Shown: one piece after another, positions 1 through 49,174 of the stretch
Layout of the letters: each line of letters begins with the position of its first letter
Numbering within the stretch: position 1 is the first letter of the stretch
IMG/VR virus record: IMGVR_UViG_3300008261_002322
Coordinates: 1 to 49,174 of that record
Direction: 5' to 3' (one strand)
DNA length: 49,174 bases
Source: a virus
Program-made: the position numbers and the translations under genes
The notes under the pieces: model-generated
Databases searched by the model: none
What the model was told of the DNA's origin: nothing
What the model saw: only the letters and a program-made list of their open reading frames with translations

Positions 1-2
1 AG

Positions 3-599
3 GCTGTGATGGATCGTTTAGAAGAGTTGGGCAGCTTGTCCGACAATCCACACAGTTGGTTGGAGTATAGACCGGATGTGGTAGCCTACAGCTTTGAAGA
101 TAGAATACGACGAGAGAACCGTCCTAGACCTGTGCGGGTCTTGGACCAGACGGCAATGGACAACGAGACTCTGTTCCAATATCCACCGGAACAGGAACAA
201 AGTGCTATGGCACTGGCGCTGGAACCCAAAACCGACACAGTGTTCATCACAGAAAAGACCTATGCTCCGCTAGCACGTGGACAGTTGACACTGAGTTTTG
301 GCGGTGCAGGAACAGTGCAACGACTGCGAAGCCTGGGCTTTGAATTTCCTGCGGCCATTGACTTCAGCTATGATCAAGTCACAGACTTGGCAGTTCGTGT
401 AGAGCTCTATGCACAGGAAGTCACAAGGCTTGCTCGTGAGTACACACCTGCACAGTTAACACAGTTGTACGAGCCCTATAGGCTGGCCAATAGACAGAGA
501 ATAGATCACTTGAGCTTGGTGCGTCCAAGAGCCTACAGAGAGTGGAGCAGATCAGTGCCTGACTGGGCTCCTTGGGCTGGTCAAATACAAGGTAAATAA
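3..599 (+). CDS. Possible glycosyltransferase-like protein, 3' part
   Basis: The reading frame is open back to the window edge, so the N-terminus is probably missing; a GTG/ATG pair at 6-11 could be an internal start. The centre has an ITEKTYAPLARGQ stretch followed by a LRSLGFEFP stretch. A pattern of this kind recurs in large phage and marine proteins related to exostosin/fucosyltransferase-like glycosyltransferases. No catalytic residue can be assigned from this part alone. It lies four bases before a small basic gene. The family call is a recollection of pattern, not a proven homology. Confidence 0.5.
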   Translation, partial: AVMDRLEELGSLSDNPHSWLEYRPDVVAYSFEDRIRRENRPRPVRVLDQTAMDNETLFQYPPEQEQSAMALALEPKTDTVFITEKTYAPLARGQLTLSFGGAGTVQRLRSLGFEFPAAIDFSYDQVTDLAVRVELYAQEVTRLAREYTPAQLTQLYEPYRLANRQRIDHLSLVRPRAYREWSRSVPDWAPWAGQIQGK

Positions 600-603
600 C
601 AGT

Positions 604-843
604 ATGCGAATACAAGATTTATCAGAAACTCTAGCACAAGAATGGAAAGCCAGCAAAGAGCTGTGCCTCAGCCCTCGCAGCAACAGCAGCTTGGGTGCCA
701 GCGCATTGAGCAGTTGTAGAAGTCAAGGCTTGCGCAACCGTGATAGCCGAGTTCCTGCAAAGATAGGAACCAAGCGCAAGCCCATTGGCCAGCGCAGAGT
801 GCGAGGAGCCAAGTACGGAGGTCCCACCCCAGATTGGAGTTAA
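604..843 (+). CDS. Small basic conserved-type phage protein
   Basis: This 79-residue protein is rich in Arg, Ser and Lys and ends in a KYGGPTPDWS tail. The N-terminus MRIQDLSETLAQEW fits a recurrent M-[KR]-x-x-[DE]-[LF] pattern seen on several late proteins of this window. It overlaps the TTG start of the yqgE-like gene by ten bases, so the two are probably co-translated. I do not recognise a domain. The charge would suit nucleic acid binding or packaging with DNA, but that is inference. Confidence 0.5.
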   Translation: MRIQDLSETLAQEWKASKELCLSPRSNSSLGASALSSCRSQGLRNRDSRVPAKIGTKRKPIGQRRVRGAKYGGPTPDWS

Positions 844-1358
844 ACCGGAACCGTGTAGGGCAATATCTCGTTGCTGCGCCAGCACTGGAACAAGGATTCT
901 TTCATCGATCTGTGGTGTACATTTACGAAGACAGCGCAAACGGTACAGCAGGTCTAGTGGTAAATCGTCCTACAGAGTACACGTTGAATCAATTGCTACC
1001 TCATGCAAGCACACTGTCTGTGCCGGTGTATCGTGGCGGTCCAGTAAACGAACGCAGTTTGTTGTTGTGGCATTCCGATGACTTCACCAGCAGCAACACT
1101 CTGCACACTGGCACTGGGTTGGATATCAGCAGCGACGATCTCATGCTACAGAAGCTGGAAACACACCAGCCTAGGAGATTTCGAGCTGTAACAGGCATCA
1201 GTGTTTGGGCACCTGGGCAACTGGATTTTGAAATAAAGAAAAACTATTGGTTGACAAGCGCACTGCCCAACAATATAGTGTTTGAGAAGCCCAGTGACGA
1301 GGTATGGCAGGCAGCAGTTGATTACAGTTTAAATCGGATAATAGATAGGTACATATGA
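834..1358 (+). CDS. yqgE: YqgE/AlgH family (DUF179) protein
   Basis: The protein has 174 residues, close to the usual 180-190 of the family. The N-terminal segment QYLVAAPALEQGFFHRSVVYI and the later NGTAGLVVNRP and VYRGGPV motifs are the DUF179 signature. The biochemical role of YqgE/AlgH is not settled; in Pseudomonas AlgH was linked to alginate regulation. The best start is the TTG at 834, with a GGAGG at 817-821. The stop overlaps the next gene as ATGA. A DUF179 protein is normally chromosomal, so its place in a phage-like gene array is unusual. Confidence 0.85.
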   Translation: MELNRNRVGQYLVAAPALEQGFFHRSVVYIYEDSANGTAGLVVNRPTEYTLNQLLPHASTLSVPVYRGGPVNERSLLLWHSDDFTSSNTLHTGTGLDISSDDLMLQKLETHQPRRFRAVTGISVWAPGQLDFEIKKNYWLTSALPNNIVFEKPSDEVWQAAVDYSLNRIIDRYI

Positions 1359-1681
1359 TGAAATACGCACTAGCAGGGTTAGCAATGATAGCATCGGTAA
1401 ACTCTGCTGATGCGCAGCAGGTACTGCAAACAGTAGGTCCGTGCGTGGCAGACCGTGAGGAGTTTGAAAAAACTGTGGCCAGCTACGGCGAAACTATTTT
1501 TTCAGTCAGCTTGGGAGATCTATATATTGTTTACAAGGATAGTGTGTTTGGCGGTCAAACAACTGTAATCGAAACCTGGATCAACCCAGAAACAAGAACA
1601 CAAACAATCACAGCATACTTTGCTGAAGACAACATTACTTGTATTTTAGTATCGGCAACAAATTGGAGTTATGTAGAATGA
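1355..1681 (+). CDS. Small exported hypothetical protein
   Basis: The 108-residue product starts with a short signal peptide (MMKYALAGLAMIASVNSADAQ) with a likely cut after ADA near residue 20. The mature part has two cysteines and mixed strand-forming sequence. No family is recognised. Start and stop both overlap the neighbours in the ATGA manner, so it sits in an operon between the DUF179 gene and the HNH endonuclease gene. It probably acts in the periplasm. Confidence 0.65.
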   Translation: MMKYALAGLAMIASVNSADAQQVLQTVGPCVADREEFEKTVASYGETIFSVSLGDLYIVYKDSVFGGQTTVIETWINPETRTQTITAYFAEDNITCILVSATNWSYVE

Positions 1682-2205
1682 GCGATACACTGGTTATTAA
1701 CGCAGACGGACAGCCGGTTAGCCTGCTGCCCATTTCAACAGTAAGCTGGCGTGATGCCATCATGTACATCTATCACGACAAGTGTGATGTACTAGAATGG
1801 TATGACGACTGGATCGTGCGTAGCCAGCGTTGGGAAACTCGTGTTCCTGCGGTGATCATGCTCAAAGACTATCTGCGCAGAAAAGAAAAGCCAAGGTTCT
1901 CAAAGTCCAACGTTTATCTGCGTGATCAGTATCATTGTGGCTACTGCGGTGTAGATGTCAACAACGCCACTGCAACGCTAGACCATGTGCTGCCGCTGAG
2001 CCGTGGTGGTAAAACATCTTGGGACAACATCATCACTGCCTGTGGTCCTTGCAATAGTAAAAAAGGCAACAGAACTGATATCAAGCCTAGATATGCTCCG
2101 TATCAGCCGGGTTACTTTGAACTGGTTCGCAAGCGTAGACAGCTGGACTTTACCCTACGTCACCCTAGCTGGGCAACTTGGGTAGGTTTTGACGAAACTA
2201 TGTAA
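1678..2205 (+). CDS. HNH endonuclease
   Basis: This 175-residue protein has a C-terminal HNH nuclease domain. Zinc-binding pairs C87-C90 (CGYC) and C122-C125 (CGPC) frame the core D102-H103 and N117 of the family, in the order C..C, LDHVLPLSRGG, WDNIITACGPC. Such proteins cut double-stranded DNA with a ββα-metal fold. The ATG at 1678 overlaps the preceding stop and is preferred over an upstream in-frame start at 1639 that would run through the previous gene. It may be a free-standing homing-type nuclease or serve in DNA processing; the order of genes does not decide. Its 3' end overlaps a convergent gene by 46 bases. Confidence 0.9.
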   Translation: MSDTLVINADGQPVSLLPISTVSWRDAIMYIYHDKCDVLEWYDDWIVRSQRWETRVPAVIMLKDYLRRKEKPRFSKSNVYLRDQYHCGYCGVDVNNATATLDHVLPLSRGGKTSWDNIITACGPCNSKKGNRTDIKPRYAPYQPGYFELVRKRRQLDFTLRHPSWATWVGFDETM

Positions 2206-2717
2206 TTGCGCATACGTTTAGTCAGTGACTCTTGTTCAACTGTCATTGTGGTGTGTATGGTTCTTATACCTCGTGAACGTAGGTAACAGTCAGCAGTGTA
2301 GATGCTGTGAAATGTGTCGAACTGCAACTCGTAGTCGTTTGCATATCTGTAGTAAAGTCGTGTAAACGGATCCACCTTGCCTCGTGTTGGATGCACATCA
2401 AAGTTTTTGCTGTGATCCTCGGATTGGAATATGGTGGTCCTGTTCCACATGGTCCACATTATAACAACCAAGTCGTTGCTGTCTATGGTGGTTGTAAGTA
2501 TATCGTGCAGTATTCCTCTGTTGGAGTTACCACAGTGTCCGCGATTGTCCATAGGCATGTTGAGCTCTGCTCCTAGTACGGCAGGCCATGCATACTGTTT
2601 ACTGGCTGGGATTAAAAAACTAGGCTCGTGATTTTTTAATATTGAACGCCACTCGGGCTGATCTGGTAAGCTGTGTCCATGAGTAAAACTACATCCAAAT
2701 GCAATTAACTTAGCCAT
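2160..2717 (-). CDS. SGNH-hydrolase-like protein
   Basis: The N-terminus LIAFGCSFTHGHSLP has the G-x-S turn of SGNH/GDSL esterases, and GHCGNSNRG near residue 60 matches the block with the oxyanion Gly/Asn. A clear C-terminal D-x-x-H pair is not obvious, so activity is uncertain. In large marine phages such proteins often lie near glycan-related genes, and removal of acyl groups from surface sugars is a possible role. It overlaps the 3' end of the HNH gene and starts inside the end of the upstream DUF454 gene, so the two minus-strand genes form one unit. Confidence 0.6.
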   Translation of the reverse strand: MAKLIAFGCSFTHGHSLPDQPEWRSILKNHEPSFLIPASKQYAWPAVLGAELNMPMDNRGHCGNSNRGILHDILTTTIDSNDLVVIMWTMWNRTTIFQSEDHSKNFDVHPTRGKVDPFTRLYYRYANDYELQFDTFHSIYTADCYLRSRGIRTIHTTMTVEQESLTKRMRNYIVSSKPTQVAQLG

Positions 2718-3121
2718 GCAATACGTTTTCCTTGTTGTATTCTACGTTGATAAATTTCTTCTGATCCTGGGTATCTCCATCCCCAGACTGCAACCGCAGC
2801 CATGAACGCACCGGTCCATAGTATGGCTGTGATGTTGCCTGTTGTGAACCACATGATGATCAAACTGGAGCACATTGATGCAATCATAAAGTACTTGAAT
2901 TTGGTTGGAAATATACGTTTGCTTTGCCATCCAAGCAAGAACGGACCAAACAGACGATGACGGTAAATCCAACGATGCAGGCGATCACTGCTTCTAGCAA
3001 AACAATATGCTGCAACAACAGCAGGAGTACTCCACGGAATGCCTGGAACTACAACACCTATGTAAGCTACGCATAAAAATACAATTCCTAAACTAAACCA
3101 CATCGCTCGTTTTAGATTCAT
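2705..3121 (-). CDS. DUF454 (YbaN-type) inner membrane protein
   Basis: The 138-residue protein begins at the ATG at 3121, which has an upstream GGAG in GAAGGAGAACGAC; the longer frame to 3220 lacks such a site. It has a hydrophobic N-terminal helix (LGIVFLCVAYIGVVVPGIPWS), a conserved-type RSSDRLHRWIYRHRLFGPFL loop and two more membrane helices. This order is the DUF454/YbaN pattern, and the family has no established function. A TAAATA late box lies on the same strand at 3268-3273. Phage copies of DUF454 are uncommon. Confidence 0.75.
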   Translation of the reverse strand: MNLKRAMWFSLGIVFLCVAYIGVVVPGIPWSTPAVVAAYCFARSSDRLHRWIYRHRLFGPFLLGWQSKRIFPTKFKYFMIASMCSSLIIMWFTTGNITAILWTGAFMAAVAVWGWRYPGSEEIYQRRIQQGKRIAWLS

Positions 3122-3267
3122 TGTCGTTCTCCTTCTTCGCAGTGTTGTTGTTATAATATTCAAACACACCATAAACTGTGTATATTCTGAATATTCCTGC
3201 GTTAAACAGTTCATTTTCAACTGCTAACCAGTCTTTCCAGCACTCTTTGATAAATTTCCACATACAC

Positions 3268-3283
3268 TATTTAACCATAAATA
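3268..3283. promoter_or_regulatory. Back-to-back late promoter boxes
   Basis: The minus strand reads TAAATA at 3273-3268 and the plus strand CATAAATA at 3276-3283. They face away from each other toward the DUF454 gene and the 77-aa gene. The shape matches T4 late promoters (TATAAATA). Confidence 0.55.
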
Positions 3284-3301
3284 AAGTACAGGAGAATTGT
3301 T

Positions 3302-3535
3302 ATGGAAGATGATGTTATACGGTTAAATGTAGCACTGTTCTTGCGTTTGATGGAATTAGCACGTGAAGCAGTCGAAAATGATGTTGATTTGCATTTTGTA
3401 ACGGAGATAGTCACCCGCATCAGTCAGGACCGTGTGGTAACCATGGACGATTATGAAAACATTCTTGCTTATATGAACAAGAACAAAAAGTCAGATGAGT
3501 TAGAAACCATCAAGAGACTAGGCGGTATACAATGA
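3302..3535 (+). CDS. Small hypothetical phage protein
   Basis: This 77-residue acidic, helical protein starts 18 bases after a late-type CATAAATA box and has AGGAG at -9. No domain is recognised. The stop overlaps the next start (ATGA). Its position at the head of the run leading to the large virion protein at 4256 suggests late expression and possibly a structural or assembly role. Confidence 0.7.
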   Translation: MEDDVIRLNVALFLRLMELAREAVENDVDLHFVTEIVTRISQDRVVTMDDYENILAYMNKNKKSDELETIKRLGGIQ

Positions 3536-3834
3536 GAGCAACTGACTTAATTAGAAACGTATTGGATTTGATCGATCAAATTGACGGAGGTCACAGTTAT
3601 AAACAGTCTGCACCTGAACTGTTGCCTACACCAAACGCAGATGGAGAGTTGGTGTCACGTTTCCGACAGATACATCAAGTGCTTGCAAATCGAGACACCG
3701 CCACCCAATACAGCAATACACCCAACGAAATAGTTACAGATGTAGCCAGCGTTACAACTGATGTGGGCGGCGGACCAAACGGTATCAAGCATCCTAAAGA
3801 TATAAGAGTCAAAGATCCAAGAGGGTATGAATAA
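3532..3834 (+). CDS. Hypothetical late phage protein
   Basis: This 100-residue protein has the N-terminus MRATDLIRNVLDLIDQ, a member of the M-[KR]-x-x-[DE]-[LF] group seen in this window, and a polar C-terminus ending KHPKDIRVKDPRGYE. No known domain is seen. It is translationally coupled to both neighbours (ATGA upstream, TAATG downstream). Confidence 0.65.
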   Translation: MRATDLIRNVLDLIDQIDGGHSYKQSAPELLPTPNADGELVSRFRQIHQVLANRDTATQYSNTPNEIVTDVASVTTDVGGGPNGIKHPKDIRVKDPRGYE

Positions 3835-4256
3835 TGGCACTGATAGATCTAACTTACAAAGGACTTACAGGAGCATATGGCAGTATCACAGGGTTTGATG
3901 ATACTACAACCATCGACGACCTCATTACTGCTATTGCCGCTGACGAAGGATTGGATACTAACTTTTATACGATCAGCAAAATCGAAGATCCTGCAGATAC
4001 ATTAAGTATTGTATATGGAGATAGTACCAGTAGTGTAGCAAGTTTAGGAATTATCGACGGAGATACTATACTTTGTACAACCAACCAAAACGGCAGTAGA
4101 GAGTATAGACAAAAACAAAAACTAGATATTGCCGCTGTTAAACGCAGCGATACATATGACATAACACAGTTACCTACAAAGTATTCGGGTAATACATTGG
4201 TAGACAATGCTAATGTAGGTGGCTTGGTTGCTCGACGACCTTGGAACACACCCTAA
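3834..4256 (+). CDS. Hypothetical virion-associated protein
   Basis: The 140-residue product starts MALIDLTYKGLTGAYG and has alternating hydrophobic/polar strand segments, many Asp and Thr, and an aromatic tail RRPWNTP. Composition and coupling (TAATG on both sides) to the next large structural gene suggest a virion or assembly protein. No family is recognised. Confidence 0.6.
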   Translation: MALIDLTYKGLTGAYGSITGFDDTTTIDDLITAIAADEGLDTNFYTISKIEDPADTLSIVYGDSTSSVASLGIIDGDTILCTTNQNGSREYRQKQKLDIAAVKRSDTYDITQLPTKYSGNTLVDNANVGGLVARRPWNTP

Positions 4257-5575
4257 TGCCTAATTTAAATCCCAACAGCACAAACTACATTCATACATAC
4301 GAGCCAAACACCAATGACCTAACCATGAGTATGCAGTACGATGCTGAGGGTCAGCCAACACTGAGAACCATTGATAGTCAAGCAGGTTATACTAGCAAGA
4401 ACAGGTTGAAGATATCGAACTATCAAACTGACTTCTTCAACACATTCCAATACGGCAAAGAGACAGATGTCTGGGATGAATCAACAACCAACGGCGGATC
4501 TGCCACTTGGAATAGTGATACCAACTGGATTGACATGGCAGTAAACAATACACAGGGCTCTAAAGTAATTCGACAGACTCGTAATGTGATGCGATACCTT
4601 CCGGGACGCAGCTCTCAACTTACCTATGCAGTTAGATTACAAACACCAGTCGTAGGTATACGCAGACGCTTTGGTCTCTACGACGATGCCAACGGTTTTT
4701 TCTTTGAAGATGCAGGAGTCATAGGTGCGGACGGCTTACCAGAATACAACGTTGTGGTGCGCAGCAGCACATCAGGCTCGATGGTTGAGAATCGCATACC
4801 TCGCAGCCAATGGAACGGAGATCGGTTGGATGGGTTGGGCAACAGTGGTATTGTGGCTGATTCTACCAAAGCACAGATGATCACTTTTGACTATGAATGG
4901 TACGGTGCTGGACAGATCATTGTAGGTTTCGTGATCAACGGTTATACATATATCGTTCACACATTCAATCACGCTAATATCGTAACTGTGCCGTGGAGTT
5001 CCACTCCGTTCCTGCCCATTAGATTAGAGATAGAAAATCTCACAGGAGTAGCAGGCACACACTATCTATATCAAGGATCTAACAGTCTTATATCAGAAGG
5101 TGAAGCCACTAAACTGGGCATTGCAGAAAACATCACCAGCCCTATCACAGGCAGGACTATGAGTGCTGCCAACACATTCTATCCTATACTCAGCATTAGA
5201 TTAAAAAGTGCTGCACTCAAAGGCATCGTCCTGCCCACATTCTTCCAAGCAGCCACTATAGACAACACATCTGTGTTTTATAAACTGGTTCGCAATGCCA
5301 CACTAACTGGTGCTAACTTTGTGGACATGCCTGACGCCAACGCATTTACACAATATGATGTTAGTGCTACTAGTTATACCGGCGGCGTAGATATTGACAG
5401 TGGATTTGTTATTTCTGGCGGCGGCGGCACTGGGATTAGACTGGACAAAGATACCATATATCAGATTGGTCGTGGCAGTATGGGAACAGTTAGCGATACA
5501 TTGACGCTGGCCATAGCCTGTCCTAACAGCAACAAAAGTGCATTGGCTGCTATGACCTGGATTGAACAGCGTTAA
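4256..5575 (+). CDS. Virion structural (tail fibre or appendage) protein
   Basis: The 439-residue protein starts at the ATG overlapping the previous stop. It is strand-rich with few cysteines. The central part has ordered blocks: PGRSSQLTYAVRLQTPV, RRFGLYDDANGFFFED, VVVRSSTSGSMVENRIP, WNGDRLDGLGNSG and AQMITFDYEWYGAGQIIVGF. This set recurs in marine T4-like phage and prophage structural proteins of unknown exact position. The C-terminal half is repeat-poor with Gly-rich turns. A tail fibre, neck or decoration role are all possible; virion proteomics would settle it. Confidence 0.7.
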   Translation: MPNLNPNSTNYIHTYEPNTNDLTMSMQYDAEGQPTLRTIDSQAGYTSKNRLKISNYQTDFFNTFQYGKETDVWDESTTNGGSATWNSDTNWIDMAVNNTQGSKVIRQTRNVMRYLPGRSSQLTYAVRLQTPVVGIRRRFGLYDDANGFFFEDAGVIGADGLPEYNVVVRSSTSGSMVENRIPRSQWNGDRLDGLGNSGIVADSTKAQMITFDYEWYGAGQIIVGFVINGYTYIVHTFNHANIVTVPWSSTPFLPIRLEIENLTGVAGTHYLYQGSNSLISEGEATKLGIAENITSPITGRTMSAANTFYPILSIRLKSAALKGIVLPTFFQAATIDNTSVFYKLVRNATLTGANFVDMPDANAFTQYDVSATSYTGGVDIDSGFVISGGGGTGIRLDKDTIYQIGRGSMGTVSDTLTLAIACPNSNKSALAAMTWIEQR

Positions 5576-5673
5576 AAAGATTCACCCCCCGCAGTATAAA
5601 CTACGAGGGGCTTGCTTCATAATATAATTAACAGGCTATGCCCGGATCATCTAAAATAAGTTATATAATTTAT

Positions 5674-5964
5674 TTATTTTTTAACGCCGCTTACAAACTC
5701 ATAGAACTTTTCGGCAGCTTCTAGTACTTTCTCAGTGCCTGGAGCATCTGGCATTGCAACCTTGGTAACAACTTCGCCATTTTCTTTCGAAATACTAGTT
5801 TCAAAAGCACCCCACTTTGCATGGAAGTCTTGCCACACTTGGTTCTGAGCGAACTCCAGTACCTTGGTACGAATCTCGTAGCCATTTTTGTTTGGCTTGA
5901 CCTGCGGAATTGCAGCTTTCATAAATTCTGCAAACTGTTCAAATTGTTTAGTCATGTCGTTCAT
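5674..5964 (-). CDS. Small phasin-like/phage conserved protein
   Basis: The ATG at 5964 has AAAGGAAA upstream and gives 96 residues; the longer frame to 6009 is not needed. The protein is helical and amphipathic: MTKQFEQFAEFMKAAIPQ, EIRTKVLEFAQNQVWQDF, then VLEAAEKFYEFV. The pattern resembles short phasin-like helical proteins and small proteins common in marine T4-like phages. The function is unknown. A minus-strand TAAATA box at 6066-6061 could drive it late. Confidence 0.6.
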   Translation of the reverse strand: MNDMTKQFEQFAEFMKAAIPQVKPNKNGYEIRTKVLEFAQNQVWQDFHAKWGAFETSISKENGEVVTKVAMPDAPGTEKVLEAAEKFYEFVSGVKK

Positions 5965-6059
5965 AATAGTTTTCCTTTTGTGTGTGTATGGATTGCATAT
6001 GTTCATCATTGTTCAATCCTATGTGTGTAAGCTATTGCTATCTCTAAACAATAGTACAG

Positions 6060-6134
6060 TTATTTATTGTTGTCAACCGGCTTGTGATCTTTTTTAGGTG
6101 CTGAATCCTCACCGTAGTATGGAATGTGTGACAT
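6060..6134 (-). CDS. Micro-protein, 24 residues
   Basis: It is the last of five very short minus-strand genes. ATG at 6134 overlaps the preceding TGA. The sequence is MSHIPYYGEDSAPKKDHKPV followed by four polar residues. It is too short for a family call. Strict stop/start overlap along the whole set is the main support for translation. Confidence 0.45.
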   Translation of the reverse strand: MSHIPYYGEDSAPKKDHKPVDNNK

Positions 6135-6196
6135 CACTTTCCACCTTTTTTCTTTTCGTTGATTTCGCGATAGTAACTGTGATCTGGATCTAACAT
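6134..6196 (-). CDS. Micro-protein, 20 residues
   Basis: The sequence is MLDPDHSYYREINEKKKGGK. Its ATG overlaps the TAA of the DUF3563-like gene and its TGA overlaps the next ATG. It may be a coupling peptide rather than a stable protein. Confidence 0.4.
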   Translation of the reverse strand: MLDPDHSYYREINEKKKGGK

Positions 6197-6369
6197 TATG
6201 ACCATCCTTGCAGATACGCTCTGCTCTGTGTTTGCCAAGGTGCTTGACCTCTTTCAATTCTGCGCAGTCTATTTTCAAGATCTACGATATCAACAGATTC
6301 TGCAAGATACTCGCTGATCAAGTCTTTTTCTGTTTTGCCTTTGAGCAATTTACTGAACATCTTAAGCAT
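6196..6369 (-). CDS. Small DUF3563-like protein
   Basis: This 57-residue protein has the core EYLAESVDIVDLENRLRRIERG, which matches the short proteobacterial DUF3563 pattern (YLA-x-AxD-x-x-DLE-R-x-R-x-x-x-R). The function of that family is unknown. Its ATG overlaps the DUF1127 gene stop as TGATG, so the two are coupled. These families are normally chromosomal and are seldom reported in phages. The match is by eye and the protein is short, so it should be verified with a profile. Confidence 0.6.
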   Translation of the reverse strand: MLKMFSKLLKGKTEKDLISEYLAESVDIVDLENRLRRIERGQAPWQTQSRAYLQGWS

Positions 6370-6527
6370 CAACGTCTCCCGTAGGTTGCTTCGGTAGCAA
6401 TCTCTGGAATCATATCTTGTGTGAGCCCAAGATCACGCAGTTCGTGAATGGTCAAACAACTCAATTCTTTATAGGTTTGATTGTAAATCTTACGATGAGC
6501 AAGCCAAGTTTTGATTTGTTTAATCAT
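6369..6527 (-). CDS. DUF1127 (YjiS-like) small protein
   Basis: The 52-residue protein has an N-terminal basic helix (MIKQIKTWLAHRKIYNQTYK) followed by ELSCLTIHELRDLGLTQDMI, the DUF1127 signature (L-x-x-L-x-x-x-L-x-D-[IL]-G-[IL]). In alphaproteobacteria such proteins bind RNA or affect phosphate uptake and growth transitions. GGAG lies seven bases before the ATG and the start overlaps the previous stop. Its place beside pstS is suggestive of a phosphate-stress module, which is inference. Confidence 0.8.
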   Translation of the reverse strand: MIKQIKTWLAHRKIYNQTYKELSCLTIHELRDLGLTQDMIPEIATEATYGRR

Positions 6528-6691
6528 TTCCAATCTCCTGCTCTAGGAGCAGTGCCATGCTCAAGCATGTAGTTATAAGCATACATTGAATCTTTTTTGT
6601 ATTCAATACGAGCCCAAGTTGACAGGTCTTTGTCTACGTGTTTACTTGACAGTAAACTTATCCAGTCGTTGAATAGTTTTAGTGTTAACAT
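6524..6691 (-). CDS. Small hypothetical protein heading the micro-gene operon
   Basis: The 55-residue protein begins MLTLKLFNDWISLLSSKHVD and ends APRAGDWK. AGAGAGAAAAAA precedes the start. It is coupled to the DUF1127 gene by an ATGA overlap. A hairpin and a minus-strand TAAATA box (6748-6743) lie upstream. No domain is recognised. Confidence 0.6.
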   Translation of the reverse strand: MLTLKLFNDWISLLSSKHVDKDLSTWARIEYKKDSMYAYNYMLEHGTAPRAGDWK

Positions 6692-6715
6692 TTTTTTCTC
6701 TCTATATATGTGTGA

Positions 6716-6735
6716 AATGCTGCACTTGCAGCATT
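6716..6735. other. Perfect 8-bp hairpin in the micro-gene leader
   Basis: AATGCTGC-ACTT-GCAGCATT is a perfect inverted repeat between the minus-strand late box and the first micro-gene. There is no T-run on the outgoing side, so it looks like an mRNA leader structure or an operator rather than a terminator. Confidence 0.5.
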
Positions 6736-6841
6736 ACCTATATATTTAACATAAAATGTTGACAAAATCGAGCGTGATTATTGCATACCGTCCTGCAAGA
6801 AAATGCATACCTATGAATAGTTTTTTAAATGTTTGATAAAA

Positions 6842-6859
6842 TCTTCATAAATCTGTTAC
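6842..6859 (+). promoter_or_regulatory. Pho-box-like site upstream of pstS
   Basis: The sequence TCTTCAT-AAAT-CTGTTAC follows the PhoB box layout of two CTGTCAT-like heptamers with 4 bases between; the second unit matches 6 of 7 and the first ends in TCAT. A further ATGTTAC follows. An AT-rich stretch TTTAAATAATAA downstream could be the -10 region. Host PhoB control of phage pstS is known in cyanophages; here it is inferred from sequence. Confidence 0.5.
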
Positions 6860-6977
6860 AGAGTTATGTTACATTATCTTTTAAATAATAACGTAATGAG
6901 ACACACAAACACACAGATAGCTTTAAAAGCAAAACAGTCTCCTTGCGTTTTATTTTGTTAACAAAAGGATAACACAC

Positions 6978-7940
6978 ATGAAAACATTACTAACAGCAGC
7001 GGCAGTGGTAGCCCTAACAGCCACAGGTGCATTTGCACGTGACAACGTACAGGTTACAGGCTCAAGCACAGTTCTTCCATATGCAACCATTGTTGCAGAA
7101 GCATTTGGCGAAAACTTTGAATTTCCATCACCAGTTGTAGAAGGTGGCGGTTCGGGTGCAGGTCGTAAGAAACTATGCGAAGGTGTAGGCGAAGGCACAG
7201 TTGACATTGCTAACAGCAGTTCAAAGATGAAAGAAGAAGAATGGGCCAAGTGCGAAGAAGTAGTTGGAGAAGTTACAGAAGTTAGAATTGGCTACGATGG
7301 TATCGTATTTGCATCTAACATTGATCAACTCAACATTGACGATCTAACAGTAGCTCAACTGTACACTGCACTACACGCTGACAGCACTGCAAAACTTTGG
7401 AGCGATGTTGATCCTGCGCTACCAAGTATAGAAATTCTTGCCTATATTCCAGGAACCAAGCACGGCACTCGTGAAGTGTTTGATGTAAAGGTCATGGAAG
7501 CTGGGTGCAAGGAAGTACTAGGCGTTGAAAAGCTAGACGACGATCAAAAGAAAGCATGTGTTAAGGTTCGCACCGACGGCGCAGCGGTTGATATCGACGG
7601 CGACTACACTGAAACACTTGCACGTCTTGCAGCAAATCAAACTTCACTTGGTGTGTTTGGTCTTAGCTTCTACCAGAACAACACTGACAAGCTAGAAGTT
7701 GCTACAGTAAGCGGCGTATTTCCTAGTGTAGAAACAATTGCAGCAGGTGATTATCCAATCAGCCGTCCGCTTTACTTCTATGTTAAGGATGCACACCTTG
7801 AAGTAATCCCAGGACTTAGAGAGTACGTACAGTTCTTCGTAAGTGATGAAATGGCAGGCCCAGACGGTGCTCTAGCACAATACGGTCTTGTTCCTGATCC
7901 AGAGCTAGCAGCAACTCAAGAAGAGTGGGCTAACAAGTAA
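6978..7940 (+). CDS. pstS: Phosphate ABC transporter substrate-binding protein PstS
   Basis: The 320-residue protein has a Sec signal peptide (residues 1-20, cut after AFA) and the PstS phosphate-binding sequence: VTGSSTVLPY near the mature N-terminus, VEGGGSGAGRKKLCEGVGEGTVDIANSSS, and GTKHGTREVF in the middle. These Ser/Thr/Arg/Asp residues hold phosphate in the family. It acts in the periplasm and would feed the host PstCAB permease. An AAAGGATAA site precedes the ATG. A Pho-box-like sequence lies 120 bases upstream. Viral pstS genes are known from cyanophages and pelagiphages and are taken to raise phosphate uptake during infection. Confidence 0.95.
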   Translation: MKTLLTAAAVVALTATGAFARDNVQVTGSSTVLPYATIVAEAFGENFEFPSPVVEGGGSGAGRKKLCEGVGEGTVDIANSSSKMKEEEWAKCEEVVGEVTEVRIGYDGIVFASNIDQLNIDDLTVAQLYTALHADSTAKLWSDVDPALPSIEILAYIPGTKHGTREVFDVKVMEAGCKEVLGVEKLDDDQKKACVKVRTDGAAVDIDGDYTETLARLAANQTSLGVFGLSFYQNNTDKLEVATVSGVFPSVETIAAGDYPISRPLYFYVKDAHLEVIPGLREYVQFFVSDEMAGPDGALAQYGLVPDPELAATQEEWANK

Positions 7941-7950
7941 TTGAGATATT

Positions 7951-7978
7951 CAAGGAGCAGGGTTAATCCTGCTCCTTG
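7951..7978. terminator. Bidirectional terminator hairpin between pstS and lipase
   Basis: CAAGGAGCAGG-GTTAAT-CCTGCTCCTTG is a perfect 11-bp stem with a 6-base loop between convergent genes. It overlaps the last codons of the lipase gene. A strong T-run is missing, so termination strength is uncertain. Confidence 0.6.
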
Positions 7979-8727
7979 TTCCATGCTTCTATATTGGCAA
8001 TATAGTTTGACATCGAGTGATCACTGAAATTATCTATACTGCCCTTCTTAATACCCATAACAAATCCACGCCAGCGATCCTTTACACGCTGCCATCCTGT
8101 GTTCTTACGTACTTGCCCATATGCGTTCATATAGTGTTCTGTACCGTGATGTCTATATCCCATCAATGCAAGCGGAACTCTAGTAACAACATCATTGTTG
8201 TTGACCCAGCGATGATGTTGCACACCAAGATGCACAACATAACCACGCCAACCTACACGTGGCGAACCGAATGTGTAGAGTTCTTCAGGATCTGGTAGTT
8301 TCTCGCAATACAAACAACGACTGGCCATAATGGTTGCCATTGCAGCACCAAGGCTGTGTCCAGTGAACCACAGTGATTGTTTGGCACGTTTGGCCGATAG
8401 GTCTTCAACAATCATAGGCCAAAGATCGTCAACTTCTCGTTTGAATCCTCTGTGTACACGACTGACTGTTTCTGCCATAACAGGTATTGCTTTTAAATCT
8501 GCTTTGATGTCGTTAAAGCAAGTGGGTTCAGTACCTCTACATGCAATAACTAGATCGTGTCTGTTTTGAAAACGGTATGCTTGTGCGCCGTCTTTATTGT
8601 AAAATTCTACAGTAGTGAAGCCCAATTCTTTGGCTTGCTTTTTTACTTCTTTGAGATCGCCATATGCGATAGCAGATAGTCTAGCGAATAAGAGGCTACG
8701 CTCTTTAAAATTTAGATCCTTGATCAT
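7963..8727 (-). CDS. Lipase class 3 family protein
   Basis: The 254-residue protein has the alpha/beta-hydrolase class 3 lipase plan. CRGTEP (63-68) holds the oxyanion position, GHSLGAA (123-129) carries the nucleophile S125, the acid is D179 in NNNDVVTRVP, and H237 in SDHSMSNY completes the triad. No signal peptide is seen. It would hydrolyse ester bonds of lipids from the cytoplasmic side or after lysis. A perfect T4-type late box TATAAATA lies on its strand at 8757-8750, 22 bases before the start, so late expression and a role in lysis or membrane breakdown are plausible. Confidence 0.88.
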   Translation of the reverse strand: MIKDLNFKERSLLFARLSAIAYGDLKEVKKQAKELGFTTVEFYNKDGAQAYRFQNRHDLVIACRGTEPTCFNDIKADLKAIPVMAETVSRVHRGFKREVDDLWPMIVEDLSAKRAKQSLWFTGHSLGAAMATIMASRCLYCEKLPDPEELYTFGSPRVGWRGYVVHLGVQHHRWVNNNDVVTRVPLALMGYRHHGTEHYMNAYGQVRKNTGWQRVKDRWRGFVMGIKKGSIDNFSDHSMSNYIANIEAWNKEQD

Positions 8728-8749
8728 GTTGTGCCCTCACTTATGTAGA

Positions 8750-8757
8750 TATTTATA
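8750..8757 (-). promoter_or_regulatory. Late promoter TATAAATA (lipase)
   Basis: The minus strand reads the exact T4 late consensus TATAAATA, 22 bases upstream of the lipase ATG. Confidence 0.65.
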
Positions 8758-8768
8758 TGCAAAGGTAA

Positions 8769-8776
8769 CTAAATAC
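8769..8776 (+). promoter_or_regulatory. Late promoter box CTAAATAC
   Basis: CTAAATAC lies 18 bases before the ATG at 8795 and diverges from the lipase late box 12 bases away. Confidence 0.5.
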
Positions 8777-8794
8777 ATTATAGGATTTGTAACA

Positions 8795-9049
8795 ATGAAA
8801 AAGAAAACTCGCAGTATACTTGAAGAATTAAACAGCGTGGGTAGACGAGACTATGCCGACGAACGTATTCAAACAACTGGCGGTAATATAATCGAAAGTG
8901 CAATTAACTTGCTTTCTAAAATACACGAGACTTATTCACCAGATGTAGCAATTGACCTAGAGCGTAGATTTATCAATGCAATACGCAGCAACAACCCTAA
9001 GAAGTTCAAAGCCGGGGTTGACAAAATTATAGAAACAAAGAAGAATTAA
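8795..9049 (+). CDS. Small conserved-type phage protein
   Basis: The ATG at 8795, after a late box, gives 84 residues; the longer open frame to 8615 lies inside the opposite lipase gene and is ignored. The protein is basic and helical, with an IIESAINLLSKIHETYSP segment, an AIDLERRFINAIRSNNPKKF segment and a charged end. I recall similar proteins in cyanophages, with no known role. It is two bases from the nucleotidyltransferase-like gene, so they likely work together. Confidence 0.7.
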   Translation: MKKKTRSILEELNSVGRRDYADERIQTTGGNIIESAINLLSKIHETYSPDVAIDLERRFINAIRSNNPKKFKAGVDKIIETKKN

Positions 9050-9051
9050 AC

Positions 9052-9795
9052 ATGGGCGGTAATGTATTTGCAGATGTAACACCATTTGATCACAGTCAAA
9101 TTGGTACAATAGTAAAACAAGTAAACAAAGTTTTATCAAAGACTGGCGCCGCTGCCATTCCAATAGGCAGCACTGCAACACCGACACCGGGTAAAACAAG
9201 TGGAGACATGGATCTTATTGTGGATCAATCATCGTTGGCAACATATTTTAAAAATGAAGATCCTAAGCAAATAAGAAAAGACCTGCGAGCATTTTTTGAT
9301 CAAGCAGGATTGCAAACTGCACAAACTGGGGTCAGTGTTCATGTGCGAGTTCCAGTGAAAGATACAGCACACCAAGTTGACATTATGGTAGTGCCAAACG
9401 CCGATACCGTAAGCAAGTTTCACATACACAATATTCCGCAAGGTTCGCCGTACAAAGGCAAAAACAAACAACTGGCACTGTCGTGGTTGGCAAAGCAAAA
9501 AGGCATGAAGTGGAGTGCATTCAAAGGTCTGCTGAGCCGTGAGGATGACAGCGTAATTTCAACTGATGTAAAAGAGATTGCCAAGCTACTGTTAAACAAG
9601 TCTGCAAAAGCCGAAGACCTAGGAAGCGTTGAATCTATGATGAACGCATTACCTCCTGAAGAAGCACAGCGAATGTTGTCAGAGCTCAAAGCAGATAAAA
9701 ACTGGACCGAGATACAGCCCAGTGCTGAAAGCAAAGAACTCAACAGAATAAAAGAACTTGCAGGATTAAACCTTCTCAGTGTAAGAATGTTATAA
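9052..9795 (+). CDS. Nucleotidyltransferase-fold protein
   Basis: The 247-residue protein has the Pol-beta-type nucleotidyltransferase signature: IGSTATPTPGKTSGDMDLIVD with G39-S40 and acidic D52-x-D54, then HQVDIMVV with the third acid D110. These three carboxylates bind the two metals in active members. The C-terminal 80 residues are helical and charged. The substrate is unknown; relatives add nucleotides to RNA, proteins or antibiotics. Late expression with the preceding gene is likely. The spacing between GS and DxD is longer than usual, so activity needs testing. Confidence 0.75.
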   Translation: MGGNVFADVTPFDHSQIGTIVKQVNKVLSKTGAAAIPIGSTATPTPGKTSGDMDLIVDQSSLATYFKNEDPKQIRKDLRAFFDQAGLQTAQTGVSVHVRVPVKDTAHQVDIMVVPNADTVSKFHIHNIPQGSPYKGKNKQLALSWLAKQKGMKWSAFKGLLSREDDSVISTDVKEIAKLLLNKSAKAEDLGSVESMMNALPPEEAQRMLSELKADKNWTEIQPSAESKELNRIKELAGLNLLSVRML

Positions 9796-9837
9796 ACCTC
9801 GTTTTAATACCATATACGCTGGTTTTTTTCTATCAAT

Positions 9838-9845
9838 GGTAAATA
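9838..9845 (+). promoter_or_regulatory. Late promoter box GGTAAATA
   Basis: GGTAAATA followed by TAATATAAG lies about 58 bases before the 89-aa gene at 9903. Confidence 0.45.
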
Positions 9846-9902
9846 TAATATAAGAACTTCATTGAGCATGAAGTACACCATTAGAGAACAAGGAGATTTA
9901 AA

Positions 9903-10172
9903 ATGGCTGTAAATGACAACTGGGAAAAGGTATATTCCTCAAACGGTCTTGGTGGCAAGACACAAATCGTAACAATGAGCAAGAGCTCAATCAGCAACGC
10001 TGAAATGCTTGCAGCAATCCGCGCAGCAGAAGCAGAAGGCAACACAGTTGCAGGTACTATCAAAGCAACTAACGTTCTAACACTTGCAGTACAAGGTGCA
10101 GGTATCACTGCTGGTTCTAACTACGGTGCATCAGGTGTAACAGCAGCAGTTGTTGCAACTTTCGAAGACTAA
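9903..10172 (+). CDS. Small Ala/Gly-rich late protein
   Basis: The 89-residue protein (MAVNDNWEKVYSSNGLGGKT start) is rich in Ala, Thr and Gly, with no cysteine and a strand-forming C-terminus. AAGGAG lies ten bases before the ATG. It has its own late box and its own strong terminator, so it is a single-gene late unit that may be made in large amounts, as for a small capsid decoration or tail protein. No family is recognised. Confidence 0.7.
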   Translation: MAVNDNWEKVYSSNGLGGKTQIVTMSKSSISNAEMLAAIRAAEAEGNTVAGTIKATNVLTLAVQGAGITAGSNYGASGVTAAVVATFED

Positions 10173-10191
10173 TAGTTTTTAAACTAATATT

Positions 10192-10223
10192 AAAAGGGTT
10201 CGTATTTAACGGACCCTTTTTTT
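10192..10223 (+). terminator. Rho-independent terminator
   Basis: AAAAGGGTTCGT-ATTTA-ACGGACCCTTTT forms a 12-bp stem with one G-T pair, followed by TTT. It follows the 89-aa gene and abuts the next ATG. Confidence 0.85.
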
Positions 10224-10616
10224 ATGACCAATAAGTACAATATGAAATTTAAACTTACTACACTTATTGATATCACTGATGCACAAGCTCGCAAAGGCGA
10301 CGATATAATCAAAGTAAATCAACAACAGAATTATCTAGCAGCACTGCAAACAGTTTCATTGCGTTCAAATCCTACAATAAAAAAATCAACTTGCGAAACA
10401 ACAGATGTACACATTGGCAATTACAAAGGAGTACACAAGGTATGGCATCTAATTTTTGAATTTGAAGGATACTATGATGAACTATATCAATTACTATTAG
10501 ATGATTTAAACCTTGTACCAGTGATTGTACAACTAGAAGAAACAATCAAAATGGATGTGTCTGCATTTATTACCAAAGGCGATAGTATCAACACAACGCT
10601 TGAAAAAATTGACTAA
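10224..10616 (+). CDS. Hypothetical phage protein
   Basis: The frame gives 130 residues from 10224, but that ATG directly follows a terminator. The internal ATG at 10242 (MKFKLTTLIDITDAQARKG) is the likelier start and gives 124 residues. A central WHLIFEFEG segment and acidic C-terminus are visible. I recall similar MKFKLTTLIDIT-type proteins in marine T4-like phages, without function. How it is transcribed past the terminator is unclear. Confidence 0.6.
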   Translation: MTNKYNMKFKLTTLIDITDAQARKGDDIIKVNQQQNYLAALQTVSLRSNPTIKKSTCETTDVHIGNYKGVHKVWHLIFEFEGYYDELYQLLLDDLNLVPVIVQLEETIKMDVSAFITKGDSINTTLEKID

Positions 10617-10619
10617 TAG

Positions 10620-10627
10620 CATAAATA
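10620..10627 (+). promoter_or_regulatory. Late promoter box CATAAATA
   Basis: CATAAATATAAC lies about 70 bases before the holin-like gene. Confidence 0.45.
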
Positions 10628-10696
10628 TAACAGTTAGGCATTTAATTTAAATCTCACGAAAAGGCTCATTCTTGTCGCAACCGTTGGAGTTATTAA

Positions 10697-10930
10697 ATGT
10701 CGACTACTACAGATCTTGAAAGAACCAGTTTAGAAGCACATGTTGATTTGTGCGCAATACGTTATGACAACTTGGACAAGCGTCTTAGTAAAGTCGAAGA
10801 GAAACTGGAAGAACTAGCTAACACTATGAAAAATTCAAATACTGCATTGATCAAAGTTGTAGTAGGAGCAGCAGGTTCGGTAATAGCCAGTTTACTATCG
10901 GTAATTATAGTTGTTCTTATGAACGGTTAA
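10697..10930 (+). CDS. Coiled-coil/membrane protein, holin-like
   Basis: The 77-residue protein has a soluble helical part with a heptad-like segment (NLDKRLSKVEEKLEELANTM) and one C-terminal membrane helix (VVVGAAGSVIASLLSVIIVVLM). This layout resembles the XhlA-type hemolysin/holin partner. A holin or holin-regulator role is plausible, given the endolysin and lipase elsewhere in the window, but topology alone cannot prove it. Confidence 0.65.
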   Translation: MSTTTDLERTSLEAHVDLCAIRYDNLDKRLSKVEEKLEELANTMKNSNTALIKVVVGAAGSVIASLLSVIIVVLMNG

Positions 10931-10943
10931 GTCAGCATAAACA

Positions 10944-11723
10944 ATGAAAATAGCCATATACGGTGATAGTTATGCAGACAACCACCGAACGTTACAAGAC
11001 TCAAGCAATCTTGATGAGCACGAAACAAAAATATTTAAAACAGCGTTCGGCAAATTAGGATACACCGATATCAACACCTTCTTAAATAATCTCACACTAA
11101 AATACAAATGCTGGGTTGATTTATTATCAGAAACGTTTAGTGTTACAAATTATGCACGTGGCGGCACAGACTGCTACTTTTCATACAAAACGTTTTTAGA
11201 AACACACAAAAATTATGATAAGATAATTTTTCTAAAAACGTTTCCTGGAAGACTTTCATTGCACAACAAAACATGGCATCATTACTACAATGCATCAAGT
11301 ATAACAGCAACTGATAAAATGTCGTCTATAGTTAGAGATTATTTCGTATATGTACAACCAGAAGATAATTTTAGAATTGAGCTGTTTGATAACTTAATGA
11401 TTGAGGATGTAATGAGAAAACGTCCAGATACAGTATACATCGATGTAGCTTCGTCATCTAACACACAATCGATACCATTGTATGATGTGTATAAATCAGA
11501 ATCAATTTTTTGGAATATAGATTACGAAAACATTGATTATATAGATGCAAGGCAGTGTCACATGTCTTATAAAAATAACACAATGATATACAACAAAATA
11601 TGTAATTCAATAAAAAATTCAACACCATTTTTGCTATCAGATACGGATATCATTCAGCCCGATAACAAAGATAACTATATCTTTGACTCCATAAACAGTT
11701 TTATTAAATTTGTTATGAAATAA
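10944..11723 (+). CDS. SGNH-hydrolase-like protein
   Basis: The 259-residue protein starts MKIAIYGDSYADNHRT, the GDS block of SGNH hydrolases; YARGGTDCYFSY matches the block with Gly, and KIIFLKTFPGR follows in the strand position of block III. The C-terminal D-x-x-H is not clear. The second half is AT-rich and Asn/Ile-rich. The substrate is unknown, possibly acyl groups on surface sugars. Confidence 0.6.
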   Translation: MKIAIYGDSYADNHRTLQDSSNLDEHETKIFKTAFGKLGYTDINTFLNNLTLKYKCWVDLLSETFSVTNYARGGTDCYFSYKTFLETHKNYDKIIFLKTFPGRLSLHNKTWHHYYNASSITATDKMSSIVRDYFVYVQPEDNFRIELFDNLMIEDVMRKRPDTVYIDVASSSNTQSIPLYDVYKSESIFWNIDYENIDYIDARQCHMSYKNNTMIYNKICNSIKNSTPFLLSDTDIIQPDNKDNYIFDSINSFIKFVMK

Positions 11724-11749
11724 CTTTGTTTAACAAAGTTTTAACTTGC

Positions 11750-11757
11750 GATAAATA
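11750..11757 (+). promoter_or_regulatory. Late promoter box GATAAATA, four bases from the start codon
   Basis: GATAAATA ends at 11757 and the ATG is at 11762, so the transcript start would fall at or next to the start codon. Confidence 0.5.
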
Positions 11758-11761
11758 ATAT

Positions 11762-12049
11762 ATGCTGTTAAGAGATTTATTTCAAACATTAGACGAAGAG
11801 TCTGTAATAGAAAAGCAGATATGGGGACGCAATGGAAACAAAGTGGTTCGCAAATATCGCTGCTCTGGCGGACGCCGTAATGGACGTATCGTAAGTAAAA
11901 TGACTGCGTGTTTTGCGCCGTTGGATATTAAACAGAGTGCAAGATTCAAAAGACTCAAATCTAGAATTGGCGACAAGATGTCACGCAAGGCCAGAAAAAC
12001 CAAAAGAGTCAATCCGGCAAGTAGACGAGTACAGGCAATGAACAGATAA
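11762..12049 (+). CDS. Small very basic late protein
   Basis: The 95-residue protein starts MLLRDLFQTLDEESVIEKQI. An LDE peptide near residue 11 resembles a T4 prohead-protease site (L/I-x-E). The rest is strongly basic (SRKARKTKRVNPASRRVQ), suited to binding DNA. A KYRCSGGRRNGR segment precedes a lone second cysteine. It may be a DNA-binding protein inside the head. The late box lies unusually close to its ATG. Confidence 0.65.
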   Translation: MLLRDLFQTLDEESVIEKQIWGRNGNKVVRKYRCSGGRRNGRIVSKMTACFAPLDIKQSARFKRLKSRIGDKMSRKARKTKRVNPASRRVQAMNR

Positions 12050-12063
12050 ATGAGGAAATACAA

Positions 12064-12555
12064 ATGAAAGCAGACGAGTTTATAACCGAAGACGATCGTT
12101 TAGATGAAATACTTCCTCTATTGGTTGGTGCAGCTAGAGGTGTAGGCATGGCTGCTGGTGCCGCTGCTAGAGCTGGAATCGGCGCTGCTAAACTCGGAGC
12201 AAAAGCAGTTGGCGCAGCCGCAAACGCCGCCGGTGCTGTAGCAAAAGGTGTAGGCTCTGCTGCAAGAGCAGTTGGATCTGTTGCCAGCGCACCATCTAAA
12301 GGTGTAGGTCAACAAGCAGCTAGCAAAGTTGCAGGAACAGCCAAAGATAAAGCATTGGACATAGCAAAAGATCAATTATTAAAGCCAGGCAGTACAATAA
12401 CACTTCCTAGCGCAACAGGACAAACCAACTATAAAGTATCTAGTCTAAGAGGAAATGATGTAGAACTAGATAACCCGGATGCACAAAAGGATCCGACACA
12501 ACCAACTAAACTTTTATACAAAAAAGATAATATTAAAAAGAACATGGCAATATGA
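12064..12555 (+). CDS. Ala/Gly-rich late protein, possible internal head protein
   Basis: The 163-residue protein starts MKADEFITEDDRLDEI, close to the T4 capsid-targeting sequence (MKTYQEFIAE type), with candidate cleavage sites ITE and LDE. A long low-complexity Ala/Gly/Lys helical region (GAARGVGMAAGAAARAGIGA and onward) covers residues 22-110. The C-terminus is polar. This suggests a protein packaged in the head and trimmed by the prohead protease. No domain homology is seen. It overlaps the next gene by ATGA. Confidence 0.65.
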   Translation: MKADEFITEDDRLDEILPLLVGAARGVGMAAGAAARAGIGAAKLGAKAVGAAANAAGAVAKGVGSAARAVGSVASAPSKGVGQQAASKVAGTAKDKALDIAKDQLLKPGSTITLPSATGQTNYKVSSLRGNDVELDNPDAQKDPTQPTKLLYKKDNIKKNMAI

Positions 12556-12746
12556 AAATAACTGATCTTGAAATTTATACTACAAATGAAGAGAAGAAGT
12601 TGCTTGACAAGCTACAAAAACCATGTTACTTTGAAACATTATCTGAAAGAGAACAGCACGTTAGCGAAAACTTAGTAAGAAAAAGTCTTCTAAGAAAGAT
12701 CAGGTATAAAGGAAGTACAGTGGTGTTGCCAAATGAAAAACCTTGA
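12552..12746 (+). CDS. Small hypothetical protein
   Basis: The 64-residue protein starts MKITDLEIYTTNEEKKLLDK and is charged and helical, with a C-terminus VVLPNEKP. The start overlaps the preceding stop and its end overlaps the next start by 14 bases. No family is recognised. It may act in head assembly with its neighbours. Confidence 0.6.
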   Translation: MKITDLEIYTTNEEKKLLDKLQKPCYFETLSEREQHVSENLVRKSLLRKIRYKGSTVVLPNEKP

Positions 12747-13161
12747 CGAAGCATTACAAGAGCTCGAAGAAATTATCAATCAACAACTTGATAAGCATGT
12801 TATTCCTGTTAAAGCAGGAAACACAATCCGCATTGGGCCTATGATCATTAGGAAAAGTAAGTCCGCTGGATATATCGTAATCGATAGTAAAAAAAGTAAA
12901 CAAGTCGAAAACACTTTTAGTAAGCCTGCTGCAATTGCAGTTGCAAAATCATATTTAAAAAACAGAAATTACACTCGTGTATTAGCATACGACACTCTTC
13001 TACAAAAAAATTATAATGATATTGCTTTTTATTATAATATCATTTCTAACAGCAGCGATGATTCACGCAAAGAATCAATCACACATAGGTTAGAAATAGC
13101 ACATGACAAGATTGACAGTGCAACAGATTTTCTAGAAGAATACATTATGCGCGACATGTGA
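12733..13161 (+). CDS. Hypothetical late protein
   Basis: The 142-residue protein starts MKNLDEALQELEEIINQQLD. A basic strand-rich middle (IRIGPMIIRKSKSAGYIVI) is followed by helices. No family is recognised. The gene ends inside the late box of the next gene. Confidence 0.6.
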   Translation: MKNLDEALQELEEIINQQLDKHVIPVKAGNTIRIGPMIIRKSKSAGYIVIDSKKSKQVENTFSKPAAIAVAKSYLKNRNYTRVLAYDTLLQKNYNDIAFYYNIISNSSDDSRKESITHRLEIAHDKIDSATDFLEEYIMRDM

Positions 13162-13167
13162 TAAATA
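13160..13167 (+). promoter_or_regulatory. Late promoter box GATAAATA
   Basis: GATAAATAATATAA lies 30 bases before the ATG at 13197 and supports that start over an upstream GTG at 13158. Confidence 0.55.
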
Positions 13168-13196
13168 ATATAAACACAATTCCGGGAATTAACAAC

Positions 13197-14051
13197 ATGA
13201 ACATAAGAGAATTTGGAAAGCCAGTAACTTCAAAAAGTTTAAACGAAAGCCTTGCTTCTCGTTTTGGTAAAAAGATTGATTTAAACAGTTTTACATTAGA
13301 GCAGTTGCAAGACGCTCGTAACAAACTACGCACAAAGTTGTCTCAAGTAGAGACAATGGAAAGCTTCAATAAGGTTCAAAACGAAACCTATCAAAAGTCA
13401 AAGTTGATGCTAGACGTACTGAACGCAGCAATCAGCGAGCGTGGCGACATTGACGAAGAGTCAATTGAAGAATCAATGGTTACCGAAGGCGCAGAAGATC
13501 AAGCAGAGCTTGTAATGGCTGCTAAAGAAATGGTAGAAAAAGTCACAGGCTGGATGGAAGACACTGCTGAAATGCAAACAGAGTCAATGTTGAATCTTGC
13601 AGATGCTATCCGTGACGAAATGGGTCAAGAAGCTGCCGACATGTTTACCAACACAGTAAAGCCTGCACTTGACAGCTTGTATGGCGCACTTGAAGCAACC
13701 AGAACCGCACTAACCGGAGGTGTTGGACATCTAACTGGTGAAGAAGTAGCAACAGACACCATGGGTGCTGATGACGACATGACTGACATGGACATGGAAC
13801 CAACTGTTGATGGCGAAGACGACATGACTGACATGGGCGCAGATGACGAATTTGCTGCATCAGAACCTGCTACTGGCGGCGATCTAGAAGCTGATCGTGC
13901 AAAGCGTGAGTCAAAAGATTACTCAGCAAAGAAAGCAGCCGCAGGCAAAGCCGATGGCAAAAAGGTTGCAGGTGCAGTATTAAAGAAGCTTCGTGCCAAG
14001 GAAAGCATTGACGGATCTAGACTAATAACAGCTCTTTCAAAAAAAAAGTAA
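13197..14051 (+). CDS. Prohead core/scaffold-like late protein
   Basis: The ATG at 13197 gives 284 residues. The N-terminus MNIREFGKPVTSKSLNESLA and FTLEQLQDARNKLRTKLSQVE are of a type found in marine T4-like phages near head genes. The middle is helical and acidic, then comes an Asp/Met-rich low-complexity part (DMTDMDMEPTVDGEDDMTDM) and a basic tail (KKAAAGKADGKKVAGAVLKK). High charge and helix content fit a scaffold or internal core protein such as T4 gp22, but this is an analogy. It stops directly on an A-rich slippery sequence, and the -1 frame continues into the next gene. Confidence 0.6.
   Translation: MNIREFGKPVTSKSLNESLASRFGKKIDLNSFTLEQLQDARNKLRTKLSQVETMESFNKVQNETYQKSKLMLDVLNAAISERGDIDEESIEESMVTEGAEDQAELVMAAKEMVEKVTGWMEDTAEMQTESMLNLADAIRDEMGQEAADMFTNTVKPALDSLYGALEATRTALTGGVGHLTGEEVATDTMGADDDMTDMDMEPTVDGEDDMTDMGADDEFAASEPATGGDLEADRAKRESKDYSAKKAAAGKADGKKVAGAVLKKLRAKESIDGSRLITALSKKK
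14042..14048 (+). other. Candidate -1 ribosomal frameshift site A-AAA-AAG
   Basis: In the zero frame the gene reads TCA AAA AAA AAG TAA. The heptamer A-AAA-AAG is in the classical phase, and the zero-frame stop follows at once. The -1 frame stays open through 14362. A complementary pair AGTCCTA (14083-14089) and TAGGACT (14110-14116) lies downstream, though farther away than usual stimulators. An indel in the nine-A run could produce the same picture. Confidence 0.55.
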
Positions 14052-14095
14052 CTGAAGGCATCAACGGCGAAGTTTTATTTAGAGTCCTATCTCTG

Positions 14096-14362
14096 TTGAA
14101 AAACAAAGGTAGGACTTCCTTCTCTATGGAAGAGCTGAACAGATGGATGGAAAACATGAACGCACCACAGTTTTCCTATGATACATTAAAGGCAGCACAC
14201 GATACAGATCCGCGAATTGCTGAATTGATCAAGGACTTTACACAAGACACTGTTGAGTTAAAGACCAGCGAAGTAGATGATCTAGAAGTTGACAAGAGAC
14301 CAAAGAAATCCAATACTGTAAGTGCAATGGCTAGAAAAGCAGTTGACCTTAACGACTTATAA
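14096..14362 (+). CDS. Frameshift extension of the core-like protein, or separate TTG-started gene
   Basis: Read alone, the frame can start at TTG 14096 (88 residues), with no good ribosome site. The same frame is open upstream to the slippery site at 14042, giving KKVTEGINGEVLFRVLSLLK before the listed sequence. The product has a helical SMEELNRWMENMNAP part and an acidic C-terminus ending DLNDL. The likeliest reading is a C-terminal extension made by -1 frameshifting on the 284-residue protein. An artefactual indel is the main alternative. Confidence 0.6.
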   Translation: MKNKGRTSFSMEELNRWMENMNAPQFSYDTLKAAHDTDPRIAELIKDFTQDTVELKTSEVDDLEVDKRPKKSNTVSAMARKAVDLNDL

Positions 14363-14377
14363 TGCTATAATTTTTTT

Positions 14378-15058
14378 ATGTCCCTAATAAAAAATAAATT
14401 TATCTACGAAAAGCTAACAAGAGTTGAAATAAACGGCAAACGAAAGTACGAAACTCCAGGAGGTACTCCTGTAGCAAGTGTTACAACAATTCTTGGTGAA
14501 ACCAAAGATAAAACACATCTTATTGAATGGCGCAAGCGTGTCGGTGAACAAAAAGCGCAAGAGATAACAACAGAAGCATCGGGTGTTGGCACTCGTATGC
14601 ACAAGTATCTTGAAGATTACATTGACTCCGGTGATTGGCCAGTTCCTGGAAGTAATCCTTATGCACAACAAGCGCATCAAATGGCCAGTACCATTAAGAC
14701 ACATGCACTGGATGATGTAGATGAAATCTGGGGTAGTGAAGTTCCTTTGTATATTCCTAGCCTATATGCAGGTACCACTGACTTGGTTGGATTGTATAAA
14801 CAGCAACCTTGCATCATGGACTTTAAACAAACCAACAAGCCTAAAAAAGCAGAGTGGGTAGAAGATTACTTCCTTCAACTTACTGCCTACGCATTGGCAC
14901 ATAACGAGATACACGGCACTGACATCCGCGAAGGTCATGTGTTTATGTGCAGTCGTAACTTAGAATACCAACAGTTTGATATTTGGCCTGACGAGTTTGA
15001 TTATTGGAAAGCCAAATGGTGGGACAGAGTGTATCAATACTATGAAAAGTTTGGCTAA
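14378..15058 (+). CDS. PD-(D/E)XK superfamily exonuclease
   Basis: The 226-residue protein has a RecB-like nuclease core in order: an N-terminal VTTILG and GTRMHKYLEDY helix (H75 included), E121, D135 in AGTTDLVG, D148-F-K150 in IMDFKQTNKPK, and QLTAYALAH from Q167. These are the motif residues of the RecB/MGME1-type family. It probably degrades or trims DNA ends in recombination or host DNA breakdown. It begins just after a TATAAT-rich stretch and ends six bases into a late box for the tailspike gene. Confidence 0.85.
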   Translation: MSLIKNKFIYEKLTRVEINGKRKYETPGGTPVASVTTILGETKDKTHLIEWRKRVGEQKAQEITTEASGVGTRMHKYLEDYIDSGDWPVPGSNPYAQQAHQMASTIKTHALDDVDEIWGSEVPLYIPSLYAGTTDLVGLYKQQPCIMDFKQTNKPKKAEWVEDYFLQLTAYALAHNEIHGTDIREGHVFMCSRNLEYQQFDIWPDEFDYWKAKWWDRVYQYYEKFG

Positions 15059-15061
15059 ATA
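15056..15061 (+). promoter_or_regulatory. Late promoter box CTAAATAC
   Basis: The TAAATA overlaps the stop codon of the nuclease gene and lies 26 bases before the tailspike ATG, with AGGAG between. Confidence 0.5.
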
Positions 15062-15087
15062 CTTAAAATAGTATTAGGAGAACATTC

Positions 15088-16749
15088 ATGGCGATTGTCC
15101 AAATCTCAAGAATTCAGCACCGCAGAGGTCGTAAGTTATCTGGTTCTGGTATGCCTCAGCTGGCATCGGGCGAAATAGGCTGGGCAATTGATACACAGGA
15201 ATTGTATATCGGAAACGGTAGTGTTAGCGAAGGTGCTCCTGCTGTTGGCAATACAAAAGTATTAACAGAACACGATAGTATTTTTACCCTAGCAGAACAA
15301 TACATATACAAGCCAGATGTTGTACAAACCGGTGCAAGTTCAAGTGTTCCTGTAGCCAGAACCTTGCAAGAACGCCTGGACGACTTTGTTACTGCAACCA
15401 GCTTCGGAGCAGTAGGTGACGGTGTTACAAACGATACCGCAGCATTGCAACGAGCTATTGATCAGTTGTTTATTAATGCAGCTACCAAAGCAAATCCTTC
15501 CAGCAGAGTTACGTTGTATATTCCAGCCGGAACTTACTTGATCACTGCTCCATTGAGAGTGTCTTCGTATGTAACACTTGCCGGCGCAGGAAAAAACAAA
15601 ACCATTATCGTAAGCACAACAAGCGCATTGCTTGAAACTGTGAACAGCGACAGTACTCCGGGTGATTATGAGTCACATGATTTGGATACTGCATTAAATC
15701 AGCCTCGTAACCTTAACATATCAGGTATAACATTCCGTGCCAACAACGTAGCATATCCTGCATGGCAATTATACAACGTAAAGTCTAGTATTTTTGATGA
15801 TATTTCCTTTTCAAGTTTGTGGGAAACAGGCGACACAGAAGGACAAAATAGAGCAATTGACTTGCGTTCGTTGAGTACCGCAGTAACTTGCAATGACAAC
15901 GTTTTTTCTAATTTTGAGATTGACGGATTTAACTACGGCGTGTATAGTGACTTTGATATCAGAGACAATGTATTCGAAAAAGGAAAATTTATTAATTGTA
16001 AACAAGGTGTTTCATTTGGATTAACTGCTAACGGATTTATTTTAGGGTCAGTTGGACAATTAACAGGACCGTTGTTTAATACAATTAAAAATTGTACTTT
16101 TGATTATATTGACGAACAAGGTATCAATGTAGACAACGGCGATTACAACTTGAGTTACAGTAATAAATTTTATAATGTAGGAAACGATGCAGGCTCTCCT
16201 GCATTGGCGTTGTATCCTAACATCACATTTAATACTGCTACCAACGTATCTGACCTGGATTATTTTGCAAGAACACAGTCACTGAGTCCAAACGCTACAA
16301 CTGATTTATATGCTGGTATAGAATACATTCCGGAAATCGAAGGCAGAACAAGCTATCGTAATTCTTACTACAGCGAAACTACTATCGGCTATCGTCCGAG
16401 TGCTCAGAACATATTAAAGTTTCCAATTGTTCAAGATGGCACAATTTTTATAGATTATATCTATACAGAAGAAACAAACGATTGTGTTAGAGAAGGTACA
16501 CTAGAAGTAGTATGCAACTACTCCGATGCTGCATTAGTTGTTAATGATGTTTATACATGGGTAGGAGATACTGCCCGTGCGTCAGACATAACATTCACTG
16601 CTAGTTTTGTTAACTACGGAACTGCAACTCGTTTGCCGCCACTGGACGATTCAACACTTGGATACGATACTGTTGCAGTATTGGCTCAAAATATATTGCC
16701 ATCTATATCCACAGACCGTTTATTATACACAGTAAGAGTAAAAGCATAA
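15088..16749 (+). CDS. Tailspike/tail fibre protein with pectate-lyase-like beta-helix
   Basis: The 553-residue protein starts with a receptor-binding-type N-terminal domain: IQHRRGRKLSGSGMPQLASG, EIGWAIDTQELYIGN, as in the Mtd-type attachment domain. At about residue 105 a pectate-lyase-3 motif begins: TSFGAVGDGVTNDTAALQRA, then LYIPAGTYLITAPLRVSSYV, followed by beta-helix rungs (NLNISGITFRANNV, NVFSNFEIDGFNYGVYSD, NVFEKGKFINC). The protein is likely a trimeric spike binding or cutting host surface sugars. The C-terminal 150 residues would set specificity. An AGGAG precedes the start. Confidence 0.88.
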   Translation: MAIVQISRIQHRRGRKLSGSGMPQLASGEIGWAIDTQELYIGNGSVSEGAPAVGNTKVLTEHDSIFTLAEQYIYKPDVVQTGASSSVPVARTLQERLDDFVTATSFGAVGDGVTNDTAALQRAIDQLFINAATKANPSSRVTLYIPAGTYLITAPLRVSSYVTLAGAGKNKTIIVSTTSALLETVNSDSTPGDYESHDLDTALNQPRNLNISGITFRANNVAYPAWQLYNVKSSIFDDISFSSLWETGDTEGQNRAIDLRSLSTAVTCNDNVFSNFEIDGFNYGVYSDFDIRDNVFEKGKFINCKQGVSFGLTANGFILGSVGQLTGPLFNTIKNCTFDYIDEQGINVDNGDYNLSYSNKFYNVGNDAGSPALALYPNITFNTATNVSDLDYFARTQSLSPNATTDLYAGIEYIPEIEGRTSYRNSYYSETTIGYRPSAQNILKFPIVQDGTIFIDYIYTEETNDCVREGTLEVVCNYSDAALVVNDVYTWVGDTARASDITFTASFVNYGTATRLPPLDDSTLGYDTVAVLAQNILPSISTDRLLYTVRVKA

Positions 16750-16752
16750 TAT

Positions 16753-17178
16753 ATGTTTGATAAAAAATACGAAGAAAGGTTAGCAGCCTGGGTTGATTTT
16801 AGAAATCAACTCGAAACCTCCGATACCCCGTTTGAAGACATATTCAATTTTTATAATCGTGCGCCACTAGTTAAAATACAAGTTGACCCGTACGATCAGT
16901 CATCATGGTTGGATCCGTGGAGACTATTGTACGAAAACAAGTATTGTGACTTTTCTATTTTATTAGGAATTTTTTACACATTAGCATTAACTACAAGGTT
17001 TTCTGACTCCAAATTTGAGATACATATCTGTACCAATAAACATAAGTCTGAAATAAAATACCTATTGTTTGTTGACAACAATGTTATTGGTTATGACCCT
17101 AATAAAATACTTTTAAAAAATGATTTGCCTGCAACCTTATTAATCGAAAAAACATACGAGCTAGATATAGCTCAATAA
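16753..17178 (+). CDS. Hypothetical protein following the tailspike
   Basis: The 141-residue protein has a central SWLDPWRLLYENKYCDFSIL segment and strand-rich remainder. I recall this type beside tail fibre genes of marine T4-like phages, without assigned function. It is three bases downstream of the tailspike gene and probably co-transcribed, so an assembly or chaperone role is possible. Confidence 0.65.
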   Translation: MFDKKYEERLAAWVDFRNQLETSDTPFEDIFNFYNRAPLVKIQVDPYDQSSWLDPWRLLYENKYCDFSILLGIFYTLALTTRFSDSKFEIHICTNKHKSEIKYLLFVDNNVIGYDPNKILLKNDLPATLLIEKTYELDIAQ

Positions 17179-17214
17179 ATATTCAATCAAATAGAACAAG
17201 AAAAGGAAAAACTG

Positions 17215-19518
17215 ATGATTTATGTCACTAAGCGCAATGGGTCGCGAGAAGCTCTTAACATTGAAAAACTGCATAAGGTAGTGTTTTATGCATGTGAAGA
17301 TATTACAGGAGTGAGCGCAAGCGAAGTTGAAATAAAAAGTCAAATACAATTCTTTAACGGCATGAAAACCAGTGAGATTCAAGAAACACTGATCAAAGCC
17401 GCAGCAGATCTTATCAACGAAGACACACCGAATTATCAATACGTTGGCGGCAGACTTATCAATTATGCATTGCGCAAAGAAGTCTACAACGGCTACACAC
17501 CATTTCACGTAAAAGAGCTTGTGGTTAAAAACACTGAACGTGGGTTTTACGATCCAGACTTGCTAGGATATTACAGCGATGACGAGTGGGAAAAGATCAA
17601 CAGTTTCATCAAGCATGAACGTGATGAAAACTTAACCTATGTTGCTATGGAACAACTCCGCGGAAAGTATCTTGTACAAAATCGTGTAACAGGCGAAATA
17701 TTTGAAACTCCGCAAATGTGTTACATGTTAATTGCTGCTACGCTGTTTAGTAACTATCCTAAGGAAACACGCCTACGTTGGGTAAAAGACTATTATGATG
17801 CAATTAGTCTGCATGATATCAGCTTGCCTACTCCTGTTATGGCAGGCGTTCGTACACCACAGCGACAGTTTAGCAGTTGCGTACTTATTGAGACGGGCGA
17901 CAGTCTTGACAGCATCAATGCTACAAGTTCAAGCATTGTTAAGTATGTAAGCCAGAAGGCTGGCATTGGCATTGGCGGCGGTGCTATTCGTGCAATTGGT
18001 AGTCCTATACGCAAAGGAGATGCATATCACACTGGCATTATTCCTTTCTATAAAATGTTCCAAGCAGCAACTAAAAGCTGTAGCCAGGGTGGTGTGCGTG
18101 GTGGTGCAGCAACAATTTATTACCCTATTTGGCATCTTGAAGTAGAAGAAATGTTGGTGCTGAAAAACAACAAAGGCACTGAAGAGACTAGAGTACGTCA
18201 CATGGATTATGGCGTACAATTTAATAAGTTGATGTATGAAAGACTTATTACAGGCGGCGACATTACACTGTTCTCTCCTAACGATGTTCCTGGATTGTAC
18301 GAAGCGTTCTTTGCAGACCAAGCAAAATTCCGTGAACTATACGAAACAGCAGAACGCAATACAAGACTACGCAAGAAAACAGTTAAGGCAATTGAACTGT
18401 TTAGTTCATTCATAGAAGAACGCAAGAACACCGGACGTATCTATCTACAGAACGTAGACAATGCAAATGACCACGGATCGTTCATTCCAGAGCTTGCACC
18501 AATTCGCCAAAGCAACCTTTGTGCAGAAATTGATTTGCCCACCAAGCCATTAAATGATTTAAACGATCCGGAGGGAGAAATCAGCCTTTGCACCCTTTCC
18601 GCCATTAACTGGGGCAACATGAAAACAACAGCTGACTTCGAACGTGTATGTCGTTTGGCAGTGCGTGGACTTGATGCACTACTAAGCTACCAGGGCTATC
18701 CTATATTAGCAGCACAACTCAGCACTGAAAAGCGCCGTCCAATAGGTGTTGGTATTATTAACTTTGCATACTGGCTAGCCAAACAAAATCTCAGCTACCA
18801 ACACATCACACCCGAAGGACTAGAGTTGGTCGACGAGTGGGCAGAAGCATGGAGTTACTACTTGATCAAAGCAAGTGCTGACTTGGCAGCAGAGCAGGGC
18901 GCTATACCTGGATTGATGGAAACAAAGTATGGCTACGGAATTACACCTAATCAAACCTATAAAAAGGATGTAGATGAACTTGTACCGCACCGCGAGCGTA
19001 TGCCATGGGATGACCTGCGTGAACAACTAAAAACAACAGGTATTCGTAACAGCACACTGATGGCTCTTATGCCCAGTGAAACTTCAGCACAAATTGCAAA
19101 CGCTACAAACGGAATCGAACCACCTCGTGCATACATTTCAGTCAAGCAAAGCAAGCACGGTGTTCTAAAGCAAGTTGTTCCAGAATACAAACGTTTGAAG
19201 AACAAGTACGATTTGCTTTGGGATCAGCGTAGCCCAGAAGGCTATTTAAAAATTATGGCAGTGTTTCAAAAATACATTGATCAGGGTATCAGCGTAAACA
19301 CAAGCTATAACCCTATCTTCTTTGAAGACGAAAAGATTCCAATGAGCGTTATGTTGCAACACCTTATCATGTTCTACAAGTACGGTGGCAAGCAATTGTA
19401 TTACTTCAACACCAACGACGGTCAGGGCGAAATTGATGTGTCAAAGATGTTTACAGTACAAGATACAGAAGAACCCGCAGCAGACACAGATGAAATGTGT
19501 GAAAGCTGCACAATATAA
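17215..19518 (+). CDS. nrdA: Ribonucleoside-diphosphate reductase alpha subunit (class I)
   Basis: The 767-residue protein is full length. Expected catalytic positions are present: C222 (QFSSC), N434-x-C436-x-E438 (NLCAEI), C459 (ISLCTLS), the radical-transfer pair Y729-Y730 (QLYYFNTND) and the C-terminal C762-x-x-C765. It reduces ribonucleotides to deoxyribonucleotides with NrdB. The N-terminal ATP-cone-like segment (YVTKRNGSREALNIEKL) is present, so dATP control may remain. AAGGAAAA lies before the ATG. A TAAATA sequence at 17176-17181 precedes it. nrdB and grx follow. Confidence 0.97.
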   Translation: MIYVTKRNGSREALNIEKLHKVVFYACEDITGVSASEVEIKSQIQFFNGMKTSEIQETLIKAAADLINEDTPNYQYVGGRLINYALRKEVYNGYTPFHVKELVVKNTERGFYDPDLLGYYSDDEWEKINSFIKHERDENLTYVAMEQLRGKYLVQNRVTGEIFETPQMCYMLIAATLFSNYPKETRLRWVKDYYDAISLHDISLPTPVMAGVRTPQRQFSSCVLIETGDSLDSINATSSSIVKYVSQKAGIGIGGGAIRAIGSPIRKGDAYHTGIIPFYKMFQAATKSCSQGGVRGGAATIYYPIWHLEVEEMLVLKNNKGTEETRVRHMDYGVQFNKLMYERLITGGDITLFSPNDVPGLYEAFFADQAKFRELYETAERNTRLRKKTVKAIELFSSFIEERKNTGRIYLQNVDNANDHGSFIPELAPIRQSNLCAEIDLPTKPLNDLNDPEGEISLCTLSAINWGNMKTTADFERVCRLAVRGLDALLSYQGYPILAAQLSTEKRRPIGVGIINFAYWLAKQNLSYQHITPEGLELVDEWAEAWSYYLIKASADLAAEQGAIPGLMETKYGYGITPNQTYKKDVDELVPHRERMPWDDLREQLKTTGIRNSTLMALMPSETSAQIANATNGIEPPRAYISVKQSKHGVLKQVVPEYKRLKNKYDLLWDQRSPEGYLKIMAVFQKYIDQGISVNTSYNPIFFEDEKIPMSVMLQHLIMFYKYGGKQLYYFNTNDGQGEIDVSKMFTVQDTEEPAADTDEMCESCTI

Positions 19519-19547
19519 TTGACATCGTTATGGTGTTATGTTAAATT
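19519..19547 (+). promoter_or_regulatory. Sigma-70-like promoter of nrdB
   Basis: TTGACA (19519-19524), 17-base spacer, TAAATT (19542-19547), between nrdA and nrdB. Confidence 0.65.
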
Positions 19548-19575
19548 TACAATTGCTATAGAAACGAGGTAAACT

Positions 19576-20706
19576 ATGAGCGTCTTTGATATCCAGAACC
19601 GTGCAGATCATACAAAAGTATTGGCTTTTCTTGATCCAACCGGTGGACCCACTATCCAACGTTATGACACACTAAAATACAAATACTTTGATCAATTGAC
19701 TGACAAGCAGCTAGGATTCTTTTGGCGTCCTGAAGAAATTGATATCTACAAAGATGCTAAAGATTTTAAAGCACTAACTGATCACGAGCAGCATATCTTT
19801 ACATCAAATCTAAAGCGTCAGATCCTACTGGACAGTGTTCAGGGTCGTGCACCAGTTGAAGCGTTTAGTCCTATTGTTAGTTTGCCCGAACTTGAAAATT
19901 GGATCACTACTTGGACATTCAGTGAAACTATTCACAGTCGTAGTTACACACATATTATTCGAAACGTTTACAGCAACCCTAGCAAAATCTTTGACGAGAT
20001 GATGGACATTAGAGAAATTGTTGATTGTGCTAGCGATATCTCAAAGTACTATGACGACTTGATTGAAACCAGCATGTATTATAATTTGCTCGGCGCAGGT
20101 ACTCATACAATTAACGGCAAGACTGTAGTAGTTGATCTTTATCAATTAAAGAAACTGTTGTGGCTTACTCTTATGAGTGTTAACATTCTTGAAGGCGTTC
20201 GTTTCTATGTTAGCTTTGCATGTAGTTGGGCATTCGCCGAACTCAAGAAAATGGAAGGCAATGCTAAAATTATCAAGTTGATTGCACGTGATGAAAACCT
20301 GCATCTTGCAAGCACTCAAATGTTGCTGAAGCTTCTTAAAAAGGATGACCCTGATTACGCTAAGATTGCAGAAGAAACTGAAGCTGAATGCATTAAGATG
20401 TTTGTAGACGCAGTTGATCAAGAAAAAGCATGGGCAAAGTATTTGTTCAAAGACGGATCGATGATCGGACTAAACACACAGTTGCTAAACGAATACATTG
20501 AGTGGATCTGCGCAAGACGTATGGGTCACGTAAATCTTCCATGCCCGTACAAGGTTCCATCAGCCAATCCGTTGCCATGGACACAAAAATGGATTAGTGG
20601 TGCAGACGTTCAAGTTGCTCCACAAGAAACTGAAATTACTAGCTACGTCAGCGGCGGCACTAAACAGGACGTTGGCACCGATACATTTAAAGGACTAAGC
20701 CTATGA
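19576..20706 (+). CDS. nrdB: Ribonucleoside-diphosphate reductase beta subunit (class I)
   Basis: The 376-residue protein has all di-iron ligands in the E. coli-type arrangement: D86 (LLDSVQGR), E117 and H120 (SETIH), E206 (ILEGVRFY), E240 and H243 (RDENLH). The radical tyrosine is Y124 (SRSYTHI), so this is a class Ia-like tyrosyl radical subunit. The C-terminus (TDTFKGLSL) would dock to NrdA. AACGAGGTAA precedes the ATG. It overlaps the glutaredoxin start by four bases. Confidence 0.97.
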   Translation: MSVFDIQNRADHTKVLAFLDPTGGPTIQRYDTLKYKYFDQLTDKQLGFFWRPEEIDIYKDAKDFKALTDHEQHIFTSNLKRQILLDSVQGRAPVEAFSPIVSLPELENWITTWTFSETIHSRSYTHIIRNVYSNPSKIFDEMMDIREIVDCASDISKYYDDLIETSMYYNLLGAGTHTINGKTVVVDLYQLKKLLWLTLMSVNILEGVRFYVSFACSWAFAELKKMEGNAKIIKLIARDENLHLASTQMLLKLLKKDDPDYAKIAEETEAECIKMFVDAVDQEKAWAKYLFKDGSMIGLNTQLLNEYIEWICARRMGHVNLPCPYKVPSANPLPWTQKWISGADVQVAPQETEITSYVSGGTKQDVGTDTFKGLSL

Positions 20707-20954
20707 TAGAAATTTGGGGGAAACCACAGTGCCCATACTGTGAAAAAGCAAAGCGTCTTTGCGAAAATAGAAATTTAAAATATGTTTACAAGCAACTTGA
20801 CGTTGACTTTACTCGAGATGAAATTCTTGCAGAGTTTCCCGAAGCAAAAACATTCCCCCAAATTAAAGTCAACGGTACCAGCATCGGCGGCGCTGATAAC
20901 CTAGTAGTTTACTTAGAAGAAACTGCATACAACGGAACAGGGTGGTCACTGTAA
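20703..20954 (+). CDS. grx: Glutaredoxin
   Basis: The 83-residue protein has the redox motif C10-P-Y-C13, the cis-Pro TFPQI segment and the glutathione-binding GGADNL segment. It recycles the disulfide formed on NrdA. The ATG overlaps the nrdB stop, so both are translated together. Confidence 0.95.
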   Translation: MIEIWGKPQCPYCEKAKRLCENRNLKYVYKQLDVDFTRDEILAEFPEAKTFPQIKVNGTSIGGADNLVVYLEETAYNGTGWSL

Positions 20955-21046
20955 TGGCAATGAAAAAAATAAAAAAATCAAGATCACCTAGTATGAAAAC
21001 ACGAGCTATTAAAGCAGCAAAACGAGCTATTAAAAGGAAAAGATAA
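20954..21046 (+). CDS. Lysine/arginine-rich 30-residue protein
   Basis: The product is MAMKKIKKSRSPSMKTRAIK followed by ten further residues with a second RAIK repeat. About half its residues are Lys or Arg. Both ends overlap neighbours (TAATG). It is too short for domain search; binding to nucleic acid is the natural guess. A direct repeat CGAGCTATTAAA occurs twice within the gene. Confidence 0.6.
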   Translation: MAMKKIKKSRSPSMKTRAIKAAKRAIKRKR

Positions 21047-21336
21047 TGTTAATTGAAGCACCGTTAAAAGATGGTGATACCGTTACTATTAAAACATTCA
21101 ACGGTGACGAACTAATTGCTAGATTGGTTGAAACTAAAGCAAACACCTACGTAGTATCCAAGCCACTGGCAATTATGGCAACACATCAGGGAATCGGCTT
21201 AGGTCCGTATTCATTCACAGTTAATCCCGACACTAAAATTGAAATTAACAAAAATGCAATCATCTTTATTGCAAAAACTGATAGTGATATGGCAAAACAG
21301 TATACTAGCAGTACAACTGGAATTAAAATGGTTTAA
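21046..21336 (+). CDS. Small SH3/Sm-like barrel candidate
   Basis: The 96-residue protein reads as five strands, with GDTVTIKTFNGDELIARLVE and TYVVSKPLAIM, a layout seen in Sm-like or SH3-like small barrels in phages. It is followed after ten bases by the repetitive structural gene. The function is unknown. Confidence 0.55.
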   Translation: MLIEAPLKDGDTVTIKTFNGDELIARLVETKANTYVVSKPLAIMATHQGIGLGPYSFTVNPDTKIEINKNAIIFIAKTDSDMAKQYTSSTTGIKMV

Positions 21337-21346
21337 GGAGTAAATT

Positions 21347-22129
21347 ATGCCAATAGGAAATTTAAATTCAGCACTTTCTTCATCAACAGCATTAAACAGT
21401 AGTGTAGGTTCTGTAATACAAACTGCCGGAGGTGCGTGTGATATCTTTAATACACTTGGATCTTTGGTAGATGAAGCACTATCTACAGCATTGAAAGCAG
21501 CCGAAACTGCATTTCAAAATTTTGTCGGCGGGTTAGGAGGTATTGCAGGGTCTATTAACGATTTCCTCGGAGGAATTCAAGATGTTTACAACAATATTAC
21601 AGATAAAATTAGCCAGGTTACATCTATGATTGCAGATGCAATTTCAAACGGTTTAACTACAGTTGCAAACAATTTGCAAAATGCACTTTCTTCTATTGAA
21701 AATGCCGTTGACGGCGTGTTAGATTCTATTACTTCGACAATATCCGGAGCAGTTGATGCAGTTACCGGAGTAATTGGGGGAATTACTGATGCAATTGGCG
21801 GAATAGTAGACGCCCTTGGAAATGCTGTAAACGTTTTATCTGCGGCAGCATGTTCTGGCCTTATGAACGCAGTGTCGGGTATCCCTGCAGGAGTTGCCCC
21901 TGTTGCAGATTCATTGAATTCATCAAGTTCGCCTGTAGAAGCAGCAAAATCTGCAACGTCATCTGCTTCGTCTGGCCCTATTTCTGCAATGGGATCGGCT
22001 GCGTCTTCGGGAGTTAATGCTGTAGCAAATGCATTTCAATCTTTGAACATTTTTTATACTCCTACTCGTGAAAGTATAGAAGCACAAGCAACCGAACTTA
22101 ACAATTTGATTGCATCCGGAGGCATGTAA
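21347..22129 (+). CDS. Repetitive Gly/Ala/Ser-rich structural protein
   Basis: The 260-residue protein is built of short hydrophobic repeats with I/V-G/S-D/N periodicity (ISGAVDAVTGVIGGITDAIG), with two cysteines in the N-terminal half and one near the middle. The C-terminus FYTPTRESIEAQATELNNLI is helical. AAGGAG precedes the ATG. Linkage to the PAAR gene suggests a baseplate or spike-associated virion protein. No other function is evident. Confidence 0.6.
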   Translation: MPIGNLNSALSSSTALNSSVGSVIQTAGGACDIFNTLGSLVDEALSTALKAAETAFQNFVGGLGGIAGSINDFLGGIQDVYNNITDKISQVTSMIADAISNGLTTVANNLQNALSSIENAVDGVLDSITSTISGAVDAVTGVIGGITDAIGGIVDALGNAVNVLSAAACSGLMNAVSGIPAGVAPVADSLNSSSSPVEAAKSATSSASSGPISAMGSAASSGVNAVANAFQSLNIFYTPTRESIEAQATELNNLIASGGM

Positions 22130-22133
22130 TGCT

Positions 22134-22448
22134 ATGAGTAGAGGAGTTGCTAGACTACATGACAGAACGTTAGGAACTTGCAGTCACCCTTCGCATCTTC
22201 CAATTACTGTAGGAGGCAAAATTATTACAGCTTCAGGTACAGTTAATGTTAACAACCGTAAAACTGCAAGACTCGGTGATACTGTTCTTACGGACTGCGG
22301 GCATACCAGTATAATAGTTACTGCTTCGGGTACAGTAAGTTCTACCACAGAGCGTGGCACAAAGGTTGCAAGACTTGGTGATAGCATTGGCAACGGCCCT
22401 TACGTTGCCACCATTATAACAGCATCAACTGATACATTTACATCTTGA
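22134..22448 (+). CDS. PAAR-domain spike tip protein
   Basis: The ATG at 22134 has GGAGG eleven bases upstream and gives 104 residues. PAAR repeats are clear: GVARLHDRTLGTCSHPSH, ARLGDTVLTDCGHTS and ARLGDSIGNGPYVATI. Cys and His residues (CSH, CGH) would bind the metal at the tip, as in T4 gp5.4 and type VI spikes. It forms the sharp end of the contractile tail's central spike and supports a myovirus assignment. Confidence 0.9.
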   Translation: MSRGVARLHDRTLGTCSHPSHLPITVGGKIITASGTVNVNNRKTARLGDTVLTDCGHTSIIVTASGTVSSTTERGTKVARLGDSIGNGPYVATIITASTDTFTS

Positions 22449-22473
22449 CAACAAAATGTAAACGTGTTACTTT
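22445..22473 (+). promoter_or_regulatory. Sigma-70-like promoter upstream of the HAD gene
   Basis: TTGACA (22445-22450), 17-base spacer, TACTTT (22468-22473), 23 bases before the ATG. Confidence 0.5.
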
Positions 22474-22495
22474 TAACTGTTAAAAAAGGTGAAAC

Positions 22496-23062
22496 ATGAA
22501 AAAGATTCTAACGGACTGTGACGGCGTGTTGTTGGACTGGGAAGGCCCATTCCATGAGTGGATGATTAAAAAAGGATACACCAAGATCAAGCACGGCATT
22601 TACAACCTTGCTGAAGCATACGGTATTCCCAAAGAAGACAAGCACGACATTGTACGTGAATTCAACGAAAGTGCTTGGATGTGCTGTTTGCCAGTGCTGC
22701 GTGACAGCCGTACCGGCGTTGCAACTCTTGTAGATGCAGGCTATACATTTGATTGTATCACTAGTCTTAGCACCGACCCGTATGCTAAAAAACTGCGTTG
22801 GGAAAATCTGCATCAGCACTTCGGCGGCGATGCATTTGAAGATCTTATCTGTCTTGACACAGGAGCAGACAAAGACGATGCATTGATGAAATACGAGCCC
22901 GGGCTGTGGTGGATTGAAGACAAGCCAGAAAACTGTGATACTGGGTTGAAATACGGCCTGAAGCCAATTCTAATTGATCACCCACATAACCAATGGTATC
23001 AAAATCCACAGGTGGTTCGAGTGAAGAACTGGCGAGAACTATGCGAGGTAGTTCTTGCTTAA
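22496..23062 (+). CDS. HAD-superfamily phosphatase
   Basis: The 188-residue protein begins KKILTDCDGVLLDW, with D7-x-D9 as nucleophile and acid of HAD phosphatases. CITSLS stands in motif II position and WWIEDKPENCDTGLKYG in motif III/IV. It resembles phage proteins annotated as 5'-nucleotidases, and nucleotide or sugar phosphate are candidate substrates. AAAGGTG precedes the ATG. Confidence 0.8.
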   Translation: MKKILTDCDGVLLDWEGPFHEWMIKKGYTKIKHGIYNLAEAYGIPKEDKHDIVREFNESAWMCCLPVLRDSRTGVATLVDAGYTFDCITSLSTDPYAKKLRWENLHQHFGGDAFEDLICLDTGADKDDALMKYEPGLWWIEDKPENCDTGLKYGLKPILIDHPHNQWYQNPQVVRVKNWRELCEVVLA

Positions 23063-23243
23063 TGAAGATTCTGTTCACGAAAAGTTAAAACTAGCATTTG
23101 CAATATACCTGCAAGAACACGAAAAGTTCGAAGTCAAGGGTGTTAAAGCAAGTGCAGTTCGTGCAAGACAGGCTCTTCACGATATGAAAGAACTAATCAT
23201 ATCTAGAAGAAAAGAAATACAAGATAAAAAGACTGAGTTATAA
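23055..23243 (+). CDS. Small basic histone-H1-like helical protein
   Basis: The TTG at 23055 overlaps the HAD gene end and has GAGGTAG upstream. The 62-residue product has KLKLAFAIYLQEHEKF and VKASAVRARQALHDMKELI and ends in charged residues. I recall similar short basic helical proteins in marine phages annotated as histone-like. A DNA-binding role is inferred from charge only. Confidence 0.6.
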   Translation: MLNEDSVHEKLKLAFAIYLQEHEKFEVKGVKASAVRARQALHDMKELIISRRKEIQDKKTEL

Positions 23244-23250
23244 ATACTAT

Positions 23251-23520
23251 ATGGATACTTTAGACGACTTAAGAAAATATATTGCTAGCGAATACGGAGT
23301 GTCTCCTGATTTTTATGACAATAAAATTTTAAAATATCGTGCAATCACTTTCGAAAAAAATACTGTTTCAGTTATAGAAGCAAACAAAAGGTTCACAGAC
23401 ATGTGGACTGTAAAACGAAACAAGCATTCAATTGACTTCTTCCACACTGACGAACTTGTTAATGCAGTGGGTCCTGGTGGAAGTTTATTGTATTGGTTTA
23501 TGCCTGAATCGAGGATGTAA
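23251..23520 (+). CDS. Hypothetical protein
   Basis: The 89-residue protein starts four bases after ATAAATAC (23240-23247), so late transcription could begin at its ATG. A WTVKRNKHSIDFFHTDELV segment and a WFMPESRM end are visible. No domain is recognised. It overlaps the next gene by TAATG. Confidence 0.6.
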   Translation: MDTLDDLRKYIASEYGVSPDFYDNKILKYRAITFEKNTVSVIEANKRFTDMWTVKRNKHSIDFFHTDELVNAVGPGGSLLYWFMPESRM

Positions 23521-23852
23521 TGGATAAAGAAAATATTTTGTATTTGTTCAATTTGGCAAAAAGAGCAGAATACTTTGACACAGTCAGAAAAGATACTATC
23601 AAATATATTTTTGAGCATACAATTTCAGAACAGCAATTGAGAATTGAATTGGTTGTAATGTCTGCAATGTGGGCAGCTAAGAAACTTAATACACACCTAA
23701 ACAAGCATGACTTAGAAATGTTTTTTAATGTTGACACACATGATGAAAACAAAGAAGAAATATTTAATTTAGAACTGCTGGATCCTACGAAAGAACAAGT
23801 CACCCACACGGAACTGATGGATATGATTGTAGAATCATCAAACACAATATAA
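23520..23852 (+). CDS. Hypothetical helical protein
   Basis: The 110-residue protein is helical and acidic (MDKENILYLFNLAKRAEYFD start). No family is recognised. It is coupled to the preceding gene by stop/start overlap. Confidence 0.6.
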   Translation: MDKENILYLFNLAKRAEYFDTVRKDTIKYIFEHTISEQQLRIELVVMSAMWAAKKLNTHLNKHDLEMFFNVDTHDENKEEIFNLELLDPTKEQVTHTELMDMIVESSNTI

Positions 23853-23861
23853 AGGTAACCC

Positions 23862-24035
23862 ATGAATCCCCCAAGTAGATCTCACCGCAACTGTCCTCAA
23901 GAATTGATTGACGAATTCTTAAAAAATGGTAATAAAATTACTGTTTGCAAACCGTTTGAAACCACTGAAAACATTGTATACACAAATGGATTCTATGGTA
24001 AAAAACAAAAAACACCTACAGAACAAGAAGTTTAA
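23862..24035 (+). CDS. Small hypothetical protein, 57 residues
   Basis: ATG at 23862 follows AAAGGTAACCC. The sequence starts MNPPSRSHRNCPQELIDEFL and ends in polar residues. It carries two cysteines. No family is recognised. It continues the operon-like run with short spacing. Confidence 0.5.
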   Translation: MNPPSRSHRNCPQELIDEFLKNGNKITVCKPFETTENIVYTNGFYGKKQKTPTEQEV

Positions 24036-24072
24036 TGTTAGCGTTAATATTTTATTTTCGTGTAAATAAAAT

Positions 24073-24264
24073 ATGACACAAACAGAACGTAAAGAAGCCA
24101 ATAGATACTATTGGATTGTTAAAGGGCATTTGATTCCAGATGCATGGCCTGAAAAAGACATCCTAAGTGTGTATAACAATTACTTTGAGCGTATCTGGGG
24201 CAATCACGAAAACGTTGTACACGAAGATGGCTTCGAGGAAGCATGGAGGAAAAAACATGGTTAG
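24073..24264 (+). CDS. Small hypothetical protein
   Basis: The 63-residue protein starts four bases after a TAAATA box (24063-24068). It is rich in aromatic residues (YYWIVKGHLIPDAWP, YNNYFERIWG). No family is recognised. It overlaps the next gene by eight bases. Confidence 0.55.
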   Translation: MTQTERKEANRYYWIVKGHLIPDAWPEKDILSVYNNYFERIWGNHENVVHEDGFEEAWRKKHG

Positions 24265-24433
24265 TAGAGATTTTGGAAATCTTTCAGACGACGATCTAAG
24301 ACTACTAGAAGAAATAGTAGCCAAAGAGTTTGCAGTAGCCAAATCAGAACATTCAGCTAACAGTCCTCGTTTGCTACGAATATACAATGCGTTGCGAAGC
24401 CAAAGAAATCTCTTGACAATGCCCAAATGGTAG
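24257..24433 (+). CDS. Small helical hypothetical protein
   Basis: The ATG at 24257 has GGAGG upstream and gives 58 residues (MVSRDFGNLSDDDLRLLEEI start). It is helical and acidic to basic along its length. The 3' end lies inside the promoter region of the SWIM-type gene. Confidence 0.6.
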   Translation: MVSRDFGNLSDDDLRLLEEIVAKEFAVAKSEHSANSPRLLRIYNALRSQRNLLTMPKW

Positions 24434-24449
24434 TATACATTTATACTAC
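24413..24449 (+). promoter_or_regulatory. Early-type promoter with overlapping perfect palindrome
   Basis: TTGACA (24413-24418), 15-base spacer, TATACA (24434-24439). The -10 sits inside GTAGTATA-CATT-TATACTAC (24430-24449), a perfect 8-bp inverted repeat that looks like an operator. Confidence 0.6.
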
Positions 24450-24463
24450 GATGTGAACGAAGC

Positions 24464-24715
24464 ATGGGGGCAACTGTGGCTAAGAAGTTTGCTAAACGTT
24501 ACTTGAAACCTGCGGATTGGACTTTCAAAGGCAATCTGCTGGTAGGCACTGAATGGAGTGTAGCAGGTAGCAAAAAAGACAGCTTCTACACAGTTGCCCT
24601 TACCGAACAGGGATTCACATGCGATTGCACAGGATTTACCTTCTATGGTAAGTGCAAGCACAGCGAACAAATTTTACAAGCCTTTGATATCGAACAAAAC
24701 TATTCGGTCGCATAA
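24464..24715 (+). CDS. SWIM-type zinc-finger protein
   Basis: The 83-residue protein carries C53-x-C55 and C64-x-H66 with eight residues between (CDCTGFTFYGKCKHSEQI), the SWIM zinc-finger pattern that binds DNA or proteins. A GTG at 24476 with GGGGGC before it is an alternative start. Small stand-alone SWIM proteins are not common. It has its own promoter with a palindrome, so it may be a regulator made early. Confidence 0.75.
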   Translation: MGATVAKKFAKRYLKPADWTFKGNLLVGTEWSVAGSKKDSFYTVALTEQGFTCDCTGFTFYGKCKHSEQILQAFDIEQNYSVA

Positions 24716-24764
24716 TCCTACAACAGTGCTATATTAAATTATAACGCAACAGAGGAACACGGAC

Positions 24765-24986
24765 ATGATGCAGTTTGAAACCGTCAACAAAGACCATTTT
24801 GTCGCTACCAATAGTATCAAATCGGTTCGTATCTCAAAAGTGTACGGCGGACAATGGATGCTGTTTACGCCCGAAGGGCGTCTGCTCGATGACTTCACTT
24901 CCGCTGGTCCTTTCGTAGACTTTGAAGCTGCAAAGCGTAATGCTGAAATGAACGTTGGAATGAAAATGAACTGGGAGGATTTTTGA
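24765..24986 (+). CDS. Small hypothetical protein upstream of the RNA repair genes
   Basis: The 73-residue protein starts MMQFETVNKDHFVATNSIKS and has a VYGGQWMLFTPEGRLLDD hairpin-like stretch. AGAGGAACACGG precedes the start. It overlaps the next gene by TGATG. The function is unknown; coupling suggests co-expression with the phosphatase. Confidence 0.6.
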   Translation: MMQFETVNKDHFVATNSIKSVRISKVYGGQWMLFTPEGRLLDDFTSAGPFVDFEAAKRNAEMNVGMKMNWEDF

Positions 24987-25435
24987 TGCTGATTGTATTT
25001 GATATCGACGGCACACTGGCTAACATCGAGCACCGGCTGGACTATGTTCGCAGCAAGCCAAAGAACTGGAAAGCGTTCGACGCTGGTATTCCAAACGATG
25101 CTGTGAACCCGTATGTTGCGGAAGCGTTTCACTCGCTGAAGGCTGCTGGTAACGATATCATCTTTGCAAGCGGGCGCAACGAGCGTAGCCGTGATGCTAC
25201 TATGAAGTGGTTGCAGGACAATCGCTTTTGGAACTACACTGCCAAACTGTACATGCGTAAGGCAGACGACTTCCGTGGTGACGATATTGTCAAGCGTGAA
25301 ATCCTTGATGAGATCATCGCCGACTACGGTCGTAAGCCTGACATGGTGTTTGATGACCGTCCGCGAGTTGTGCGTATGTGGCGTGAAGAAGGGATCTTTG
25401 TGTTCAACGTATATCAAGGTGATGAGGACTTCTAA
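24986..25435 (+). CDS. Polynucleotide 3'-phosphatase (T4 PseT C-terminal domain homologue)
   Basis: The ATG at 24986 with GGGAGG upstream gives 149 residues. The HAD core has D6-x-D8 (FDIDGT), S62-G-R (ASGRNE), LYMRKADDFRGDDIVKREIL and D123-D124 (VFDDRPRVVRMWR). The last two blocks are those of the T4 polynucleotide kinase phosphatase domain. It removes 3'-phosphate or 2',3'-cyclic phosphate from broken RNA. In T4 it is fused to the kinase; here it is a separate gene with one small gene between. Confidence 0.88.
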   Translation: MLIVFDIDGTLANIEHRLDYVRSKPKNWKAFDAGIPNDAVNPYVAEAFHSLKAAGNDIIFASGRNERSRDATMKWLQDNRFWNYTAKLYMRKADDFRGDDIVKREILDEIIADYGRKPDMVFDDRPRVVRMWREEGIFVFNVYQGDEDF

Positions 25436-25618
25436 ATGATTACCAAATTCGTTCTAATCGTTTGGTTGGGCTGGGGCAGCGAAGAAATACTATCGACTCA
25501 AAGTTTTGATACTCGTGCAGAGTGTGATGCTGTAGCTGCTGTTCTTAAGGTAGAAATGGATAAGGATGGTTGGTATCGTTGCAAGCCTTACACCTTTGAT
25601 GGAGAAGCAAAAGAATGA
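25436..25618 (+). CDS. Small protein with hydrophobic N-terminus
   Basis: The 60-residue protein starts MITKFVLIVWLGWGSEEILS, a short hydrophobic segment that may be a signal or membrane anchor, and has two cysteines. It starts one base after the phosphatase stop and overlaps the kinase start. No family is recognised. Confidence 0.55.
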   Translation: MITKFVLIVWLGWGSEEILSTQSFDTRAECDAVAAVLKVEMDKDGWYRCKPYTFDGEAKE

Positions 25619-26142
25619 TTAAGCCTGTTTGTATTGTTATGGTTGGCTTGCCTGCTGCTGGTAAGAGCACTCTAGTAAACCGAGTAATTCGAGACATGGG
25701 TGACCACGGTGATGGGGTGTTTGTTTACAGTACTGACAATCTACTTGAAGCATGGGCTGCGGATGATGGTAAGACCTACAACGAAGTGTTTAACGATTTG
25801 ATTAGTTTGGCAACTAATACAATGAATCGTGAACTAGATGATGTTGTTCGTTCCAAGCGTAGCATTGTTTGGGATCAGACCAATCTTGGTGCCAAGAAGC
25901 GGGCTAAGATCATTAATCGTATGCGTAACGCAGGTTATCGTGTTGAGTGCGAGTGCATCCTCTTGCCAGCGGGTGACAGCCAGTGGGAAGATTGGCGGCA
26001 CCGTATGGCTAGCCGTCCAGGCAAGACTATTCCTGATCATGTTATTGAATCAATGATGGATAGTTTTGTTCGTCCTACTGTAGAAGAAGGCTTTGATGCT
26101 GTCCGCTGCTACGACATGTATGGCAACAGAATCAGTGATTGA
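25615..26142 (+). CDS. Polynucleotide 5'-kinase-like P-loop protein
   Basis: The 175-residue protein has the Walker A motif GLPAAGKST (11-19), a VYSTDNLLE segment and WDQTNLGAKKRAKIINR, the AAA_33/PseT N-terminal kinase pattern. RHRMASRPGKTIPDHVIESM gives the arginine-rich lid. It would phosphorylate 5'-OH ends before ligation. The phosphatase and ligase flank it, as in the T4 tRNA repair pathway. Confidence 0.85.
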   Translation: MIKPVCIVMVGLPAAGKSTLVNRVIRDMGDHGDGVFVYSTDNLLEAWAADDGKTYNEVFNDLISLATNTMNRELDDVVRSKRSIVWDQTNLGAKKRAKIINRMRNAGYRVECECILLPAGDSQWEDWRHRMASRPGKTIPDHVIESMMDSFVRPTVEEGFDAVRCYDMYGNRISD

Positions 26143-26167
26143 CAACTGCCTATCCTTGTGCTATAAC
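26139..26167 (+). promoter_or_regulatory. Sigma-70-like promoter of the RNA ligase gene
   Basis: TTGACA (26139-26144), 17-base spacer, TATAAC (26162-26167), 31 bases before the ATG. Confidence 0.75.
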
Positions 26168-26198
26168 ACTAGGGTAGGTGATACACAAGGATAAAATC

Positions 26199-27347
26199 AT
26201 GAACTACCGTTTTCCTGAGATCCGTCACATCAGTGATGTGCTGCCGCACGTAGAAGGCCGTGACGAGTTTGTTGTAGCAGAGCGCGAAGGCTACACTGTC
26301 GTGAATTACGTAGTGGCCATGGCTGATACCTTTGACATGACTGGCCCAGATGACTTGGGCGGCGCAATCCGTCGCGAATGCCGTGGTCTTATCTTTGATC
26401 GCGACGGCAACCTTATGAGCCGTCCGTTCCACAAGTTCTTCAACGTGAACGAGCGTGAAGAGACTCAGACTCATGTAGTCGACATGTCTCAGCCGCATGT
26501 GATTATGGAAAAGATGGATGGTAGTATGATCCGTCCTATCGTTGTAAACGGCTGTCTGCGTCTTGCTACCAAGATGGGTGTGACGTCAGTTGCTATGGAT
26601 GCCGAAACCTATCTTGCTGGTCGCAGCGATGCAGGCGAAATCATGAACTGGATGGCTCGCTGTGTAAAGATTGGACTTACTCCGATCTTTGAGTTTGTGA
26701 GCCCGTTCAACCAAATTGTTCTGGCATACGAAACTGCTGACCTTGTGCTGTTGGCTATTCGCCACAACGAGACTGGTAACTATCTTGTTGAGCAAAACTC
26801 TACTCCGTCGGGACTTACTCGTGTTCCGGTTTACGGTAGTGTGGCAGGCAACTTGGGTGACTACATTGCTCGCCAGCGTGGTGCTGAAGGTCGTGAAGGC
26901 GACATCATCCGTTTTGCAGATGGTCACATGCTGAAGGTCAAGAACGACTGGTACGTGCGTATTCACAAGACTGTGGATCGTATTGTGTTTGATCGTAACA
27001 TTGTGAACTTGATCCTCAACGAAGAAGTTGATGATGTGGTTCCGATGTTACCTGTTATTCAGGCTAACCGTGTTCGTAACTTTGAAATTCGCTTTGCGGA
27101 ACGTCTGCACGCCACTGTGGAAAAGTATGACCGTTATTGGAACACTGTGGTTGCGTCAGGGCTGGATCGCAAGCGTTATGCTCAGGAGTGGATGCCTACG
27201 ATCAAGCACAATGATCCGTTTGCGGCTGCGTATGTGTTTGGTCGTTTTGGCGATCGTGACGGTCGTGCTATGATATTGGATCATATAGAAAAGCATACCA
27301 CTACCAACGTTCGTTGGGATGAATGTGCAGTTTGGATGGGCATGTAA
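26199..27347 (+). CDS. rnlA: RNA ligase 1 (T4 RnlA type)
   Basis: The ATG at 26199 with AAGGA upstream gives 382 residues, near the 374 of T4 RnlA. Motif I is K105-M-D-G-S (the adenylated lysine). FEFVSPFNQIV (from 164) is the next conserved block, EGDIIRF (233-239) motif IV and K246-V-K248 motif V. The C-terminal helical domain (RVRNFEIRFAERLHATVEKY) fits the tRNA-specific part. With the kinase and phosphatase it would reseal tRNAs cut by host anticodon nucleases. Base composition here is higher in GC than in the late genes. Confidence 0.93.
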   Translation: MNYRFPEIRHISDVLPHVEGRDEFVVAEREGYTVVNYVVAMADTFDMTGPDDLGGAIRRECRGLIFDRDGNLMSRPFHKFFNVNEREETQTHVVDMSQPHVIMEKMDGSMIRPIVVNGCLRLATKMGVTSVAMDAETYLAGRSDAGEIMNWMARCVKIGLTPIFEFVSPFNQIVLAYETADLVLLAIRHNETGNYLVEQNSTPSGLTRVPVYGSVAGNLGDYIARQRGAEGREGDIIRFADGHMLKVKNDWYVRIHKTVDRIVFDRNIVNLILNEEVDDVVPMLPVIQANRVRNFEIRFAERLHATVEKYDRYWNTVVASGLDRKRYAQEWMPTIKHNDPFAAAYVFGRFGDRDGRAMILDHIEKHTTTNVRWDECAVWMGM

Positions 27348-27353
27348 ACACTT

Positions 27354-27385
27354 GAAAACGCAGGAAACTAAATTCTTGCGTTTTC
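27354..27385. terminator. Terminator hairpin after the RNA ligase gene
   Basis: GAAAACGCAGGAA-ACTAAA-TTCTTGCGTTTTC is a 13-bp stem with one G-T pair. Confidence 0.7.
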
Positions 27386-27403
27386 TCTTAACTGTGTTAT
27401 ATT
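27376..27403 (+). promoter_or_regulatory. Promoter overlapping the terminator
   Basis: TTGCGT (27376-27381), 16-base spacer, TATATT (27398-27403). The porin gene promoter has the same TTGCGT with a 16-base spacer. Confidence 0.45.
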
Positions 27404-27434
27404 ATTAGTATAAACCGATACACGGAGATATACA

Positions 27435-27755
27435 ATGGGTATTGTTGATTCACTGAAATGGCTGTGGGATCCTCGCAGCGAAGAACAAAAACGCTACGAC
27501 GAAGATCCTCTACAACGTCATACTCAAACTCTGCACATCTATATCAAAGATGTTCCAGACCCGTTTGTTCGTGTGTTGGATTATGAAGATACCAGATTCG
27601 GAAGTCTTGGTGTGTTTAGAGTTGACCTTGGCCGGAATGTTCAAGAATGGCTCAGCAATCGTGGCAGTAAAGGCGTAACAATCGACCAAGTTTGGTACGC
27701 ACCTGATCAGATTGTGCGTATTGAAATTGGCGAACACACTGTGGAGTTGATCTAA
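27435..27755 (+). CDS. Hypothetical protein
   Basis: The 106-residue protein starts MGIVDSLKWLWDPRSEEQKR and then forms strand-like segments (LHIYIKDVPDPFVRVLDYED). CGGAGAT precedes the ATG. It overlaps the next small gene by TAATG. No family is recognised. Confidence 0.6.
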   Translation: MGIVDSLKWLWDPRSEEQKRYDEDPLQRHTQTLHIYIKDVPDPFVRVLDYEDTRFGSLGVFRVDLGRNVQEWLSNRGSKGVTIDQVWYAPDQIVRIEIGEHTVELI

Positions 27756-27919
27756 TGGAAGCACTGGCAATCCTTTTTGCAGGCTATGTAATTGCAGATG
27801 CTATCTTGTTTGTGAACGGGTACAAGAGTTGGAACTTTTTTGCAAAAACTGAACAGGAAAAGTCTGTTCGTCGTACATGGTTTAAAGATCGCGGTCTTGA
27901 ATGGGATGAAAAGCAATGA
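27755..27919 (+). CDS. Small membrane-anchored protein, 54 residues
   Basis: It starts MEALAILFAGYVIADAILFV, a membrane helix, followed by a basic and acidic tail (RTWFKDRGLEWDEKQ). It is coupled at both ends (TAATG, ATGA). The function is unknown. Confidence 0.55.
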   Translation: MEALAILFAGYVIADAILFVNGYKSWNFFAKTEQEKSVRRTWFKDRGLEWDEKQ

Positions 27920-28305
27920 AGCGTAAGTTTAGTCAACAGTTGATTTGGAAGGCACAGGAGTTTGCTCGTGCTGCTAAAGAGGAACTGGGAGAGGAACTGG
28001 GCGACGAGCGTGTATGTGCTATGTTTGACGCTTTTGATCCTGGTCTGCAACGACAGATGTTTATGGAACTGCTGATGGGTCATGCTGGCGGTGCTATGCG
28101 TGTTCGTGCTGTGTGGCCGGATGGGAAGCAAAAGATCAATGCTATCAAGGCTGTTCGCAGTGTTACACGTTTTGGTCTTAAAGAAGCCAAAGATGTTGTA
28201 GATGCTGCGGATAATCATATTAGCGTCATTGATGGCAACTGGAGCACTGTAGATTATAACCAACTAAAGCGTGAGTTGATCAACACAGGATATGAACTAC
28301 TATGA
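27916..28305 (+). CDS. Ribosomal protein L7/L12 C-terminal-domain-like protein
   Basis: The 129-residue protein has an N-terminal charged helical part and, at residues 71-97, KQKINAIKAVRSVTRFGLKE followed by AKDVVDA. This matches the bL12 C-terminal domain helix that recruits translation factors (K-x-x-x-I-K-x-V-R-x-x-T-x-x-G-L-K-E-A-K). The usual bL12 N-terminal dimer domain is not evident. It might bind elongation factors or the ribosome stalk. bL12-like genes are known in a few viruses; binding here is inferred. Confidence 0.8.
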   Translation: MKRKFSQQLIWKAQEFARAAKEELGEELGDERVCAMFDAFDPGLQRQMFMELLMGHAGGAMRVRAVWPDGKQKINAIKAVRSVTRFGLKEAKDVVDAADNHISVIDGNWSTVDYNQLKRELINTGYELL

Positions 28306-28538
28306 CTTATTGGGCTACACTTTGGTATGCTGGTGCAGTTGTTCTACAACTGGGCAGCGAAGGACAAAACCTCAATGATTGCGAAATGCTCACAACTATG
28401 ATGCTCACTGACATCAAGCAGAGTTATGCGGACCCGGTGTTGAAAGCACAGTTGGATTTGAGCATGTTTCCCACTGACGAGTTTGTTGCAACCTGTGAAA
28501 CTGAACAACTAGCAACAGACGAGAAATACGCACAATGA
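28302..28538 (+). CDS. Small hypothetical protein with hydrophobic N-terminus
   Basis: The 78-residue protein starts MTYWATLWYAGAVVLQLGSE, possibly a short signal or anchor, and has two cysteines. It overlaps its neighbours by ATGA. No family is recognised. Confidence 0.55.
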   Translation: MTYWATLWYAGAVVLQLGSEGQNLNDCEMLTTMMLTDIKQSYADPVLKAQLDLSMFPTDEFVATCETEQLATDEKYAQ

Positions 28539-28693
28539 CATTTGAAGAATGGTTTGAAGCGAATCGAGACGAACTTGCTACATTGTTGCGAAACGACGAT
28601 GTAGAAGTTCTTTACAAAGCCTGGCTTGCTGGATACCAAGCAGGTTTAGATGAAATGGGCAAGTTTGCTCGTGAACTGTGGCTTTTGAAATGA
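28535..28693 (+). CDS. Small acidic helical protein, 52 residues
   Basis: The sequence MTFEEWFEANRDELATLLRN is followed by VEVLYKAWLAGYQAGLDEMG, a Trp/Tyr-rich A-x-x-A-G-x-x-x-G helix found in many small phage proteins. The protein at 28956 shows a similar YVAGYWAGIKRFG stretch, so the two may be distant paralogues. Confidence 0.55.
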   Translation: MTFEEWFEANRDELATLLRNDDVEVLYKAWLAGYQAGLDEMGKFARELWLLK

Positions 28694-28959
28694 AGATTCG
28701 TAAAGATAAACACGGCCTTTATATTCGCGGTAGAGGCTATGGATTAGAAAACCCCGGTCCGGAATATCGGCCGGGAGATTTTCCAGGCTATAGTCATGCT
28801 TGGAATACCACTGATGCTGGATTAGCAGAAGGTGACAATCCTAAGACTGCTCACGTAAATGGCGAACCATTTGTAAAAATCACACTAACAGATGGTAGCA
28901 AAGTGTATTGGGGCAGTTACGGTAGAACCGAAGGCGACTTTGCGGAGGATAAAGCATGA
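28690..28959 (+). CDS. Hypothetical protein
   Basis: The ATG at 28690 overlaps the previous stop and gives 89 residues. It has a Gly/Pro-rich middle (GYGLENPGPEYRPGDFPGYS) and a strand pair KITLTDGSKVYWGSYG. No family is recognised. Confidence 0.55.
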   Translation: MKIRKDKHGLYIRGRGYGLENPGPEYRPGDFPGYSHAWNTTDAGLAEGDNPKTAHVNGEPFVKITLTDGSKVYWGSYGRTEGDFAEDKA

Positions 28960-29138
28960 CTCCGGAATTTTTAGAAAGAGTCAAGCAAGATTATGAAAAA
29001 GAATCTACTAAATTGGATTGGGATTCATATGTTGCTGGATATTGGGCAGGAATCAAACGATTTGGCGAAAAGCGTGAAAGTAATCGAGAAATTAAATCTC
29101 GCTCAGGTTACAGTAGAATAGGATTGAGAAACGTATGA
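28956..29138 (+). CDS. Small hypothetical protein, 60 residues
   Basis: It starts MTPEFLERVKQDYEKESTKL and contains YVAGYWAGIKRFGEKRES, similar to the protein at 28535. The C-terminus is basic. It is coupled at both ends. Confidence 0.55.
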   Translation: MTPEFLERVKQDYEKESTKLDWDSYVAGYWAGIKRFGEKRESNREIKSRSGYSRIGLRNV

Positions 29139-29182
29139 ACGACCTAATCGAAGAACTTGCTGAACAACTATTTGAAGTTTAA
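29135..29182 (+). CDS. Possible 15-residue peptide
   Basis: MNDLIEELAEQLFEV starts with an ATGA overlap and ends just before the next promoter. Without other support this is a weak call. Confidence 0.25.
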   Translation: MNDLIEELAEQLFEV

Positions 29183-29188
29183 AAATGG

Positions 29189-29217
29189 TTGACATATGAA
29201 CCAAGATGTATTACATT
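29189..29217 (+). promoter_or_regulatory. Sigma-70-like promoter
   Basis: TTGACA (29189-29194), 17-base spacer, TACATT (29212-29217), 28 bases before the ATG at 29245. Confidence 0.7.
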
Positions 29218-29244
29218 AATAATGTAGACAACACGGAGTTCGAA

Positions 29245-29436
29245 ATGACTGATTTGAAACCGGGCGATCGTGTTAGAATCGCTGGTGATAGACCCACCAG
29301 CGGTAAAACGGGCAGTATTGTGATGTGGGGCTTTGTCCCAGACTGGGTGTTGGTTAAACTGGATCATCGATTCAAGACTAGACAGAACTACATGTATCAC
29401 ATCGACCAACTTGAATTTTTAGAGGCTGTAAAATAA
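29245..29436 (+). CDS. Small KOW/SH3-like protein
   Basis: The ATG at 29245, with GGAG upstream and the promoter behind it, is preferred over 29206, which lies in the promoter. The 63-residue protein has LKPGDRVRIAGDRPTSGKTG and VPDWVLVKLDH, a KOW or SH3-type small barrel pattern. It may bind RNA or protein. It overlaps the next start. Confidence 0.6.
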   Translation: MTDLKPGDRVRIAGDRPTSGKTGSIVMWGFVPDWVLVKLDHRFKTRQNYMYHIDQLEFLEAVK

Positions 29437-29801
29437 TGACACACTGGACACTGTTTTTGGATGACATTCGCTTCCCTGCTGATGTGCGTTACAACTACGG
29501 ACCTTACAAAAACCTAGTGATCTGCCGCAGCATGGATGATGCTGTTTGGTGTGTGGAAAAGTATGGTTTGCCCACTATGATCAGTTTTGACCATGACTTG
29601 GCAGACGAACATTACGAAAAAGACACAGGCGAGAAAACTGGCTATACGTTTGCCAAATGGTTCTGTGACCACGTGATGGATAACAATCTGCGTTTGCCTG
29701 TGGGATTTGGCTATCATGTTCACAGTATGAATCCTGTAGGAGCGGAAAACATTCGAAAGTATATGGAAAACTTTTTAAATCACTATAACAGTAAAGAATA
29801 A
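29436..29801 (+). CDS. Cyclic-phosphate-processing receiver-domain protein
   Basis: The 121-residue protein starts WTLFLDDIRFPADVRYNYGP, carries MISFDHDLADEHYEKDTG and ends with GYHVHSMNPVGAENIRKYME. These are the marks of the receiver-like family predicted to process cyclic phosphates on RNA or nucleotides: DD at 9-10, FDHDL and the H-V-H-S-x-N-P block. It lies in the same early region as the kinase, phosphatase and ligase, so a role in RNA end repair is reasonable. The activity has been proposed from comparative genomics. Confidence 0.78.
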   Translation: MTHWTLFLDDIRFPADVRYNYGPYKNLVICRSMDDAVWCVEKYGLPTMISFDHDLADEHYEKDTGEKTGYTFAKWFCDHVMDNNLRLPVGFGYHVHSMNPVGAENIRKYMENFLNHYNSKE

Positions 29802-29802
29802 A

Positions 29803-30066
29803 ATGCCCTATGTAGTCAAGGATGCGTCAACTGGAAATTATTTTTGTTCGAGTAAGTCAAAAAAGGTTGATCCAAAAAACGTTGTTTACGCTAAAGTGTA
29901 TCCAACTGCCGCAGGGGCAACGTCGGCAGCACGTTATAACCAATATCTGCATATGCAGTGGTTTGAAACTGAAGAATTTTTGCTGAAAAGAGATGGAGAA
30001 CTTCCGTGTGGCAATGAGCCACATTATCACGGCGTGGCTCCAAACTTTATTGTCGAGGAAATTTAA
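29803..30066 (+). CDS. Hypothetical protein
   Basis: The 87-residue protein starts MPYVVKDASTGNYFCSSKSK and resembles small phage proteins with a YVVK-D-x-x-T strand pair. One cysteine is in each half. No family is recognised. It starts one base after the preceding TAA. Confidence 0.55.
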   Translation: MPYVVKDASTGNYFCSSKSKKVDPKNVVYAKVYPTAAGATSAARYNQYLHMQWFETEEFLLKRDGELPCGNEPHYHGVAPNFIVEEI

Positions 30067-30354
30067 ATGGCTGAGTTTAATTTATCAGATCTTTTTACTT
30101 GTGAATGTGAACCACGATACACTATCGAACTGCATGGTGACGGGTATGCTCTCTACTATGGTCGCTGTAATCACCGGCACGGCTGGAACTTGGCTTACTT
30201 GAAGGAACCCTCTGCCAACTGTGATCTTTCTCACGTTGAATACTTGATCAATCTTGGTGCAGAACAATACAAGAAAACGTTTGATGACCGAGACTACAAT
30301 GAACGATTTAGAACGGTCAGAGAATCTGATTTAATTGGAGATAACAATGATTGA
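30067..30354 (+). CDS. Hypothetical Cys/His-containing protein
   Basis: The 95-residue protein has C-E-C near residue 12, C34 and H36-R-H38 (GRCNHRHGWNL) and a further cysteine near residue 52. This could bind a metal. No family is recognised. It directly follows the preceding stop and overlaps the SGNH gene start. Confidence 0.5.
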   Translation: MAEFNLSDLFTCECEPRYTIELHGDGYALYYGRCNHRHGWNLAYLKEPSANCDLSHVEYLINLGAEQYKKTFDDRDYNERFRTVRESDLIGDNND

Positions 30355-30778
30355 ATGTTTGATTTTAGGCGATAGTATTGCAGTTGGCATCGGCCAGATG
30401 CGGCCAGAATGTGTTGTGCAGGCTAAATCGGGTATCAATTCCGCTAAATCGGGTATCAATTCCGAGGACTACGCAAACGGCTTGTATAGACATTTTGTGT
30501 TGACAGAATCCAAAAAGACCATCATCAGTTTAGGTTCCAATGATGGCTATGTAGAGTCCTATGAACCTATGCTGGCCTTGCGTGAACTTCTTAAAGGTGA
30601 TGTGATCTGGATTCTCAGTGCAAACAACGAAGAATCTAGATATGCTGCACTGGTCATTGCTAAACAGTTTGGTGACAGTATTGTGGATACTAGAGCCTAT
30701 CCACTGAGCAAGGACGGCGTGCATCCTACAGGAACTGGATACAAAATGATTGGGCAAGATGCATTGACAGGCAATTAA
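30347..30778 (+). CDS. SGNH/GDSL-type hydrolase
   Basis: The ATG at 30347 with GGAG upstream gives 143 residues. LILGDSIAVGIG is block I with the nucleophile Ser, IISLGSNDG is block III with Asn, and KDGVHPTGTGYK is block V with Asp and His. All catalytic parts are present, so this is the best of the three SGNH-like proteins in the window. The substrate may be acetyl or acyl groups on glycans. A 21-base tandem duplication lies after block I. Confidence 0.82.
   Translation: MIECLILGDSIAVGIGQMRPECVVQAKSGINSAKSGINSEDYANGLYRHFVLTESKKTIISLGSNDGYVESYEPMLALRELLKGDVIWILSANNEESRYAALVIAKQFGDSIVDTRAYPLSKDGVHPTGTGYKMIGQDALTGN
30422..30463 (+). repeat. Two-copy 21-bp tandem repeat inside the SGNH gene
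   Basis: The unit GCTAAATCGGGTATCAATTC+C occurs twice with no mismatch (30422-30442, 30443-30463). It duplicates seven residues, AKSGINS, in frame. Perfect identity suggests a recent event. Confidence 0.9.
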
Positions 30779-30816
30779 ACAGTAAGCGAGAATCCGCTTA
30801 TGGCCATTAAAACCCG

Positions 30817-30844
30817 TTGACCGTACTGTATAACCTGCTATAAG
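30817..30844 (+). promoter_or_regulatory. Sigma-70-like promoter of the endolysin gene
   Basis: TTGACC (30817-30822), 16-base spacer, TATAAG (30839-30844), 29 bases before the ATG. Confidence 0.65.
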
Positions 30845-30873
30845 TAAACTATAACGACAAAAAGGAGAAACCA

Positions 30874-31461
30874 ATGAAGATGTCAATAATCCTCGGCGGT
30901 GTCGCTTCTTCAGCCGTGATTCTTGCAATGGCATTTATCTATTTTACGGCAGAGCGAGCAGAAGCAGCCGTTGATCCTAAAGAAATTGTATATGTTGATC
31001 GTGTAGTGGAACGAGTGATTCATGTGGCTATGCCGCAAAGGCCTTACACTGATCCAGAAGCGATCTTTGCCGATGCCAGCGAAAAAGACCGCTATTGCCT
31101 AGCACAGAACATCTACTTTGAAAGCAGAGGCGAAAGCACTGTGGGACAAGAGTTTGTAGGTTGGGTAACACTCAACAGAGTGATGAACTCAGACTTCCCC
31201 GGTGAAATCTGTAAGGTAGTCTGGCAGAAAGATCAGTTCAGTTGGACACACGATGGCAAAAGCGACACCCCCAAGGACAAAGATGCCTGGGCAACAGCAC
31301 AGGTGATTGCAGGCGAAGTAATCACAGCCTACGGCGTAGATAGAGACCCTACCGAAGGTGCAACCTACTTCCATGCTACCTCAGTCAAACCCGATTGGGC
31401 TAAGAAGTTTGAGCGTGTGGTTCGAATTGACAATCATATCTTCTATGTAGATCGAGGTTGA
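30874..31461 (+). CDS. SleB-type cell wall hydrolase (endolysin candidate)
   Basis: The 195-residue protein has an N-terminal membrane helix (IILGGVASSAVILAMAFIYF) and a C-terminal Hydrolase_2/SleB domain. RYCLAQNIYFESRGES carries the candidate catalytic E83, followed by VGWVTLNRVMNSDFP, CKVVWQKDQFSW and the ATYFHATSVKPDWAKK end. It cleaves peptidoglycan glycan strands in this family. The N-terminal anchor could be a signal-arrest-release element. AAGGAG precedes the ATG. Its sigma-70-like promoter points to expression not limited to the late phase. Confidence 0.87.
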   Translation: MKMSIILGGVASSAVILAMAFIYFTAERAEAAVDPKEIVYVDRVVERVIHVAMPQRPYTDPEAIFADASEKDRYCLAQNIYFESRGESTVGQEFVGWVTLNRVMNSDFPGEICKVVWQKDQFSWTHDGKSDTPKDKDAWATAQVIAGEVITAYGVDRDPTEGATYFHATSVKPDWAKKFERVVRIDNHIFYVDRG

Positions 31462-31502
31462 CACAGGTGTTGCCTTATGTTAACAATGCATAAGGCAACA
31501 CC
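31458..31502 (+). promoter_or_regulatory. Promoter overlapped by a long perfect palindrome
   Basis: TTGACA (31458-31463), 17-base spacer, TAACAA (31481-31486). The region holds GGTGTTGCCTTATG-TTAACAATG-CATAAGGCAACACC (31466-31502), a perfect 14-bp inverted repeat. It may be an operator, or a terminator for the upstream gene. Confidence 0.6.
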
Positions 31503-31525
31503 ACTACAAACAGAGCAATACCGAA

Positions 31526-31888
31526 ATGCAGATGATACGTTACACTGACATCAACACTGGCAACAATCTGTTAGACGAAGCACTAGAAAACTATCTCATG
31601 CACGGGTTCATGCCTGGCGGCTTTCTAACCAGTGTGCTGGCCAATGATCTATACCTTGCTGTAGGTCGTGCCGACCATCGGAACAAGGATCGCCTGCCTG
31701 AGATTGTTAACGAGGTTTTATTTAGAATGCCCGGCATCTCGTATGGCAGTTATGCGGCTGTAAACGATTGGTGCAAAGACCGAGACGGCCGCCGCAGTGC
31801 TTATGCAACACAAAAAGAAAAAGAATATACCTGGCGTGCATTGAAAGGAGAAGTGCGTGAAAAACAACTCCAAGACCCCCCGTTTTGA
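31526..31888 (+). CDS. Hypothetical protein
   Basis: The 120-residue protein starts MQMIRYTDINTGNNLLDEAL; the second ATG at 31532 is an alternative start. It has a Gly-rich loop (HGFMPGGFLTSVLANDLYLA) and a basic C-terminus. No family is recognised. The next gene begins inside its 3' end. Confidence 0.55.
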   Translation: MQMIRYTDINTGNNLLDEALENYLMHGFMPGGFLTSVLANDLYLAVGRADHRNKDRLPEIVNEVLFRMPGISYGSYAAVNDWCKDRDGRRSAYATQKEKEYTWRALKGEVREKQLQDPPF

Positions 31889-32270
31889 CGTAGACTTCAA
31901 GCAACGTCTCGAACAGCAACGTGAAGCTGTTGATGCTGTTCGCTTGCCTCGTCTTGGGTTTCAGCAGTATCGTATCTATGACATCGAAGAAGCAAAGGAC
32001 AAGCAGCAACTTAACGGGTTGTATGGGAAGCGTATTGGAAGCAATATTAAAACAGTTACACAATCGTACAACAGCAACCACCATTGGACACACCAATTAC
32101 AAATTTTTATTGATGACCTTGCTGGCAAAATAGAACCATCTTATACAGTAAAATGGCTAAAACCTAAACATGCAACACTGTTGAGGATGAAAGGTCACAG
32201 AGTAGAACCTGCACAAACGGGCGATCGTACCATCGGTGTTCAATACACACCCGTGCGTTTATCACCATGA
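31857..32270 (+). CDS. Hypothetical protein with GTG start
   Basis: GTG at 31857 has AAGGAG six bases upstream and overlaps the previous gene by 32 bases. The 137-residue product is basic, with SYNSNHHWTHQLQIFIDDL and GDRTIGVQYTPVRL. No family is recognised. Confidence 0.5.
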   Translation: MKNNSKTPRFDVDFKQRLEQQREAVDAVRLPRLGFQQYRIYDIEEAKDKQQLNGLYGKRIGSNIKTVTQSYNSNHHWTHQLQIFIDDLAGKIEPSYTVKWLKPKHATLLRMKGHRVEPAQTGDRTIGVQYTPVRLSP

Positions 32271-32500
32271 AACCTTGGGAAGCAAGTATTCCTCAAACAT
32301 CTAAACAGCGTGATCGCAAACGCTGTTATGCTGTTTGGAGTACAATAGGTAGTTTTCATGCTGGCGGAAAAATTGTTTGGTTAACTGATAAACAAAAAAC
32401 TTTTTATCTTGTAAAGTATCCTAATAAATTTTTTGAAGAAGTGTTGGAACGAGATAGATTGGAACAATACAAAAAATATCTTGACCAAACTGTAGATTAG
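32267..32500 (+). CDS. Small basic hypothetical protein
   Basis: The 77-residue protein starts MKPWEASIPQTSKQRDRKRC and has strand-forming WSTIGSFHAGGKIVWLTDK. It overlaps the previous gene by ATGA. The next promoter begins inside its 3' end. Confidence 0.55.
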   Translation: MKPWEASIPQTSKQRDRKRCYAVWSTIGSFHAGGKIVWLTDKQKTFYLVKYPNKFFEEVLERDRLEQYKKYLDQTVD

Positions 32501-32509
32501 TGCTATAAC
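32481..32509 (+). promoter_or_regulatory. Sigma-70-like promoter
   Basis: TTGACC (32481-32486), 17-base spacer, TATAAC (32504-32509), upstream of two small membrane proteins and the band-7 gene. Confidence 0.7.
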
Positions 32510-32539
32510 TGTAATGTAGAAACAAACATAGAGGACACA

Positions 32540-32680
32540 ATGGAAATCCTAATTTACTATGTCGTGCCTAACGTTGCATTGTTTGGCAGCATCTATCTTT
32601 TTGCTAAACTGCTTGAAAAGTTCAACTGGTATGTTATTTCTAACTACAAACGTCTTATCGATTCTCTAAAACAAAAATAA
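32540..32680 (+). CDS. Small membrane protein, 46 residues
   Basis: MEILIYYVVPNVALFGSIYL begins a membrane helix, followed by a basic tail (NYKRLIDSLKQK). GAGG lies eight bases before the ATG. It is first in the band-7 operon and may partner that membrane protein. Confidence 0.6.
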   Translation: MEILIYYVVPNVALFGSIYLFAKLLEKFNWYVISNYKRLIDSLKQK

Positions 32681-32692
32681 AGGAATTAAACA

Positions 32693-32854
32693 ATGGCTTT
32701 CTATGCAATGATTGGCATTGGTGTTGTTGCAGCTATCTTTGCTGCCGGCGCTACATGGATTGTACAAAGCGTCAGCTTTAAACCTATGAAAACTCCACGT
32801 GCCGACAACACTGAAACAAATCTAAAGGATGAACAAAGTGATCCAAAAGCCTGA
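32693..32854 (+). CDS. Small membrane protein, 53 residues
   Basis: MAFYAMIGIGVVAAIFAAGA forms one membrane helix, then a polar tail. AAGGAATTAAAC precedes the ATG. It overlaps the band-7 gene start by 26 bases. Confidence 0.6.
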   Translation: MAFYAMIGIGVVAAIFAAGATWIVQSVSFKPMKTPRADNTETNLKDEQSDPKA

Positions 32855-33407
32855 ACGTTACGACTATAACTCACGTGACGAATACGAAACTGCTCTTAAA
32901 CAATATCAAATCAATCTAAGGAAAATGAAAATGAATGCTATCGTTGGTGGTACTTTTGCTACTCTTATTGGTCTTACTGCTCTCACTGTTATCGGTGGAT
33001 CTTGGTATACTGTTGGCGAAGGTTACCGTGGTGTCGCTTTGCGAAACGGTGCTGTGGTCGGAACGTCTGAACCTGGTCTTGGGTTCAAGATGCCTATTAT
33101 CGACAGTGTAGTTGATATTAGCGTCCAGTCGCAAGCTCAACTGTATGAGAACATCCTTGCTTACTCGCGAGATCAACAAACTGCTGGTTTGAGCCTGTCT
33201 GTTAACTATCGCTTGCCTGCTGATCAAGTTGAGACGATCTATCGTGAATACGGTGGTGAAGCTGGTGTGATTTCTCGACTGCTTGATCGTCAAGTTCTCG
33301 AAGAAGTGAAGAACGTCTTTGGGAAGCTCGTATGCTTGCAGAAGTTGAAGTGCAGAAGGTCCGTCAGAACGCAGAACGTGAAAAGGTCACTGCCGAAATT
33401 ACTGTGA
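32829..33407 (+). pseudogene. Band-7/prohibitin-like protein, N-terminal part, broken
   Basis: The first 160 residues are a normal SPFH/prohibitin start: a membrane helix (ATLIGLTALTVIGGSWYTVG), GEGYRGVALRNGAVVG, GLGFKMPIIDSVVDISVQ and SLSVNYRLPADQVETIYREY. After VLEEVKNVFG the frame changes to a basic unrelated tail ending at 33407. The expected middle of the SPFH domain (about 50-60 residues) is missing and the downstream frame carries the rest. This indicates an internal deletion not divisible by three. An assembly error at the junction near 33320 is the alternative. Confidence 0.8.
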
Positions 33408-33634
33408 TCCAGGCGCAAGCCGAAGCTGATGCACAACTTGCTCGAGCAACTGCGGAAGCCGAAGCCACTCGTATCCGAGGCGAAGCAGAAGCAAGTGCTA
33501 TTAAAGCAAAGGCAGAAGCTCTTAAGGACAATGCGGGTCTGATTGCACTGACTCAAGCAGAAAAGTGGAATGGTGCATTGCCTACTACTATGATTCCAGA
33601 TGCTACTGTTCCGTTTATGAACATGGGTCAGTAA
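33332..33634 (+). pseudogene. Band-7/prohibitin-like protein, C-terminal part
   Basis: The frame from about 33320 reads EARMLAEVEVQKVRQNAERE and continues as an Ala/Glu-rich coiled coil (AEADAQLARATAEAEATRIR), then the usual ALKDNAGLIALTQAEKWNG and the end VPFMNMGQ. This is the normal C-terminal half of prohibitin-like proteins. It could start at ATG 33332 only by chance. Together with the upstream fragment it shows one ancestral gene. Confidence 0.8.
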
Positions 33635-33653
33635 CACTGTTTTAAATTAAACT

Positions 33654-33683
33654 AAAATAGAGTGGGTAAAACCACTCTATTTT
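33654..33683. terminator. Strong bidirectional terminator
   Basis: AAAATAGAGTGG-GTAAAA-CCACTCTATTTT is a perfect 12-bp stem with A/T tails on both sides, between the band-7 gene and the tmRNA promoter. Confidence 0.85.
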
Positions 33684-33684
33684 C

Positions 33685-33715
33685 TTGACTATACCGCACA
33701 TACATGTTATAAATA
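33685..33715 (+). promoter_or_regulatory. tmRNA promoter, sigma-70-like with embedded late box
   Basis: TTGACT (33685-33690), 17-base spacer, TATAAA (33708-33713). The same place reads TATAAATA (33708-33715), the exact T4 late consensus, so both early and late transcription are possible. Confidence 0.75.
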
Positions 33716-34125
33716 AGTTGTGACGTTGAAGTTCACTGAACACGGATGAGACCCGGGGGCAGCACCCGGCAGGTCCACCATAAGAAGACTGATGATGTAT
33801 GTATATTACGATGAGAGTAAAGACAGGAGCGAAGAGTTTGATTGGAAAAAGTACTGTGATGAACAGGTACCAACTGAGCAAGAACAGATCTTTTGGGGTA
33901 ATGTAAGTATTGTATTTGTTTTAGTATTAGGATTAATCGCAGTATTTTTATGATGGGCCTGACATAGGATTGATCAACGAACTAGGCAGGATGGAGTCAC
34001 CGGGATCTAAGCGCCGTTACCGCGAAGAAAATGATAACTGCAAACACAAACGCAGCGCCAGAGATGGCACTAGCAGCCTAAGAACTGCGAGGGTTGGCAA
34101 CTTACCTAGTAACAGAAAAGTTGCT
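33716..34125 (+). ncRNA. ssrA: Circularly permuted (two-piece) tmRNA
   Basis: The acceptor piece comes first and ends in CCA at 33780. Before it, CAGGTCC-A-CCA pairs with GGGCCTG at 33955-33961 to make a 7-bp acceptor stem with the G3-U70 alanine identity pair and discriminator A. CCGGG-GGCAGCA-CCCGG (33753-33769) is the T arm with a non-canonical loop. The coding piece from 33955 has GGATTGATCAACG in the D-like place and the tag frame 34040-34081, GCA to TAA, encoding ANTNAAPEMALAA. At the end, GCAACTT/AAGTTGC (34097-34103, 34118-34124) closes a hairpin whose loop CCTAGT can pair with ACTAGG at 33981-33986. Permutation is typical of alphaproteobacteria. It rescues stalled ribosomes and tags the peptides for proteolysis. 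Mature ends are estimates. Confidence 0.92.
33792..33953 (+). CDS. 53-residue membrane protein nested in the tmRNA spacer
   Basis: The frame begins ATG ATG and reads MMYVYYDESKDRSEEFDWKK, a charged soluble part, then one C-terminal membrane helix (VSIVFVLVLGLIAVFL). It stops at 33953, one base before the coding piece of the tmRNA begins. The spacer between the two tmRNA pieces is normally short and is cut away. Here it is 174 bases and is almost filled by this frame. No clear ribosome binding site is seen (GAAGACTG lies before the start), so translation is not proven. Confidence 0.55.
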   Translation: MMYVYYDESKDRSEEFDWKKYCDEQVPTEQEQIFWGNVSIVFVLVLGLIAVFL

Positions 34126-34145
34126 TTCATAAGGAAAAAAATGTC

Positions 34146-34766
34146 ATGATTGGATTATTACAAAACATTGATAAATCAATGTTAATTAAATTAGTATTAT
34201 TGCATGTTGCTATTATTACAGTTTCGAACGCAATTGTTAGTAGCACATTTACACTAGCAGGATTTGTTATTAGCTGGTCGGCACTCACATTCCCTCTAGT
34301 AGTTCTTGCAACAGACTTAACTGTTAGACTACTAGGAAAAGAAACAGCAAGATCAACTATTGCGTTTGCTTACCCATTTGCAATTATTGCTTCTATTGCA
34401 GTTGTGTTAGCAAGCGGTGCTCCTGAGTCTGTTGCACTAAGGATTGGCTTTGCAAGTGCTACTGCTTACGCTGTTGGTACACTACTTGATGTTTATGTAT
34501 TCCAACACATTAGAGAACGTTGGACCAATAACTGGTGGGCGGCACCTGCAATATCAACTGTAGTAGCAAATATCATTGACACATACACATTCTTCTCAGT
34601 AGCCTTCCACGGTTCCGAAGATGCGTTTATGTCACAAAACTGGATGCTGGTTGCACACTCACAAGTGGGTATTAAAATTGCAATTGGATTAATTATTTTC
34701 TTACCGTTGTATGGGGTGTTCTTAAATTACCTCAAACGCTATTTAAATGATAAGCGAACTGGATAA
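34146..34766 (+). CDS. yhhQ: Queuosine precursor transporter (YhhQ family)
   Basis: The 206-residue protein has about six membrane helices and the YhhQ/COG1738 pattern: a VSNAIVSSTFTLAGFVISWS start, LVVLATDLTVRLLGKETARS with the conserved Asp, and WAAPAISTVVANIIDTYTFF. It imports preQ0/preQ1 or queuine for tRNA or DNA modification. AAGGAAAAAA precedes the ATG at 34146. It starts 21 bases after the tmRNA, suggesting that one transcript covers both. No preQ1 riboswitch is visible just upstream. Confidence 0.9.
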   Translation: MIGLLQNIDKSMLIKLVLLHVAIITVSNAIVSSTFTLAGFVISWSALTFPLVVLATDLTVRLLGKETARSTIAFAYPFAIIASIAVVLASGAPESVALRIGFASATAYAVGTLLDVYVFQHIRERWTNNWWAAPAISTVVANIIDTYTFFSVAFHGSEDAFMSQNWMLVAHSQVGIKIAIGLIIFLPLYGVFLNYLKRYLNDKRTG

Positions 34767-34950
34767 CTATGACGTAGCCTAATTCTTTAGGTTGCAGGGG
34801 CGGGTACTGCCTGGCAACAGAAGTGCCACTTACAGACGGTAAAAAGGTGTAACATAGTTATGCCGGCTGGGAATCTGCCTACTTTTACAAACAAGAGATA
34901 GGTTAAGGGTACTAATAGTGGACATACAAAACGCACCACTCTGAAACTGT
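34763..34950 (+). ncRNA. Unidentified structured RNA
   Basis: ATAACTATG (34763-34771) pairs perfectly with CATAGTTAT (34853-34861) to close a domain. Inside are CCTAA-TTCT-TTAGG, a GTTGC-AGG/CCT-GCAAC hairpin, AAGT-GCC-ACTT and TTACA/TGTAA. Downstream, AGTGG/CCACT forms a further stem. No protein frame of note lies here. It is not a riboswitch class I recognise. It sits between a queuosine precursor transporter and a nucleosidase-like gene, so a cis-regulatory RNA for the latter is possible. Confidence 0.5.
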
Positions 34951-34973
34951 AAGAACACTTATAGAGACATTTT

Positions 34974-35525
34974 ATGATTTACATACTAGTTGCATTAGAA
35001 TCAGAACTACCACGCAAGTTCTTTTATAAAAACACAACAAGAAACTACGAAATAATTTATACAGGAGTTGGCAAAGTTAATGCTGCTATAGTTGCTACAA
35101 GCATACTGTCAACTTCGCCCTATTCTTCCTTTATCAACTATGGAACAGCAGGAACATTAAATCCTGAGCTAGCAGGACAATTGTTGGAGGTTGGTACAGT
35201 GTATCAACGTGACATGGATGCTCGCCCTCAAGCACCACTAGGATCTACTCCGTTCGAAACCGGCGAGTTAAACGCTAGTATAGTTTTAAGCGATAGCAAC
35301 ATTACATTAAGCACAGGCGATAACTTTGTTATGAGTACGCCTGAATTAGTAACTGACCTAGTTGATATGGAAGCATATGCATTGGCTAAATCATGCAAGC
35401 GTTTCAAAGCAAAGTTCACATGTGTTAAGTATGCTAGTGACTTTGCGGATGAGAATGCAGCAGATCATTGGGCCGAAAATGTCAGCAATGGTGCTGACAA
35501 GTTTATAGAATGGTTAAAGCAGTGA
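34974..35525 (+). CDS. MTAN/nucleoside-phosphorylase-like protein
   Basis: The 183-residue protein has the PNP/UDP family layout: LVALESELPRKF start, GVGKVNAAI (31-39) for the phosphate/ribose loop, DMEAYALA with M132-E133 that binds ribose, and YASDFADENA with the catalytic-type D156. It is shorter than typical MTA/SAH nucleosidases (about 230), with the middle reduced. It may hydrolyse an N-glycosidic bond in MTA, SAH or a deazaguanine nucleoside. Its place after yhhQ makes queuine-type base salvage a possible role, by inference. Confidence 0.78.
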   Translation: MIYILVALESELPRKFFYKNTTRNYEIIYTGVGKVNAAIVATSILSTSPYSSFINYGTAGTLNPELAGQLLEVGTVYQRDMDARPQAPLGSTPFETGELNASIVLSDSNITLSTGDNFVMSTPELVTDLVDMEAYALAKSCKRFKAKFTCVKYASDFADENAADHWAENVSNGADKFIEWLKQ

Positions 35526-35692
35526 ATTGGATTGAAATCGACCAGTTACTTTATAAAATTATAAGGCGTCATGACACTGTTGATGCTATGTATTCTGAAG
35601 CACAGAAAACTTTTAAGTGGGACATAGGGCAGGCAAAAGCTGCTATCGATCCGTTGATAAAACGACATGGCATACTAAAACCGCTAGTATAA
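35522..35692 (+). CDS. Small hypothetical protein
   Basis: The GTG at 35522 overlaps the previous stop (GTGA) and gives 56 residues; an ATG at 35510 would add four. The sequence has WIEIDQLLYKIIRRHDTVDA and a basic C-terminus. No family is recognised. It is coupled to the nucleosidase-like gene. Confidence 0.5.
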   Translation: MNWIEIDQLLYKIIRRHDTVDAMYSEAQKTFKWDIGQAKAAIDPLIKRHGILKPLV

Positions 35693-35758
35693 CTGTTGCA
35701 CATAGAACACACATTTAAAAAGCATTTTCAAAAAACCCTAGATATCTGTTCAAACTAG

Positions 35759-35786
35759 TTGCGTCTTATAGAATATATGTTATAAC
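35759..35786 (+). promoter_or_regulatory. Promoter of the porin gene
   Basis: TTGCGT (35759-35764), 16-base spacer, TATAAC (35781-35786), 55 bases before the ATG. Confidence 0.55.
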
Positions 35787-35841
35787 TAATAATACGAATG
35801 AGCAAGAAATTTGCCATTGTAATAACAAAGGGAAAAACTTT

Positions 35842-36633
35842 ATGAAACTACTACTTACTACTGTTGCAGCTATTGCATTTGCTGGCGCTGCATTTGCTGC
35901 TGATGTCAGCGGTTCAGTTGGTGCTGAATTTACTAAAAACAACGCAGGCGATTTTATCGCAACTCCAACTGCTGAACTGTCATTTGGCCACAAGGCTGAA
36001 GATGCAACTGCATTTGGTTCTGTTGACGTAGAAGCAGACAACGGTGATATCGTTGTTGATGGATGGCACATTGGTGTAGCATTTGGTGCTACTAGTGTTA
36101 GCTTTGGCGACCAAGGCGACTTGTTCAGCTTTGGCGGACTAGAAGTTGTTGGCGGCGACACTCTTGCTAACCCAGCTGACGATCACGAGAGTGTGATTGT
36201 TGGTTACGGTGCATTTGATGCACTTGTTGGTCTAACTGACATCAGTGCCAATGTGGGCGAAGTTGAAAACGTTCAGCTTGCTTACAGCAACGACTACGGC
36301 AAGATTGATGTAAACGCAGCATTTGACTACAACCTCGACACTGAGGACACCACTGTTGCAGTAGCAACTGGGTTTGATGCTGGCGAAGCACTTTATGCTA
36401 ACGTAGCTGTTACTTATACTGATGCATTTGCTTACGAAGCAGTTGGTACTTACAGCGCAATGGACGCACTAGACGTTTCTGCATTTGTTAACGGCGATGC
36501 TGATGACATGGCACAAAACATCGGTGCTGGCGTTGTTTACACCAAAGACAGCCTAAGCGCATTTGCTGAAGTTGGTTACAACCTAGACACTGAAGCAGCT
36601 ACTCCTGCACTTGGCGTATCGTTTAGCTTCTAA
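35842..36633 (+). CDS. Outer membrane porin-like beta-barrel protein
   Basis: The 263-residue protein has a signal peptide (MKLLLTTVAAIAFAGAAFA, cut after AFA near residue 19). The mature part is made of alternating-residue strands with acidic loops (VSGSVGAEFTKNNAGDFIA, HESVIVGYGAFDALVGL, NVQLAYSNDYGKIDVNAAFD) and ends ALGVSFSF. The terminal Phe is the outer-membrane sorting signal. It resembles the porins of marine alphaproteobacteria. It has its own promoter and terminator. A phage-made porin could alter nutrient uptake or block other phages. Confidence 0.82.
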   Translation: MKLLLTTVAAIAFAGAAFAADVSGSVGAEFTKNNAGDFIATPTAELSFGHKAEDATAFGSVDVEADNGDIVVDGWHIGVAFGATSVSFGDQGDLFSFGGLEVVGGDTLANPADDHESVIVGYGAFDALVGLTDISANVGEVENVQLAYSNDYGKIDVNAAFDYNLDTEDTTVAVATGFDAGEALYANVAVTYTDAFAYEAVGTYSAMDALDVSAFVNGDADDMAQNIGAGVVYTKDSLSAFAEVGYNLDTEAATPALGVSFSF

Positions 36634-36655
36634 TCTACGCTAAAATATAAAATTG

Positions 36656-36692
36656 AAAAGGGTTCTATTTTATAGGACCCTTTTTTTTATAT
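36656..36692 (+). terminator. Rho-independent terminator after the porin gene
   Basis: AAAAGGGTTCTAT-TTT-ATAGGACCCTTTT gives a 13-bp stem with one G-T pair, followed by more T. It is close in sequence to the terminator at 10192. Confidence 0.88.
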
Positions 36693-36696
36693 TAAA

Positions 36697-36702
36697 TAAA
36701 TA
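36697..36702 (+). promoter_or_regulatory. Late promoter box TAAATA
   Basis: ATTAAATAAATACAC lies 22 bases before the ATG at 36725. Confidence 0.5.
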
Positions 36703-36724
36703 CACATATAATGGAGGATCGGCA

Positions 36725-36985
36725 ATGGCCAAAAAAGGTGGAAAGTCAAACGGCTTCATCAGTCAAGGCGTTCACAGCAACGTCAGTAAAAGCACAAAAC
36801 ACGCAATGCGTAAGGACTACATGAGCAGCGGACAACGTATAGTTAACCAACGTGCAGCATGGGCCAAAGGGTTGAACGTAGTGTTAACAATGGAAAATCC
36901 CAATAAAGCACAAACCAACAAGCGATTCATTCGTGTTAATGCACGTGATGTTTGGGGATCACCTAAACGCAATGTTGTAGTTTAA
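36725..36985 (+). CDS. Small basic conserved-type phage protein
   Basis: The ATG at 36725 has GGAGG upstream and gives 86 residues; the longer frame starts within the terminator. The protein starts MAKKGGKSNGFISQGVHSNV and contains KHAMRKDYMSSGQRIVNQ and NPNKAQTNKRFIRVNA. This type recurs in T4-like marine phages with no known role. A virion role fits the late box. Confidence 0.7.
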   Translation: MAKKGGKSNGFISQGVHSNVSKSTKHAMRKDYMSSGQRIVNQRAAWAKGLNVVLTMENPNKAQTNKRFIRVNARDVWGSPKRNVVV

Positions 36986-37006
36986 GCAAATATAAAGAGA
37001 GAACAC

Positions 37007-37762
37007 ATGAAATCACTGTATCTATTAGTACTATTTCCATTTGCAGCATTTGCAAACCCTATCGACGATAACTGCCCGCAGCATACCATTCATGGTGCGC
37101 CTGTAAGTTCGATAACAGAAAACACACAATACATATGTCACAGTAACTATGCTATTCATTATCGATACGATACAAAAACAGCTGAATATGTTGTTGAGCG
37201 TTTAGACCAAGTGGATATTACAGGTACAGCTAATCGCAAGGATGACTTTAGACCTGACGACTTAATAGATGACAGCAAAGAAGCCACGCTTGAAGATTAC
37301 TCAGGCGAACCATATGATCGCGGACACTTAGCCCCCGCAGCAAACAACAGAGCCAGTCAAGAACAAATGAGTGAAAGTTTCTTCTTGAGTAACATGATTC
37401 CGCAAACACCAAATAACAATAGAGGCATTTGGCGTATACTTGAACTAGGTGTAAGAAATACAGCGTTAAACAATGACATTTATGTTGCAAGCGGTACAAT
37501 ATACCAAGAAGGTTATTTAACTATTGGTCCGGGTGCTGTGGGTGTTCCTCAGTATATTTGGAAAGTTGTTTACAACGCAACCAACAATACAGCAATCGGC
37601 TTTGTATTCCCTAACGAAGCACTTCCAGTAAAAGATTTGCCCATGTATGCAGTATCAGTTGACAAGGTAGAAGAAATAACAGGTATAAATCTATTTCCAA
37701 AACTAGACGAATCTGTAGAAGCACTGAGTGTTGCTGCTGATTGGCCCGAGATAATGAAATAA
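37007..37762 (+). CDS. Secreted DNA/RNA non-specific endonuclease (NucA type)
   Basis: The 251-residue protein has a signal peptide (MKSLYLLVLFPFAAFA) and the betabeta-alpha-metal nuclease motif D104-R-G-H107, with H107 as general base. FFLSNMIPQTPNNNRGIWRI carries the metal-binding Asn. It degrades DNA and RNA in the periplasm or outside. It could break down host or rival DNA, or free phosphate and nucleotides. AGAGAG precedes the ATG. Confidence 0.9.
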   Translation: MKSLYLLVLFPFAAFANPIDDNCPQHTIHGAPVSSITENTQYICHSNYAIHYRYDTKTAEYVVERLDQVDITGTANRKDDFRPDDLIDDSKEATLEDYSGEPYDRGHLAPAANNRASQEQMSESFFLSNMIPQTPNNNRGIWRILELGVRNTALNNDIYVASGTIYQEGYLTIGPGAVGVPQYIWKVVYNATNNTAIGFVFPNEALPVKDLPMYAVSVDKVEEITGINLFPKLDESVEALSVAADWPEIMK

Positions 37763-37763
37763 C

Positions 37764-38417
37764 ATGAAATTAGAAGAATGGATAACAGTACCTGGTGATA
37801 GAGCTTTAAGGTCAGCATTGAGCAGGGCAGATTCCGTTGACAATCCTAGTGTTTTAGATTATCAAAAAAATAAATTAGACACAGCTTTAAGCTATGTAAA
37901 AGAATTTAACACTGCTATTGACGCTGGAGCAAATTACGGTATTATGAGTTACAATTTGCACCAGTGTTTCTCTCAAGTATATGCGTTTGAAGTTGACACT
38001 GCTGTTAGAGAATGCTTAAAAAAGAATGTGGAAAAATTTCATTTAACAAATGTTGTGGTATGCGATTGCGGTCTTAGCGATAAAGAAGAATCTGTAGTAC
38101 TAAATTATCTTAAAAACACTTTTGGTACCTACGTTGATAGAAACAAATCAGGAAATTTTGTGTGCAAAACTCTTGACTCGTTTAGTCTTCCAAATGTTTC
38201 ATTTATAAAAATAGACTGCGAGGGTTACGAACCTTTTATACTAGCTGGCGCAGAACAAACCATTAAAAAATGTCGTCCAGTTATATTGATGGAAAATAAG
38301 AATTATTCTAAAAAATATTACGGAACTGAAGGCAATTTAGCAGTCGATTTGCTTCTTAGTTGGGGTTATAAAATGGCACAACAATGGCCAAAAGATTGCG
38401 TAATGATATATGAGTAA
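37764..38417 (+). CDS. FkbM family methyltransferase
   Basis: The 217-residue protein has the SAM-binding D53-A-G-A-N-Y-G59 motif, AFEVDTAV as the acidic second motif, and SFIKIDCEGYEPFILAGA as the FkbM signature. These enzymes methylate sugars or small molecules. It starts one base after the nuclease stop. Glycan methylation of host surface or virion sugars is one possible use. Confidence 0.87.
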   Translation: MKLEEWITVPGDRALRSALSRADSVDNPSVLDYQKNKLDTALSYVKEFNTAIDAGANYGIMSYNLHQCFSQVYAFEVDTAVRECLKKNVEKFHLTNVVVCDCGLSDKEESVVLNYLKNTFGTYVDRNKSGNFVCKTLDSFSLPNVSFIKIDCEGYEPFILAGAEQTIKKCRPVILMENKNYSKKYYGTEGNLAVDLLLSWGYKMAQQWPKDCVMIYE

Positions 38418-38441
38418 TAAATCATGATTACCGATTACTAG

Positions 38442-38469
38442 TTGACAAAATATTATAGCATGTTATACT
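38442..38469 (+). promoter_or_regulatory. Sigma-70-like promoter
   Basis: TTGACA (38442-38447), 16-base spacer, TATACT (38464-38469), 33 bases before the ATG at 38502. Confidence 0.75.
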
Positions 38470-38501
38470 AGTTGTGTTATTAACAAAAGAGAGAACTTCG
38501 G

Positions 38502-38885
38502 ATGTCGATGCACTTGGTCGGACCTTACATGACTACTACAAAGTACAGTCGTAAGAAAAAAACAAACAACAACAAACGCCTCCAGAAGGCACAAGAAGAG
38601 CATGAAGCATGGCTCAAGTCTCGCGGTGTGAGTTCAACACAACTACAAGAAAAACTATACGTTAATGGCAAACGCAAGAGTGTAAATAATATACCGGATT
38701 ACAATACAGGTCCGCGGGTTACAAGCGATCGTGTTGCAGGACACGGTGCAGCAAAGGAGAGTATGGTTTACAGCGGCGAACGCACACTGCTCGGCATTGC
38801 AACAATGCACAAAAGCAACATGGTTCCTGTCTTTGCAGACAAAAAAGATGACGCTGTAGATATTGCGCAGATGCGCAGAAACTAA
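38502..38885 (+). CDS. Conserved-type basic phage protein
   Basis: The 127-residue protein starts MSMHLVGPYMTTTKYSRKKK, then charged helices (RLQKAQEEHEAWLKSRGVS) and a C-terminal VYSGERTLLGIATMHKSNMV block. The MHLVGPY-x-TTT start is one I recall from marine phage proteins of unknown function. AGAGAGAAC precedes the ATG. Confidence 0.65.
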   Translation: MSMHLVGPYMTTTKYSRKKKTNNNKRLQKAQEEHEAWLKSRGVSSTQLQEKLYVNGKRKSVNNIPDYNTGPRVTSDRVAGHGAAKESMVYSGERTLLGIATMHKSNMVPVFADKKDDAVDIAQMRRN

Positions 38886-38903
38886 ACAAGGAATAATTAA
38901 AGT

Positions 38904-40682
38904 ATGTTTTTAGGTTGGTTAGTTTTGGTCACGGCACTATCTATCTCTGCTGTGGCGATTTACTACAGCGTTTCTGGACTTGTTGCAATTTTTGCTGCCG
39001 CTGCATTGCCCATTATAGTTATGGGCAGTGTATTAGAACTAGGTAAATTGGTTACAGCAGTTTGGCTACACAAATACTGGAATCAAGCACGTTGGTGGCT
39101 AAAAACCTACTTGGCAATAGCAACTGTAATTCTGATGTTTATCACCAGTATGGGCATCTTTGGATTCTTGTCAAAAGCACATATTGAACAAACTGCCGCA
39201 GCCACAGAAGGGGTTGCTCGCATTGAACTTATTGATTCAGAAATTGTCAAACAACAACGCATTGCTGACCGAGCAGAATTGGAAATTGCAAAGTTAGAAA
39301 CAGCAGGCAAAAACAACGACACTGAAATACAAGCACAAATTGACAAAGAACAGCAACGCATTGATGGTGCATACCAACGCATTCAACCTGCAATCGATGA
39401 ACAGAATGAAATCATTCGCAAAGAAGAACAGCGTTTAGCCGGCAGCCTGTTGATTTATGAAGATCAATTGATCGCAGTAAACGACAATTTACAAAAAATT
39501 GAACAGTATATTACCAGCGGTAGTATTAAAGAATTACAAGCACTTGTAGGAGTAAAGGCAGATGGTTCTCTAGGCCCAGCAACCAGCAGTGCAATAGAAG
39601 CATTCCGTGTTGCACAATCTACTGAAAAGCAACGACTAGCTGAGCTAATTGCATCTGAACGCAGTAAATTAACATCTCCTGTCATTGATGCTGCTAGAAC
39701 AGAGATACAGCGTTTACGATCTGTTGCTGAAGAACAAATTGCACAATCAAACGAATTGATCAACCGTCTTAGAGCGCAACTAGGCACTGAAGATAAAACA
39801 ACAACTGATGCCGATATTGCAGTTGAAGAAGAAAAAATACAAACAGCAGAAAGCGAAATTGCCGTGCTGTCTGAAGAAAAATACAAGCTAGAAGCAGAAT
39901 ACAGAAAACTAGAAGCAGAAGTTGGCCCTGTTAAGTATCTTGCAGAATTTGTATACGGCGAAACAGCCGACCAAACACTATTAGAAGATGCAGTAAAATG
40001 GGTTATTGTTATTATAATTTTTGTATTCGATCCATTGGCTGTGTTGCTTTTAATTGCTAGCCAAGCAACGTTTGAAATTGTAAAATCAAACAAAACTGCT
40101 CAAAGGCAAAACAAGGAAACTACCAATGACACTAAAATCAATGATAACCAGCATGTTATTAAACATGAACAATATGCAACAGATGAAACAAGTACCGCCC
40201 GCGATAAACTCGCAAGTGATGAAGAAAATACAATTGACACCATTGCCGAGTTGCGTGACAATGCTGGAACAAGATCTCAAGGACGAGACTTGGGATCCGA
40301 GCAAATTACATTAGAGATTAACAAAGATGAAAATATTCAATCAAATACTGTTACAACAGATGATGCTGGCAGAGTTACTTTATCAGAAAACACTGATGCC
40401 AGCCCAAATGAAGGCCATGCAGAATTGGAATCAACTGAAGTACAGCTTGATGAATCTGAACAAGAAAAAAGACGACGACATGTAGAAGAAATCGAACTTC
40501 TGGATGATGTGAAAATATCAAAACAGAAGTGGAAAGAAGAAAATCCAGATGAAACTATCAAACTGCACAAAGATGCATATATAAAAGGTAAGATTGATAA
40601 GTTACCATGGGACAGCTATAGCCAAAATAGCGAACAGTCTGATAATTCTATATGGAGTAAAATAAAACCTAAGGATGAATGA
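38904..40682 (+). CDS. Large membrane coiled-coil protein with a peptidoglycan-binding-like segment
   Basis: The 592-residue protein has three N-terminal membrane helices within residues 1-90, a long coiled coil (about 95-210 and 245-345), and one or two C-terminal helices (VKWVIVIIIFVFDPLAVLLL), then a polar acidic tail. Inside the coil ELQALVGVKADGSLGPATSS and AIEAFR match the PG_binding_1 pattern. It could span the inner membrane and touch the cell wall, as a lysis or superinfection factor. Similar membrane proteins occur in T4-like marine phages without proven role. Confidence 0.65.
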   Translation: MFLGWLVLVTALSISAVAIYYSVSGLVAIFAAAALPIIVMGSVLELGKLVTAVWLHKYWNQARWWLKTYLAIATVILMFITSMGIFGFLSKAHIEQTAAATEGVARIELIDSEIVKQQRIADRAELEIAKLETAGKNNDTEIQAQIDKEQQRIDGAYQRIQPAIDEQNEIIRKEEQRLAGSLLIYEDQLIAVNDNLQKIEQYITSGSIKELQALVGVKADGSLGPATSSAIEAFRVAQSTEKQRLAELIASERSKLTSPVIDAARTEIQRLRSVAEEQIAQSNELINRLRAQLGTEDKTTTDADIAVEEEKIQTAESEIAVLSEEKYKLEAEYRKLEAEVGPVKYLAEFVYGETADQTLLEDAVKWVIVIIIFVFDPLAVLLLIASQATFEIVKSNKTAQRQNKETTNDTKINDNQHVIKHEQYATDETSTARDKLASDEENTIDTIAELRDNAGTRSQGRDLGSEQITLEINKDENIQSNTVTTDDAGRVTLSENTDASPNEGHAELESTEVQLDESEQEKRRRHVEEIELLDDVKISKQKWKEENPDETIKLHKDAYIKGKIDKLPWDSYSQNSEQSDNSIWSKIKPKDE

Positions 40683-41073
40683 AGTTACAGTTATAACTCC
40701 GCCGGATGCACTTTATAATGATACACCAAGTATACTATTAATTTGTCCTTCGACCCTAACAAAAAATGCAGTTAACTCTGTGCTTTTTAATATCGTAGAT
40801 CCTGTTAATTTATATCTTTACGAAACTCCAATTGACGGACTACACAACATAGAATGGTTGATAAAGATTTGTAAACTGTCAAGTATTACAATCATTGATG
40901 TTGACAATTGCGACCCGATGGTAAAAGTATTTTCTTCCCATGTAATTGCACAAGGTAATACTTTTTACTTGACAAACGATAATGCTACACCGTATAATTT
41001 AATCAGCAAGAATAGAATTTATGATTTTGTATGGTTAGAAAACTTGCTTATAGATAGAGGAAAAAATGAGTAA
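40675..41073 (+). CDS. Hypothetical protein
   Basis: The 132-residue protein starts MNEVTVITPPDALYNDTPSI and has alternating strands and helices (SILLICPSTLTKNAVNSVLF), reminiscent of a small alpha/beta fold. No motif identifies it. It overlaps the neighbours on both sides by eight bases, placing it in the S21 operon. Confidence 0.55.
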   Translation: MNEVTVITPPDALYNDTPSILLICPSTLTKNAVNSVLFNIVDPVNLYLYETPIDGLHNIEWLIKICKLSSITIIDVDNCDPMVKVFSSHVIAQGNTFYLTNDNATPYNLISKNRIYDFVWLENLLIDRGKNE

Positions 41074-41302
41074 AAGCTCTCAAAACGGAAACGACACAAC
41101 ACGTGGTATTAGAATTGATGTTTATAACAACGACGTCAGTAGAGCACTACGAAAGCTAAAGAAAAAACTTGCAGAAGACGGTATCTTCCAAGATCTGAAA
41201 AACCGCGAGTACTTTGAAAGCAAAGGCACGAAACGTAGAAAAGCCAAAGAAGCTGCTATTCGCCGTCATAAAAAACAAATGCGTGATGCGAGAGACAATT
41301 AA
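41066..41302 (+). CDS. rpsU: Ribosomal protein S21 (bS21)-like
   Basis: The 78-residue protein carries [20 protein letters not shown] and [20 protein letters not shown], followed by a basic tail, the complete bS21 pattern. bS21 sits near the Shine-Dalgarno helix of the 30S subunit and affects initiation. Virus-encoded S21 is known from pelagiphages and others and may direct host ribosomes to viral messages. AGAGG lies before the ATG. It overlaps the guaC-like gene by one base. Confidence 0.92.
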
Positions 41303-42450
41303 TGAGATTAGAAGAGGACGTTAAGTTAGACTACAAGGACGTTCTTATACGTCCCAAGCGTAGTACACTTAAAAGTCGTAGCGAAGTATCCTTGAACCGT
41401 CGAGTTAAGTTTCGTAATTACGTTCCGGACTTTCCTCATAACACCGGCGACGATCCTCACTACGATGGCATTCCTATCATGGCTGCTAACATGGACGGTG
41501 TTGGTACATTTGCTATGGCAGATGTATTGTCTAAACAAGGAATTTTTACTTGTTTAGTTAAGACCTATTCTATAGAAGAACTGGTTGAATTTTTTCACGG
41601 TGACGGGTTATACCGAACAGAACATGTTGCGATGAGTATCGGAACAAGTGCCGCAGACTACGACAAGTTTGTCCAAGTTTACGCTCGTGTCAATGACAAT
41701 CTCAAGTATTTGTGCATTGACGTAGCCAATGGGTATAGTGAAGCATTTGTATCACACGTTCGTAATATACGTAAAATTTATCCACACATTGTAATTATTG
41801 CAGGCAACGTAGTTACAAGAGAAATGACGGAGGAACTTATCCTTGCTGGAGCAGACATTGTTAAAGTTGGTATTGGTCCTGGTAGTGTCTGTACTACTCG
41901 TATCCAGACTGGCGTTGGGTACCCACAACTTAGTGCAGTTATTGAATGTGCCGACGCAGCTCACGGTCTGGGCGGTCATATTATTGCTGATGGTGGATGC
42001 ACTACTCCTGGTGATGTTGCTAAAGCATTTGCTGCTGGTGCCGACTTTGTAATGCTAGGCGGTATGCTTGCCGGACATGATGAAGGTGGTGGCGAAGTTA
42101 TTAGTAAATGGTATAACTCTGAAGAATACACTCAGACGGAGGACGGCAAGTTTATTGCTAACCCAATGGTCGAAAAGAAGTTTGTACAGTTTTACGGCAT
42201 GAGTAGTAAAAGTGCAAACGACAAGCATTTTGGCGGATTGAAAAACTATCGTTCGTCAGAAGGACGCACAGTGCTTGTGCCTTACCGAGGATCTGCGGCT
42301 GCTACAGTGCAGGAAATCCTAGGAGGTGTGCGTAGTACTTGTACCTACGTGGGTGCAAATACAATCAAGCAACTGCCCAAGTGTGCAACTTTTATTCGTT
42401 GTACTCAAACGCATAACAGCGTTTACGAAAAAACAACCATCGGGAATTAA
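41302..42450 (+). CDS. guaC: GMP reductase (IMPDH/GMPR family)
   Basis: The 382-residue TIM-barrel protein has the GuaC-type start ([20 protein letters not shown]), [14 protein letters not shown], the catalytic C197 in GPGSVCTTR, and [13 protein letters not shown]. No CBS domains are present, which favours GMP reductase over IMP dehydrogenase. It converts GMP to IMP with NADPH and would rebalance purines from degraded host nucleic acid. It overlaps rpsU by one base (TAATG). Confidence 0.9.
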
Positions 42451-42459
42451 TCTCGATGG

Positions 42460-42465
42460 TAAATA
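42460..42465 (+). promoter_or_regulatory. Late promoter box TAAATA
   Basis: GGTAAATAAAATG lies 52 bases before the hsp20 ATG. Confidence 0.4.
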
Positions 42466-42517
42466 AAATGTACGCCGTAAGGGTACAAAACATCTTGCTT
42501 ATTAAAGGAGAAAACAC

Positions 42518-42964
42518 ATGACAAGATTAACAACTCTAGACTTACCTCATTTTACACGAGCAACAGTTGGCTTTGATAGACTGTTTGACGAAATTCAAAG
42601 AGATTTTACAAACAGCAAAAGCAACGGGTATCCTCCATACAATGTAGCAGAAATCAGCGAAAACGAGTGGATGATTTCACTTGCAGTCGCAGGTTTCGGT
42701 ATGGACAATCTAGATATCACGCTAGATAAAAATACTCTAACTGTTGAAGGTACAGCACCTGTCGGTAGCGAGGATGTGAAATATCTGCACAAAGGAATTG
42801 CCGGTCGTAATTTCCGCAGACAGTTCACACTAGCCGATCACATTGAAGTTGCTACTGCAACACTTGAACTTGGTATGCTAAACATTCATCTCAAGCGCAA
42901 TGTTCCAGAAGAACTTCAACCTAAAAAAATTGCAATCAATGTTGCAAATCTAATTGAAGGCTAA
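42518..42964 (+). CDS. hsp20: Small heat shock protein Hsp20
   Basis: The 148-residue protein has an alpha-crystallin domain: PPYNVAEISENEWMISLAVA, MDNLDITLDKNTLTVEGTA, GIAGRNFRRQFTLADHIEV, ATLELGMLNIHLKRNVPEE. The IbpA-type IAGRNF and C-terminal I-x-I (KIAI) are seen. It prevents aggregation of unfolded proteins. Hsp20 is a common gene in T4-like marine phages. AAAGGAGAAAAC precedes the ATG. Confidence 0.95.
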   Translation: MTRLTTLDLPHFTRATVGFDRLFDEIQRDFTNSKSNGYPPYNVAEISENEWMISLAVAGFGMDNLDITLDKNTLTVEGTAPVGSEDVKYLHKGIAGRNFRRQFTLADHIEVATATLELGMLNIHLKRNVPEELQPKKIAINVANLIEG

Positions 42965-42973
42965 ACAAGTCTA

Positions 42974-42998
42974 GGGGGGGTGGAGCGATCCCTCCCCC
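42974..42998 (+). other. G/C-run hairpin between hsp20 and clpS
   Basis: GGGGGGG-TGGAGCGAT-CCCTCCCCC can form a strong stem, without a T-run after it. It could act as an mRNA stability element or a weak terminator. Confidence 0.5.
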
Positions 42999-43016
42999 AA
43001 CTATGAAAGGGTAAAC

Positions 43017-43322
43017 ATGAGTACGCTTGACGATGTAAAAATTGACGAAAAAGTAAAAGTAAAAATTAAAGAACCTGGTTTGTATAAAGTTATTTTTTTA
43101 AATGACGATAAAACTCCAATGGACTTTGTTGTAAGTTTGCTTGTTGAACTTTTTAAACATACACGTGATACAGCAGAAGCTCTTACAATGAAAATACATG
43201 ATGAGGGTTCGGGTGTTGTTGGGCTATATATCTACGAAATTGCCGAACAAAAAGCAATAGAAGCAACTACTCTTTGCAGAGACAGTGGATTTCCGTTGCG
43301 TATCAAGATTGAGGAAGAATGA
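43017..43322 (+). CDS. clpS: ClpS protease adaptor
   Basis: The 101-residue protein has the ClpS core: YKVIFLNDDKTPMDFVVSLL, AEALTMKIHDEGSGVVGLYI and EIAEQKAIEATTLCRDSGFP. ClpS delivers N-degron substrates to ClpAP. A viral copy may redirect host proteolysis. AAAGGG precedes the ATG, and the end overlaps the heme oxygenase gene by ATGA. Confidence 0.95.
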   Translation: MSTLDDVKIDEKVKVKIKEPGLYKVIFLNDDKTPMDFVVSLLVELFKHTRDTAEALTMKIHDEGSGVVGLYIYEIAEQKAIEATTLCRDSGFPLRIKIEEE

Positions 43323-43849
43323 GCAAACTTAAAGAATTAACATGGGAAAACCATCAACGAGCAGAACGCACAGAATTTGTTCGAAAACTACTCAAAGGAT
43401 TAACTCCTGAAGAATATCACAAGTATCTATACAATCAGTATATGATTTACTCTATACTTGAGGATGCTGCCGGACGTGTGTTACCTGAGCTGAATAATAT
43501 ACGCAGAGCAGAGCGTATCTATGCTGACCTAAGAGAACTTGAAAAAGAATATGCTATAGGTACAACTCCTGCACTGCTGATGCCGGTTGTAAGAAAGTAC
43601 GAAAAGCACGTTATAACATTGGATAGAGCTGGCATATTAGCACACATCTATGTTCGTCATTTTGGCGACATGTATGGCGGGCAGATGATTAAGAAGCGTA
43701 ACCCAGGTTCGGGTACCATGTACGATTTTAACAATGTAGAAGAACTTAAAACTAAAATTAGATCCATGCTCAACGACGATATGGCAGACGAAGCCAATCG
43801 TTGTTTTGAATTTGCTATGGAATTATTCGAGGAATTAAATCATGATTGA
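43319..43849 (+). CDS. ho: Heme oxygenase (HO-1 type)
   Basis: The 176-residue protein has the proximal heme ligand H12 in WENHQRAE, the helix AHIYVRHFGDMYGGQMIKKR with the distal glycines, and the usual helical plan. It opens heme to biliverdin IX-alpha, with release of iron and CO. It is shorter than cellular forms (about 220-240), as phage versions are. It shares an operon with the bilin reductase two genes downstream. Confidence 0.93.
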   Translation: MSKLKELTWENHQRAERTEFVRKLLKGLTPEEYHKYLYNQYMIYSILEDAAGRVLPELNNIRRAERIYADLRELEKEYAIGTTPALLMPVVRKYEKHVITLDRAGILAHIYVRHFGDMYGGQMIKKRNPGSGTMYDFNNVEELKTKIRSMLNDDMADEANRCFEFAMELFEELNHD

Positions 43850-44279
43850 AGAAGACGAAATTACAAGAACTAGAAAGCATAGAGAAGAATTTGAGAGTAG
43901 AGTAACACAATTAAAAGAATTAGGAGCTCCTCAAATTATAATCGATGAAGAAATAATGATTTCCCAAATGACCCACAGAGGATATGAAAATTATAAAGCT
44001 CAAAGAAAAAAAGAAGCAAAAGAAGAGCGTAAGAATTGGATTAAAAACAATCCGATGCGAAAAGAAGTTGTTGAAAATATTTTTACATGGTTTGATAACA
44101 CGGAACTTAGTGAAGGTGATAAAGACGGATTGCTATGTGGCTGCGGAATGTGCTTAGGTATAATTATGGATCCTTGTGGATATCATATTGGAATGACTAA
44201 AGAAGAATTTGAATATGATTTATATAGAGATTTAATTAAAGGATTAGCAGAAAAAAAAGGTCCAACAATTGACCTCTGA
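43842..44279 (+). CDS. Hypothetical protein between HO and bilin reductase
   Basis: The 145-residue protein has a charged coiled part (KAQRKKEAKEERKNWIKNNP) and a C-G-C-G-x-C-L motif near residues 98-103 (LLCGCGMCLGIIMDPCG) that may bind metal. No family is recognised. Its place inside the HO-PcyX operon suggests a helper role in bilin chemistry, for example electron transfer or bilin handling, but that is only a guess. Both ends overlap the neighbours. Confidence 0.6.
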   Translation: MIEEDEITRTRKHREEFESRVTQLKELGAPQIIIDEEIMISQMTHRGYENYKAQRKKEAKEERKNWIKNNPMRKEVVENIFTWFDNTELSEGDKDGLLCGCGMCLGIIMDPCGYHIGMTKEEFEYDLYRDLIKGLAEKKGPTIDL

Positions 44280-44958
44280 AGTTTGGGATACGTTAATTGA
44301 CATACAAGATCACTTGATTGACAAATTTAAAAGCACTGGCGTTGAAATACACGAACATGGTATGGACAGATTCAATCAACCCGGGTGGGTCAACAGGGTA
44401 TGGACCAGCGAAACCTACAGACGAGCTCATATAGATGTAGTGGATGCTAGAGAATCAAAAGGTCTGTGGATGATGCATTGTTGTGTGTTTCCTCATTTAA
44501 CCAACAATGGTCCTATATTTGGATTAGATGTTATTGCAGGCGAACGTAAGATAACAGGATTTTTTCACGATTATAGCAGAACCGTTACTGCAACTCATCC
44601 TATGATCGAAGCATTTGGTGATGAAGTTTCTAAATTAGAGTGGAGAAAGGAAAGAGAGTTGCCAGAGTGGGCGCAAGCTATCTTTAGTCCACATATGGTT
44701 GCTGCTGGCAATGTTAACAGCAAAGAAGAACTACAACAGCTACTTGACTTGAGTTTAGACAGCATAGGTGCATATCTTACTGACATTGGCGATTTTAATA
44801 AAACTAGTACTCACGAAAAGGGCAAAGAAGCACAAAATCGTTACGCTCACTTTCAAAAACAAAATCCTCATACTCCACGCACAATGACCAGTCTTGGGCT
44901 TAACGAAGATGACGTGAGAATCTTTGTACAGGAATGTTTGTTTCCTGACATAGCATAA
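44269..44958 (+). CDS. pcyX: Ferredoxin-dependent bilin reductase, PcyX type
   Basis: The TTG at 44269, with AAAGG upstream, overlaps the previous stop and gives 229 residues, close to PcyA-type enzymes. The FDBR core is clear: YRRAHIDVVDARESKGLWMM, CCVFPHLTNNGPIFGLDVIA with D87 in the place of the catalytic aspartate, and ELPEWAQAIFSPHMVAAGN. It reduces biliverdin using ferredoxin. PcyX proteins from marine phages were shown to make phycoerythrobilin. The PcyX label over PebS or PcyA rests on context and general resemblance. Confidence 0.85.
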   Translation: MTSEVWDTLIDIQDHLIDKFKSTGVEIHEHGMDRFNQPGWVNRVWTSETYRRAHIDVVDARESKGLWMMHCCVFPHLTNNGPIFGLDVIAGERKITGFFHDYSRTVTATHPMIEAFGDEVSKLEWRKERELPEWAQAIFSPHMVAAGNVNSKEELQQLLDLSLDSIGAYLTDIGDFNKTSTHEKGKEAQNRYAHFQKQNPHTPRTMTSLGLNEDDVRIFVQECLFPDIA

Positions 44959-44961
44959 ATA
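44956..44961 (+). promoter_or_regulatory. Late promoter box CATAAATA
   Basis: GCATAAATATACTAACC lies 21 bases before the ATG at 44983. The 46443 box has the same TAAATATACTAA sequence. Confidence 0.55.
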
Positions 44962-44982
44962 TACTAACCAAGGAATAAATTT

Positions 44983-46308
44983 ATGCGATACAGCGATTTT
45001 AAATTTGAAACAATTTTGTTTAACAAAAGTAGTGATACAAAATACTATAGTATCATTAATAATTTAATTGAAAAAGGCTATACATTTGAATTAGGTCCTA
45101 ACGGAGAAAAGGGCACCTTTATTATCAATAAAGGCCAAAAACTTTCTTCTAACACACAAATACTCAACGGTAAAGGCGTTAAAATAGATGATGCCGGTAA
45201 CGAAGTTTCTATAAATCAAATTAAAGCAAATGAATTACATCGAAGCAGTGAAATAATCACTTTAGCTGGTGGAAGAGCCGGAGTTAAGGATAAAGAAGAC
45301 CTAAAGGTAAAACCTAGTCATATTTTTCCAGATGGTAGATTTTCAGCTAACAAAGTATTTAATGCTGTGATTGAAAATTCAGTATTGAAAAGTACAGATT
45401 ACGGTCAAATGGTGATTCAAATAGCAAAACAAATACAACTTGGTCAAGCCCCCGATATGTCACAGATTCCAAAAGAATTTATCACTGGTATTAGAGACTA
45501 TGCTGGAGAATATCTAGGAGTGCTAGCTTTACTAAAGGGAACAGCAAACTTTCCTACTAGAGATAAATGGCTTGAACACCTAGGTGTAATGTCGCTAGAT
45601 GATGTCGAATTGTTTTTTCCAAAAAAGTCTAATAATCCGTTGGCCGATAGTATAGGATATTTTCAAAACAAAGAAACTGGTAATTCGATATTAGTTAGCA
45701 GTAAAGGTGCTAAAGGTGCTGCTCCGTCAATTGATGGATTAAAAATACCAGAAGAATTAAGATCGTCCAACTCTTATCAATCAGTAATTCAATTTATTGA
45801 AATATTACAAACAAAGGGTTCAGCCTTTACTCAGCCTTTTTATGCTCTAAATTTTATAAATGAAGTAGCTCCTGAGAAAATATCTCCAAATTTTAGAAAA
45901 ATTTTACCAATTTCTGAAGACGAAATGGAAGACTTGTATGATTTTAATAAATCAAAAATAACTATAAATGATTTAAAACTATTCTCCGCAAAATTTCGAA
46001 ATTTTATTAAAAAATACGATATTAAAAGTAATTCACCTGTTGCAGGAGTTATTCAATATTACGTTAAGCAAGAAATTAAAAGACTAGTAAATGACGAAAA
46101 TGTTTTTCCTGAGTTTGAGCCATTAGCTAGAGAAATTTTACAAAAAAACTTTATTCAGATATTTGCTAATGTTAAAGGTAATAAATTAGTGTTTGACGTT
46201 GTTTGGCCAAATAAAGAAATGGCAACTGGAAAAATTACTGTTGAAACCAAATACGGTGCTAATCAAGCAGCACAAGGAAAAATGAGCTTTAATGTTGCTA
46301 ATAACTAG
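44983..46308 (+). CDS. Large late protein with nuclease-like motif (first of two related)
   Basis: The 441-residue protein starts MRYSDFKFETILFNKSSDTK. Residues 20-50 (YYSIINNLIEKGYTFELGPN, then GTFIINKG) resemble the N-terminal part of the protein at 46470. Around residue 220, NPLADSIGYFQNKETGNSIL followed by VSSKGAKGAA has the D...(x)-x-K shape of PD-(D/E)XK nucleases. No other domain is seen. A late box precedes it. It could be a head-packaged, injected nuclease-like protein. Confidence 0.6.
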   Translation: MRYSDFKFETILFNKSSDTKYYSIINNLIEKGYTFELGPNGEKGTFIINKGQKLSSNTQILNGKGVKIDDAGNEVSINQIKANELHRSSEIITLAGGRAGVKDKEDLKVKPSHIFPDGRFSANKVFNAVIENSVLKSTDYGQMVIQIAKQIQLGQAPDMSQIPKEFITGIRDYAGEYLGVLALLKGTANFPTRDKWLEHLGVMSLDDVELFFPKKSNNPLADSIGYFQNKETGNSILVSSKGAKGAAPSIDGLKIPEELRSSNSYQSVIQFIEILQTKGSAFTQPFYALNFINEVAPEKISPNFRKILPISEDEMEDLYDFNKSKITINDLKLFSAKFRNFIKKYDIKSNSPVAGVIQYYVKQEIKRLVNDENVFPEFEPLAREILQKNFIQIFANVKGNKLVFDVVWPNKEMATGKITVETKYGANQAAQGKMSFNVANN

Positions 46309-46310
46309 GT

Positions 46311-46339
46311 TTGACAAAGTTAGTGTTGTGTGTTAGTGT
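46311..46339 (+). promoter_or_regulatory. Possible sigma-70-like promoter
   Basis: TTGACA (46311-46316), 17-base spacer, TAGTGT (46334-46339). The -10 is weak. Confidence 0.35.
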
Positions 46340-46366
46340 TTACTTACAATTAGAAAAGGATAACCT

Positions 46367-46435
46367 ATGACTTGGACTACTTTTGCTATCGTTTGGTTTG
46401 CTTGCGTTGCTGTTTCAGCAGTGTTTGTTCCCTAA
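46367..46435 (+). CDS. 22-residue membrane peptide
   Basis: MTWTTFAIVWFACVAVSAVF plus two residues is a single membrane helix. AAAAGGATAACCT before the ATG is a good ribosome site. It sits alone between the two large late genes with a possible promoter upstream. Confidence 0.45.
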   Translation: MTWTTFAIVWFACVAVSAVFVP

Positions 46436-46442
46436 CATTGAA

Positions 46443-46448
46443 TAAATA
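46443..46448 (+). promoter_or_regulatory. Late promoter box AATAAATA
   Basis: GAATAAATATACTAAACTAGG lies 21 bases before the ATG at 46470. Confidence 0.55.
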
Positions 46449-46469
46449 TACTAAACTAGGAACAAACAC

Positions 46470-48041
46470 ATGAGATTTTTTGAACTTAAAAAGTTAGATG
46501 AAGCCACTTTAAGTATTGCTACTTTTGGAAAAAGAAATCCAGAATACTGGCCTAATCTAATCGATATGATTGAAAATGGCAGACCTATTGCAATCGGTAA
46601 CGGCGAAGAAAAGGTTGAAATTACCAACGGTTCAGAAATTGCTGATCAAATGCGAGCAATTTGGGATGGTGCTGAACTAGCTACTCCGGAACAAATAGAA
46701 CAAATCAAACGTTTGTCATTGCCAACCACTGATGGTAGAAAAATCAGTATCACAAACATTTATAAGTCTTCAGAAATTAAAGGCAAAGAAGCTGATTACA
46801 ACATTGGTGATATTGGCGAAATTACATTAGGTGTTGCTAGTGCTGCTCGTTTTAATAAACTCGGTGAAGAAATTGATCTTGAAGATTTTGTTAATCTTGC
46901 AAAAATGTTAAAAATACAAGGTATTGCAAAAAAGACAAGTTACAGTGCAACATTTGAAACAAAACTTAAATTCAAAAAAGGAAAAACTGATATTCTATCA
47001 GTTAAAATTGTAACTGCCGGCCGCAGTTTACAAGCATTTCAAAAGTTTATAAATGATTTAGAATCTGCTCCTAAAAATGTAAGAGGTACTGTACTAAGTT
47101 CTATCAACTACGCAAACGAACACGAACGCATCGAACAAGGTATCGAAAAAACCAAAAACGATCCTAATCAAAACAGAATTGAAATTAATGCTGTAGGAAC
47201 CGAAGATCAAAAAGGAACTAAAGCAGATCTTGTAATGAACATCGACGGTCAAAAAATAAATCTTCTAAGCGCAAAAGCCGGGGCAAGTCAACTAGGACAA
47301 GCAAGTGGCAAAGACTTTAACAAAGTATCTTCATTTTTTAATAAAATCTTTGCTGTTGATATTGCACCATACCAAAAAAACTGGACAGAAGATCACGAGC
47401 AAAATCTTCTAGTGCTAAAACAAATCTACAGTGATTTAGTAATTCCAAAAGTCTTAAAATTAACTTCGGGTGACTCAACACAAAAAGAAGCTGGTCTTGT
47501 AAAACAAATTGCAATGGGACTAATTTATTATTCTAACGATGTTGGTACTGGTGGTGAAAGTGAAATTATAGATATTGTTAAATTAGTAACTACTCCGGAC
47601 AGTCCTGGATACAAACTAATGAGAGTAGACGATCGTTTATATGCAGCATTAGAAAAAGTAGATCTTATTGGTGAACCGACACCAAACAGACAAGGTATAC
47701 AAGTTTCCGGTTTACTTAATGGAAAAAAGCTGCTATTGTTTAAAGCAAGAAGTTACTATAGCCCTGCTGCAAATCTAACACGAAACATCATAGAAGGAGG
47801 TCCACTGTTGGATCAATTAGCTGTAATCGAAAAGCCTGAACCAAAACTCAGCCAAGCCTATATTGTTCAACTCAAAGGCCAATACGGAAATCTTCAAACG
47901 CTTACTCCGGCACAACAGCAGAATCTTAACAAAGAAGTTAATAGGCTTACACCGAGTCAATTAAAACAACTTGTTGGTGCAAACATTACGTGGGCATCGG
48001 ATGCTGCTCGTAGAGAACTACAGCGTAGAAGAATCAAATAA
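46470..48041 (+). CDS. Large late protein with PD-(D/E)XK-like motif (second of two related)
   Basis: The 523-residue protein starts MRFFELKKLDEATLSIATFG; L-D-E near residue 10 is a possible prohead-protease site. Residues 28-55 (WPNLIDMIENGRPIAIGNGE) resemble the protein at 44983. At about 250-275, GTKADLVMNIDGQKINLLSA followed by KAGASQLGQASG gives D-x(n)-x-x-K typical of restriction-enzyme folds. The C-terminal 80 residues are a separate basic region (LTPSQLKQLVGANITWASDA). A nuclease packaged in the virion is a fair hypothesis, but no homology was tested. Confidence 0.6.
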   Translation: MRFFELKKLDEATLSIATFGKRNPEYWPNLIDMIENGRPIAIGNGEEKVEITNGSEIADQMRAIWDGAELATPEQIEQIKRLSLPTTDGRKISITNIYKSSEIKGKEADYNIGDIGEITLGVASAARFNKLGEEIDLEDFVNLAKMLKIQGIAKKTSYSATFETKLKFKKGKTDILSVKIVTAGRSLQAFQKFINDLESAPKNVRGTVLSSINYANEHERIEQGIEKTKNDPNQNRIEINAVGTEDQKGTKADLVMNIDGQKINLLSAKAGASQLGQASGKDFNKVSSFFNKIFAVDIAPYQKNWTEDHEQNLLVLKQIYSDLVIPKVLKLTSGDSTQKEAGLVKQIAMGLIYYSNDVGTGGESEIIDIVKLVTTPDSPGYKLMRVDDRLYAALEKVDLIGEPTPNRQGIQVSGLLNGKKLLLFKARSYYSPAANLTRNIIEGGPLLDQLAVIEKPEPKLSQAYIVQLKGQYGNLQTLTPAQQQNLNKEVNRLTPSQLKQLVGANITWASDAARRELQRRRIK

Positions 48042-48062
48042 CAACGTATAGAATAAAACAAG

Positions 48063-48086
48063 TCCTCCAATAAATATATTGGAGGA
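48063..48086 (+). promoter_or_regulatory. Late promoter box inside an RBS-sequestering hairpin
   Basis: TCCTCCAATA-AATA-TATTGGAGGA is a perfect 10-bp stem. Its right arm contains the GGAGG ribosome site of csgF and its left arm and loop contain TAAATA (48071-48076). A transcript from upstream would hide the site; a late transcript starting inside would not form the stem. Confidence 0.65.
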
Positions 48087-48092
48087 TTATCT

Positions 48093-48557
48093 ATGAAAAA
48101 CATCTTGATAGCAGTGTTAATGCTATTACCAACATTTGCAAATGCAGAATTAGTTCACACATTTAAAAATCCAAGTTTTAACGGCGAAGGTTATAGTAAT
48201 CATGTGCTGGGTATCGAACAACTAGGGTTCAATAGACAAAAAGATATTGACGATGCTATCGCTGCTGAACAAGAGCGCATAGAGCGAGAATTAGAAAACT
48301 CAACACTCAACAAATTTTTACGCAACATCGAAAGTAGAATATATGCTACACTATCCAAACAGATGGTGGATGCTATGTTTGCGGCTTGTACTGATGAAAC
48401 AGGAGCAACTTGTCCAACCAGTGGTACAACTGAAATAGAAGGCAGTACTATTAGCTGGAGCAAAGACACTGTTACTGGTAGTATTACTTTGGAGGTTGCG
48501 AGCGACGAAGGTACAACCACTATTACTATACCTGGCGCAGGGGAGTTTAACTTTTGA
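48093..48557 (+). CDS. csgF: CsgF-like curli assembly protein
   Basis: The 154-residue protein has a signal peptide (MKNILIAVLMLLPTFANA) and the CsgF start of the mature chain (ELVHTFKNPSFNGEGYSNH), then a charged coil and a strand-rich tail. CsgF gates and localises the CsgG pore in curli secretion. No csgA or csgB is visible in the window. It overlaps the csgG start by four bases. Confidence 0.85.
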   Translation: MKNILIAVLMLLPTFANAELVHTFKNPSFNGEGYSNHVLGIEQLGFNRQKDIDDAIAAEQERIERELENSTLNKFLRNIESRIYATLSKQMVDAMFAACTDETGATCPTSGTTEIEGSTISWSKDTVTGSITLEVASDEGTTTITIPGAGEFNF

Positions 48558-49174
48558 TTAAAGCAGCATTAGTAGGATTGTTATTTCTAACTGGATGTGC
48601 GTCAATAGAAGAACAAGCCAGTGAAATCATAGAAGAGCCGAGAATACAAGATAATCCTATGCAGGTAGAACTTTCAAATGTTCCTGCACTAAACGGACCT
48701 AAGATGACTATCGGTGTTTACAGCTTCACAGACAAAACTGGGCAACGAGAGCCAGCAGATAACTTTAGCAGTTTGAGCAGTGCAGTAACACAAGGCGCAG
48801 AAGTTTGGGTAATAGATGCACTGATGCAAGCAGGCAACGGCAGTTGGTTTGAAGTTGTAGAACGTGTAGGTATGGACAACGTAATTGCAGAACGTCAACT
48901 TATACGTCAAACAAGAGAAAATTATTTAGACAATCCTGATCCACTGGATCCTATGCAATTTGCAGGATTAATACTAGAAGGCGGAATAGTAGGATATGAC
49001 AGTAATGTAGCAACAGGAGGAAATGGAGCACGTTACTTTGGAATAGGCGCAGCATCAGAATACAGAGTAGATACTGTAACAGTTGCAATGCGTCTAGTAA
49101 GTGTTAGCACAGGAAGAGTGCTAATAAGTGTGGCTACTGAGAAAACTATAGCTAGTCACAAAACTGGTGCAGAT
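48554..49174 (+). CDS. csgG: CsgG-like outer membrane curli secretion lipoprotein, partial
   Basis: The TTG at 48554 has GGGGAG upstream and overlaps the csgF stop. The frame runs past the window end. The N-terminus is a lipoprotein signal (ALVGLLFLTGC, lipobox LTGC). Then come the CsgG marks MTIGVYSFTDKTGQRE, SSAVTQGAEVWVIDAL, FEVVERVGMDNVIAERQLIR and GGIVGYDSNVATGGNGARYF. CsgG forms a nonameric outer-membrane pore. Phage csgFG pairs are known from pelagiphages and may aid exit of virus or cargo. Confidence 0.9.
   Translation, partial: MIKAALVGLLFLTGCASIEEQASEIIEEPRIQDNPMQVELSNVPALNGPKMTIGVYSFTDKTGQREPADNFSSLSSAVTQGAEVWVIDALMQAGNGSWFEVVERVGMDNVIAERQLIRQTRENYLDNPDPLDPMQFAGLILEGGIVGYDSNVATGGNGARYFGIGAASEYRVDTVTVAMRLVSVSTGRVLISVATEKTIASHKTGAD

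Follow-up and report, generated by a model that had tools for sequence, protein, structure and literature searches.

The window, by which we mean the whole 49,174-nucleotide stretch of DNA analysed here, is a 49-kb viral record that encodes a T4-type (gp63-type) RNA ligase/tail fibre catalyst and a class I ribonucleotide reductase. One of its virion proteins is closest (57%) to those of cyanomyoviruses, and together with the gp63-type ligase this supports the T4-like ancestry proposed in an earlier note on this DNA. On the + strand, at positions 33720-34124, lies a permuted, two-piece tmRNA gene of the alphaproteobacterial type, recognised by Rfam and by covariation. The acceptor piece (33720..33780; RF04321 and RF01849, with covariation over related phages) stands first and contains a P2 strand, the T arm (33753-33769), the 3′ strand of the acceptor stem (33770-33776), the discriminator A33777 and an encoded CCA (33778-33780). 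It is followed on the same strand by a 174-nt intervening sequence (IVS; 33781..33954), which runs from the encoded CCA to acceptor-stem G1 and should be excised when the tmRNA matures, and then by the coding, mRNA-like piece (33955..34124; Rfam, covariation). The latter comprises the acceptor 5′ strand (33955-33961), a D-like loop, a P2 strand, the tag and a 3′ hairpin, GCAACTT...AAGTTGC; its end at 34124 is an estimate from the hairpin and the alpha_tmRNA match.

The two pieces pair in an acceptor stem of 7 bp, GGGCCTG (33955-33961) with CAGGTCC (33770-33776), which includes G3-U70 and has pair probabilities of 0.99-1.0 in the predicted fold. The alpha_tmRNA alignment places the tag reading frame, ANTNAAPEMALAA and a stop codon with GCA as resume codon, at 34040..34081 (+). 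Direct reading of the sequence thus bears out the CCA end at 33780, the start of the coding piece at 33955, the seven-pair stem with G3-U70 and discriminator A, and the tag frame, all of which the earlier note had described. Two Rfam models matched the window over their full length: tmRNA_permuted with 83.0 bits (cut-off 47; E=1.6e-14) and alpha_tmRNA, which the same note had proposed as a check, with 82.6 bits (cut-off 50; E=5.7e-21). ARAGORN called no tmRNA gene on the window. The program also misses the tmRNAs of four related contigs (L021, L030, L037 and L042) and of phage Phosso, all of them Rfam-positive, and we therefore take its silence as a program limit. Surveys that rely on ARAGORN overlook such genes, which can be misread by programs that call ORFs as well as by those that call RNAs.

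A sigma-70-type promoter, TTGACT and TATAAA separated by 17 nt, can be read directly at 33685..33713 (+), with transcription expected to start at about 33720. The pattern TTGAC-N17-TATAAATA precedes the tmRNA in nearly all family members; in the window it has three matches on the + strand, one of them before the tmRNA, and none on the − strand. A generic promoter scan made no call at 33685..33713, but that scan accepts only −10 elements that end in T. The upstream TATAAATA would also fit a T4-type late promoter. With 3 copies against about 3.5 expected per strand, this motif shows no enrichment in the window, and we favour the sigma-70 reading because TTGAC is conserved at the right spacing.

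Downstream of the tmRNA is a gene for a Vut_1 family (preQ0/vitamin) transporter (34146..34766, +; Pfam PF02592, E=2.7e-24). Just 5′ of the tmRNA, an SPFH/Band 7 gene (32829-33634) appears in the window as two overlapping frames; it is intact and single-framed in the related contigs L025 and L042.

Related phage copies

Patterns built from conserved blocks gathered a family of about 30 IMG/VR contigs, which reduced to 20 distinct sequences. A looser pattern, GCAGGATGGAGTYRCC, brought in no further family members and no new match with the layout of a tmRNA. The acceptor stem occurs as 7 different sequences among the 20 relatives, all of them paired. Positions 4-7 show compensatory changes; G1-C72, G2-C71, G3-U70 and the discriminator A are invariant in 20/20. 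The P2 region and the T stem of the tRNA-like domain covary too. A particularly direct comparison is provided by L007, whose tmRNA occupies the same location, directly before the same Vut_1 transporter gene: its stem, GGGGTCG/CGACTCC, differs from the GGGCCTG/CAGGTCC of the window by three compensated pairs, and its tag is ANSNYAPMERMVA. Compensatory changes across the family argue for selection on the RNA. With pairing kept throughout and tags that are similar, the acceptor stem and tag are conserved in related phages, and Rfam and covariation together support the central proposal of the earlier note, a phage-encoded, permuted tmRNA of alphaproteobacterial type.

Tags of L007, L021, L029, L030, L042 and L055 end in MVA (as in ANSNYAPMERMVA), the usual end being LAA, and this ending may alter the degradation of tagged proteins. 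On the 111-kb contig L048/L056 the coding piece of the tmRNA is incomplete, having lost the P2 strand and the region after it; a near-identical spacer and acceptor piece are still present.

Two contigs of the family, 330 and 382 kb in length, carry 33 and 40 tRNA matches respectively, which indicates that in these jumbo-sized phages the tmRNA belongs to an extensive set of translation genes. We found no SmpB gene on 13 phage contigs, so that SmpB of the host would be needed. When genome contigs were searched for a host, the family pattern gave four matches, none with a tmRNA by ARAGORN. The earlier note had also argued for an alphaproteobacterial host or origin of the gene. A host among the alphaproteobacteria is plausible, though not proven, because phage Melnitz, which carries such a gene, infects a non-alphaproteobacterium.

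A reading frame fills the spacer

The IVS of the window is filled by an open reading frame of 53 codons, MMYVYYDESKDRSEEFDWKKYCDEQVPTEQEQIFWGNVSIVFVLVLGLIAVFL, which extends from 33792 to 33953 on the + strand and ends in TGA; the earlier note does not mention it. A single nucleotide separates the stop codon from the predicted RNase P site, where the coding piece begins. The product of this ORF, which we call type A, would have 53 residues, acidic in the N-terminal half and hydrophobic at the C-terminus (mean Kyte-Doolittle value 2.49 over 19 residues). A possible weak Shine-Dalgarno sequence, AAGAAG, is seen at 33782..33787 (+) and is predicted to be base-paired.

Type A ORFs were found at six further loci with 94-98% identity, each time inside a tmRNA spacer, and among viral contigs the ORF was seen nowhere else. 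The lengths of both the ORF and the 174-nt IVS are constant in all 5 variants. These differ by 5 substitutions in all, 2 silent and 3 conservative, too few for selection on the protein to be shown. The ORF occurs at two genomic sites: in the window and L025 it follows the SPFH gene, in L046 and L048 a molybdopterin oxidoreductase gene. The tags downstream of it differ (ANTNAAPEMALAA, ANTNAAPAMAIAA and ANENFAPSEFALAA), which indicates that spacer and tag recombine separately. Searches of Pfam and PHROGs gave no match to the ORF, and no GIY-YIG, HNH or LAGLIDADG domain was detected in it; nor was a homologue found in phage records or among phage isolates. The oxidoreductase encoded directly 5′ of the tmRNA in L046, a 68.7-kb viral contig (L046:1872-4841), is a 990-aa, formate dehydrogenase-like protein with 2Fe-2S and 4Fe-4S domains.

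In the predicted fold, a helix that prolongs the acceptor stem closes the IVS. The 5′ strand of this helix (33779..33800, +) covers the ribosome-binding region and start codons, and its 3′ strand (33932..33952, +) consists of the last codons of the ORF and the stop, so that the leader, AAGAAG and ATGATG are paired with the 3′ end of the ORF. Pair probabilities are mostly 0.78-1.0, lower at the inner end. A closing helix of 16 pairs was reached in 0/200 dinucleotide shuffles of the window IVS; for the L042 and L055 spacers the corresponding figures were 3/200 and 12/200. Family spacers longer than 60 nt are all closed in this manner, by a helix that extends the acceptor stem. In a codon-shuffle test the closing helix was not significant, which gives no sign that the codons of the ORF were chosen to form it; the test has low power, as the helix lies largely in the leader, the tail and constrained codons.

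Spacers of the 20 relatives fall into several kinds: 5 hold type A, 2 hold other ORFs, 11 are closed hairpins of 63-105 nt with no filling ORF, and 2 are only 12-13 nt long. The two other ORFs, each known from a single contig in a family whose sequences are all metagenomic, are unrelated to type A. ORF B (L042) has 64 codons, stands behind AAAGGGAATT and has no relative outside its own contig; ORF C (L055) has 25 codons, is cysteine-rich and stands behind AAAGGAGATTAAT. A spacer-filling ORF arose in 12/20000 dinucleotide shuffles for A, 32/20000 for B and 507/20000 for C.

Three of the relatives (L023, L037 and L039) share a 99-nt IVS hairpin module, CTAGGT..CAG..TTTTCCGAAA..CCTATGTTGATAGCGAC, and have different acceptor stems; an Rfam scan of the L039 copy revealed no known RNA apart from the tmRNA. 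A different arrangement is found in L043 (1235-2500) and L029 (reverse strand, 3971-5200), where a degenerate acceptor piece with its promoter is followed by a GIY-YIG/NUMOD3 homing endonuclease gene, which takes the place expected of a spacer ORF; about 1.3 kb downstream lies an intact tmRNA. A relative of this endonuclease gene flanks the tmRNA in L032.

Relation to described genes

Permuted tmRNA in a phage, the main point of the earlier note, had already been published, T4-like phages included: 53 two-piece tmRNA gene structures have been counted in phage genomes, among them one described in the T4-like phage Melnitz (PMC9004378, 2022). We found permuted tmRNAs in 8 isolates that infect alphaproteobacterial hosts (DSS3_MAL1, MD18, RcXuper, Phosso, RpAliso, DSS3P8, RcRudolph and vB_RpoS-V10). 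The window gene shares with those of Methylophilales phage Melnitz and the Roseobacter phages DSS3_MAL1, DSS3P8 and MD18 (PMC9004378) the permuted order, the G3-U70 stem, a tag of the form AN-N-AP..AA and a helix-closed IVS. It differs in its filled spacer: the IVSs of the isolates, of 30-410 nt, contain no filling ORF. In Melnitz a glutamine riboswitch lies just downstream, whereas Rfam detected none in the window. The tag is phage-encoded, as proposed, but of an ordinary alphaproteobacterial style, AN-N-AP...LAA. The closest isolate tags, those of DSS3_MAL1 and MD18, read ANTNAAPMEMAIAA and are nearly identical to that of the window.

With alphaproteobacterial ssrA (RF01849; merged RF04321; PMC11915505) the window gene has the two-piece layout in common and passes both models, but its IVS is longer and ORF-bearing. 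In the accessible part of a survey of 97,179 tmRNAs, the only unusual IVS contents described are a tRNA gene and a repetitive element, protein genes are mentioned for group I introns and not for the spacers of permuted genes, and 79 bacteriophage sequences are counted in the tmRNA database (PMC11915505). We file the window tmRNA itself as a further member of an already described phage group, and the ORF-bearing spacer as new in the open-access literature.

Two known systems resemble the ORF-bearing spacer in part. In Coxiella burnetii, the precursor of 23S rRNA likewise contains an excised spacer with an ORF (S23) in a stable RNA; there the RNA is an rRNA, excision is by RNase III, and the ORF, unrelated to ours, is probably not expressed (PMC4990558). 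T4 I-TevI and other intron-encoded or free-standing homing endonucleases (PMC2988022) are also protein genes nested in a processed RNA, and in the intron endonucleases of T4 the ribosome-binding site is sequestered by an RNA helix. For the window ORF such pairing is predicted with high probability and stands out against dinucleotide shuffles, but not in the codon-shuffle test. Unlike I-TevI, the IVS ORF has no endonuclease domain, there is no intron, and we recognised no separate late promoter inside the IVS.

Interpretation

On its sequence and covariation we regard the window tmRNA as real and functional, and we infer its processing, alanylation and SmpB/ribosome binding from known tmRNA biology. 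Host RNase P would cut at 33954/33955 and 3′ processing would trim to the CCA at 33780; the two pieces would remain paired and be charged with alanine, and the tmRNA would act in the infected cell, together with host SmpB, to rescue ribosomes and to tag stalled proteins. As for the locus as a whole, we consider it fairly probable that it is a functional phage two-piece tmRNA gene whose IVS doubles as a small protein gene.

The most serious competitor, which we think somewhat unlikely, is that this is an ordinary phage permuted tmRNA whose IVS is a structural spacer hairpin, the open frame being incidental and untranslated. Eleven related copies have a closed-hairpin IVS with no such ORF, nine isolate phages have a structured IVS of 30-410 nt with a spacer-filling ORF in 0/9, and the predicted ribosome-binding region of the window ORF is paired. 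In addition, the IVS ORF of Coxiella 23S rRNA appears to be unexpressed and the excised IVS is degraded (PMC4990558); it is mainly because that protein seems not to be made that we are cautious about translation here. However, a filling frame is improbable by chance in types A and B, all type A variants keep the exact length, and three unrelated filling ORFs occur in these spacers, two of them with Shine-Dalgarno-like leaders (AAAGGGAATT and AAAGGAGATTAAT) right after the CCA.

It is also conceivable, though quite unlikely, that selfish DNA uses the IVS as a landing site. The small ORFs would then be remnants of mobile genes such as homing endonucleases, or related to such genes, harmlessly housed in a removable spacer. 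The GIY-YIG/NUMOD3 gene right behind the dead acceptor piece in L043 and L029, upstream of an intact tmRNA, would agree with this, as would its relative beside the L032 tmRNA. But none of the three small IVS proteins (A, B and C) matches an endonuclease, type A with its 53 aa is too small to be one, and there is no known cut site. That the locus is a decayed remnant or a non-functional host-derived copy from which tmRNA is no longer made is very improbable: dead acceptor pieces do exist in the family (L043 at 1235, L029) and L048 lacks part of its coding piece, but the window keeps the 7 acceptor pairs, G3-U70, CCA, T arm, P2, resume codon, in-frame tag with its stop and 3′ hairpin, and the family-wide compensatory changes point to selection on the RNA.

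Under the reading that we prefer, a tmRNA gene with a protein-coding IVS, we infer that the ORF is translated and that its translation is coupled to tmRNA maturation. The product would be a small protein ending in a hydrophobic segment that probably lies in a membrane. As the ribosome-binding region is paired with the 3′ end of the ORF and the stop abuts the RNase P site, translation would occur mainly from the nascent or unfolded precursor, at a stage when the 3′ strand of the closing helix has yet to be made; the folded precursor would be matured into tmRNA, and a ribosome finishing the ORF would cover the RNase P site. The spacer would then act as an exchangeable cargo site. A bolder version, which we offer tentatively and think rather unlikely as it stands, is that in this phage group the spacer serves specifically as an exchangeable bay for small protein genes and that cargo translation and tmRNA maturation compete on one precursor: a ribosome on the ORF would open the closing helix and cover the RNase P site, and the supply of tmRNA would track the loading of free ribosomes.

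Spacers of phage two-piece tmRNAs have hitherto been treated as waste, and here one is predicted to be protein-coding. Exchange of the spacer among related phages has been independent of the tmRNA, and the predicted fold links a ribosome-binding site to a processing site. If the ORF is translated, a single short transcript would give rise to a small phage protein as well as a ribosome-rescue RNA and would offer a testable case of translation versus RNA maturation.

Further phage tmRNA genes

Several of the isolate genes have escaped annotation or been misannotated. Sinorhizobium phage Phosso (344-946) has an unannotated permuted tmRNA with a strongly structured IVS of 410 nt, and the tmRNAs of RcXuper, RpAliso, MD18, DSS3P8 and vB_RpoS-V10 are likewise unannotated. 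The annotation of Rhodobacter phage RcRudolph places a hypothetical protein, UUV44828.1, on top of its permuted tmRNA (833-1168). Four phages of the Roseobacter group (L059, L060, L113 and L115) have a GOLLD RNA just 5′ of the permuted tmRNA, and in two of the four this RNA contains a tRNA-Arg.
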